A DNA stretch of 37,502 nt, taken from positions 1 through 37,502 of IMG/VR virus record IMGVR_UViG_3300042504_000547; one strand, written 5' to 3'. This DNA is from a virus. A program made the position numbers and the translations under genes. Under the pieces are notes generated by a model. It ran no database searches and was not told where the DNA came from. It saw only the letters and a list, made by a program, of their open reading frames with translations. Numbering within the stretch: the first letter of the stretch is position 1; every line of letters begins with the position of its first letter. Below, piece by piece: positions 1 through 37,502 of the stretch.

Positions 1-299
1 GTCTCTCCCCCTGCGTTTCACAATGGGGTAAAAGGGGACAGCGACCTTTCCCGCATCTACGCATTCACGCATCGCACAATGTCAAATCTCTACGCATCAA
101 TGATTCTTTTCTGACAGTCAAAGTTGCCCGATCAAATGGGTTTGCACTCTCTGGATGCGCGACCCATAACCGTCCCCGCCCCAAGGAAAAATCAGGTTTT
201 CCTATAATGGCTACGGGTGCGGTAACAATCTGTCTGGCAACGCTGAGATCGGTTGTTGTACACAACCGCACCCACCATTTATGCTAATATCTGTCCATA
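1..299. repeat. Left copy of the terminal overlap
   Basis: This stretch matches 37204-37502 without gaps at an offset of 37203. Eight substitutions lie at positions 2, 21, 57, 72, 87, 118, 119 and 172; positions 173-299 (127 bases) are identical. A real phage terminal redundancy would normally be exact along its whole length. The pattern therefore fits a circular assembly graph closed by a 127-base k-mer, with a strain-variant branch forming the left 172 bases (inference). No convincing gene lies here. A TATAAT hexamer at 203-208 has no good -35 partner. Confidence 0.85.
250..285 (+). promoter_or_regulatory. Candidate rightward promoter with overlapping palindromic operator
   Basis: A 7-bp inverted repeat, CGGTTGT (250-256) and ACAACCG (262-268), surrounds a TGTAC centre. 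It overlaps a -35-like TTGTAC (256-261), followed after 18 bases by TATGCT (280-285), each matching 4 of 6 consensus positions. A perfect Shine-Dalgarno, TAAGGAGG (305-312), and the first rightward gene lie just downstream. This would drive the whole plus-strand unit. The motif match is moderate and the operator role is inferred from symmetry only. Confidence 0.35.
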
Positions 300-316
300 T
301 CGTTTAAGGAGGATGT

Positions 317-538
317 ATGGAACAGATGTATCAGATAGAAAAGAACGTACCGATACCGCAGCCGAGAAAGAGGTACTCGTATCCGTATGCTCAGTTGCAG
401 GTGGGGGAGAGTTTTTTGGTAATCGGCATGAAGATGCAGTCTTTATCGAATATGAATCTAAGGAATGGGAAGTCTTTGGGTAGACGCTTTGTTTGCCGCA
501 AAGAGGGCGATGGCATACGGATATGGAGGATTGAATAA
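317..538 (+). CDS. Small conserved phage protein, first rightward gene
   Basis: This encodes 73 residues. The start is set by TAAGGAGG at 305-312, four bases before the ATG; a longer overlapping frame beginning at 253 has no comparable site. The C-terminal half carries the pattern V-G-E-S-F, then G-R-R-F-V-C-R-K-E and I-R-I-W-R-I. From memory this resembles a family of small phage proteins that are common near early genes and have no known function. There is no membrane segment or catalytic motif. It overlaps the next gene by one base (TAATG), so the two are probably translationally coupled. Confidence 0.75.
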   Translation: MEQMYQIEKNVPIPQPRKRYSYPYAQLQVGESFLVIGMKMQSLSNMNLRNGKSLGRRFVCRKEGDGIRIWRIE

Positions 539-705
539 TGGCACTTACAGACCAATTAGAACCTACGGCTAAGTTGAGGATCGTGAAGGTGTTGGAGGAG
601 TATGTGCTCCAGCAATGGTGGAGTAATGCGGTCAACGTCAGGATGGGGCCAGCGCAGATGATCAAGGGCGAGTGGAGAGATGTACCTGTGGTGGAAGAAG
701 AGTGA
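538..705 (+). CDS. Small hypothetical protein
   Basis: This encodes 55 residues from MALTDQLEPT to VVEEE and shares the TAATG junction with the preceding gene. The composition is mixed and mildly acidic, with a helical stretch (KLRIVKVLEEYVLQQWW) and a Trp pair near residues 27-28. I do not recognise a family. Its ATG sits directly on the stop of the upstream gene and its own stop overlaps the next GTG (GTGA), which supports it as a real link in the operon. Confidence 0.55.
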   Translation: MALTDQLEPTAKLRIVKVLEEYVLQQWWSNAVNVRMGPAQMIKGEWRDVPVVEEE

Positions 706-782
706 GTGAGGTGTTGTTTGCCTTTGCCGTTGGCCTTGTCTGTGGCTACGTGCTTGGCATTGTGATGGGAGAGGATAGATGA
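702..782 (+). CDS. 26-residue single-span membrane micro-protein
   Basis: This is a 26-residue frame starting with GTG at 702. Residues 4-22 are almost wholly hydrophobic (VLFAFAVGLVCGYVLGIVM) and are followed by a charged GEDR tail, the profile of a single transmembrane span. It fills the gap between neighbours exactly: its start overlaps the upstream stop (GTGA) and its stop overlaps the next start (ATGA). That packing is the main argument for it being real. Function is unknown. Three similar micro-membrane proteins occur on the minus strand. Confidence 0.5.
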   Translation: MSEVLFAFAVGLVCGYVLGIVMGEDR

Positions 783-1051
783 CAGTACCTACCAATGTGG
801 CACCCGATGATGCACGGCATGACTACATAGCCCGTGTCTACAAGATGAGCCATGCTGAACTCTTTGCCGAACTAATGCGGGTGCATACCGAGGCCAATCG
901 GTTGGTTAATGACGCTGTGGCTGCTGAAAGGCAGGCGTGTATTCAGGTCTGTGAAGATTACGTACGCGAAATGGACAGTAACTACAGAGAACTAGGCCAT
1001 GAGATTGCCGGGACAATTGAGGCCAGAGGTAAGCAAGAAAGACAGCAGTAA
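779..1051 (+). CDS. Hypothetical helical protein
   Basis: This encodes 90 residues that are rich in Ala, Glu and Arg and predicted by eye to be mostly alpha-helical, with two Cys near residues 54 and 58 (ACIQVCEDY). The tail is charged (RGKQERQQ). No family is recognised. The start ATG overlaps the stop of the membrane micro-protein (ATGA) and the stop overlaps the next start (TAATG). The position suggests an early accessory role. Confidence 0.6.
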   Translation: MTVPTNVAPDDARHDYIARVYKMSHAELFAELMRVHTEANRLVNDAVAAERQACIQVCEDYVREMDSNYRELGHEIAGTIEARGKQERQQ

Positions 1052-1272
1052 TGACTGTGCGGGGGTTTGATGTAAAGAAAACGGCGCAGGCTTGGTTTAA
1101 GCAAGCGTCTAATCTGGATAAGGATTACTTTTGGCGCTGCATGAAAAGCCATAAGGAAAACTCTAAACCTAATGGAGACTATCCTTATTGTGGTATACAC
1201 GCTGAAACGTATAAACTAATGGTCAACCACCCTTGGGGTCAGGAGTATCTAAAAATTGTCAAACTTAAATAA
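1051..1272 (+). CDS. Hypothetical protein
   Basis: This encodes 73 basic and aromatic residues with central Cys residues (DYFWRCMKSH, DYPYCGIHAE). No known domain is recognised. It starts on the upstream stop (TAATG at 1049-1053). It overlaps the likely TTG start of the next gene by 17 bases. It sits between early genes and the methyltransferase pair. I could not identify a terminase small subunit, and this or a neighbouring small gene could be one, but nothing in the sequence shows it. Confidence 0.55.
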   Translation: MTVRGFDVKKTAQAWFKQASNLDKDYFWRCMKSHKENSKPNGDYPYCGIHAETYKLMVNHPWGQEYLKIVKLK

Positions 1273-1819
1273 GGTTCTCCCTCAGATTGCTCCCATGTGT
1301 ACCGATATGTGGGAACACTTCACCACCCTTAGAGACTTTGCCCGTGAGTGTGCCTCTGTAGTCGAGATGGGGGTAAGAGGCGGATGCTCTGCCTACGCCT
1401 TGGCTGCTGGTTTAGAGGCCAGCCCCTACAAAGGCAAGTGGATGCTCTACTTGGATATTAACGCCTGCCAAAACCCGAAGTTAGAGGAACTGTGCAAACT
1501 GTCTGAGATCAGTATTGAGTTTAAGCAGGCAGACTCTAGGCACGTTGATATACCAACCTGTGACCTTTTGTTTATCGACACCCTGCATACCTATGGGCAG
1601 TTAAAGGTGGAGTTGGAGTTACACCACTCCAAAGCCAAACAGTACATCATCATGCACGACACCGATGCCCCTTGGGGGTTTAAGAACGAAGTCGATGATG
1701 GCTCACCTGATCGCGGTCTTTGGCCTGCCATAGAGGAGTTTTTAGAGGAACACAAAGACTGGATACTGCATGAGCGCTACCGTAACTGCCACGGGCTAAC
1801 CATACTGTCGAGAGCCTAA
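1256..1819 (+). CDS. SAM-dependent methyltransferase-like protein 1
   Basis: This encodes 187 residues with a class I methyltransferase core. A strand-loop motif (ASVVEMGVRGGCSAYALAAG, about residues 33-52) resembles the SAM-binding motif I of the Methyltransf_24 / CmcI-type group. It is followed by an acidic strand end (LYLDIN, about 63-68), DLLFIDTLHTYG near 102-113, and IIMHDTDAPWG near 130-140, which could be a metal-binding or catalytic region. Substrate is unknown. The start is ambiguous: TTG at 1256 has an AGGAG ten bases upstream, while ATG at 1295 would remove 13 residues before the conserved part. It is adjacent to a second methyltransferase, so the two may act in one modification pathway. 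Confidence 0.7.
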   Translation: MSNLNKVLPQIAPMCTDMWEHFTTLRDFARECASVVEMGVRGGCSAYALAAGLEASPYKGKWMLYLDINACQNPKLEELCKLSEISIEFKQADSRHVDIPTCDLLFIDTLHTYGQLKVELELHHSKAKQYIIMHDTDAPWGFKNEVDDGSPDRGLWPAIEEFLEEHKDWILHERYRNCHGLTILSRA

Positions 1820-2367
1820 TGCACGAATCTGCAATAACCAATGCTAAACGGTTCTTTGACACCTATGCCAAATATTTAGATGAAGGTATGGTTGTTGATA
1901 TTGGTAGCCAAGACGTAAATGGATGCCTGCGTACTATCTGCCCTGATCGGTTTACCTATACAGGCGTAGACTTTCAAGAAGGGCAAAACGTAGACCTAGT
2001 GCTTACCGATCCTTATGAACTGCCATTTGCTGACCAATCAGTTGATATTGTGGTGTCATCTTCTTGCCTTGAACACTCAGAATTCTTTTGGCTGACATGG
2101 CTTGAGATTGTCCGGGTAGTCAAACCAGATGGCCTGATTTACATAAACGTACCGTCTGAAGGGCAGTACCATCCATACCCTGTAGACTGCTGGCGATTTA
2201 GGCTAGATGCAGCCACGGCTTTGATGAACTGGGCTAACCGCAATGGATACCCAACACGGCTCTTAGAAGCCTATACAGACCAAGTATGCCCTTGGAAAGA
2301 TTTTGTGGCTGTCTACGTTGGCGATGAGGCTAATGTGCCTATGTATCCTAAACGGATTGATCTCTAA
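1819..2367 (+). CDS. SAM-dependent methyltransferase-like protein 2
   Basis: This encodes 182 residues of the Methyltransf_11 type. Motif I is MVVDIGSQDVNG (about 24-35), the acidic end of strand 2 is YTGVDFQEG (about 47-55), and a motif-IV-like stretch, SVDIVVSSSCLEHSEFF, lies near 74-90. VVKPDGLIYINVPSEG (about 100-115) matches the usual post-IV strand. Target is unknown; small molecules, glycans or protein are all possible, and no DNA-methylase NPPY or DPPY motif is seen. It starts on the upstream stop (TAATG) and its own stop overlaps the terminase start. The two methyltransferases differ in sequence, so this is not a recent duplication. Confidence 0.75.
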   Translation: MHESAITNAKRFFDTYAKYLDEGMVVDIGSQDVNGCLRTICPDRFTYTGVDFQEGQNVDLVLTDPYELPFADQSVDIVVSSSCLEHSEFFWLTWLEIVRVVKPDGLIYINVPSEGQYHPYPVDCWRFRLDAATALMNWANRNGYPTRLLEAYTDQVCPWKDFVAVYVGDEANVPMYPKRIDL

Positions 2368-4127
2368 TGAAGTTTGATACCAAGAAGTTTTACCAGTTTT
2401 GCCGCAACCTAAAGATTGAATCTAAAGAGCAAGGCATGATTACCTTGGGGGAAACCCTACTAGGTACACAGACCTATGTGATTGATGAGGTAGCCAAAGG
2501 CTTAGAAGAAGGCATTCACTTCTTTATTGTTCTTAAAGGCAGGCAGTTAGGGATAACCACTATCAGCCTTGCTATGGATTTGTATTGGCACTTCCTAAAC
2601 CCCGGTATGCAAGGAACGCTTACAACCGATACGGAGGAAAACCGTGAACAGTTTAGAAGCACCCTACAGATGTACATGGACGGACTACCAAAGGAATACA
2701 AGATTCCTCTCATGTCCCACAACAGAAACCAGATGGTTCTTAAAAACCGATCAAGGATGTTCTACCAAGTCGCAGGCACAAGATCAAAGGGAACACTGGG
2801 ACGCGGTAAAGGTATCACTTTCTTGCACGGCACTGAGACTTCTTCTTGGGGTGACGAAGAAGGACTCGCCTCTCTTCTCGCCTCCCTTGCAGAAACAAAC
2901 CCACTACGCTATTACATGTTTGAATCCACCGCCCGTGGGTTCAATATGTTCCATGACATGTGGGTAACAGCCAAGAGAGCGCGTACCCAAAAGGCCATAT
3001 TCTGTGGCTGGTGGCGCAATCAACTCTATGCTTCTGACCCAAACTCCGATGTGTACCGCGTTTACTGGGACGGAAAACTTAGCCCAGAAGAGAAAGAATG
3101 GACGCGAGAGATTAAAAAAGTCTACAACTACGAGATCAATAGCCGCCAGATGGCTTGGTGGCGCTGGAAACTGCACGAAGGACTTAAAGACGAAGGCTTA
3201 ATGTACCAAGAGTTTCCTCCCACAGAGGACTACGCTTTTGTAATGACCGGCTCATCCTTCTTTTCTACTAGCAGATGCACTGACGCTATGAAAGAAGCAA
3301 AGTTAATAGACGCTAACTATTATCGGTTTAGCATGGGGGCTAACTTTCAAGACACGGAGTTAATTAAGTCCACGGCTAGGCTATCCACCATGACGATTTG
3401 GGAAGAGCCTATTGACTCTGCGTATTACGTGATCGGTGCTGACCCTGCCTACGGTTCATCTGACTGGGCTGACCGATTTTGTGTGCAGGTCTACCGTTGC
3501 TACGCCGATGGGCTAGATCAGGTGGCTGAATTCTGCTCTGCTGAACTTAATACGTTCCAATTTGCGTGGGTTATCTGCTACTTGGCAGGCGCGTACAAGA
3601 ACTCCACTCTAAACTTGGAAGTCAATGGCCCCGGACAGGCCGTAATTAACGAGATGCGTAACCTAAAGAGGCAGGCTACCGCTATGGGAGGCTCTGATGC
3701 GGCAAGCCTACACAACGTGCTAGGCAACATGCAGCACTACCTATGGCGAAGAAATGACTCTATGGGCGGCGTTTCTAATAGCATTGGATGGGTAACTACT
3801 CACTCCAGCAAAGAGCGCATGCTCAATTACTTCAAAGATTACTTTGAGCGTGGTATGTGTAATGTGTATGGTGTGGATTTACTAGATGAGATGAAAGGTA
3901 TAGTACGTGACCAAGGGACGATTGCAGCATACGGAAGGGGAAAAGATGATCGCGTTATTGCTTCAGCGTTGGCCTGTGCAGCCTACGCAGAACAAGTCCA
4001 GCCAAGACTCATTGCGGCAAGACTCACTAGGGTACAAAAGCAAGCGCAAGACGAAAGCGCCACAAATCCTGAAGGAGAACAGGTCAGGAAACAGGTCAAT
4101 AACTACCTCAAGGCACTTGGCTTTTAG
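2367..4127 (+). CDS. terL: Terminase large subunit (packaging ATPase/nuclease)
   Basis: This encodes 586 residues, a normal length for the family. The N-terminal ATPase has a Walker-A-like LKGRQLGITT (56-65), FLHGTE in the Walker B/catalytic Glu region (152-157) and a coupling-type motif ESTARGFN (186-193). The C-terminal RNase-H-like nuclease shows IGADPAYG (356-363, acidic residue D359), LEVNGPG (417-423, E418) and KDDRVIASALA (526-536), giving the expected acidic triad. It is the motor that translocates DNA into the prohead through the portal and cuts the concatemer. No convincing small subunit is adjacent. It begins on the preceding stop (TAATG). Confidence 0.95.
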   Translation: MKFDTKKFYQFCRNLKIESKEQGMITLGETLLGTQTYVIDEVAKGLEEGIHFFIVLKGRQLGITTISLAMDLYWHFLNPGMQGTLTTDTEENREQFRSTLQMYMDGLPKEYKIPLMSHNRNQMVLKNRSRMFYQVAGTRSKGTLGRGKGITFLHGTETSSWGDEEGLASLLASLAETNPLRYYMFESTARGFNMFHDMWVTAKRARTQKAIFCGWWRNQLYASDPNSDVYRVYWDGKLSPEEKEWTREIKKVYNYEINSRQMAWWRWKLHEGLKDEGLMYQEFPPTEDYAFVMTGSSFFSTSRCTDAMKEAKLIDANYYRFSMGANFQDTELIKSTARLSTMTIWEEPIDSAYYVIGADPAYGSSDWADRFCVQVYRCYADGLDQVAEFCSAELNTFQFAWVICYLAGAYKNSTLNLEVNGPGQAVINEMRNLKRQATAMGGSDAASLHNVLGNMQHYLWRRNDSMGGVSNSIGWVTTHSSKERMLNYFKDYFERGMCNVYGVDLLDEMKGIVRDQGTIAAYGRGKDDRVIASALACAAYAEQVQPRLIAARLTRVQKQAQDESATNPEGEQVRKQVNNYLKALGF

Positions 4128-4129
4128 AT

Positions 4130-4528
4130 ATGGATACGGTACTGACTAAGCAAGAGATTATCCGTAGGCTTGAGATCATGCGCTCTAAGCGCAAGCGCGG
4201 CTTTACCATGCGGATGTTTGCCGCCTTTGCCGCCATAGGCTACAGGCACATGGAGTCGATCACCCGCGACCAGACTTCTAACTTTACCGAACTCACCCAA
4301 CGTAAGTTATCCAAGGCGTTACTGGCTCTGGAGCGAGGGGAGGCTGGCCCAAGAATCGACATTTTGGGCAAGAAGTTTATAGGCTTTCACCCAAAGGCAA
4401 AGCCCGTTTTGCGCCGCAGTATTGGGCTTGAAATGACTGCCGATGGGTTCAAAATGAAGGTAGGAATCACCAATAAGTACGATTTTTCTAAACCAAGACT
4501 TGATGACTCAGTGAAAAAAAGGGGCTAA
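4130..4528 (+). CDS. Hypothetical basic protein between terminase and portal
   Basis: This encodes 132 residues and is strongly basic. The N-terminal third is helical with Lys/Arg runs (RRLEIMRSKRKRGF) followed by an Ala/Met-rich segment. The middle (TELTQRKLSKALLALERGE) resembles helix-turn-helix regulators, where a similar stretch follows the recognition helix, so nucleic-acid binding is plausible but not shown. It starts two bases after the terminase stop. The position between terL and portal suggests an assembly or packaging role, possibly an unrecognised packaging partner. Confidence 0.65.
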   Translation: MDTVLTKQEIIRRLEIMRSKRKRGFTMRMFAAFAAIGYRHMESITRDQTSNFTELTQRKLSKALLALERGEAGPRIDILGKKFIGFHPKAKPVLRRSIGLEMTADGFKMKVGITNKYDFSKPRLDDSVKKRG

Positions 4529-4529
4529 T

Positions 4530-4943
4530 ATGGCAGTGATGAACGACTATAAGTGTCCGGCTCACGGATACTTTGAATCGCGTGAAGCGGTATGTCCTCA
4601 TGGGTGTACCGATGTACAAGTGGTTTTCTTGCAGCCTGTAGGTATGACAAGTGATCGTACCAAGGGTAGCGACAAAACCCTACAACAACTTGCACTGGAC
4701 TTTAAGATGAGCGATGTGAAGTCTGTCAAAAAAGGTGAGGCACAACCGCCACGGTTTGCAAAGCCTGATAATCCATTTGCCCCACGATGGGGTTCTCCGG
4801 GCGATCTTGGCGGCTTTAACTTGCGCTCTGTCGGAGGTGAAAACGTATCCGGCATCGGTGCAGTTAAAGAATCATCAAAACTTTCGGGGCCGCGTATTGG
4901 CAGTTATATTGCCGACCATCAAAATTTAAAAGTTGACAAATGA
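4530..4943 (+). CDS. Hypothetical protein with N-terminal Cys/His cluster
   Basis: This encodes 137 residues. The N-terminus has a possible zinc-binding cluster, YKCPAHGYFESREAVCPHGC (about 7-26), with C-x2-H spacing followed by C-x3-C. The rest is Gly/Pro/Ser-rich and low in hydrophobics, so probably flexible. The start is preceded by GGGG at 4521-4524 in an AGGGGCTAAT context, a ribosome-binding form that recurs in this genome. It overlaps the portal start by four bases. It may be a small virion or packaging protein; the function is not recognised. Confidence 0.65.
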   Translation: MAVMNDYKCPAHGYFESREAVCPHGCTDVQVVFLQPVGMTSDRTKGSDKTLQQLALDFKMSDVKSVKKGEAQPPRFAKPDNPFAPRWGSPGDLGGFNLRSVGGENVSGIGAVKESSKLSGPRIGSYIADHQNLKVDK

Positions 4944-6583
4944 GAATACCTACCGACCCATTAGAACGTGAGATGTTCTACATGGACATTATGCAAAAGT
5001 GCATGGTGTCTATGGAGAGCAGGCGCACGGAATCAGAAGGCTTGCGATCCTACTACCTGTTTGGTGCAGGGCCAGAAGAAGCGCCAGCACAATACAATAA
5101 AATCTTTCCGCATATAGATCAACTATCTGCGTTTATGTATGCAGCAGATTCTACACGCTTTTCAATCAACATTGGAGCAAGCGAATCTGAAGAGTATCAG
5201 CGCATGGTGCCTGTTTTAACCAAGGCGTTATACGATTATTGGTTGAATAGCAACGCAGATCAAGTCTTTGGTCAAGCGCTTAACTGGTCATTTTGTTACA
5301 ACACTACCTTTGTTAAACCAGTTTGGCGCAACGGCATCCATCCGTACATGGTAGAACCTGCCGCCATTGGCGTGTTGCGCGAAGATGTTCCGTACACGGA
5401 TCGGCAAGAAGCCATGATCCAAAGATACTACATGACTAAAAGCGAATTGTTCTCACGCCTTTGGTCGCACCCCAAGCGTGATGAATTGGTGCGCCGCATT
5501 ACCTTCTCTCAACAAGAAACGTCTGACAATGCTTCCGGCATGGATCGTGTTATTACGTCTGCGACCAATCCTACGATTTACGGAAACATTAACTTAAACT
5601 TGACTGGCGTAAACCGTTACGTGCCGATGATTGCCGAAGATACGGTAATGATGCACGAACTGTGGATTTATGATGACGAGATTGATGATTACCTATGCGT
5701 CACGATTGCTGAACCAAACGTAATAATCTTTGATCGCTCATCTAAGATGATGTTCTTAGAAGGCGAAGTGCCTTTTGTTCAGATTTCTCCTAACCCGCAA
5801 TATGATTACTATTGGGGACAGTCTGAAGTACAGCGTTTAATCTTTTTGCAAGACATGAGGAATAAGCGTACTACCCAGATCATGCAATTGCTGGACAAAC
5901 AAGTAGACCCACCCACGGTATTACAAGGCTTTGGTGGCCTTTTGGACGAGAAAACCTTTGCCCTACGCCGCGCTGGTGGCCTATTGGCTAACGATATGCC
6001 CAATGGCAAGGTCGAACAGTTTGCTCCAGACATTCCAAATGACATATTTCGTGAGATTGCTGAGATTGATGCCATGTTTGCGGAGGCTTCAGGTATCGTT
6101 TCCGTTCTGCAAGGCCGGGGTGAAAGTGGTGTTAGAAGCGCTGGACACGCCTCCCAACTGGCTAGACTCGGCTCTTCACGGGCTAAAAAGCGTGCTTTGG
6201 TCATTGAAAGCGCCTTGGAGAAACTGGCTACCCTCTATTTGAAGATGATGATGGTATATGATGATACCGTTTACGTTGATGAAAAGGGTAATAAGTTTAT
6301 AGCAAAACAGTTTACTGATGATTTCAACGTCAAGGTGGATGCCCATAGCAACAGTCCTATCTTTATGGAAGATCAGCGAGAGATGGCTTTTAGCCTTTAT
6401 CAGGCTGGAACCATTAGCAAAGAGCGCTTGATCGAGATGATTGACCCTCCGATGAAGCAACAACTGCTTGAAGATTTGAAAAAACAGACTCAAACTGTAC
6501 AAACGCCTCAAAGCCCTGAGATTCCTCAAGGCCAAGAGCCAATTGCACCTCAACCGGGAGAAATCGATGGCGGCCCCGTCTAA
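4940..6583 (+). CDS. Portal protein, P22-type
   Basis: This encodes 547 residues. Length, position after terL, and the overall pattern fit portals of short-tailed phages: an N-terminal helical region, a wing rich in aromatic residues, and a long helical stem and crown around residues 290-470. Internal landmarks include QYDYYWGQSEVQRLIFLQD and GRGESGVRSAGHASQLARL. The last 35 residues are Pro/Gln-rich and probably disordered. As the dodecameric vertex ring it would bind terminase during packaging and later the head-tail adaptor. It overlaps the upstream gene by ATGA and the next small gene by 17 bases. Confidence 0.88.
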   Translation: MRIPTDPLEREMFYMDIMQKCMVSMESRRTESEGLRSYYLFGAGPEEAPAQYNKIFPHIDQLSAFMYAADSTRFSINIGASESEEYQRMVPVLTKALYDYWLNSNADQVFGQALNWSFCYNTTFVKPVWRNGIHPYMVEPAAIGVLREDVPYTDRQEAMIQRYYMTKSELFSRLWSHPKRDELVRRITFSQQETSDNASGMDRVITSATNPTIYGNINLNLTGVNRYVPMIAEDTVMMHELWIYDDEIDDYLCVTIAEPNVIIFDRSSKMMFLEGEVPFVQISPNPQYDYYWGQSEVQRLIFLQDMRNKRTTQIMQLLDKQVDPPTVLQGFGGLLDEKTFALRRAGGLLANDMPNGKVEQFAPDIPNDIFREIAEIDAMFAEASGIVSVLQGRGESGVRSAGHASQLARLGSSRAKKRALVIESALEKLATLYLKMMMVYDDTVYVDEKGNKFIAKQFTDDFNVKVDAHSNSPIFMEDQREMAFSLYQAGTISKERLIEMIDPPMKQQLLEDLKKQTQTVQTPQSPEIPQGQEPIAPQPGEIDGGPV

Positions 6584-6746
6584 CCAACCAGAAGGAAACT
6601 TGCGTACAGGTGATCAGCCTCGCGCTACCGAAACGTCTATCAAGGATACCGAGCGAGCGATGGGTAGAATCTCCTATACACGGCAAGCACAGCGTGGAGG
6701 ATTTCCCAAAACTTCATACGGTACCCGTTACATGCGGAAATCATAA
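6567..6746 (+). CDS. Small hypothetical protein overlapping portal end
   Basis: This encodes 59 residues. The ATG at 6567 lies inside the end of the portal gene, with GGGAG at 6555-6559 seven bases upstream. The product is basic and polar (SNQPEGNLRTGDQ, YTRQAQRGGF, YGTRYMRKS) with little hydrophobic content, so it is likely disordered or a small capsid-associated peptide. No family is recognised. It precedes an AT-rich gap holding a candidate promoter. Confidence 0.5.
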   Translation: MAAPSNQPEGNLRTGDQPRATETSIKDTERAMGRISYTRQAQRGGFPKTSYGTRYMRKS

Positions 6747-6770
6747 GTGGCGAAAATGCGAACACTTACT

Positions 6771-6808
6771 TTTTTTTGTTGACACAATAGTTTATAACAA
6801 TTGAAAAT
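6771..6808 (+). promoter_or_regulatory. Weak candidate promoter before the scaffold/capsid block
   Basis: The 89-base gap at 6747-6835 is the longest break inside the rightward unit. It contains a T-run, a perfect TTGACA (6779-6784) and TATAAC (6793-6798). The spacing between these two is too short. At the normal 16-17 bp spacing only TTGAAA or TGAAAA is found. It could boost capsid gene expression, but the evidence is only partial consensus matching. Confidence 0.25.
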
Positions 6809-6835
6809 CCAAACATCATAGGAACAGGATCACTT

Positions 6836-7255
6836 ATGGCTGTTTCAAATAAAGAAATGATGGACATGCTCAAAGCAGAGCAACCACAACCTACACCGCC
6901 TCCAAACGAGCAGGCGAGTCAGACTGCCCCTATGCCTTCCCCAATGACCACGCCTGAGCCGCAGTCAGGAAACATGGAGCAAGCGCGTGTAAACGTGATG
7001 ATGGCACTCGACATGCTACAAAACGCCTTGCAAACTTTTGGCATGCAGTCCGAAGAAGGCATGGCGCTTCAGGATGTTGTTGGAAAGATTACGGCTAAGT
7101 TTGGTGAGCGTGAGTCGGATAGCCGACAGTTGATGCCTGCCGAGATTATGAATCTAATTCAAACCTTGCCGCAGGCCGGTGGTGCAACGCCTGAAGCAAG
7201 AGCAGTTGCAGCAGCACCAGCACCCGGAACCGAACAACCTCCATTACCAGTTTAA
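6836..7255 (+). CDS. Pro/Gln-rich hypothetical virion-assembly protein
   Basis: This encodes 139 residues. Residues 15-45 and the last 25 are Pro/Gln/Ala-rich and probably disordered. The middle (about 46-115) is helical with a Met/Leu-rich amphipathic stretch (VNVMMALDMLQNALQTFGM). It lies between portal and scaffold, which suggests an assembly role, but no family is recognised. Confidence 0.65.
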   Translation: MAVSNKEMMDMLKAEQPQPTPPPNEQASQTAPMPSPMTTPEPQSGNMEQARVNVMMALDMLQNALQTFGMQSEEGMALQDVVGKITAKFGERESDSRQLMPAEIMNLIQTLPQAGGATPEARAVAAAPAPGTEQPPLPV

Positions 7256-7265
7256 GGAGAATTAA

Positions 7266-7451
7266 ATGGAACTTTTTAAACCACGCGGAAATCTCGCTCC
7301 GCGCCGACCCACGGATAACACACAACAGAACGGTCAAATCGTCAACACTCCGCGTTTTGCAGAGTTTGGCGGCTTAACCGCACCGAACAAAATCGGAGCC
7401 AAGAACAAAATGACTCTTGGCAAACCGGGTGACGGTAAAAAAGTCATCTAA
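7266..7451 (+). CDS. Small basic hypothetical protein
   Basis: This encodes 61 residues, low in hydrophobics and rich in Pro, Gly, Asn and Lys, ending GKPGDGKKVI. A strong AAGGAG lies seven bases before the ATG. Proteins of this look are common among capsid-proximal genes of environmental phages (from memory). It may be a disordered virion or scaffold accessory. Function is not recognised. Confidence 0.6.
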   Translation: MELFKPRGNLAPRRPTDNTQQNGQIVNTPRFAEFGGLTAPNKIGAKNKMTLGKPGDGKKVI

Positions 7452-7473
7452 CTGACAGAAAGGGGCTAACAAA

Positions 7474-8004
7474 ATGTCATTAGAGAATCTATCCGTAGAA
7501 GCACAACAAGAGTTGGCAATGCTTGCAAAGACTTTGGCTGAAAATCCCAATACCCGCAAGCAATTCTTGCAACTAACAAAACAAGTACGTCCTGATGTTC
7601 CAATCCCTGAGATTGAAATTGAAGAGCGTACCAATTCCGTATTAAAGCAAGCCGAAGATCGCGTTAAGTCCCTTGAGGACAAACTGCGCCAAAAGGATGC
7701 TAGAGAAGAATTGACGAAGCGCCGCGATACCTTAATCAAAAAAGGACTTGTCGAATCCGAAGATGATATCAAGGATGTTGAAAGGTTAATGGTTGAAAAA
7801 GGTATTGCCAATCACGAAACTGCCGCTGAGTACCATTCGTGGATGAAGCAGGCAGCAGCACCTACACCATCGCAGTTCCCGCAGCCCGTAATGTCGAAGT
7901 TCAATACCAAGGATTTTATGAAGAATCCGGTAGGCGCTGCGCGTGATGCAGCACATGCGGCATTAAACGAGTTTAGGAAGAATCCAAGGCCAATTGGTCT
8001 GTGA
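7474..8004 (+). CDS. Putative scaffolding protein
   Basis: This encodes 176 residues and sits directly before the coat gene. It is highly charged and helical: residues 50-85 form a heptad-like coiled coil (VLKQAEDRVKSLEDKLRQK), and the C-terminus is basic and Ala-rich (RDAAHAALNEFRKNPRP). Position, charge and helical profile are typical of phage scaffolds, which line the prohead interior and leave before packaging. AGGGGCTAAC at 7461-7470 provides the ribosome-binding site. Assignment rests on context and composition. Confidence 0.7.
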   Translation: MSLENLSVEAQQELAMLAKTLAENPNTRKQFLQLTKQVRPDVPIPEIEIEERTNSVLKQAEDRVKSLEDKLRQKDAREELTKRRDTLIKKGLVESEDDIKDVERLMVEKGIANHETAAEYHSWMKQAAAPTPSQFPQPVMSKFNTKDFMKNPVGAARDAAHAALNEFRKNPRPIGL

Positions 8005-8041
8005 TTCTATTGGTTTAGGGGCTTTTTTTTAGGAGATCAAA

Positions 8042-9043
8042 ATGCCTATTGGCGGAGGAATTATACCGGCCTCTGGGAGTCAACAATACACGGAACTTAC
8101 TTATGTAACGCGCCGTGCGTTTATTCCCAAGATGGTCGTGCAGATTTACAACTCTACGCCCCTCATGGCTGCACTGATCGCCAATAGTCAAACCGCTTCT
8201 GGCGGTGTGTCATCGGTGACGGTGCCCGTTCAGGGGTCGCAGTTTGTCAACGCACAATGGTCAGATTATTCTGGCTCTTTTGCACAACCTTCAGTTCAGC
8301 AAGGCGCTTATAACGCTGAGTTCAATCTGAAACTGCTTGTCTCTCCGGTACCGTTCCTCGGTATGGAAGGCGCAGTTCAGCAAGACTACGCGATCATCCC
8401 CCTCATTGAGGCTCGCATGAACGATGCGACCAACGTGATGATGGATGCTATGGCTACCTCGCTGTACACCAACACCTCGGATACTCAGCAGTTTACGGGC
8501 TTGCCCATCGCTGTTGACTCGTCTGGCACCTACGGTGGCATTAGCCGTAGTGCTTATTCGTGGTGGGCTTCCAAAGAGTACGCTGCTGGTTCGGTCAACC
8601 CGACTCGCCAGAACGTGTTGCAGTACATTTCCGGTACCGTCAAGAACTGTGCAGAAGTGCCGACATTCGGTGTCTGCGGTTTTGGTACTTGGACATTACT
8701 GGCTCAGGACTACGTAGGCCAAGAGCAGTACATGATTACTCCGGGTTCCGGATTTGATGCTGATGCCAATGGCCCACAGGCTGCTTTCCGCGCCCTGATG
8801 GTTGCTGGCGTTCCTATCTATCCTGATCCGTACTGCCCAGAAGGTACTCTGTACCTCTTAAACACAAACTATCTGTCCTTGTACATACATGAGCAGGCAT
8901 CGTTTGCGTTTACTGGCTTTGAATCGACTCTGCCAAACTTCCAAATCGGTTATGTTGGCGCTGTCTTGATGATTGCCGAAATGGTAAGCACCAAGCCTAA
9001 GTCGATGACGAAGGTTACTGGCTACAACTCTCTGACACTATAA
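8042..9043 (+). CDS. Major capsid protein (HK97-fold coat)
   Basis: This encodes 333 residues, normal for a small coat protein. It follows the scaffold and precedes small beta-rich head genes. The sequence has an N-terminal arm, a long helix-like section (IPLIEARMNDATNVMMDAMA, about 120-139), a beta-rich middle with many aromatics, and a C-terminal strand region near VGAVLMIAEMVSTKPKSM. The strong site TAGGAGATC precedes the ATG. It would form the icosahedral shell. The fold is inferred from order and general pattern, without an alignment. Confidence 0.85.
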   Translation: MPIGGGIIPASGSQQYTELTYVTRRAFIPKMVVQIYNSTPLMAALIANSQTASGGVSSVTVPVQGSQFVNAQWSDYSGSFAQPSVQQGAYNAEFNLKLLVSPVPFLGMEGAVQQDYAIIPLIEARMNDATNVMMDAMATSLYTNTSDTQQFTGLPIAVDSSGTYGGISRSAYSWWASKEYAAGSVNPTRQNVLQYISGTVKNCAEVPTFGVCGFGTWTLLAQDYVGQEQYMITPGSGFDADANGPQAAFRALMVAGVPIYPDPYCPEGTLYLLNTNYLSLYIHEQASFAFTGFESTLPNFQIGYVGAVLMIAEMVSTKPKSMTKVTGYNSLTL

Positions 9044-9056
9044 AGGAGAAATAGAC

Positions 9057-9398
9057 ATGCCTTCATTAGCCCTTAATAAAATCCTGTTAGCAAGCGCTAA
9101 CGCCAACAGCACGGCTGCATACTTCATTGCAGGCTCTACCGGCCTGACTTCTGGAGCATCGTCCGTGTTGGCTGCTGGTTCGTATGTTTTCTATCCAGTG
9201 GCAAACGTAGCCGTTCAGGTGAACAACTCATCTGCCGGTACTGGCTTTGCTAACGTGTTGGCTAACAACACCGGCGGTTTTATGATCGCTGACGGTACAA
9301 ACGTGCGTATTACTAACCTTGGCAACCAACTTGCTACGTCTACCTATGTTATTGTTGGCAGCGAAGTCGCTGCTCCCGATACATTCGGTAACGTATAA
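9057..9398 (+). CDS. Small beta-rich head protein, possible decoration protein
   Basis: This encodes 113 residues rich in Ala, Ser, Thr, Val, Asn and Gly, with no Cys and few charges. Alternating strands suggest a beta-sandwich. It directly follows the coat gene with an AAGGAG site. This is the usual place for capsid decoration or cement proteins. No specific family is recognised. Confidence 0.6.
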   Translation: MPSLALNKILLASANANSTAAYFIAGSTGLTSGASSVLAAGSYVFYPVANVAVQVNNSSAGTGFANVLANNTGGFMIADGTNVRITNLGNQLATSTYVIVGSEVAAPDTFGNV

Positions 9399-9407
9399 GG
9401 AGACACT

Positions 9408-9809
9408 ATGGACGCAAATGCCGTAGGCCGTGAATACCCAGATGGTTTTGGGTATAAGCGTCTTGGTTTCCTGCCGGGACAATCTCTTGGCACTACAGGA
9501 GACACTGTAGTTTCGATGCAGGACGGCACTAAGTATATTGTGCGTCAAGTAACGCTAAGTAACTTTAGCAACGCAGCAACCGGCGCTGACGTTGGGGTTC
9601 ACACCTCAACGGCAGCAGGCGGTACAGATGTTGCAGATACACAAACTTTGACCGGTGCTTCAAGCACGGCATCGTATGTGAACCTGACTTTATCTGCTGC
9701 GGCAAATGCCAATGTATTTACTGCACCTGCTTTGTATTTCAACGTCAACGCGGCAGCATCCGGGGTAACTTGTGATGTAGCCATTTACGGAGATATCGTC
9801 ACACTATGA
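9408..9809 (+). CDS. Second beta-rich head protein
   Basis: This encodes 133 residues. An N-terminal aromatic/Gly segment (YPDGFGYKRLGFLPG) leads into a Thr/Ala/Val-rich beta region ending VAIYGDIVTL. It has the composition and position of a capsid surface or decoration protein, next to the previous gene but without obvious sequence identity. AAGGAG sits upstream of its ATG. It overlaps the next gene by ATGA. Confidence 0.6.
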   Translation: MDANAVGREYPDGFGYKRLGFLPGQSLGTTGDTVVSMQDGTKYIVRQVTLSNFSNAATGADVGVHTSTAAGGTDVADTQTLTGASSTASYVNLTLSAAANANVFTAPALYFNVNAAASGVTCDVAIYGDIVTL

Positions 9810-10159
9810 GCCAAAGTATCTTTGTAACCAACAAAGGGATTCCAGCAACCGGACGTTTTGAAAACACTGAGTATGTTTTTGAGACAAATAAGGAGGTTGA
9901 AATCTCATTGCAGGCTGCAAAGCATATCTTTGGTTATGGCGATGATGATAAAGAGCAGTATTTTGTCAGGCTTGGCTGGATGAAAATGAATACAGACTTG
10001 CCTCGCGCAAGAGAGCGTTTGGCTGATTTTTCATTCTCTAACGAGCCTGCAAAGAAAGTCCACTTGACAGCCCCGGTGGTGGAACGAGTAGCCGCGCCAA
10101 TGCCCAAGGTTCAAAAAGCCGAGGTCAAAGGCGTGGCAAAAGTCCAACAGTTACAGTAA
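9806..10159 (+). CDS. Hypothetical neck-region protein
   Basis: This encodes 117 residues. The first 75 are mixed alpha/beta (FVTNKGIPATGRFENTEYVF, then AAKHIFGYGDDDKEQYFVRL). The remainder is a Lys/Ala/Val/Pro tail, probably disordered. It lies between head proteins and the head-tail adaptor, suggesting a minor head or neck role. No family is recognised. Confidence 0.6.
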   Translation: MSQSIFVTNKGIPATGRFENTEYVFETNKEVEISLQAAKHIFGYGDDDKEQYFVRLGWMKMNTDLPRARERLADFSFSNEPAKKVHLTAPVVERVAAPMPKVQKAEVKGVAKVQQLQ

Positions 10160-10168
10160 TGAGGGCTT

Positions 10169-10807
10169 ATGCCAACCTTATCAGACTACATCACCGAAAC
10201 ACGGCGGTTGCTGCATGACGTTAATGGCAACTTTTGGACTGACTCAGAACTAACCGACTACATCAATGATGCGCGGGGTCATACCGTGCAAGATTCTGGG
10301 TGTAGGAGAATATTACAAACTTATACTTTGACGGTAGGCGATGAAACCATCGACTACTTAGATTTGCCGCAAGGCAATAATACGATTGATATTCTTAATA
10401 TCAACCTTTACTGGGGCGATAGTCGTTGGCCTATGTATTACATGGCTTGGACGGACTTTAACGCCCAATTACGTTTCTGGCAAAACTACAATGGCAGGCC
10501 CATAGGCTTTTCCATTTATGGTGCCAAGACAATTTACATAGGGCCAAAACCGGATCAAGTATATGAAATCGAACTGGATACTGTCGTTCTTCCGTCACCT
10601 CTTGTCACTGGGTCGCAGTCCGACACCGATATCCAAAGCCCGTTCTACGAAGCAGTCGCGTACTACGCGGCGCACAAAGCCAAGTACCAAGAGCAGTCCT
10701 ACGGTGAATCGGAAATCTTCAAGCAAGAGTACACGAAGCAAATCCTTGGTGCGTTAAACAGCACATTCACACGCCGATTGCCATCTGTGTACCAATCGGG
10801 GTACTAA
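10169..10807 (+). CDS. Head-tail adaptor (neck) protein
   Basis: This encodes 212 residues. The N-terminus (LSDYITETRRLLHDVNGNFWTDSELTDYINDA) has the helical pattern of phage adaptor proteins that dock under the portal. Similar 'W-x-D-x-E-L-x-x-Y-I-N-x-A' signatures are familiar from gp4/gp6-type connector proteins. The C-terminal part is helical and rich in Tyr and Lys (YEAVAYYAAHKAKYQEQ). It sits just before the tail-hub gene, in the normal podovirus order. Function is to extend the portal channel. Confidence 0.72.
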   Translation: MPTLSDYITETRRLLHDVNGNFWTDSELTDYINDARGHTVQDSGCRRILQTYTLTVGDETIDYLDLPQGNNTIDILNINLYWGDSRWPMYYMAWTDFNAQLRFWQNYNGRPIGFSIYGAKTIYIGPKPDQVYEIELDTVVLPSPLVTGSQSDTDIQSPFYEAVAYYAAHKAKYQEQSYGESEIFKQEYTKQILGALNSTFTRRLPSVYQSGY

Positions 10808-12556
10808 ATGGCAACTGTTGAGCAAAAGAAATCATACTTTGTAAGCAAGGATTTCAAGGGCGTAAACGTCAAAAACAACCGCACCGCCATTGGCGAGGGC
10901 GAGTTTGCTTGGCTTGAGAATACTCAACCAATCGGCTACGGCAATATCAAGATTGTTAACTCGCCACAAAACGTGGCTAACGTGTCTTTTGCCAATACGG
11001 TCACGTATATGGCATCGGCAAACATCAATAATACTGAGTTTATGTTTGCCTTCCAAGAAAACGGAAGCGCTCAGTACGTCAATATTGAGACTAATACTCA
11101 AGGAAACCTAGCCGCTGCCAATACATTTTCCAATGCTGACGTACAGATTGTGCAGTGGAAAAACGAAAGAATCCTGATTATTGATCCTGCCAAAGGCTAT
11201 AAAACTTGGGACGGAGCAAACCTTGTTAGCATCGGTAGCATTGGCACGGTAACCGTCAATAATGGTGGCGCTAACTATGTTGCCCCTACCGTTACCTTTG
11301 GAACGCCCGGAGAGACTGGCGGTGTTACGGCTACGGGAGAGGTAATATTAGTTGGCAATACCGTATCTCAAATTATTGTCACGGAGGCGGGAAGTGGCTA
11401 CACATCTGCACCTACAGTCACGATCACAGACACAGGAGGCAACGGTGCTGGCGCTAATGTCACTTGTACTCTTTTTAGTCAAAATGGCAATTCTATTGCT
11501 ACTTTCAGTGGTCGTACTTGGATTGCTGATGGTCGCACGGTGTACTACTCTGCTGCTGACACCTACAATGACTTTATATCGGTATCTAGCGGATTCATTA
11601 CGCTTACCGACTCAACGTTAAGAACCGACATTGCCGTAATTATTGCGGCAAACAACTTTTTGTATATTTACGGTGAAGATAGCATTAACGTGTTTTCTGA
11701 TGTACGGGTGAATAGTTCAACAGGTGAAACAATATTTACCAATACCAACGTATCGGCATCTATTGGTTCTAATTTCAAGTACGCTATTTTTCCGTATTTT
11801 CGATCCATGTTGTTTATGAATCGCTACGGGATCTACGCCCTAGTGGGTGCTACAACCTCTAAAATCAGCGATGACATAGATGGAATCTTCCCAGACATAG
11901 ACTTTACCAAGCCCATAACGGCTGGTCAGGTCTTGCTTAACAACATTTTGTGTGCCTGTTGGACTTTTACTTATAACGAAGTTACCAATGGCTCTGTAAC
12001 ACCACGCAAAATACAGGCAGTTTTCTTTGACCGTAAGTGGTTTTTTACTAGCCAAGGAAATAACATAACACGCACAGCCTCGGCAGTGATTTCTGGCAAT
12101 ATAATAATGTATGGAACAACTGGACAAAATTTAATTAAATTTTATCAAGATGATACGACAGGAATTGATTGGGAAATAATGTCGGCCCTATGGCCTATGG
12201 GCGATCCTATTCGGGATAAACAAGCATTAAAGGTTGGTATTGAGGCTACTTTAACGGCTGGCTTTGCCAATTTTGACTGCTACATTGATTCTGAAAATCA
12301 GGTTTCTCCGCCAATCCAGTTCCAAAACTCTATCGACTGGACGAATAATGTTAATTCTATAATTCCTTGGATTAACACTAGCGGCACACAGATTGGCTGG
12401 CTGTCTAACTCTATAACCGGCGGTAATACCTACTATCTGTACCGGTCTGATGCCAAAATGTATGGAAAATATCTTGGAATTACTTTAACTGGTGACACAC
12501 AGCCGTTTACGATCAACGGCTTCCAACTTGAACATGAATTAAGAGCGAGGTTCTAA
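10808..12556 (+). CDS. Tail hub / DNA-stabilization protein, P22 gp10-like
   Basis: This encodes 582 residues, beta-rich throughout. The order adaptor, then large beta protein, then fibre matches P22 gp4, gp10 and tail proteins. GRTWIADGRTVYYS (about 233-246) and repeated strand-turn blocks suggest a propeller-like fold. Residues about 140-225 contain two related blocks, GGANYVAPTVTFGTPGETGG and GSGYTSAPTVTITDTGGNGA, which look like an inserted tandem beta repeat not expected in the core fold. It would plug the portal channel and anchor fibres. It starts directly after the upstream stop. Confidence 0.65.
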   Translation: MATVEQKKSYFVSKDFKGVNVKNNRTAIGEGEFAWLENTQPIGYGNIKIVNSPQNVANVSFANTVTYMASANINNTEFMFAFQENGSAQYVNIETNTQGNLAAANTFSNADVQIVQWKNERILIIDPAKGYKTWDGANLVSIGSIGTVTVNNGGANYVAPTVTFGTPGETGGVTATGEVILVGNTVSQIIVTEAGSGYTSAPTVTITDTGGNGAGANVTCTLFSQNGNSIATFSGRTWIADGRTVYYSAADTYNDFISVSSGFITLTDSTLRTDIAVIIAANNFLYIYGEDSINVFSDVRVNSSTGETIFTNTNVSASIGSNFKYAIFPYFRSMLFMNRYGIYALVGATTSKISDDIDGIFPDIDFTKPITAGQVLLNNILCACWTFTYNEVTNGSVTPRKIQAVFFDRKWFFTSQGNNITRTASAVISGNIIMYGTTGQNLIKFYQDDTTGIDWEIMSALWPMGDPIRDKQALKVGIEATLTAGFANFDCYIDSENQVSPPIQFQNSIDWTNNVNSIIPWINTSGTQIGWLSNSITGGNTYYLYRSDAKMYGKYLGITLTGDTQPFTINGFQLEHELRARF

Positions 12557-14080
12557 ATGGCACTTCCCGTAACTATACCCAATACGTTTGCTAATGCTAC
12601 AGCGGCTATTCCTTTGTCGCAACTTGATAGCAACTTTACTACGTTGTCAAACGTCATCAATCAAATCAATGCTGGTACGCAGCAATTATCTAATGCCAAT
12701 GTTGCAGTTTTGATTATGAACGCTGGCACTTCTGCGGCCCCATCTATTACGTTTACTAGCGATACCAACACAGGTATCTTCTCCCCTGCTGCTGACACCA
12801 TAGCCTTTGCAGAAGGTGGGGCAGAGGCGATGCGCCTCGACTCCAGCGGTAGACTTGCTGTTGGTGCTACTTCAGCATCTGAGCGACTTCATGTAAGTAC
12901 ATCAACTACATCATCAAACGCCATTGCTCAGTTTACAAATGGCACTACAGGAACTGGTGCGGCTAATGGTTTGTATTTTGGCATTGATACATCAAACGAT
13001 GCAACAATGTTTAACTTTTACAACTCTGCAATAAAGTTTGGCACAAACGCTACAGAACGCATGCGCATCGACTCCAGCGGCAACCTCGGATTGGGGGTTA
13101 CTCCGAGTGCTTGGGGTGGGTCTTACAAAACCTTTCAATTGCCGGGCGGCAGCATCGGCGCTTTCTCTACTGGTGCAATAACCACATTTCAAAACGCTTA
13201 TGACAGCGGTGCTGGCAGCTACGTTTATTTGACTACAGCAGAGGCATCGCGATATACGCAATCTCAAGGACAGCATCAATGGTTCAACGCAGCCTCCGGC
13301 ACAGCAGGTAACGCCATCACCTTCACCCAAGCAATGACGCTGGATGCAAGCGGTAATGTGGGGATTGGTACGACTAGTCCTAAATCAATTGGTGCTGGGT
13401 ATCAATCACTAGATGTAAGAGGTTCTACAGGCGGTGGTTTTTACTTTGGGCCAAGCGGCGCATCTAATTACAGTTTATTGTATGCAAGTGCTTCCGCTAC
13501 AGACTTTGGAACTACAGCAGCAGCGCCGTTGCGTTTTTATACAAGCGACACAGAACGAGCCCGTATCGACTCCAGCGGTAACTTGCTGGTGGGTATAGCA
13601 TCAGCCAGAGCAAATGCTGGAGATGTACAAGTATCTAAAGGTATTTCATTTCCTGCTACGCAGTCTGCACAATCTGATGCAAACACGCTGGATGATTATG
13701 AGGAAGGGACTTGGACACCTGTCTTATCGGGGTCAGTAAGTAACCCAACAGTTTCATATAGTGCTCAAGACGGTAAATATACAAAAATTGGGAATGTTGT
13801 TTATTGTAGGTTGGGAATAGATGCAAACATTACAATTGCAGGAAGTGGGGACTTGGTTGTATCTCTACCTTTTGCCGCTGCAAATTTAAGCTTATTTTAT
13901 CAACACAGCGCTAGTGGGTATGTCAATGCAGTGACGTCAGTTCAGGATATTAGAGCAATTGGAGTGCAGTGGGCGTTAGCTACTGCTGTTTTATACACTG
14001 CCATTGATGATGCCCCAGCTGCAAGTGCGGCTACGACTGGGCAAGTAAGTTTTTATATTCAATTTTTCTATTTCGTTTAA
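12557..14080 (+). CDS. Tail fibre protein with MRIDSSGN-type repeats
   Basis: This encodes 507 residues. An N-terminal anchor (to about residue 60) is followed by a shaft with repeated motifs: MRLDSSGRLAVG, MRIDSSGNLGLG, GNVGIGTTSPKS and ARIDSSGNLLVG. The DNA GACTCCAGCGG recurs at 12839, 13070 and 13568. The C-terminal tip starts near YEEGTWTPVLSG (about residue 384), a familiar start of phage fibre tips. The last part of the gene is more AT-rich than the shaft, consistent with a swapped receptor-binding tip. No intramolecular chaperone or peptidase motif is seen. Confidence 0.82.
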   Translation: MALPVTIPNTFANATAAIPLSQLDSNFTTLSNVINQINAGTQQLSNANVAVLIMNAGTSAAPSITFTSDTNTGIFSPAADTIAFAEGGAEAMRLDSSGRLAVGATSASERLHVSTSTTSSNAIAQFTNGTTGTGAANGLYFGIDTSNDATMFNFYNSAIKFGTNATERMRIDSSGNLGLGVTPSAWGGSYKTFQLPGGSIGAFSTGAITTFQNAYDSGAGSYVYLTTAEASRYTQSQGQHQWFNAASGTAGNAITFTQAMTLDASGNVGIGTTSPKSIGAGYQSLDVRGSTGGGFYFGPSGASNYSLLYASASATDFGTTAAAPLRFYTSDTERARIDSSGNLLVGIASARANAGDVQVSKGISFPATQSAQSDANTLDDYEEGTWTPVLSGSVSNPTVSYSAQDGKYTKIGNVVYCRLGIDANITIAGSGDLVVSLPFAAANLSLFYQHSASGYVNAVTSVQDIRAIGVQWALATAVLYTAIDDAPAASAATTGQVSFYIQFFYFV

Positions 14081-14128
14081 TTATCTGCCTCGGACGATGC
14101 AGACGGACTTTAACTAAGGAGATTTAAA

Positions 14129-14380
14129 ATGATTGAAAAAGTAAAAGTAATAGACCAAATCACCGTGCAAGAAAACGGCATCATTCTCTATCGTGAAGCA
14201 ACTCGCATCATCGAGGACGGCGTTCAACTCACGCAGACCTACCACCGCACCTCGCTCACCCCCGGTCAGGACATCACAGGCCAGCCAGCAAATGTCGTGG
14301 CTATCTGCAATGCAGCTTGGACACCAGAAGTCATTGCGGCATATCAAGCCCAACAAAAAGCCAACCGACTCGGAGCGTAA
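14129..14380 (+). CDS. Small protein downstream of tail fibre
   Basis: This encodes 83 residues. The first half is beta-rich (IDQITVQENGIILYREATRI) and the second ends in a helix (TPEVIAAYQAQQKANRLGA). AAGGAG lies eight bases before the ATG. Proteins with a similar layout follow fibre genes in many environmental phages (from memory), and could be fibre assembly or tail accessory factors. No function is established. Confidence 0.7.
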   Translation: MIEKVKVIDQITVQENGIILYREATRIIEDGVQLTQTYHRTSLTPGQDITGQPANVVAICNAAWTPEVIAAYQAQQKANRLGA

Positions 14381-14381
14381 T

Positions 14382-14531
14382 GTGGAAATCGTCTTGCGTC
14401 TGACAACAGAAGAAGTAAACGGAATCTTGCAAACCTTGGGGTCGTTACCCACATCTAGCGGTGCATGGCCTTTAGTGGTTAAAATTAAGCAGCAGGCAGA
14501 AGAACAGTTGCCTAAGAAAGAAGAGGAATAA
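14382..14531 (+). CDS. 49-residue conserved small protein with GTG start
   Basis: The GTG start at 14382 is supported by GGAG (14372-14375) with a six-base spacer; a longer frame upstream is a shadow of the previous gene. The product runs MEIVLRLTTEEVNGILQTLG and then a segment beginning SLPTSSGAWPLVVKIKQQ, with an acidic/basic tail. This compact pattern seems familiar as a small protein in many uncultured phages, with no known function. Its place between tail genes suggests an accessory structural or chaperone role. Confidence 0.7.
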   Translation: MEIVLRLTTEEVNGILQTLGSLPTSSGAWPLVVKIKQQAEEQLPKKEEE

Positions 14532-14532
14532 C

Positions 14533-14862
14533 ATGGGTATTCAGGCTTTTACCAAACTAGGAAATACGGTAGTTTTTACCGCCGCAACAACCGCGCCTGC
14601 TGCCGTACAAGCCGTTTCTTCTACGCTTGGTGGAAACCAATACCGGATCATTAACGCTGGCACTGTAACCGTATTTTTAGGCTATGGGTCAACCGCTTCT
14701 GAGGCCAATACAAACGCTGCCGTAGTCACATCTAGCGGAGGTGCAATCCCATTGCTTCCCGGAACCGATGAGATTCTTAGTTTTGTGCCTAACGCATATT
14801 TTACTGGTGTAACGGCTGCTAACACTGCTGCGGTCTACATCACAGCAGGCGATGGACTTTGA
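14533..14862 (+). CDS. Small beta-sandwich-like virion protein, paralogue of the 25685 gene
   Basis: This encodes 109 residues, low in charge and rich in Ala, Thr, Val and Gly. Strands such as TVVFTAATTAP, NQYRIINAGTVTVFLGYG and VYITAGDGL give a beta-sandwich pattern. The product of 25685-26026 has the same length and the same succession: an early T/A strand, then QYKVTSANTTAFVRLSE, then VFVTPGEGMS at the end. A shared origin is likely. Position between fibre genes suggests a tail or head surface protein. Confidence 0.6.
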   Translation: MGIQAFTKLGNTVVFTAATTAPAAVQAVSSTLGGNQYRIINAGTVTVFLGYGSTASEANTNAAVVTSSGGAIPLLPGTDEILSFVPNAYFTGVTAANTAAVYITAGDGL

Positions 14863-14873
14863 GAGGATAGATC

Positions 14874-16457
14874 ATGCTAAAAGTAGTATCGTCATTTGGA
14901 AGCGGTGGTGGTGGTGGTGTCGGTGCGGTAACGTATAAAGGTACGTGGAACGCAAGCGCAAACTCGCCTGCCTTGGCTTCCGGCGTTGGAACTCAGGGCG
15001 ATTACTACGTAGTCAACATTGCTGGCAATACCAATCTTGATGGAATAACGGATTGGCAGATTGGCGATTGGGCTATTTTTAATGGTTCCGTATGGCAAAA
15101 GGTAGACAACACAGACGCAGTTACTAGCGTAAACGGGCAAGTAGGCACCGTAGTTTTAACCGCTGCAAACGTCAATGCCGTAGCGGATACGGCAACAATT
15201 ACCGCTGGCACTGGGCTTACTGGTGGGGGCAATGTAGCCTCTAACGTCACTATTGCCCTAGCCAATACTGCCGTGACCGCTGGCACCTATGGCGGCAATA
15301 CCAATGTCTCAGTCGTTACCGTAGACGCTCAAGGCCGGATCACAGCAGCCTCTAACGTAGCCATTGACTTTCCAGAGTCTTTTTCAAACATTTCAGTAGA
15401 TTCGGTTGACTTTAACACTGCGGCAAATATTACCGTTACTGAGTCACTTTTGACTTGGAACAATGAAGACAAATATTCAACTCTTGATCTTGGTTTAAAA
15501 AACAATATTCCTTACCATCTTGGCGAGGAAGTCTACTATCGGGTCAAACTAGATGGTGCGGCTAACGTAGGCCAAGTAATGATGTTTACTGGCACCACTG
15601 GCGCTTCCGGCGGTCTTAAAGCAGCACCGGCAACAGGACTCTTACCGACACAGTCAGACTATGTATTGGGCCTAGCCAAAGAATCTGGAGTGCTAAACGA
15701 TTGGATTTATGTGCAGTCGTTTGGTGAGGTTCAAGGCATCAATACCACTGGCGGGGCAGAATCTTGGACGGATGGCACGGAGTTGTATTACAACCCGTCC
15801 GTTACTGGCGGCCTAACTAAGACCAAGCCAACGGCTCCAAACGCCATTGTTAAGGTGGCTGCGGTGGTGCATGCGGCTTCTAACGGCACCCTATTTGTTC
15901 GCGTCACTTACGGAACGGTTTTAGGCGGCACGGACGGAAACGTAAACTTTACAAGCCTAGCCAATAATGACGTTATTGTTTACAACACGACTTCTAACGT
16001 CTGGATAAATAAGCCAAATGCTAATTTAGTCGCTAGCACAGGACTTGCCGGTGGCGGTGTACTTATTCCAAATACCAGTGTTAGTCTTGAACTGGCAAAT
16101 ACTGCCGTTACGCCAGCGACTTATGGCTCTGCCAATACTGCTGTAACCATTACGGTAGACCAGCAGGGAAGGCTTACCAATGCTTCTAATGCCACGATTG
16201 CGATTAGCAACAGCCAAGTTTCCGGGCTTGGCACAATGTCTACGCAGAACGCCAATAACGTAGCAATTACTGGCGGCACAATATCTGTATCTAACCTTAC
16301 GGCATCAAACGTGTCAGTAACCGCTAACTTGTTTGCCAATTTAGCGACCAGCAATACAGCCGCTATGCCTGACCCTAGCCTTCCATTAAATCCGGAAGGT
16401 TATCTGACGGTCGTTATCAATGGTGCTGCCAAAAAAATACCTTATTACGGAGTTTAG
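14874..16457 (+). CDS. Second tail fibre/tip protein with repeated 'ANTAVTxxxYG' modules
   Basis: This encodes 527 residues. Two diverged modules occur near residues 104-160 and 383-440. Each has G-T/S-x-L-x-G-G-G, then LANTAVT, then xYG, then VTVDxQGRxTxASN, the pattern of phage tail-repeat domains. Between them lies a beta-rich domain around EEVYYRVKLDGAANVGQVMM. The N-terminus has a Gly run (GSGGGGGVG). It lacks the MRIDSSGN repeats of the first fibre and so is a distinct protein, perhaps a spike, tip or branch. GAGGATAG lies upstream of the ATG. Confidence 0.72.
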   Translation: MLKVVSSFGSGGGGGVGAVTYKGTWNASANSPALASGVGTQGDYYVVNIAGNTNLDGITDWQIGDWAIFNGSVWQKVDNTDAVTSVNGQVGTVVLTAANVNAVADTATITAGTGLTGGGNVASNVTIALANTAVTAGTYGGNTNVSVVTVDAQGRITAASNVAIDFPESFSNISVDSVDFNTAANITVTESLLTWNNEDKYSTLDLGLKNNIPYHLGEEVYYRVKLDGAANVGQVMMFTGTTGASGGLKAAPATGLLPTQSDYVLGLAKESGVLNDWIYVQSFGEVQGINTTGGAESWTDGTELYYNPSVTGGLTKTKPTAPNAIVKVAAVVHAASNGTLFVRVTYGTVLGGTDGNVNFTSLANNDVIVYNTTSNVWINKPNANLVASTGLAGGGVLIPNTSVSLELANTAVTPATYGSANTAVTITVDQQGRLTNASNATIAISNSQVSGLGTMSTQNANNVAITGGTISVSNLTASNVSVTANLFANLATSNTAAMPDPSLPLNPEGYLTVVINGAAKKIPYYGV

Positions 16458-16458
16458 A

Positions 16459-16680
16459 GTGGAATCACAGACGATCATCAACATCGCCATAGCACTCATC
16501 GGTGGGTTTGGTGGCTGGATTCTAAATAGCCTGTCTCGGTCAATCATCAAGATTGAAGACCGGATTGCTGATATGCCTCTTCAGTACGTAACTAAAGATG
16601 ACTACAAAACTGACATTGCTGAAATCAAAGGTATGTTAGGCCGCATTTTTGACAAACTTGACTCCAAGGTAGACAAGTGA
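16459..16680 (+). CDS. Single-span membrane protein with coiled coil
   Basis: This encodes 73 residues starting with GTG at 16459, with GGAG (16449-16452) six bases upstream. Residues 5-22 form one membrane span (IINIAIALIGGFGGWILN). A charged helical part follows and ends IAEIKGMLGRIFDKLDSKVDK, a likely coiled coil. The topology resembles inner-membrane spanins or small holin-type helpers, but its place inside the virion block is unusual for lysis. It overlaps the next gene (GTGA). Confidence 0.62.
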   Translation: MESQTIINIAIALIGGFGGWILNSLSRSIIKIEDRIADMPLQYVTKDDYKTDIAEIKGMLGRIFDKLDSKVDK

Positions 16681-17015
16681 ATTTTGAAAGTCTATCAACT
16701 GTTCGCTTTGGCGATCCTGACGGATTGAAAGAATTTTTGTTTGAAAACGGAATCCAGCACCAAGCCTTTGCTGAACGGTTAATTGACCTTGGATTTACGG
16801 TGCCGCGCTACCCTCTGATAGACGCAGACGTTGAGGATTTGGACGATTGGCTGGCAATCCACCAAATTGAGCATCAGGCGTTTGCCACGATCCTTGATTT
16901 GGACAATCCGTTCAACCTTTTAGACACAGATTGGAACCAAGAGGACGATTTCTACGATTGGATTAACTCACACCTATTGATCCATGAGCAAATAGCTCAA
17001 AGGCTAGGAGTTTAA
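16677..17015 (+). CDS. Acidic protein with three internal repeats
   Basis: This encodes 112 acidic residues, starting at GTG 16677 on the previous stop. Three related helical units can be aligned by eye: GLKEFLFENGIQHQAFAERL (about 13-32), DLDDWLAIHQIEHQAFATIL (about 56-75), and DFYDWINSHLLIHEQIAQRL (about 91-110). The shared pattern is an acidic/aromatic pair, W or F, a gap, then hydrophobic-x-H-Q/E-x-hydrophobic-A. It looks like a tandem helical hairpin repeat. No family is recognised. It lies between a membrane protein and the large ejection protein. Confidence 0.65.
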   Translation: MNFESLSTVRFGDPDGLKEFLFENGIQHQAFAERLIDLGFTVPRYPLIDADVEDLDDWLAIHQIEHQAFATILDLDNPFNLLDTDWNQEDDFYDWINSHLLIHEQIAQRLGV

Positions 17016-17016
17016 T

Positions 17017-20016
17017 ATGGCTGTAATGATTGCAAAACAAGTAGATTTAAACGAAAAACCAGAACCAGTAGTTTGGCGCAGAACGTTTATCCCTACTGGA
17101 GAACTTGGGGAGTTTGCTCAATCTGGTATTCAACGTAGTGTTAATTTTGACGGATCAGTAGGCACGTATAACGTTGGCAAAGAATTTACAGATGCAGAAT
17201 TAGAAGTTATCCGTAACACGCCATTTCTCGCTGCAAGAATTGAATCATCAATGCAGGTGCCAACTCCAATTGGCTATCGTGATAATTATAAAAATAGGGC
17301 AAGCCTATTAGATGCTAGACAGATTTACAACTTTGCTACCAAAAACCCATTAGAGTTTTTAAAATCTGAACTTCCAGCCTATCTTGGTGCTGGAGATGCT
17401 AATGCTTCTATAAAACTTATTCAGGCAATTAAAGACGCTGGTGAGCCTGTTAAAAATTTACAAGGTTTGTATGAATCTGCTTTGCAAGAAGCTCCTAAGT
17501 ACGTTGAAAGATTTGATGAATACTATAATAGAAAACGCGCAGAGAATCCCGGCCCTAGTTCCGGTGTTGGAAAATTTGTAAATAAATTTATTGGTGCAGC
17601 AGTTACAACCGTAGGTGCAATTGCTGGCGGCCCTCCCGGCGCGGCAGTTCTAAATGCTGTTTTACAGCTTGGGCAAACAGGAAAAATAGATCCTCGTCAA
17701 GTAGCTTTAGCCTATGGTGCAGCCTATATTGCCTCTGGTGGCCCTAGTCAAAACTTAACTGCATCAATACAAGCGGCTACTGGTCTTTCGGCGGAAGCCG
17801 CAAAGGTAGCAAGCGGTGCTGTGCTTGGCGCGGGTATTTCTGCCGCCGCAGGTGGTGATCCTATCAAAGGTGCCTTTGCAGGCGGTATTGGTTCAATTGG
17901 CTCTACAACTTACGCTACAAGTGTTGGTAATGCTCTTGGTGTAACCAGTGCTGTAGCCGCGCCAATTGTCGGTAACGCCGTCATTAGCGCCAGCCTTAGC
18001 GGTATCGCGGCAGCGGTAACAGGCGGAGACGTTGAAAAGTCTATGCTTGATGGCGCAGTTAAAGGTGCGGCTTTTGCTGGCTCAAAAGAATTTACTGAAG
18101 CCGTGCTTGGAAAAGACAACATTGCAAGAATTGCTGATATTACTGGGTTAACAGATTCACAAGTTGCAAATGTTTTTACCACATCTGTAGCTAATGGCAT
18201 TACAGCAGAGATAACTGGGCAAGGTGAGTTTTTAGAAACGGCTGGAATTAGCCTTGCATCACAAGGTGTTGGTGCCAAAGCAAGAAATATAATGGAAGGC
18301 GCTGTTAGTGATGTTTTGAAAAAACACCCAGAGATTAGGCAAGGGGTGCTTACAGCGACAAGTGGGATAGCAGGCACCGCCACAAACGCCGCTTTAAGTG
18401 GTCAAGATGTTGGAAAAGCCTTGGAAGATAATGCGGCTGGCATTATTTTATCCTCTGTACAGTCATACCGATCAGAATCCGATCTTCAAAATGCAATTAG
18501 AGCTAGGACTTCAGAAGCCTTATTGAAAGAAGAACAACAACGCCAAGAACAAGAAAACATTCTAATAAGCCAGATACAAGAGGCTGCACAACGTGAGTTT
18601 GGCCCTGCTACTAGCGAAATTGAACTTGCTCAATACTCTGGTGCTACACCAAAAGTGAATATAAGTGGCGTATTACCACTAATTTATGTTGGTGATACGG
18701 TAACAATTAACGATGCGGGTGTTATTTTTGACAAAGCATCTGGCAATGTGGTTGGAGAATTAAACGAATCTGAGTTACTTGATCTTCGCAAACGCCTTGG
18801 CTTGTCTATACAAACAGGTGATTTAATTACCGATCAAACCATGTTTGGAGGCACAAGCGGAGAAATAGGAACAACAAGAGGCGGCGGTGGCGGAACTGAA
18901 GGTGGAACTGAAGCTAGAGCTGCCGCTGGAACGCCTTCTGGTTTACCTGAAGGTGTTGACTTTGAAAACCCAGAAGTGCTAGATCTTATGGCTCAACAAC
19001 AGTTTTTTAGAGATCAAATAGATCGAATTAGTACCGAAACAGGGCGTCTAGGTAATTTACGTGAAGAGTTACAAGCTGGATTAGAGCAAGTTTCCCCTGC
19101 GGGACAGACTCAAATCCGCAATCAAATAGAACAAATTACCAATGAAGTTAATCGTTTAAATGACATTGCAGCCCGTGCTGCTCAAGGCGAAACCGCCGCC
19201 ACTGAAAACCTTACCAAAGTGGAAGCGCAGTTAGCAGAACGTACTGCGGCTGAAACTGAACGGGTTTTCGGTCGAATTGAACGCCAAACTGCTGCTGAAC
19301 AACGCCGTTTTGAACAAGAACAGGCTGATTTTGAAAAAGAACTAGAGGCTTTAGAAAGTGATTTGAACAAAGCAGAGAGCGAAAAGCAAATTGTTCAAAA
19401 CAGACAGCAATTTGTGGCTGCACAAAGGGAAAGATTAGCTCAAAGAGGCCGTTTCACAGGCACTTTACAGCAACAAGTTGACGCTGAAATCAACGATTTA
19501 CTAGATCAATATGAGGCTGCTCAAGAAAGAGCCAGTACCGCCGCCACCAGAAGAGAAGGTCTTGCTGCACCGCAACAAATTAGACCGGGAGGGCAGGGAA
19601 TATCTGATGAAGATGTAATCCGGTTGCTAGGTTTGGACGAAAGTGAGGCTGGTAGGTACGGATTTGAGATTGGCGATGTTGTAGGCGGGGATGCGGGTGG
19701 AAAAGAAGGGGTTGAAGAACCAGCTTTTGAGCCAGAAGAGCAGCCACCAGAGGGAGAAATGGAGTTGGGCGGCGGAGAAGGTGAGGGTGAACCTCCCACA
19801 ACCCGTTTTGACGCTCAAGGTAGACCTGTCGCTGTTAGCGTTATTAGAGAAGGTGGTCGTGAAGCAGGTACTCCGGCTATCTCCACACGGGTGACAGGTG
19901 AGGCTTTAGAAGGTATTCTTGGGGAAAAAGAACCGTTGTTTGGCGGGGATGAGGATGAACAACGTGCGGTATGGAACCGCCGTTCACTACGCTTGAGAAA
20001 GGCGCTAGGACTATGA
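17017..20016 (+). CDS. Large internal virion (ejection) protein
   Basis: This encodes 999 residues, the largest in the genome. After a 180-residue N-terminal part, residues about 185-340 are Gly/Ala-rich and hydrophobic (GAAVTTVGAIAGGPPGAAVL, AAVTGG), resembling membrane-inserting segments of ejection proteins. Residues about 660-850 form long coiled coils rich in Gln, Glu and Arg. Residues about 885-930 are very acidic and Gly/Pro-rich, and the C-terminus is basic (RRSLRLRKALGL). It is the first of a consecutive set of large internal proteins, as in T7-like and P22-like phages, where they form a channel across the cell envelope. AGGAG precedes the ATG. No lytic transglycosylase motif was found. 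Confidence 0.65.
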   Translation: MAVMIAKQVDLNEKPEPVVWRRTFIPTGELGEFAQSGIQRSVNFDGSVGTYNVGKEFTDAELEVIRNTPFLAARIESSMQVPTPIGYRDNYKNRASLLDARQIYNFATKNPLEFLKSELPAYLGAGDANASIKLIQAIKDAGEPVKNLQGLYESALQEAPKYVERFDEYYNRKRAENPGPSSGVGKFVNKFIGAAVTTVGAIAGGPPGAAVLNAVLQLGQTGKIDPRQVALAYGAAYIASGGPSQNLTASIQAATGLSAEAAKVASGAVLGAGISAAAGGDPIKGAFAGGIGSIGSTTYATSVGNALGVTSAVAAPIVGNAVISASLSGIAAAVTGGDVEKSMLDGAVKGAAFAGSKEFTEAVLGKDNIARIADITGLTDSQVANVFTTSVANGITAEITGQGEFLETAGISLASQGVGAKARNIMEGAVSDVLKKHPEIRQGVLTATSGIAGTATNAALSGQDVGKALEDNAAGIILSSVQSYRSESDLQNAIRARTSEALLKEEQQRQEQENILISQIQEAAQREFGPATSEIELAQYSGATPKVNISGVLPLIYVGDTVTINDAGVIFDKASGNVVGELNESELLDLRKRLGLSIQTGDLITDQTMFGGTSGEIGTTRGGGGGTEGGTEARAAAGTPSGLPEGVDFENPEVLDLMAQQQFFRDQIDRISTETGRLGNLREELQAGLEQVSPAGQTQIRNQIEQITNEVNRLNDIAARAAQGETAATENLTKVEAQLAERTAAETERVFGRIERQTAAEQRRFEQEQADFEKELEALESDLNKAESEKQIVQNRQQFVAAQRERLAQRGRFTGTLQQQVDAEINDLLDQYEAAQERASTAATRREGLAAPQQIRPGGQGISDEDVIRLLGLDESEAGRYGFEIGDVVGGDAGGKEGVEEPAFEPEEQPPEGEMELGGGEGEGEPPTTRFDAQGRPVAVSVIREGGREAGTPAISTRVTGEALEGILGEKEPLFGGDEDEQRAVWNRRSLRLRKALGL

Positions 20017-21098
20017 AAACTGTAACTGGAATGGGTGGCATGGGCGGTGCCCGTGAGTTAGCCGAAATGTTGCGTCAGATGGGCAGAGGCCGAGATACCG
20101 TTCTTGCCCACATTACGCCTGAAGAGGCACAGATGCTCATGGATGCGGGTGGCTCTGGGGATATAAACCCGAACACTGGCTTACCTGAGTTTCAAGAAGA
20201 AGATTTTTTTGGTTCCGAATTTGATCCTTATGCTGGTCAAGCAGTAACCAGTACAAGCGGTGGAATTACGCCAGAAGCAGAGGCTTATTACACCCAAAAC
20301 GCTGCTAGACAAGCGCCCGGACAAACAGATTTTGGGCCAGCAGATCAATACTTTGGGCAACAATTTACTCCGCAGGGTGAAATGGACATAGGCTTTGGCC
20401 CCGGTAGATTTGGGCCAGAGTATACGAGAAGAGATGTGGCTGGCATGGCACCAGACCAATTCCAACGTCAAATGGTAGAAGCAGGTGCAGGGCCGGGATT
20501 GGCTGAAACCCTAGAATCAAAACTAGGTGGAATTTCAAATATAGCAGCCAAATACCCACGTTTAGCGCAAGCCGCAGGCTATAGCGCCCAAGGTTTAGTA
20601 GGAATGTTACAAGCAGCCCGTTCCCGTAAGCAGGGTAGAGAAGAGGCCGCACGGTTATCAGCCCTTGGAGCGCCATTACGCACTCAAGCAGAATCACTAC
20701 GTCAACAGGCTTTGGCAGGTGGAATGACTCCACAGCAGGCTGCACAACAAGAAGCACAACGTGCCAGATTACGTCAAAGCGCAGCAGGTAGAGGCGCTGT
20801 AACTGGCACACAGGCTGGAATGATTGAAAACCAGTTGGGAAGACAGCGCTCCGAACTAAGCCAAGTTAACCTTAATAACGCTTTGAAACAGTTGAATCTG
20901 GCTAACGCCTACGATGAGGCTGCGATCAAAGCAACCATTGCTGCTGATCGTGAGGCTGATGATTTGTTAAGCCAAATTGCAGGCAATATTGGCTCTCAGT
21001 TAGCAAGCACCGCCCCAATTTCTCGCCCCCCAAGAGCGCCACGGCAAACCACGCCTGAAATTACCCGTAGACCCGAACTTCCACGCGGAGAATCATAA
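20013..21098 (+). CDS. Internal virion protein 2 (putative)
   Basis: This encodes 361 residues. The ATG at 20013 overlaps the stop of the 999-residue protein (ATGA), and TAGGA is five bases upstream; a frame opening at 19971 would lie wholly in the previous gene. The N-terminal half is Gly/Gln/Phe-rich and low in structure (PADQYFGQQFTPQGEMDIGF). Residues about 205-330 are helical and Ala/Gln/Arg-rich with a GRGAVTGTQAG break. The profile fits an ejected virion protein. It is coupled to the next gene by TAATG. Confidence 0.6.
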   Translation: MKTVTGMGGMGGARELAEMLRQMGRGRDTVLAHITPEEAQMLMDAGGSGDINPNTGLPEFQEEDFFGSEFDPYAGQAVTSTSGGITPEAEAYYTQNAARQAPGQTDFGPADQYFGQQFTPQGEMDIGFGPGRFGPEYTRRDVAGMAPDQFQRQMVEAGAGPGLAETLESKLGGISNIAAKYPRLAQAAGYSAQGLVGMLQAARSRKQGREEAARLSALGAPLRTQAESLRQQALAGGMTPQQAAQQEAQRARLRQSAAGRGAVTGTQAGMIENQLGRQRSELSQVNLNNALKQLNLANAYDEAAIKATIAADREADDLLSQIAGNIGSQLASTAPISRPPRAPRQTTPEITRRPELPRGES

Positions 21099-22378
21099 TG
21101 GCTTTGCAAGAATCTTTGAATGTTTACGATCCAATCTCAGAGGTTGGCAAGGTTATGCGTGGAAAAACCACAGAACAACGTGGTACAGCGGCTCGCCAAG
21201 GTTACGAACAAATGTTGCGAGAGCAAAGTTTAGCAACAGAAAATATAATGCGCCAAGAAAAACAAGCAAAAGAAGCGCAAATTAAAGAAGAAGAACGAAT
21301 TTCTAAAGATTTTGCTGGCGGACAACGTAGATTAGTAGAGGGTTATCAGCAAAAAGTTGGCGAAGTTCCTCAAGCAGACATTACTAAATTTGATGCTCCA
21401 GCAGCAGCAGAAGTTGCTGGAATGACAGCATTGCTAGGCGCTTTAACTGGAATGGCAGGTGGTCGTGCTGCCCTTAAATCTATGGCTAAGTTTACTGAAG
21501 GCCATAAACTAGGGCGTGAAGATTTATACAAAACAGAAGTAGCAAATTATGAGCGCGATTTAAAGCAATGGAAAGATAATAATGCGCTTGCTAAACAATT
21601 TCTTGACCAAAGTATAGATTTGCTCTCTACCGATAAAACTGCTGCTATGGTCAGCCTAAAACGCCTTGATCCAATTCTTCAAGATGGTTTAATTTTAGCC
21701 AAAGTAAGGCAAGGAAAAGTAATAGAGGCTAAAAAAGACATGGATAAAGCAATAGAACTTGAAAGTAAACTAGATTTGGCTGTAGAAACAGCGCTTGGTA
21801 AGCCTGCAAAAATAGATTCTAAAGTAAGAACTGCAATTAGAGAAGGGTCAATTCTTATTGATAGACTGGAGCAATTAAAATCTACTGCAAAACCACAGTA
21901 TTTTCAATTATCAGGTGGATTACCATCAGATAAATTTGCGCAGTTTAGGTTGTATTTACAAGAAACGTCTGAAGGAACTACGGTAGGTGATCTTGCTAAT
22001 ATACTTGGACTGAGCGTTGATAACGCTGCGGTTCAATGGTGGAAAGACTATGCAGATTTAATTGCTGATGTTCGTAAAGAAAGATTTGGCGCTACTCTTA
22101 CAGGGAACGAAAAACAATCTTTCCGTCAAACGGTAATTGAACCATCAAGCAGTTATCAAAGTGGACTTGGTGTATTAGATAGACAGTTAAAAGCGGCAGA
22201 AAGATCCTATAACAGGTATTTATCTGAAATACAGCGATCACCTACGCAACAAGCACAACAAACAGGTCAAACAGATAATTCAGTTTTACGCCAACAGGCT
22301 CAAGCAGCCATTGAGTCAGGCAAAGACCCTGCACAAGTACGTGCTAGGTATAAACAATTAACAGGCGAGGACTTGTAA
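21098..22378 (+). CDS. Internal virion protein 3 (putative)
   Basis: This encodes 426 residues, mostly alpha-helical and charged (Lys, Glu, Gln, Ala), with one hydrophobic Gly/Ala segment (AAAEVAGMTALLGALTGMAG, about 101-120). The C-terminal 45 residues are Gln-rich and end in a helical KDPAQVRARYKQLTGEDL, similar to tails seen in phage ejection proteins. Codons are noticeably more A/T-rich than in the capsid genes. It is flanked by TAATG junctions on both sides. Confidence 0.6.
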   Translation: MALQESLNVYDPISEVGKVMRGKTTEQRGTAARQGYEQMLREQSLATENIMRQEKQAKEAQIKEEERISKDFAGGQRRLVEGYQQKVGEVPQADITKFDAPAAAEVAGMTALLGALTGMAGGRAALKSMAKFTEGHKLGREDLYKTEVANYERDLKQWKDNNALAKQFLDQSIDLLSTDKTAAMVSLKRLDPILQDGLILAKVRQGKVIEAKKDMDKAIELESKLDLAVETALGKPAKIDSKVRTAIREGSILIDRLEQLKSTAKPQYFQLSGGLPSDKFAQFRLYLQETSEGTTVGDLANILGLSVDNAAVQWWKDYADLIADVRKERFGATLTGNEKQSFRQTVIEPSSSYQSGLGVLDRQLKAAERSYNRYLSEIQRSPTQQAQQTGQTDNSVLRQQAQAAIESGKDPAQVRARYKQLTGEDL

Positions 22379-24510
22379 TGGCTGATCCATTTGCAGACAT
22401 TCCCGCTGCAAGTAGTGGCGGCACATCAGACCCTTTTGCAGACATAGGGGCTGCTGTTAAAGGGCCAAAAAGACAGGTTAGAGATAAAAACCCATTTTAT
22501 CCAGAATTCTTACCTTCCCCGGAAACTATTAAACAGTTTGGTAGGGAAGTAAGCACCCCGCAAGGCGCTATAAAGATGGTGCGTCCGGCTGCTGAAGCCG
22601 TGGGAACTGGATTGGGCGCTGCCCTTGGTGGCGCAGCGGGAACAATATTTGCGCCCGGTGTTGGTACAACTGTGGGTGGTGTTGGTGGCGCTGGTTTAGG
22701 CTATGGAATCACCTCTCAAGCCTTGAATCGTCTTGAAGAAAGTCTTGGCCTACGAGCGCCAAAAGCGCCTTCTGAGGTTGCTAAAGAAGCCGCCAAAGAT
22801 GTATTGACTGGTGCTGCTTTTGAAACCTATGGTCGCGGTGTGATTCAGCCTTTGGTAGAAAAAGGCGCAAGAGCAGTAGCCCGTGGTGCTGGAGCAATAT
22901 CTGACCTTGGGCAACTTGGAACTATTAGGGCTGGAAGAATTGCCCGTGAGTCTTTAGGTCAGGATATAGGAAGAGCGCGTCAAACACTGTCTGCTGCCGC
23001 CGATGACATTACCGCAGGGCAAGCACTGGCTGATCTCAACTTGCCAGTAACTCAGGCTTTATTGCAACGTGCCGCTGCCCGTGATCCAAAGTTCTTTACT
23101 ACCCTTCTAGGCGAACAAGAGGCTACAAGACTGAAAACGCTACAGCAATTGGCTGGAGGCGCAGATCAGACTGCCGCTAGAGGCGCTAGAGAAGAATTAA
23201 AGAAACTGCTTAACGAGCGTTTGATTCCTACTCTTGAACGTGAAATAGGCGCGGCAAACATTGCCGGTAAGTTACAGCCTAAGTTTGCTGCTGAAGCACA
23301 ACGCATGGGTCAAGCCGCTGCTGACAAAGTTCAGGATGTGCGCCGTTTTACCGCTGCTGGTGAGCGAGCCACAGCCGCAGGTCGGCAACAACTAGTTGAA
23401 CGAGGTTTACCTGTAAGCGGAACAAAATATACTTACATGGGAGAACTTGCTCAACGCGCAGACGATGTTGCTAATCAAGCGGCAGAGGCTTCTTTGCGGT
23501 TCGGTGAGGCTAGGAATTTTGCACAAGCAGCAGAGTCTAGTCTTGCGGCCCATGATTTGAAACCTTTAAAGTCTGAGACAATCGTTCAGGCCATAGAAAA
23601 AAAGTTAGCAGACCCAAGGATAGCGCCCGGAAACGTAGATTTGCAAACTGCGCTAAAACAAATTGCCAGAGAGTTTAAGGCTTGGACTGACAATAACGGT
23701 GTAATTGATGGGTGGGCAGTAGAGAACATAAGAAAAAATTCTGTAAACGGTATAGTACGGCGGCTTTATCCAAATGCTGATGTCAGCACACAAAAAAGAG
23801 TTGCCGCTAATATTGTTGAACAAGTAAGACCTATCACTGTTGACGCGATTGAAGAGGCTGGTGGCACTGGATACCGTCAATATCTGAAAAACTATTCGCT
23901 TGGAATGCAGGCTATTGGGCAGACCAAACTTGGCTCTGATGCCATGAAATTGTATCTAAACGAGCCAAAAACCTTTGTAGAACTGGTAGAGGGTAACCGG
24001 CCTGAGTTAGTAGAAAAGGTGTTTGGGCCAAACAGTTACAACATATTTAAGGAACTGTCAACAGATATTCAGCAAAAACTCGGAAGAGTTGCTACTGAAG
24101 TCAAGCGGGGTGAGGCAATCAAAACCCAAGCCACAGCCGGTGAGGATCGTCTGGTTGAGTTATTTAAAGAAAACGCACCTAACTTTAGAATCCCAAACTG
24201 GTTCACAGTCTGGGTTACGACTACCAATAAGTTACTAGGAGCCTTTGAGAATAAACTTGGAAAAGATACTCTAAACGTACTGACTGAAGGTGCCAAGTCT
24301 GCCCAAAACTTTGAGCGACTAATCAATTCCCTGCCAGCAGTAGAGCGTGGCAAGGTATTGAGTACCCTTAATGACCCGACATTCTGGGCACAATTCCGTA
24401 CCACGGCTGGTGCTACCGCAGCCGGTATGCAAGAGGCAAGAAAGAAAAACCAACCATCTACCCAACCATCTCAGATGGGCGGTGTAACTGCAATGCCCTC
24501 ACCTTTTTAG
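22378..24510 (+). CDS. Internal virion protein 4 (putative)
   Basis: This encodes 710 residues. The N-terminus has a duplicated DPFADI motif (residues 3-8 and 18-23). Residues about 70-115 are a Gly/Ala-rich hydrophobic glycine-zipper-like stretch (GLGAALGGAAGTIFAPGVGT), a likely membrane-penetrating region. The rest is long helices with coiled-coil character. The architecture is that of podovirus ejection proteins that leave the capsid with the DNA. It begins on the upstream stop (TAATG). The closing residues are Gln/Ser/Pro-rich. Confidence 0.62.
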   Translation: MADPFADIPAASSGGTSDPFADIGAAVKGPKRQVRDKNPFYPEFLPSPETIKQFGREVSTPQGAIKMVRPAAEAVGTGLGAALGGAAGTIFAPGVGTTVGGVGGAGLGYGITSQALNRLEESLGLRAPKAPSEVAKEAAKDVLTGAAFETYGRGVIQPLVEKGARAVARGAGAISDLGQLGTIRAGRIARESLGQDIGRARQTLSAAADDITAGQALADLNLPVTQALLQRAAARDPKFFTTLLGEQEATRLKTLQQLAGGADQTAARGAREELKKLLNERLIPTLEREIGAANIAGKLQPKFAAEAQRMGQAAADKVQDVRRFTAAGERATAAGRQQLVERGLPVSGTKYTYMGELAQRADDVANQAAEASLRFGEARNFAQAAESSLAAHDLKPLKSETIVQAIEKKLADPRIAPGNVDLQTALKQIAREFKAWTDNNGVIDGWAVENIRKNSVNGIVRRLYPNADVSTQKRVAANIVEQVRPITVDAIEEAGGTGYRQYLKNYSLGMQAIGQTKLGSDAMKLYLNEPKTFVELVEGNRPELVEKVFGPNSYNIFKELSTDIQQKLGRVATEVKRGEAIKTQATAGEDRLVELFKENAPNFRIPNWFTVWVTTTNKLLGAFENKLGKDTLNVLTEGAKSAQNFERLINSLPAVERGKVLSTLNDPTFWAQFRTTAGATAAGMQEARKKNQPSTQPSQMGGVTAMPSPF

Positions 24511-24518
24511 GAGAAATC

Positions 24519-24695
24519 ATGCCGTTAATGAAAGGTTCTAGCCAAAAGACTGTCTCTAAGAATATTGGTGAGATGGTAAGTAAGTACAAGCGTACTGGAA
24601 AAATCGGCACTTCCCGTCCGTCTAGTAAACGTGCCGCAATGAAACAGGCCGCAGCCGCAGCCTATTCTTCTGCCAGAAAGGGTACACGAAAATGA
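24519..24695 (+). CDS. Tiny basic protein, DUF6496-like
   Basis: This encodes 58 residues. TAGGAG lies upstream of the ATG at 24519. The pattern MPLMKGSSQKTVSKNIGEMV, then KYKRTGKIGTSRPSS, then an Ala-rich end (MKQAAAAAYSSARKG) recalls the DUF6496 family of short basic phage proteins (from memory, not searched). Function is unknown; nucleic-acid binding or a virion core role are options. It is the first of three tandem tiny basic genes joined by ATGA overlaps. Confidence 0.68.
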   Translation: MPLMKGSSQKTVSKNIGEMVSKYKRTGKIGTSRPSSKRAAMKQAAAAAYSSARKGTRK

Positions 24696-24868
24696 AAGAA
24701 ATGTTTGGTGCATCAATGACAAAAAACGAAAAAGAAGAGGCAAAGCGAGAAATGGAAAAAAGCAACGCAGAGCGTGCCGCCCGTGAAATGGGAGACCGCT
24801 TTGGAGCAACCATGACTCGCGGAGAAATGAAATCTATTAAGCGTGAAACACGAAAAGGCAAAAGATGA
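24692..24868 (+). CDS. Tiny charged helical protein
   Basis: This encodes 58 residues, rich in Lys, Glu, Arg and Met. It carries an internal duplication: MFGASMTKNEKEEAKREM and RFGATMTRGEMKSIKRE share the pattern FGA-x-M-T-x-x-E, so it may be two copies of one 30-residue unit. It overlaps both neighbours by ATGA. No known family is recognised. Confidence 0.6.
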   Translation: MKEMFGASMTKNEKEEAKREMEKSNAERAAREMGDRFGATMTRGEMKSIKRETRKGKR

Positions 24869-25035
24869 AAAACTACCAAGAAATGTCACCCAGTGAAAAA
24901 CGGGAGGCTGATCGTTCTGCCGCACGTAACTCTGCTAACGAGACTACTGGCTCAGAAGATGCCATGAGAGCGCGTGGTATGCGTCCATTGGAGCCAAAAA
25001 AGATGAACCGTGCCAAGCGGAAAACAGATAGATGA
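24865..25035 (+). CDS. Tiny basic hypothetical protein
   Basis: This encodes 56 residues of high charge: MKNYQEMSPSEKREADRSAA at the start and PKKMNRAKRKTDR at the end. It is probably disordered. ATGA overlaps on both sides support a real gene. No family is recognised. Confidence 0.58.
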   Translation: MKNYQEMSPSEKREADRSAARNSANETTGSEDAMRARGMRPLEPKKMNRAKRKTDR

Positions 25036-25235
25036 GTCGTAAACAAAAGGGGCTGAACCCGGAATTAGAAGAGGCAGTGAACACGTTATTACGTCAAGTA
25101 ATGAGTGACTCTACCGCTTCTTTGACCGACAAGACTAAAGTATTAGACCGCGCTCTCAAACTGGAACAGATCAAACAAAAGATTTCAGATGACGAGTGGG
25201 GTAAAGGTTTTTATAACGATGATGAAGGAGAGTAA
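25032..25235 (+). CDS. Small helical hypothetical protein
   Basis: This encodes 67 residues. A helical body (NPELEEAVNTLLRQVMSDST, TDKTKVLDRALKLEQIKQKI) is followed by an acidic tail (SDDEWGKGFYNDDEGE). Similar small acidic-tailed helical proteins are frequent in phages of this type (from memory). It starts inside the previous stop (ATGA). Role unknown. Confidence 0.65.
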   Translation: MSRKQKGLNPELEEAVNTLLRQVMSDSTASLTDKTKVLDRALKLEQIKQKISDDEWGKGFYNDDEGE

Positions 25236-25237
25236 TT

Positions 25238-25465
25238 ATGGAGTGGGCTGTCGTGTTGAAAGTAGTCCGTGTGGCGATGGAGGTAATCTCTATGCGGTTA
25301 TTGACCATATTATCTATGGCGATGAGTTTTGGACTGGCTCTGTGGACGATGCAAGAGCCTTCTTGGGAGCGTATGGCGATGGCTGCGTTTTTTGCCGTGT
25401 GCGTCTTTTTACCCTGCATTAACATTGAGAGGTTAAGAAATGAAAGTAAAGATAAGCAAGACTAG
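25238..25465 (+). CDS. Two-span small membrane protein (holin candidate)
   Basis: This encodes 75 residues. AAGGAG (25225-25230) lies seven bases before the ATG. Two hydrophobic segments are visible: about 18-36 (ISMRLLTILSMAMSFGLAL) and about 46-62 (MAMAAFFAVCVFLPCI). The C-terminus is charged (NIERLRNESKDKQD). Size and topology would suit a class II holin, but two better holin candidates lie downstream. It overlaps the next gene by 26 bases. Confidence 0.6.
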   Translation: MEWAVVLKVVRVAMEVISMRLLTILSMAMSFGLALWTMQEPSWERMAMAAFFAVCVFLPCINIERLRNESKDKQD

Positions 25466-25685
25466 CGTTTACATGAATGGCGGTATGAAAAACAGTGAGT
25501 ACAAAAAAGGGCCAGCCGGTGAACCATATCGGCCTGCTGTCATCACTGACGCTTGTGGGCACATGCAGCCAACTCGCACCAATCCGGGCGGCTTTGTAGG
25601 AATCTTTGATTACTCTGGTTCCGGCAGCACGAAACTGTCTCCAACGTCTAAACCGGGTAACGCCGGAGGTAAAAGGATTATCTAA
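25440..25685 (+). CDS. Small Gly-rich hypothetical protein
   Basis: This encodes 81 residues, Gly/Pro/Ser/Lys-rich, with little predicted structure and one Cys-His pair (DACGHM). The ATG lies within the end of the preceding gene, with GAGAGG upstream. It ends in GGKRII and runs into the next gene by TAATG. No family is recognised; its partner gene looks like a surface beta-protein. Confidence 0.55.
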   Translation: MKVKISKTSVYMNGGMKNSEYKKGPAGEPYRPAVITDACGHMQPTRTNPGGFVGIFDYSGSGSTKLSPTSKPGNAGGKRII

Positions 25686-26026
25686 TGGCTAACAACATAG
25701 CGTTTCAGGCTACGGGTAACACGTTTGCAATCGTAACAACCACGGCTAACACGGCAGTAAATAAGCCTGTCACTGGCGTTACGCCAAGCAATCAGTACAA
25801 GGTTACAAGCGCCAATACAACGGCGTTTGTGCGTTTGTCTGAGTCTAATGCAAACGCTGTGTTGCCCACTGGCACTACATCACAACCCGGAATATGGCTT
25901 GCCAACGGGGAAAGCGCAGTCATTACTGCCCAACAAACCAGTGTAGATAAAACCATCTATGTGTCGGTTATCTCGGCAGATGCAAATGGCATAGTCTTTG
26001 TTACACCGGGTGAAGGAATGTCCTAA
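25685..26026 (+). CDS. Small beta-sandwich-like protein, paralogue of the 14533 gene
   Basis: This encodes 113 residues, rich in Thr, Ala, Val and Asn, with hardly any charged residues. It shares length and strand order with the product of 14533-14862: a T/A-rich first strand, a Q-Y-K/R-V/I strand, a surface loop, and a G-E/D-G close. Decoration or tail accessory protein is the best guess. It is found here far from the capsid block, just before the lysis genes, which suggests duplication and relocation. Confidence 0.58.
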   Translation: MANNIAFQATGNTFAIVTTTANTAVNKPVTGVTPSNQYKVTSANTTAFVRLSESNANAVLPTGTTSQPGIWLANGESAVITAQQTSVDKTIYVSVISADANGIVFVTPGEGMS

Positions 26027-26379
26027 TGGAAAATAAAGAACAAGATACAGCAAGAGAAGTTGCTGGAAAGTCCATTGGTCGCTTTGGACTTTTCTACATT
26101 ACTTTGATTGTTTTAATTGGAGTTGGTTCTAGTTACTTTTTGTCTGAAGCGGCAATTACTGCTGTTATGACAATGATTGGTGGCGCTCTTGTTGCTCTAA
26201 TTAACATGATGAACGGCATTGCTGGAACCAAAGACAAAGAAGAAAGGCCAGAATTTGCGGTCATTCAAAACTTAATTACACGTTTAGATCAACGTGAAGC
26301 GCCTATGCAGGTAGACGTTGAGAACGGTAAGGTCACGGTTCGCAAGGGCGATGATATGGTAAAGATGGGGGCGAAGTAA
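26026..26379 (+). CDS. Membrane protein, holin candidate
   Basis: This encodes 117 residues. Two hydrophobic segments are visible: about 22-40 (LFYITLIVLIGVGSSYFL) and about 45-66 (AAITAVMTMIGGALVALINM). The N-terminus is charged and the C-terminal 50 residues are soluble and basic. It lies immediately upstream of the three-span-type holin gene and the endolysin. It could be a holin, an antiholin, or a membrane partner. It starts and ends with TAATG overlaps. Confidence 0.62.
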   Translation: MENKEQDTAREVAGKSIGRFGLFYITLIVLIGVGSSYFLSEAAITAVMTMIGGALVALINMMNGIAGTKDKEERPEFAVIQNLITRLDQREAPMQVDVENGKVTVRKGDDMVKMGAK

Positions 26380-26777
26380 TGATTCCATTGGCTGCTTTAT
26401 TTGACGTAGGAATGAAGGTTTTAGATAAGGTTTTGCCTGACCCGGAGGCAAAGGCCAAGGCCCAAGCAATGCTTTTAGAAATGCAGCAAAAGGGTGAACT
26501 TGCCAAACTTCAAGCCGACATGAATGAGCAAGACAACCTGACCAAACGGGCTGAGGCCGATATGAAGTCGGACTCGTTGCTATCCAAGAATATCCGGCCT
26601 ATGACGCTAATCTTTATTTTGCTAACTTACACTGTTTTTGGAATGATGTCTGCTTGGGACATTGAGGTAAACAATAACTATGTAGAACTCTTGGGTCAGT
26701 GGGGGATGCTGATTATGTCCTTTTATTTCGGGGGGAGGACTCTTGAAAAGATTATGGACATGAAGGCAAAGAAATGA
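26379..26777 (+). CDS. Holin-like protein of the GTA/3TM type
   Basis: This encodes 132 residues. An amphipathic N-terminus and a charged helix (DPEAKAKAQAMLLEMQQKGE) are followed by a conserved-looking KNIRPMTLIFILLTYTVF (about 70-87) and a second hydrophobic segment, LGQWGMLIMSFYFGGRTLEK (about 108-127). This matches the layout of the 'holin of 3TMs, for gene-transfer release' family (PF11351, from memory). Its ATG starts on the previous stop and its stop overlaps the endolysin start (ATGA), the classic holin-endolysin coupling. Confidence 0.75.
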   Translation: MIPLAALFDVGMKVLDKVLPDPEAKAKAQAMLLEMQQKGELAKLQADMNEQDNLTKRAEADMKSDSLLSKNIRPMTLIFILLTYTVFGMMSAWDIEVNNNYVELLGQWGMLIMSFYFGGRTLEKIMDMKAKK

Positions 26778-27211
26778 ACTTATCGGAGAACTTTACATAT
26801 GATGAACTTACAAGAAGCGAAACAGCGGCTCGCCACGGGTTTGACAACACTCCAAACGAAGGTGAAGTCGATAATCTCAAGCGTCTTGCGGCTCTTCTCG
26901 AAGAGGTAAAAAAGGCTGTTGGCGGCAAGCCAGTAATGATAAATAGCGGCTTTCGTGCAAAGCAGACTAATGATGCTGTTGGCTCAAAGGATTCCAGCCA
27001 ACATAGGCTTGGCTGCGCCGCAGACATACGTGTACCCGGAATGACCCCACGGCAGGTTGTAGAGGCTTGTATAGAGGCTCAGGTGCCATTCGATCAGATT
27101 ATCCTTGAGTTTGATTCTTGGACGCATATCTCTGTGGCTAACACGCCTGACGCTGCGCTGCGAGGACAGAAATTAATTATTGACAAACAAGGCACTCGGA
27201 ACTATGCCTAA
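26774..27211 (+). CDS. Endolysin, M15 family peptidase
   Basis: This encodes 145 residues, the size of a single catalytic domain. The zinc-site signature of Peptidase_M15_3 (VanY/DD-peptidase-like) is clear: MINSGFR (55-61), S-x-H-x-x-G-x-A-x-D as SSQHRLGCAAD (H77 and D84), and a final WTHIS (H118). It would cut the peptide cross-links of murein. It has no signal peptide, so it depends on the upstream holin. No spanin pair is recognisable downstream. The ATG overlaps the holin stop. Confidence 0.9.
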   Translation: MNLSENFTYDELTRSETAARHGFDNTPNEGEVDNLKRLAALLEEVKKAVGGKPVMINSGFRAKQTNDAVGSKDSSQHRLGCAADIRVPGMTPRQVVEACIEAQVPFDQIILEFDSWTHISVANTPDAALRGQKLIIDKQGTRNYA

Positions 27212-27437
27212 GAAGAATGTGTCACTAGCCATCGGCAGGGGTGAGAAGTTACCAGTAAGCCGTGGCGCAGGGCTGACAGCCAAGGGTAGGGCTAAGTACA
27301 ATCGGGAGACAGGGAGTGATCTCAAGGCTCCGACAAAGGACACCAGTAGTGGCAGGCACAAGTCGTTCTGTGCTAGAAGCCGTAACTGGAAAGGTGAACG
27401 CGGCAGAGCCGCACGTAAACGATGGGGGTGTAGATGA
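27204..27437 (+). CDS. Small basic protein, DUF6321-like
   Basis: This encodes 77 residues. The ATG at 27204 lies in the end of the endolysin gene; an earlier in-frame opening would only add shadow sequence. It is extremely basic, with the recognisable run SLAIGRGEKLPVSRGAGLT, KYNRETGSDLKAP, HKSFCARSRNW and KGERGRAARKRWGCR. I associate this with the DUF6321 phage family (from memory). DNA binding, or a host-takeover or virion role, is possible; function is unknown. It overlaps the next gene by ATGA. Confidence 0.72.
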   Translation: MPKKNVSLAIGRGEKLPVSRGAGLTAKGRAKYNRETGSDLKAPTKDTSSGRHKSFCARSRNWKGERGRAARKRWGCR

Positions 27438-27571
27438 AAGCCAAAGGACTGTATTACAACATCAATAAGCGGCGTAAAGAAGGCAAAACGCCTAAGAAGC
27501 CCGGACAACCCGGATACCCAACACGCGAGGCTTTTGTGCGATCCGCTAAGACCGCACGTAAACCACGCTAA
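27434..27571 (+). CDS. Tiny basic protein ending the rightward unit
   Basis: This encodes 45 residues: it begins MKAKGLYYNINKRRKEGK and ends FVRSAKTARKPR. It is basic, with a Pro/Gly linker and no hydrophobic core. Its ATG overlaps the upstream stop (ATGA). It is the last gene before the terminator. It pairs naturally with the preceding basic protein, and the two might act together on nucleic acid (inference). Confidence 0.58.
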   Translation: MKAKGLYYNINKRRKEGKTPKKPGQPGYPTREAFVRSAKTARKPR

Positions 27572-27610
27572 TCTCTCCTTCCCTGCCTTACCTTCCCGGC
27601 AGGCTTGAAC

Positions 27611-27638
27611 CCCCCGGTCTAGTGCCGGGGGTTTTTTT
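27611..27638 (+). terminator. Rho-independent terminator of the rightward unit
   Basis: A 7-bp GC stem, CCCCCGG (27611-27617) with CCGGGGG (27625-27631), has a 7-base loop and is followed by seven T (27632-27638). It closes the plus-strand structural and lysis unit. The stop codon of the convergent minus-strand gene begins at 27637 within the T-run, so the two units meet end to end. The T-run on the other strand is weak, so it acts mainly rightward. Confidence 0.9.
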
Positions 27639-27873
27639 ATATTTTGTTTACCTGATCGCAAATCACGCTGGCTATCGTAGCCCTGATCTCAGCGCTTCCA
27701 TCCACCATCTTTGCCACTACGCGATTATTCGAATCAATGATCTCAATGCTGCCATCCTTACGCGACATAACCACCCAAGGCACAGCGCACATATCCTTAA
27801 CCCATTCTGGCTCGCTACCCACCTCATGTTGCCACCTCTCCTGATCGTCAGCCATTTCGTGTAATGTACTCAT
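27637..27873 (-). CDS. Small hypothetical protein, last leftward gene
   Basis: This encodes 78 residues. GAGGAA lies seven bases before the ATG. It is mixed alpha/beta, with VPWVVMSRKDGSIEIIDSNN (about 31-50) looking like a strand-turn-strand and a helical C-terminus (ATIASVICDQVNKI). Two Cys are present and no family is recognised. It overlaps the upstream glycosyltransferase gene by 26 bases. Confidence 0.6.
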   Translation of the reverse strand: MSTLHEMADDQERWQHEVGSEPEWVKDMCAVPWVVMSRKDGSIEIIDSNNRVVAKMVDGSAEIRATIASVICDQVNKI

Positions 27874-28618
27874 TACTTGGTTCCTCTTTAGTTTCTACCA
27901 GTTGGCCAGAAAAATTATACGTTCCAAAGTGCCCAATCTTGCACCAAGGAGCAGCCCACACTTTACCCCCAAGTTTTCTCCATTCGTGACAAAAGTGGTA
28001 ATCTTCACTTAAAAGCCGCTGGCTTTCAGGGTCTATGCTTTCCGTAAAAAATCTGTAGACTTGCTTGCCACCGGGCATGTGACTCATATCGTTTCTAAAT
28101 ATGGGCGTAGTGGGAATCATCTGCTCAAAAACTTCCCGCTTAATCAGCATGATCCCAGTTCCACCTGCTGCTATCTCAAATGGCTGATTGTTTGGCACCG
28201 TGATGCTGGCAGAACCATCAAGCAAGTTGACCACAAACGAGCCAGTGAACTTGGATAAGTCCTCTTCACCGCGTAGTGCTGCTGCCTTGACCGAACCCCA
28301 GTTGATCTCTTTCTTGGGGCACATACCAACAATAACCTCGCGGTCAGCGGTAATCATGTGATAAATGTCAGAGCCGCGCCATTGCTGGTCTGCATCAATA
28401 AATAGCAGGTGCGTGTTATCAGTCTCTAAGAACTGGCTAACTAGGTTATTCCTTGCCCGTGTAATCAGGCTTTCATTGAACATGAAGGCACAGGACAGCC
28501 GAATGTTTTTACTGCTTAGTACCCCAGACATATCCAACAACGACTGCACGAATACGCCCGTACAGTTTCCACCGTACATTGGCGTAGCCAAAAAAATCTT
28601 GATTTTCGGTTCTTCCAT
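27848..28618 (-). CDS. Glycosyltransferase-like protein 1 (GT-A fold)
   Basis: This encodes 256 residues. It begins with a Rossmann-like strand (IKIFLATPMYGG), then NESLITRARNNLV (48-60), a donor-site pattern common in phage and bacterial family-2-like transferases, and a metal-binding DxD as FIDADQQW (73-80). C-terminal SEDYHFCHEWRKLGGKVWAA fits the E/D-D-x-x-F-C acceptor region. It would move an activated sugar onto an unknown acceptor. GGAGG precedes the ATG. Together with the second transferase and the RmlB-like gene in the same unit it suggests glycan modification. Confidence 0.75.
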   Translation of the reverse strand: MEEPKIKIFLATPMYGGNCTGVFVQSLLDMSGVLSSKNIRLSCAFMFNESLITRARNNLVSQFLETDNTHLLFIDADQQWRGSDIYHMITADREVIVGMCPKKEINWGSVKAAALRGEEDLSKFTGSFVVNLLDGSASITVPNNQPFEIAAGGTGIMLIKREVFEQMIPTTPIFRNDMSHMPGGKQVYRFFTESIDPESQRLLSEDYHFCHEWRKLGGKVWAAPWCKIGHFGTYNFSGQLVETKEEPSNEYITRNG

Positions 28619-28668
28619 ACTGCCTCCATTTGTGAGGGGTGCCAGAATCGCTGCCCCTCGTCAACGTC

Positions 28669-29031
28669 CTAATCACCGTCTTTTGCGGACGGATGCACCT
28701 CTGGCTGTGCGGGGGGTAATTCATTTCCTAAAAACTTGAGCATGTCCTCCCATCTGACTAAAGCCAATGACTTCTCGCCATCAGCCCTCATCACTACGAT
28801 GGGAGTCTGCCCTTCCTTACATGATGCCTCTGCCTGCTTCATAAACTCATATACAGCGATTTTGCGGCGGCGCTTACATTCGATCACGAACTGCTCAAGG
28901 ATGATGTCACCCTCGCCAGCCTCCTGATACTGCACTAGGTTGCGCCGTGTCTTATAGCCAAGAATCATGTATAGATCATTGACTACATCTCTCTCGTACT
29001 GCGCTCCGCGCTGACGCTGTAACTTGCCCAT
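28669..29031 (-). CDS. PD-(D/E)xK nuclease, VRR-NUC / Holliday-junction-resolvase-like
   Basis: This encodes 120 residues. The nuclease core is visible: E13 in the N-terminal helix (QRQRGAQYERDVV), D42 in EAGEGDIIL, E-x-K as ECKRRRK (E51, K53), and Q66 in the following helix. This matches archaeal Hjc-type and VRR-NUC enzymes that cut branched DNA. It would resolve replication or recombination intermediates before packaging. The C-terminal 25 residues are Pro-rich and outside the core. It is coupled to the upstream Cys-rich peptide gene by a TAATG overlap. Confidence 0.75.
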   Translation of the reverse strand: MGKLQRQRGAQYERDVVNDLYMILGYKTRRNLVQYQEAGEGDIILEQFVIECKRRRKIAVYEFMKQAEASCKEGQTPIVVMRADGEKSLALVRWEDMLKFLGNELPPAQPEVHPSAKDGD

Positions 29032-29180
29032 TAAAAGCAGGTCGTGTTACAACTACCAGCATAACAGCAGGTCGTACAGGTAATCATCTTGCCATTACTC
29101 ATAATCGTGTGGGTTGTACAACTAGCATAGACTGCGCCTGCAAATGTCAAACCTATCACCGCCATAAAAATTTTCTTCAT
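29031..29180 (-). CDS. 49-residue secreted Cys-rich peptide
   Basis: The sequence is MKKIFMAVIGLTFAGAVYAS followed by a 29-residue mature part. The first 19-20 residues are a textbook signal peptide: Lys-Lys, a hydrophobic core, then a VYA-S cleavage site. The mature part carries six Cys (residues 21, 35, 38, 39, 44 and 48) in 29 residues, enough for three disulphides or a metal site. It lies within the DNA-recombination block but would act in the periplasm. I know no family. AAGGGGAA upstream serves as the ribosome-binding site. Confidence 0.6.
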   Translation of the reverse strand: MKKIFMAVIGLTFAGAVYASCTTHTIMSNGKMITCTTCCYAGSCNTTCF

Positions 29181-29192
29181 TTTTGATTCCCC

Positions 29193-29471
29193 TTAAAAAG
29201 GTACATCGTCATCCAAGTCATCTACTGACTTGCTAGGAACTGGTTGCACGTTCTGCTTGTAGCCGGGATCGGGCTTCCAGTTATCTTCCTTCAGGGAGAT
29301 TAGCGGCCCCCTTCCAGATTGCTTAGTCCATGCAGCAATCTTCAATGTCTCGCCTGCTGCATAGGCACGTTCTAATTTTAACTCTCCCTTCCAATCTGGG
29401 CCTTTACCTTCTGCTTTTTTAGTGTTGGTCAATAATACGCCAGTACCCGGTTTGCGCTCTTCGTATGCCAT
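29193..29471 (-). CDS. Small protein with SSB-type acidic tail
   Basis: This encodes 92 residues. The body is mildly basic and beta-rich with aromatics (PDWKGELKLERAYAAGETLK, IAAWTKQSGRGPLISL). The end, VDDLDDDVPF, closely resembles the conserved acidic tip of bacterial SSB (DDDIPF), which recruits RecO, PriA, Pol III chi and exonuclease I. The length is half that of a normal SSB, so it is either a minimal OB-fold protein or a decoy of the SSB tail. It sits in the recombination block, with AAGGAAAG upstream of the ATG. Confidence 0.68.
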   Translation of the reverse strand: MAYEERKPGTGVLLTNTKKAEGKGPDWKGELKLERAYAAGETLKIAAWTKQSGRGPLISLKEDNWKPDPGYKQNVQPVPSKSVDDLDDDVPF

Positions 29472-29699
29472 CTACTTTCCTTTCGCCAAATGATAACGTG
29501 CAAACATCTTGCCGTTTTGTTTTACATCTTCCGTGATTATGTTATGCCCTGCTTTACGCAAGTCATCGATCCTTGCTGCCAACCTTGCACAGCCAAATAA
29601 ACTCAAAGCGTTCATCGCGGTTAGGCTATTACCCTTGCTTAAATAATTCAAAATCTCTCCGTTTTGTGTGCGCTTTGTGTTACTTGCTACCTGCTCCAA
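29472..29699 (-). CDS. Small helix-turn-helix protein
   Basis: This encodes 75 residues. TTG at 29699 is the only reasonable start, since an in-frame stop lies shortly upstream. The pattern NGEILNYLSKGNSLTAMNAL, then CARLAARIDDLRKAGHNIIT and ARYHLAKGK is the winged helix-turn-helix seen in many phage 'HTH_39'-like proteins (from memory). It probably binds DNA as a regulator or replication accessory. The stop directly abuts the ATG of the downstream SSB-tailed gene. Confidence 0.7.
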   Translation of the reverse strand: MEQVASNTKRTQNGEILNYLSKGNSLTAMNALSLFGCARLAARIDDLRKAGHNIITEDVKQNGKMFARYHLAKGK

Positions 29700-29710
29700 G
29701 ATTGGCCTAA

Positions 29711-30532
29711 TTACTTTGGGAGTGCGTCACTCGCTGCCTTGAGCAAACCTGCCGTGATCCGGTCTGCAATCTCTACGTGCACACCCTTCAAAAGGCTCTG
29801 AGTGGCTTCATTGGCAGAGATAAGATCACTAATCTTTTGCACCTTCTCCTCACCAGATAGTTTTTTGGAGTCCAAAATCTTAATGCCCATCTTCTCAAAG
29901 GCGGCTAGATAATCATCTTCGTTTTGATGGTGGGAGTACGGATCATCTGAGCCGGGTAGCAATAAGGCCCAATCACCCTGCGGCTCTTCAATCACCGTAG
30001 GAATCGGCTCTGCCTGCGGGATTACAATACTTTCCTTATGGGCATTAGGGATTGTTTCGACTTCGGTTTCATCGAGCATCCCAAGTCCGCAATGAGCCAA
30101 CACTGATCGGCGTATCGCTTTGGTAGTGCATTTAAGCACTGCGTTAGCAAGTGCATCTCCCTTGAGGTTTCCAATGCTAACAGCCCCTTGATTTTCGCTA
30201 GAGCGTCCATCAGCCCCGGTAACTCTGACTGAGACAACGTAAATATCATCGACCCGTTCTTTATTTGTAATCTGAGTTGACAGTTTGTGGAGGTTACAGA
30301 GTTGTTGTGTGGCTCCTGAATTGGCATATAGCACCTGCTTTCCGCTAAGGTTCAGCAGGTCAAACGGTTTGGCGCTTGGATCAAGGCCAATCTGTTTACA
30401 ACGGTAGTTGTAGTATTGAACCTTCTGAACTTGGTTTAGCCCCGACAAGTCCCCTTTTGTTACGATTGATTCAATGATCGCTGGATCGATAACAGCGACC
30501 TCACCCTTTGGCATACTGATTACATTACTCAT
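29711..30532 (-). CDS. RecT/SSAP-like single-strand annealing protein
   Basis: This encodes 273 residues. The pattern NQVQKVQYYNYRCKQIGLDP, then SAKPFDLLNLSGKQVLYANS and KAIRRSVLAHCGLGMLDETE is typical of a phage annealing-protein group related to RecT/Sak proteins (from memory). The last 110 residues are acidic and variable. The adjacent upstream gene is a YqaJ-type exonuclease, the classic two-component recombination pair. The site AGGGGCTAAAT precedes the ATG. Expected role: anneal single strands during phage recombination or concatemer formation. Confidence 0.72.
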   Translation of the reverse strand: MSNVISMPKGEVAVIDPAIIESIVTKGDLSGLNQVQKVQYYNYRCKQIGLDPSAKPFDLLNLSGKQVLYANSGATQQLCNLHKLSTQITNKERVDDIYVVSVRVTGADGRSSENQGAVSIGNLKGDALANAVLKCTTKAIRRSVLAHCGLGMLDETEVETIPNAHKESIVIPQAEPIPTVIEEPQGDWALLLPGSDDPYSHHQNEDDYLAAFEKMGIKILDSKKLSGEEKVQKISDLISANEATQSLLKGVHVEIADRITAGLLKAASDALPK

Positions 30533-30542
30533 ATTTAGCCCC

Positions 30543-31445
30543 TTACTTGATTAGAAAACGCCGACTACCCGGCTGCTCGACTACAAACTTCTCATAAGTC
30601 TCTGGTAATGCCTGCTTCAAAAGGTCAGCAGAGAATCGCTTGCTTGGCTTGCTAGACTTCCAAGTGGCAAGGATTGATCCATCGAAAGCCTTAAGTGTGG
30701 CCTTCGATTGCATAGCCGCTTGGATCATCTGCTTCAACCCTTCTTCGGCTTCCTCGTACTCTTTCATCTTGGCCTTGATCTGACCTAGTTGTTGGCAGGC
30801 TAACTCAAGCGCAGCGTTAGCCACCATGTCTGAGCCATCGTCAACCTTATATAGGTCTTTGGTTGCGTCAGCCATAGTCACTGGGTTCCAGTTCTTTGTC
30901 TGCACCTGCGCCCAAAACTCAGCCATAGCCCTGATGTGAGCCTCGGCTTCCAACTGTGTAAAGTTTTGCGGGAAATGGCATAACTCCTGACCACCAAACA
31001 GAACTACTAACACGATGTTCTGCACCCCCTCATGGACTATCTGCTCATGCAGGCATTGAGCGCGATACTTCTCAGAGATCATCTCCGTACCGTCATCTCC
31101 GTATTTTTTGCGCTGGTGTACGCCAAGGTTCTTGACCTCGTAGAGAGTCTTGCCATCGGTAGAGATGTAGTCGAAGTGTGAGGCCATCCAGTTATGCTTT
31201 GAATTGTGCAGCGTGTAGTCTGCGTCTTTGAACTCCCAACCCCACCTGCCGGCAGCGATCCGCATAATAGGTTCTTGCATCAGCAAGCCCATCTGTACGG
31301 GTTCTACGTCTGAGAGATCAGGAGCGTCTTTTTGCCCCGTCTTTTGCAGGTAGACTTCACCGCCCTTACCTTCAGCGATCATCCCCGCATCAGATGACCA
31401 GATTGCCTTGTCACGAATGGCAAGGTCTTTTTCGCTTAATGCCAT
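30543..31445 (-). CDS. YqaJ/lambda-Exo-type recombination exonuclease
   Basis: This encodes 300 residues from the ATG at 31445; the TTG four codons upstream is not needed because GGGGG (31451-31455) is well placed for the ATG. Core motifs of the PD-(D/E)xK exonuclease fold are E58 (LMQEPIMR), D92 (ASHFDYI), E103-x-K105 (LYEVKNLG), and a downstream Gln helix (YRAQCLHEQ). The C-terminal third is a helical coiled region. It would resect dsDNA ends 5'-3' to load the annealing protein encoded next. Confidence 0.82.
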   Translation of the reverse strand: MALSEKDLAIRDKAIWSSDAGMIAEGKGGEVYLQKTGQKDAPDLSDVEPVQMGLLMQEPIMRIAAGRWGWEFKDADYTLHNSKHNWMASHFDYISTDGKTLYEVKNLGVHQRKKYGDDGTEMISEKYRAQCLHEQIVHEGVQNIVLVVLFGGQELCHFPQNFTQLEAEAHIRAMAEFWAQVQTKNWNPVTMADATKDLYKVDDGSDMVANAALELACQQLGQIKAKMKEYEEAEEGLKQMIQAAMQSKATLKAFDGSILATWKSSKPSKRFSADLLKQALPETYEKFVVEQPGSRRFLIK

Positions 31446-31472
31446 ATCAGCCCCCAAATTAAGTTAGCGAAG

Positions 31473-32180
31473 TTACACGTTACTACAGAAATATCGTTTA
31501 TGCAAGAGTGGTCTATTAAGTTTAAGCCAATCTTCTGCTTCCATTGTGTTCTTGCTGTCCGTGCCATGCCCACGGCCTATCGTACTGCTGCCTACGTGAT
31601 GCACATAGGCGCGGGATAGGAAGTGCTTATAGCCATCGTCTGACATATCGTGGCAGGCCACGTTGTCTGAGTAGAAGTTGATTGGCGGGAATCCGGGCCA
31701 GCCCTCCTTATCGACACTGGCAAAGAGTGGCGCAGTCCATTCCACCTGTGCAATCGTGTCCTCACTAGCCCACTTCATGCCTGCCCAAGTGTCATTATCG
31801 GCCTTGGCGCGGATGTTCTGAGGCATGGTAGCCATGTTGCTACGGGCAGACACAAAACCTACCTTGTGCCCCTGTTGCTTGAGTAAAACCCGATCATGGC
31901 AAAGCAGCCAGTAACTATTGGGATCAAGTACAACGTCATCGTTAGCCATGATTACAGTCTCATGCCCATCTAAAAACGCTTGGGTTATGGCATGGTTAAA
32001 CGAATCTCCAAAGTTAGACTTATCGTTTTCCCCTAGCCACTTCACAAAGTCCCAGCACTGAATCGTGTTCCAGTTTCCATAAACGTAGACTTGAGTTTCC
32101 CGTGGAACATACTGCTCAATGCTTGAGAGTAGTACGTTTATAGATTTACTGCCCTTCGTTGCGATTACGATTGGTGTCAT
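31473..32180 (-). CDS. Glycosyltransferase-like protein 2
   Basis: This encodes 235 residues. The N-terminal strand (TPIVIATKGSKSINVLLSSI) and the acidic metal motif MANDDVVLD (78-86) suggest a GT-A fold. HHVGSSTIGRGHG (194-206) recalls the H-x-x-G-x-S loop seen in family-2-type enzymes. It is distinct from the first transferase. The acceptor is unknown. GGAG is eight bases upstream. It overlaps the upstream micro-membrane gene by ATGA. Confidence 0.68.
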   Translation of the reverse strand: MTPIVIATKGSKSINVLLSSIEQYVPRETQVYVYGNWNTIQCWDFVKWLGENDKSNFGDSFNHAITQAFLDGHETVIMANDDVVLDPNSYWLLCHDRVLLKQQGHKVGFVSARSNMATMPQNIRAKADNDTWAGMKWASEDTIAQVEWTAPLFASVDKEGWPGFPPINFYSDNVACHDMSDDGYKHFLSRAYVHHVGSSTIGRGHGTDSKNTMEAEDWLKLNRPLLHKRYFCSNV

Positions 32181-32260
32181 CGGTCATCTCCAAAGCCAAT
32201 GTAAATGCCAATGGCTACGACTATAGCCAAGAGCATGAATAACTCTATAAGCCAGTTCAT
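32177..32260 (-). CDS. 27-residue membrane micro-protein
   Basis: The sequence is MNWLIELFMLLAIVVAIGIY, then IGFGDDR. It is a single transmembrane span with an acidic/basic tail, like the 26-residue protein at 702-782 (both end in an acidic-acidic-Arg or Glu-Asp-Arg close). It is bounded on both sides by ATGA overlaps, which is the main support. It lies between a glycosyltransferase and a small soluble protein. Confidence 0.5.
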   Translation of the reverse strand: MNWLIELFMLLAIVVAIGIYIGFGDDR

Positions 32261-32466
32261 ATCGACTCCTCTACCCTGATGATTACCCGCACTGGCTTGG
32301 CCTTGGCAAACCAGTAGGCATCAGTATCCAAGAAGGTCTGAGCGTCTTTACGGGTACGGAAGGTCATGGTTTTGAATGGTATGACAAATTGGTAATGCAA
32401 GAGGTCGGGTCGTTGAACGAACCTGCCACGCTTGTCTTGCAGTGCCCAACACTTAATCTTTATCAT
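32257..32466 (-). CDS. Small basic aromatic protein
   Basis: This encodes 69 residues from the ATG at 32466; a GTG four codons upstream overlaps the RmlB-like stop but sits on its own Shine-Dalgarno. The product is beta-rich with many aromatics and basic residues (KCWALQDKRGRFVQRPDLLH, TMTFRTRKDAQTFLD). No family is recognised. It starts two bases after the dehydratase stop and overlaps the next micro-gene (ATGA). Confidence 0.58.
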   Translation of the reverse strand: MIKIKCWALQDKRGRFVQRPDLLHYQFVIPFKTMTFRTRKDAQTFLDTDAYWFAKAKPVRVIIRVEESI

Positions 32467-32468
32467 TT

Positions 32469-33476
32469 TTATAGCCACTCCCGATTATTTACAAACCAAT
32501 CCACGGTATGCGCTAAACGCTGTGCTATGGGTTGTGGCTCCCATCCAAGGCTCTTCATCAACCCACCGTCCAAGGCATAGCGCAAATCATGTCCCGGCCT
32601 CGATGAATGGAAATCCACCATTTCATACTTAAGATCACGCCCAACGAACCTTGCAATCATCTGGGCCAATTCAAGATTGTCTAACTCTGTGGCTCCAACG
32701 ATGTTGAACTTCGCACACTTGGCACCACCAAAATCAACGCCCACATTCGGCTGCTCAGTCAGTAAAAATAGCAACGCTTCGGATACGTCTGTGGCATGGA
32801 TGTAGTGTCTTGAGCCTGCCTTTGTCTTATCTGGGTTGCTATGGATAGTGACAGTCTCTCCATTCAAGACCTTACGGATGCACATGGGAATGAATTTCTC
32901 AGGCGATTGACGCTCCCCAAACACGTTCATGGTGTGTGTAATGTAGATTGGTAGACCATAGGTATTTTCATAGGCAACGGCAAACTCTTCTGCCGCGGCT
33001 TTGCTAGCAGAGTAGGGATTGGTTGAGTTGTATCTGTCGCGCTCTGAGTACGCTATTCCTTCAGGCGCAGGGCCAAAGACTTCATCTGTACTAAAGTACA
33101 CGAAACGATTGAGTTTCTGTGTGCGAGCAAAGTCTAGAATATTGACCGTGCCGATCACATTATCCATCGCAAACTCAAGCGGAAACTCAATAGATCGGTC
33201 TACATGGCTTCCAGCCGCTAGGTGTAGGATTACATCGACCTTCCCGATATGAGCCGCTACATGAGGGTTGATCGCGGCCTTCAGATCATGGTGAACGACC
33301 TTGACTCTAGCCTTGGTTGGCTTGTCAAATGGCTCTAACGAATGACTTAAACGGTTTAGATTGCCGGAATAGTCCAGCCGGTCAAGGCTTACAATCTCAG
33401 CATTGGTGTAGGTTAGCAAAGCATGGATGACATGATGACCAATGAAACCTGCACCACCAGTGATTAGAACCCTCAT
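32469..33476 (-). CDS. rmlB: dTDP-glucose 4,6-dehydratase-like NAD-dependent enzyme
   Basis: This encodes 335 residues, normal length for an extended short-chain dehydrogenase. The Rossmann glycine motif is GGAGFIG (7-13). The catalytic set is STDEVFG (129-135, with D131-E132) and YSASK (155-159, Y155 and K159). HLAAGSHVDRSI (85-96) matches the RmlB/GalE-like substrate loop, and the DE pair favours a 4,6-dehydratase over an epimerase. It would make a 4-keto-6-deoxy nucleotide sugar. The ATG at 33476 has GGAGGGAC upstream. No RmlA, RmlC or RmlD is present, so other steps must come from the host. Confidence 0.85.
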   Translation of the reverse strand: MRVLITGGAGFIGHHVIHALLTYTNAEIVSLDRLDYSGNLNRLSHSLEPFDKPTKARVKVVHHDLKAAINPHVAAHIGKVDVILHLAAGSHVDRSIEFPLEFAMDNVIGTVNILDFARTQKLNRFVYFSTDEVFGPAPEGIAYSERDRYNSTNPYSASKAAAEEFAVAYENTYGLPIYITHTMNVFGERQSPEKFIPMCIRKVLNGETVTIHSNPDKTKAGSRHYIHATDVSEALLFLLTEQPNVGVDFGGAKCAKFNIVGATELDNLELAQMIARFVGRDLKYEMVDFHSSRPGHDLRYALDGGLMKSLGWEPQPIAQRLAHTVDWFVNNREWL

Positions 33477-33592
33477 TTGTCCCTCCAAGCAATAAATCCT
33501 ATCAGGACAAAGACTAGCACCACAAACCACGCCAGTTCTTGCGCTGCCTCTGCCGCATATCCTGACCTTACCCACCAGTCCATTTGGTTCAT
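33473..33592 (-). CDS. 39-residue membrane micro-protein
   Basis: The sequence begins MNQMDWWVRSGYAAEAAQEL and continues with a hydrophobic stretch, AWFVVLVFVLIGFIAW, then RDK. It has one transmembrane span near residues 20-36 with an amphipathic N-terminus. It overlaps both neighbours by ATGA. Function is unknown; the pattern of micro-membrane proteins between soluble genes is repeated elsewhere in this genome. Confidence 0.52.
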   Translation of the reverse strand: MNQMDWWVRSGYAAEAAQELAWFVVLVFVLIGFIAWRDK

Positions 33593-33780
33593 CGCGCCAC
33601 CTCATCTACGATGCGCTGGATCATTGAGCAGTGGTGCCGTAACTCAGTGGCAACCCCGTCAATATCCTGCCAGTTGGGTTTGTAGGCGTTACGGCAAAGC
33701 CGGTTCAGGTCAGTCATTAACTTGTTCATCTGCACTACATGACTGCCAACGTCAAAAAGCATTGGATCAACATCATTCAT
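33589..33780 (-). CDS. Small helical hypothetical protein
   Basis: This encodes 63 residues, helical, with two Cys (LCRNAYK, HHCSMIQ) and a conserved-looking NWQDIDGVATELRHH. It is preceded by GGGGG (33787-33791) in the genome's alternative ribosome-binding form. No family is recognised. It overlaps the following micro-protein gene by ATGA. Confidence 0.55.
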   Translation of the reverse strand: MNDVDPMLFDVGSHVVQMNKLMTDLNRLCRNAYKPNWQDIDGVATELRHHCSMIQRIVDEVAR

Positions 33781-33798
33781 TATCAGCCCCCTGATTGA

Positions 33799-33984
33799 TT
33801 AGTCTAAATGTGATGCTTGGTCTAGTTGTAGCCTGCGTTCCTTCGCCTTGGTTAGTAGGTCTGCTACCTCGTTAGCCTCTTGCCTGATACGGTACAACCG
33901 TTCAGCCAGTTGGCGTTCCACTACTAAACTGTTTAATGCGACTTCCATCGCCTCTTGAATCGTGTATTCACGTTGAATATTCAT
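33799..33984 (-). CDS. Small coiled-coil protein, first gene of the leftward unit
   Basis: This encodes 61 residues. GGAGG lies just before the ATG at 33984; the ATG four codons upstream contains that site inside its own codons and is less likely. The body is a helical coiled coil (EAMEVALNSLVVERQLAERL, RIRQEANEVADLLTKAKERR). It could be a small regulator. A candidate promoter with operator-like palindrome lies upstream. Confidence 0.62.
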   Translation of the reverse strand: MNIQREYTIQEAMEVALNSLVVERQLAERLYRIRQEANEVADLLTKAKERRLQLDQASHLD

Positions 33985-34007
33985 ATCATCCTCCATTGAT
34001 TAGGGTT

Positions 34008-34059
34008 GTGTAAACGTCTACACGATATGAACCGTATACCTATTTTGTACCCGTGTCAA
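34008..34059 (-). promoter_or_regulatory. Candidate leftward promoter with palindromic operator
   Basis: On the minus strand a perfect TTGACA (34059-34054) is followed by a 15-base spacer and TATACG (34038-34033), then just downstream a 16-base near-palindrome, GTGTAAACGTCTACAC (34008-34023), with seven of eight pairs. This would place an operator over the transcription start of the unit starting at 33984. The spacing is short, so the promoter call is moderate. The symmetry is seen directly. Confidence 0.42.
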
Positions 34060-34092
34060 GTAGTTTAGTAAGTACTTTCCCTTAGATCAGCC

Positions 34093-34329
34093 TGTGGACA
34101 AGTCTGTGAATAAGTTGTGGATAAGTGCTGTGTTACAATGCTCCCTACTATATGTCTTATATGCCTACATCTAGAGGGTTTACATCTACGTAGTACTTAT
34201 CAATTTTAGAATGTAAACATAGCCTAGATAAAAAATCATCTAGTTAACTAAAATTCTAGGTTTATAGGTGGGTAGTATCTAGGTTTAGGTTTAATCTAGA
34301 TTTAGGACATATAGGGCGATTGTGGATAA
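34093..34329. other. Candidate replication origin with DnaA-box-like 9-mers
   Basis: Three DnaA-box-like 9-mers lie at 34093-34101 (TGTGGACAA), 34105-34113 (TGTGAATAA) and 34116-34124 (TGTGGATAA, a perfect complement of TTATCCACA). Their spacing of 12 and 11 bases puts them on one face of the helix. A fourth perfect box lies at 34321-34329. Between the triplet and the fourth box is an AT-rich stretch with CTAG clusters and decamer repeats, a candidate unwinding element. Such an origin would be opened by host DnaA. The boxes are seen directly; function is inferred. Confidence 0.62.
34255..34304 (+). repeat. TCTAGRTTTA decamer repeats in the origin region
   Basis: Copies are TCTAGGTTTA at 34255-34264 and 34278-34287, and TCTAGATTTA at 34295-34304. 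A looser version (TCTAGAGGGTTTA) is at 34170-34182. CTAG occurs six times between about 34170 and 34300, far above chance. The repeats sit in the AT-rich part of the candidate origin and resemble iterons. No encoded iteron-binding initiator is recognisable. Confidence 0.55.
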
Positions 34330-34462
34330 CCTTGGGACTCGCACCGCCGCTGTCCAACGGATCAGCAGGCGGAGTGCGTATTCGATTTCCGAATTTTTGC
34401 TACCGATCAGAATTTGACACGGGCAACACACGTTCCCAAATTTTGCCTGCCGATTTATAGGT

Positions 34463-34579
34463 ATGTTGACCGATGGATTGGAAACGGTAGTGGGTAGGCT
34501 ACTGGGTGCAGCAGGGGAAAAGTACGGGAATGGATTAGAGGCGATTAGAGGGCGTAAAAAAACCCGCCGTAGGGGTTAG
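34463..34579 (+). CDS. Doubtful 38-residue basic ORF in the origin segment
   Basis: An ATG frame encodes 38 residues, MLTDGLETVVGRLLGAAGEK followed by YGNGLEAIRGRKKTRRRG. It is helical with a basic tail and lies on the plus strand, opposite to all neighbours. No good ribosome-binding site precedes it, and its end runs into a minus-strand terminator. It may be chance; I list it because nothing else explains this part of a 640-base gap (33985-34624). Confidence 0.2.
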   Translation: MLTDGLETVVGRLLGAAGEKYGNGLEAIRGRKKTRRRG

Positions 34580-34589
34580 CCTAGACGGG
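34556..34589 (-). terminator. Minus-strand terminator 2 (distal)
   Basis: On the minus strand, CCCG (from 34589-34586) and TAGG (34583-34580 region) pair with CCTA and CGGG (34573-34563), with a small internal loop. The stem is followed by seven T (34562-34556 as A on the plus strand). It would stop leftward transcription from the early unit before it enters the origin. It is in tandem with another terminator immediately upstream. Confidence 0.62.
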
Positions 34590-34590
34590 C

Positions 34591-34615
34591 AAAAGAAAAG
34601 CCCCCGAAGGGGCTT
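34591..34615 (-). terminator. Minus-strand terminator 1 (proximal)
   Basis: A 7-bp stem, AAGCCCC (34598-34604) with GGGGCTT (34609-34615), has a four-base loop. Read leftward it is followed by T-rich sequence (34599-34591 reads AAAAGAAAA on the plus strand). It lies just after the last gene of the leftward early unit (34625). The position and structure are typical of a strong intrinsic terminator. Confidence 0.78.
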
Positions 34616-34624
34616 AAAATGCGT

Positions 34625-34714
34625 TTAAAACAGGGAGAAGACTATATAAAGAAGCCCCCATATCAGAATCAGGCCGAAAGCGGCTGCGAAAAGGGTCAAA
34701 AGGTCATCGTTCAT
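34625..34714 (-). CDS. 29-residue membrane micro-protein
   Basis: The sequence begins MNDDLLTLFAAAFGLILIWG and ends LLYIVFSLF. It has a short acidic head and one transmembrane span running to the C-terminus. GGAG lies close upstream of the ATG at 34714. It overlaps the upstream gene by 11 bases in another frame and ends just before the terminator. It resembles three other micro-membrane proteins in this genome. Confidence 0.52.
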   Translation of the reverse strand: MNDDLLTLFAAAFGLILIWGLLYIVFSLF

Positions 34715-34847
34715 CTGCTCCGCCCTTCCATGCGTCAATGGCGTTCTCGATCATAAATCGGTCAACATATTGCGTACCCCGTTCAATCTCTTCGTTCACA
34801 TAGTCCGCGATATATGCAGCAAGGTCTTTTTTCTGCTGTTCGTTCAT
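34704..34847 (-). CDS. 47-residue acidic helical protein
   Basis: The sequence begins MNEQQKKDLAAYIADYVNEE and ends ENAIDAWKGGADER. It is helical and acidic. Its ATG overlaps the upstream stop (ATGA) and its 3' end overlaps the micro-membrane gene. No family is recognised. The packing and lack of stops support a real gene. Confidence 0.52.
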   Translation of the reverse strand: MNEQQKKDLAAYIADYVNEEIERGTQYVDRFMIENAIDAWKGGADER

Positions 34848-35029
34848 GGGTTCACCTTTTCAATTTCCCAATCAATCCCGTCATGAGTGTCTGCTACGGT
34901 CATCGATAATTCAGTCTCGTCTGTTGGCTTCACGTACCCCTTGTCCATTTTCATAATCGCTTCGGCCTCTGTTTCGGCCTCTATAAAATATTCATAGGAA
35001 ACGGTTCGGAATATTTGGAAAGTTTTCAT
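34844..35029 (-). CDS. Small acidic protein
   Basis: This encodes 61 residues. A beta strand (MKTFQIFRTVSYEYFIEAET) is followed by EAEAIMKMDKGYVKP and an acidic end. The pattern resembles a set of small phage proteins with a 'Y-x-x-E-A-E-T-E-A-E-A' strand-helix (from memory). GGGGG (35037-35041) is upstream. It overlaps the previous gene by ATGA and the next by ATGA. Confidence 0.6.
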   Translation of the reverse strand: MKTFQIFRTVSYEYFIEAETEAEAIMKMDKGYVKPTDETELSMTVADTHDGIDWEIEKVNP

Positions 35030-35283
35030 GCTAAATCCCCCTCAATCTCAAACCAATCAAAGGCGCATGATTCGACTGTTAAGGTTTCTGGTTTGCCTGA
35101 TGCGGTTGCGAAACCGCGCATTTCGATGACGATGTCCTCTCGTTCCGATTGGCGATTATTGGCGCTGTGTTCTGCTGCTGATAGCCAAGCCTCTAAATTA
35201 TGCCTTTCTGGTAATGCGGCAACCTTGTTGACCCAATCCTGCAAAACTTGTTTTGTTTTGTCGTTTGCTAGTGCAATTTTCAT
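35026..35283 (-). CDS. Small helical hypothetical protein
   Basis: This encodes 85 residues from the ATG at 35283; GAGGTGG is upstream and the longer frame reaches into the intergenic leader. The helical N-terminus (IALANDKTKQVLQDWVNKVA) is followed by a strand region (REDIVIEMRGFATASGKPET). No family is recognised. It is preceded by the recurrent CCTAAT leader motif (35296-35301 as ATTAGG). Confidence 0.6.
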   Translation of the reverse strand: MKIALANDKTKQVLQDWVNKVAALPERHNLEAWLSAAEHSANNRQSEREDIVIEMRGFATASGKPETLTVESCAFDWFEIEGDLA

Positions 35284-35360
35284 ACCAACCACCTCATTAG
35301 GAAAGACGGGAAACCCCCGCCCCACTAACCCCGCGCTGGCAGGGTTAGCAGGTCGAAGGC

Positions 35361-36008
35361 TTAGGCCGTTACGGGCTGATCTTCTGCTACGGGGGCGTTT
35401 TCTAGGGTTTTCGGCTTATAGTTCCAGTTTGGAACCGTTGCGCGGTTCATATCGCGCAAAGGCATAATGACCCCGAAAAAATTGTCAATCCCATTATTGA
35501 CAATCGCCGCGCTATTACCACGATGTAAGACGCTAACGGTTGAAATAGCACCTTTTTTGTTACCTCTGATGTCGTTAGCCGCATCTTGAAAAGCCATCAG
35601 ATAAGCCGGATTAAACCCTGCAGGGGATTCATCTTCGGCTTTTAATGCGGGGGGCACAATCCGATCAATGTCGGGGAAATTACCCTCAACTGCTGTGAAG
35701 GTGTATTTATCAGAACCCGTGATAACTTCGATTGATAAACCCTCAACGGTGAAATGTAACCACTCATCGCCCTTTTTACCCGCCGCAGTTAGCGTTTTGA
35801 TTGCGTCATTACCAAGAATGATGCTAGCGCACGGCATAGGTTGATCAAGAATCAAGAATCTAGCCGCCATGTGTCCATTGGTAGCCTCTAGATAGGTTCC
35901 CCGATTGTTTTGCACAATGTGAACCCCGTTCAGATAATGGCGGATGTCTTTTACTGTAGCAAAACGGGAAACGGCTTTAAGTTCTTTTCTTAGCATTGAA
36001 AATTTCAT
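35361..36008 (-). CDS. Truncated DNA sliding-clamp (DnaN-like) protein
   Basis: This encodes 215 residues against about 366 for bacterial DnaN. The match is to the second half of a clamp. DIRHYLNGVHI (21-31) and LEATNGH (40-46) resemble the start of E. coli domain II (DVRYYLNGM, ATDGH). VEGNFPDIDRIVP (107-119) resembles DGRFPDYRRVLP at its end. GFNPAYL (131-137) and GVIMPLRD (179-186) correspond to the late domain III segments, including the terminal MPMRL. Domain I and the first half of domain III are missing. The retained region is where clamp partners dock. No phage polymerase is seen, so it may recruit or sequester host replication proteins. The site AAGGGG and the CCTAATCA leader lie upstream. 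Confidence 0.8.
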   Translation of the reverse strand: MKFSMLRKELKAVSRFATVKDIRHYLNGVHIVQNNRGTYLEATNGHMAARFLILDQPMPCASIILGNDAIKTLTAAGKKGDEWLHFTVEGLSIEVITGSDKYTFTAVEGNFPDIDRIVPPALKAEDESPAGFNPAYLMAFQDAANDIRGNKKGAISTVSVLHRGNSAAIVNNGIDNFFGVIMPLRDMNRATVPNWNYKPKTLENAPVAEDQPVTA

Positions 36009-36040
36009 AATAAAACCCCTTTTTAGTGATTAGGAATGAC

Positions 36041-36054
36041 AACGTTTAAACGTT
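36041..36054. promoter_or_regulatory. Perfect 14-bp palindrome upstream of the mini-clamp gene
   Basis: AACGTTTAAACGTT is a perfect palindrome located 33 bases upstream of the clamp ATG, in an 88-base gap between genes. It resembles the ACGT-centred near-palindrome at 34008-34023. An operator role is plausible but rests on symmetry alone. Confidence 0.4.
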
Positions 36055-36096
36055 ATCCCGTGAACCCCTGACGTGCAAGGGTTCAAAGGCTAGCGT

Positions 36097-36528
36097 CTAG
36101 AGCCATTGATGACGTAACTCATAGCCTGAGTGCGTGCGGCCTTCGATTGGATCATCACGAAAAAGAATCGCGGACAATGTATAAACAAGGTGAAACCCCA
36201 TATCCATCCCGCAGCCGCCGACAACGATCCCGCCGTTATCGTGTAACTTCCAGCCGGTTAAAATTGACGCATATCCTGAGAGATACTGAGGCCGATTGTC
36301 CCGCATAATGTAGAGATCAATGCGGCGGGACATTCCAGAGGCGGAAACGTGGCGCAGTACGGTGTAAACCGTGTCCCCGTGTTTTAGAGTCTCCCGAAGC
36401 CGTGCGTGGGCGTATTCTTTCCGCTTGCGTATGCCTTCGGCTTTACTGAGCCGCTTTCCGTCTTGATGATATTCGGGATGCTCAGTCTCAATAATTAAGC
36501 CGCCGGATAATTCTAGAAATGTTGTCAT
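36097..36528 (-). CDS. Conserved phage protein of unknown function
   Basis: This encodes 143 residues. The core VLRHVSASGMSRRIDLYIMR (about 57-76) and GGIVVGGCGMDMGFHLVYTL (about 98-117) form a pattern I recall from many phage hypothetical proteins. The N-terminal third is charged and helical. The Gly/Cys/Met-rich motif could be structural or a metal site. Function is not established. AAGGAATT lies upstream of the ATG. Confidence 0.72.
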   Translation of the reverse strand: MTTFLELSGGLIIETEHPEYHQDGKRLSKAEGIRKRKEYAHARLRETLKHGDTVYTVLRHVSASGMSRRIDLYIMRDNRPQYLSGYASILTGWKLHDNGGIVVGGCGMDMGFHLVYTLSAILFRDDPIEGRTHSGYELRHQWL

Positions 36529-36539
36529 GGTGAATTCCT

Positions 36540-36725
36540 TTAAGCGTTTTTTGCTATTGCTTTAAAAGCACGGAAATAGTCTCGCGCCCCTTGGTATGAA
36601 TCGCACAGAATCTTGTCGTGTAATTCTGTCCCCTTGTAAACCTTGACAACATAAAACGCGTGATTCCTTTCAAAACTGACGTAATTGCCATTTTTGAATT
36701 CTTTGATTTTTGTCCAGTAGTCCAT
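36540..36725 (-). CDS. Small basic aromatic protein
   Basis: This encodes 61 residues, basic and rich in Tyr, Phe and Lys (MDYWTKIKEFKNGNYVSFER, YQGARDYFRAFKAIAKNA). A strand-strand-helix pattern is likely, and no family is recognised. GGGG (36733-36736) and the CCTAATCA leader (36740-36746 region) precede the ATG. Confidence 0.6.
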   Translation of the reverse strand: MDYWTKIKEFKNGNYVSFERNHAFYVVKVYKGTELHDKILCDSYQGARDYFRAFKAIAKNA

Positions 36726-36793
36726 TTTTAAACCCCTTTGATTAGGAAACGGGGGAAACCGCCCCCGTGCGGTAAAAATCAGTCAGCAGCCGA

Positions 36794-37024
36794 TTAAGAT
36801 AGATTGAGAGAAAAAGGCGATTCATCGAACCGGCAGAGATAACCCTCTGCTTTAAGTGCTTCGATTACTTCGCGGGGAATGATCGAAACGCCTGAACAAT
36901 CGACTAGCCTGCGTAATTCAAAACGCAGACGGGCGGCTTTTTCATCGCCTAGGCGGTCATGCTCGAAGTACACGGAATCCCCGTTTAATTCGATTGTGTA
37001 GTTTTGAGTGCTGATTGTTTTCAT
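36794..37024 (-). CDS. Small hypothetical protein, first gene of the leftward early unit
   Basis: This encodes 76 residues. It opens with beta strands (MKTISTQNYTIELNGDSVYF), then a charged helix, then SIIPREVIEALKAEGYLCRF. Two Cys are present and no family is recognised. GAGGGG lies six bases before the ATG, with CCTAAT further upstream. It is the gene closest to the AT-rich control region and may be the earliest expressed. Confidence 0.6.
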   Translation of the reverse strand: MKTISTQNYTIELNGDSVYFEHDRLGDEKAARLRFELRRLVDCSGVSIIPREVIEALKAEGYLCRFDESPFSLNLS

Positions 37025-37203
37025 AGTGAACCCCTCATATATGTATTAGGAATTTATAAGATAGCACGTTATCGCGTTTAGTGCCCCATATATACATACA
37101 TTTTTTTTTATAGGTTTTTACTATACGATAGTCTAGTCCTATATATAGGTAGTTCTTTATGTATATATAGAGATATGCACTACGGGCTATATGTGCTGGG
37201 GTT
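37025..37203. promoter_or_regulatory. AT-rich control region for divergent transcription
   Basis: This 179-base gap, joined through the overlap to 1-316, separates the leftward and rightward units. It contains a perfect 12-bp palindrome, CCTATATATAGG (37138-37149), the inverted repeat ACTAT-ACG-ATAGT (37120-37132), a run of nine T, and many TATATA tracts. No clear -35/-10 pair for the leftward unit was found. It holds no credible gene. Confidence 0.5.
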
Positions 37204-37502
37204 GCCTCTCCCCCTGCGTTTCATAATGGGGTAAAAGGGGACAGCGACCTTTCCCGCATTTACGCATTCACGCAACGCACAATGTCAAACCTCTACGCAT
37301 CAATGATTCTTTTCTGACAGGTAAAGTTGCCCGATCAAATGGGTTTGCACTCTCTGGATGCGCGACCCATAACCCTCCCCGCCCCAAGGAAAAATCAGGT
37401 TTTCCTATAATGGCTACGGGTGCGGTAACAATCTGTCTGGCAACGCTGAGATCGGTTGTTGTACACAACCGCACCCACCATTTATGCTAATATCTGTCCA
37501 TA
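37204..37502. repeat. Right copy of the terminal overlap
   Basis: This is the partner of 1-299, with the last 127 bases identical and eight substitutions in the first 172. It reads directly on from the AT-rich control region, so this copy is more likely the true genomic one, while 1-172 is a variant branch (inference). In a 68-residue minus-strand frame present in both copies, all four codons that differ change the amino acid, so that frame is not treated as a gene. Confidence 0.85.

Follow-up and report, generated by a model that had tools for sequence, protein, structure and literature searches.

Does the intergenic DNA at positions 34093-34329 of an uncultured phage genome hold a replication origin of the kind used by bacterial chromosomes, and could the phage be copied from it by the DnaA protein of its host? 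The window, which is the whole stretch of DNA analysed here, comes from IMG/VR and comprises the 37,502 bases recorded for an uncultured virus infecting bacteria. Its two ends (1-299 and 37204-37502) repeat each other over 299 bases with 291 identities (97%), and the sequence of relatives runs continuously across the junction of these ends, so the genome is circularly permuted, with a length of about 37.2 kb. The record is a slightly over-complete circular or permuted genome. No close relatives at the DNA level were found among GenBank phages, and the close relatives found by protein were only two uncultured genomes. In search of the host, the capsid protein was compared with 399 genomes from the bacterial order to which Alysiella belongs; the one match was weak and uninformative. 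We conclude that the segment 34093-34329 is probably an oriC-type replication origin of this phage, and its features suggest that the phage is copied by recruiting the host's DnaA.

The box cluster and its TA-rich segment

Four DnaA-like 9-mers lie at this locus, all on the minus strand. A single box, R1 (34321-34329, TTATCCACA), has its 3' end toward a TA-rich segment, and on the other side of that segment stands a tandem array composed of box 1 (34116-34124, TTATCCACA), box 2 (34105-34113, TTATTCACA), and box 3 (34093-34101, TTGTCCACA). The start-to-start distances are 205, 11, and 12 bp. Both the boxes and their spacing agree with a preliminary description of this DNA, as does the non-coding character of the segment, which is part of an intergenic stretch from 33997 to about 34703. 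Perfect copies of TTATCCACA occur only twice in the window, as R1 and as box 1 of the array, and loose single DnaA boxes are as common as expected by chance (73 matches versus 82 expected). Chance clustering was assessed by first-order Markov simulation of 300 genomes. Four boxes within 229 bp were seen in none of them (0/300), the largest cluster being three boxes (in 3/300), and two perfect boxes as close together as those in the window were likewise never obtained (0/300). The DnaA-box cluster at 34093-34329 is far beyond chance.

The 196 bp between R1 and the array (34125-34320) form the proposed unwinding element. This segment is 66.8% A+T and contains 33 TA steps versus 21.8 expected from base content, a ratio of 1.5 compared with 0.85 genome-wide, and by nearest-neighbour energy it ranks among the two least stable in the genome. 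The preliminary description had drawn attention to TCTAGRTTTA repeats in this AT-rich stretch. Stretch and repeats both exist, the three copies in the window (at 34255, 34278, and 34295) all lying inside the TA-rich segment, but the motif was rejected as a conserved origin repeat and finds no support as a functional element, since nearly all relatives lack it and only the closest kin carry it. The DnaA-trio is known from some oriCs and was not taken as obligatory; beside the boxes of the window, the longest TA[AG] run was two, not above shuffled sequences. Given that DUE motifs vary between species (PMC10316083), a missing DnaA-trio does not disqualify the locus as oriC type. Directly 5' of R1 is a strong hairpin (34330-34379), common to L003 and L007; at the same place, L002 has unrelated sequence that also folds strongly.

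The features of an oriC-type origin that are seen here are thus a box cluster beyond chance, a strand and spacing compatible with a DnaA filament, and an adjacent, easily melted AT-rich segment.

Conservation and absence of the array in relatives

Relatives were fetched by their exonuclease gene, a choice blind to the boxes, which yielded 54 loci. Conservation was counted over the 31 of these with at least 3 kb of upstream sequence, several of which are near-duplicates. A tandem array is present at 20 of the 31 loci, in the same place and on the exonuclease strand, one of these (L009) having a pair 23 bp apart. Three loci (3/31) have no array but carry, on the exonuclease strand, a pair of perfect boxes separated by 163-164 bp, and neither arrangement is seen in the other eight (8/31). 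Arrays hold two to six boxes, usually spaced by 11 and then 12 bp; most loci have two or three, and the maximum of six perfect tandem boxes is reached in L002 and L003. When the boxes of every array locus are pooled, loci retrieved by the array itself among them, 120 of 130 are perfect copies of TTATCCACA. Where a locus has two good boxes, a decayed copy such as TTATCCCCA often occupies the third position. Box columns reach about 2 bits versus 0.2-0.4 in the flanks, a difference inflated by the anchoring of the alignment on the boxes. Many relatives retain R1, at a distance of 140-256 bp from the array, but some array-bearing ones lack it. In near-complete relatives having the locus, perfect boxes are almost confined to it. 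The array reaches phages whose exonucleases are only 39-55% identical, a set that indicates range and not frequency because these phages were fetched by the array pattern.

Between R1 and the array, the core of the window is unrelated to that of L003 or L018, for example, and differs from that of L006, with the boxes retained. L002 is 96% identical to the window over 34093-34336; this match ends at the array and the flanks differ, suggesting that the box unit moves as a cassette. Among 22 exonuclease-bearing phage loci, 20 have their higher A+T peak 5' of the array. Conservation in relatives had been named beforehand as the check on which the origin reading could fall; the boxes are conserved in many relatives, and the reading was not refuted. 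The candidate origin of the preliminary description is in fact strengthened, as box strand, spacing, and position are kept while the core is replaced, whereas its TCTAGRTTTA element, its terminators on both sides, and its supposition of rarity were not supported.

GC skew, also put forward earlier as a check, is weakly informative, since the overall skew of the window tracks transcription direction. When only DNA with a single direction of transcription is considered, the exonuclease side of the locus has the higher skew, and the stretch between the two islands described below the lower, in 22 of 23 mutually related loci (means of 0.098 and 0.029). This step at the locus may reflect forks leaving it, with which it fits; gene content or transcription could also cause it.

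Bacterial genomes were searched for the exact N2/N3 triple, and dnaA was scored by a DnaA signature peptide in the fetched DNA. At least 115 bacterial stretches contain the triple, and 67 of 115 among the matches listed carry dnaA. Tandem TTATCCACA triples were found in at least 120 IMG/VR viral stretches (L058-L177), most of them not related to the window phage. For viral stretches from the related pattern, dnaA was present in 0 of 120 among the matches listed, and a reversed-pattern control gave one viral match versus at least 120. Taken together, the 67/115 versus 0/120 counts and the single control match indicate that the geometry is that of chromosomal oriCs and that the viral stretches are not mere pieces of chromosome around dnaA. 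At bacterial loci the A+T peak has the same lean, 5' of the array, as at phage loci, although less strongly (37 versus 17). A survey of phage origins by the TTATCCACA-triple pattern seems feasible.

Some relatives have no boxes at the locus. G010/L047 and the circular GenBank genomes MW202825 and MW202753 have no array and a single TA-rich island elsewhere; the annotations of the two GenBank genomes include no replication polymerase, helicase, or initiator. L023 and L024 keep the TA-rich segment, and the three tandem boxes of L019 are absent between otherwise similar flanks, which makes this pair a naturally box-less variant. In the exonuclease tree, array-bearing and array-less loci are interleaved, with L023, L024, L027, and L047 forming one group that adjoins the array-bearing L019. 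This placement fits at least one loss of the array, in a tree that cannot separate gain from loss.

In most genomes of the group, a second TA-rich island, without boxes, lies 1.5-4 kb from the one at the locus. In the window, the second island (37001-37240), which is devoid of DnaA boxes, lies at the head of the other leftward operon; it is the least stable stretch of the genome and melts as easily as the 34125-34320 segment. Islands of this second type are also found in relatives, some without a DnaA array. The second island could be an alternative origin or a promoter region. It is mainly because of this island and the box-less relatives that we call the origin probable and go no further.

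Gene setting, proposed mechanism, and alternatives

To the left of the segment is a leftward operon that starts at the locus and encodes 65-aa and 63-aa proteins, an epimerase, a 235-aa protein, a RecE/YqaJ-like exonuclease (30543-31457, minus strand), a Rad52-like annealing protein (29711-30532, minus strand; weak Pfam hit), an SSB-like protein, and a RusA-like protein. To the right, a second leftward operon ends in two leftward terminator-like hairpins (34561-34577 and 34598-34615, minus strand). Terminators had been described on both flanks; the right side does have these two hairpins, whereas the left side has no terminator and in its place a promoter-like element (34031-34059, minus strand), read from the sequence as TTGACA at 34059-34054 with a poor -10. 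We infer that it reads into the early (exonuclease) operon. Beside it is a near-palindrome, GTGTAAACGTCTACAC (34008-34023), with similar sequences in L005, L006, L009, L012, and L016, which is a possible repressor operator. No RNA gene or tRNA was found at the locus.

In scans against PHROGs and Pfam, none of the window proteins covered was recognized as an initiator, helicase, primase, polymerase, or integrase; as several small and some large proteins have no family, this result does not prove that replication genes are absent. An accessory protein of 215 aa (35361-36008, minus strand) is beta-sliding-clamp-like, being related to the middle domain of the bacterial clamp (Pfam, 4.7e-6; E. coli clamp, about 1e-6). 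Its C-terminal GVIMPLR resembles the C-terminus of the beta sliding clamp. Relatives of this protein at 30% are found in L077 and L090; it was not found in close relatives of the phage, and no relatives were fetched with it in viral contigs. An AlphaFold model of the protein was set aside (mean pLDDT 36).

In the mechanism that we propose, host DnaA-ATP would form a head-to-tail filament on the tandem boxes, with DnaA on R1 assisting. The TA-rich segment between R1 and the array would then melt, and host helicase, primase, and polymerase III would be loaded there. Filament formation, opening, and helicase loading are modelled on oriC biology (PMC4285127, PMC10316083). The exonuclease, annealing, SSB-like, and RusA-like proteins could convert early theta replication into recombination-driven concatemers for packaging.

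The alternative that survives best is that the boxes are mainly a transcription switch, with DnaA bound upstream of the early promoter activating or timing the recombination operon without starting replication. The array does lie upstream of this operon and on its strand, and a -35-like TTGACA is found downstream of the array not only in the window (gap of 33 bp) but also in several relatives, including L019 (12 bp). However, array and promoter are not a fixed distance apart, and the array persists across loci that differ in promoter type. R1 stands on the far side of the TA-rich segment, some 260 bp away from the promoter, and L024 has the promoter-like element but no array. On balance, we consider it unlikely that the boxes serve mainly in transcription.

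Could the array instead be a DnaA sink like datA, which would titrate or inactivate host DnaA and halt host initiation as phage copies rise? The six perfect tandem boxes of L002 and L003 would suit such a role, and many phage copies per cell would be expected to bind much DnaA. A sink, however, needs neither a fixed place upstream of one operon nor an adjoining TA-rich segment, and in most loci the boxes number only two or three; we regard this explanation as very unlikely. Still less weight is given to an initiator encoded by the phage that binds the TA-rich repeats in iteron style, as at P1 oriR, with the DnaA boxes merely assisting. Repeats such as TCTAGRTTTA in the window core would accommodate such a protein, and P1 and other iteron plasmids combine DnaA boxes with a Rep protein (PMC4980987). 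Yet the repeats are not kept among relatives, and neither Pfam nor PHROGs gave a Rep-like hit for any of the window proteins covered, including those of the early operon, in which several small proteins have no family. Finally, a chance cluster or functionless drift would agree with the absence of boxes from some relatives but has almost no probability in view of the simulations and the deep conservation, which extends to relatives picked blind to the boxes.

An oriC-type origin is therefore our preferred reading of the locus. For the phages as a group, we advance a broader proposal only tentatively: a large uncultured group would have no initiator of its own, host DnaA alone would fire an oriC-like unit whose melting core is exchanged as a cassette, and in some lineages a different start site, perhaps the second TA-rich island, would have taken the place of the boxes.

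Comparison with known origins

DnaA boxes in phages are not new, being present in P1, in the T5-like phage DT57C, and in one Pseudomonas phage, for which one origin with DnaA boxes has been predicted (PMC11512268). The apparent novelty lies in the conservation of an oriC-like unit across small phages of one group, in which no replication initiator was recognized. A literature search that covered papers open without subscription found no study of DnaA-driven origins in uncultured phages, and the term 'DnaA boxes' was not found in a literature search on T5-like phages. Should the reading hold, small phages of a widespread group would be dependent on host DnaA, and their replication would be linked to the cell cycle of the host and its supply of DnaA. 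These loci would also be natural minimal oriC designs, with constant boxes, a variable melting core, and box-less lines, useful for testing what an oriC needs. In addition, simple scans for DnaA-array patterns could point to origins in uncultured phage genomes.

In DT57C, two tandem TTATCCACA pairs with 3-bp gaps stand about 50 bp apart in a non-coding stretch. Compared by box layout, DT57C, a lytic phage, resembles the window phage in having tandem boxes in non-coding DNA; it differs in its 108-kb genome and in having two pairs instead of a triple array plus R1. T5 encodes its own replication proteins. DnaA-dependent initiation had been called unusual for a lytic phage at the outset; a rarity of DnaA-box clusters in lytic phages is not supported, given the paired boxes of DT57C and the at least 120 IMG/VR stretches with tandem triples. 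The lambda ori uses the host replisome, and recombination genes make concatemers, an arrangement like the one proposed for the window phage. In contrast, lambda encodes the initiator O and the loader P, and no O- or P-type protein was recognized in the window phage.

P1 oriR and the iteron plasmids RK2 and pSC101 resemble the locus in combining DnaA boxes and an AT-rich unwinding element. In P1 the boxes form two arrays, one of which lies upstream of the unwinding element, and the phage uses its DnaA boxes together with RepA (PMC4980987). Whereas P1 oriR, RK2, and pSC101 need a plasmid Rep and iterons, neither was recognized in the window phage. Compared with bacterial oriC, the phage locus has no adjacent dnaA and no DnaA-trio run, lies on a 37-kb phage, and has its melting segment flanked by the single box on one side and the array on the other. 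In common with bacterial oriC, it has DnaA 9-mers that share a strand, gaps of 2-3 bp within the tandem array, and an adjoining, easily melted AT-rich segment.
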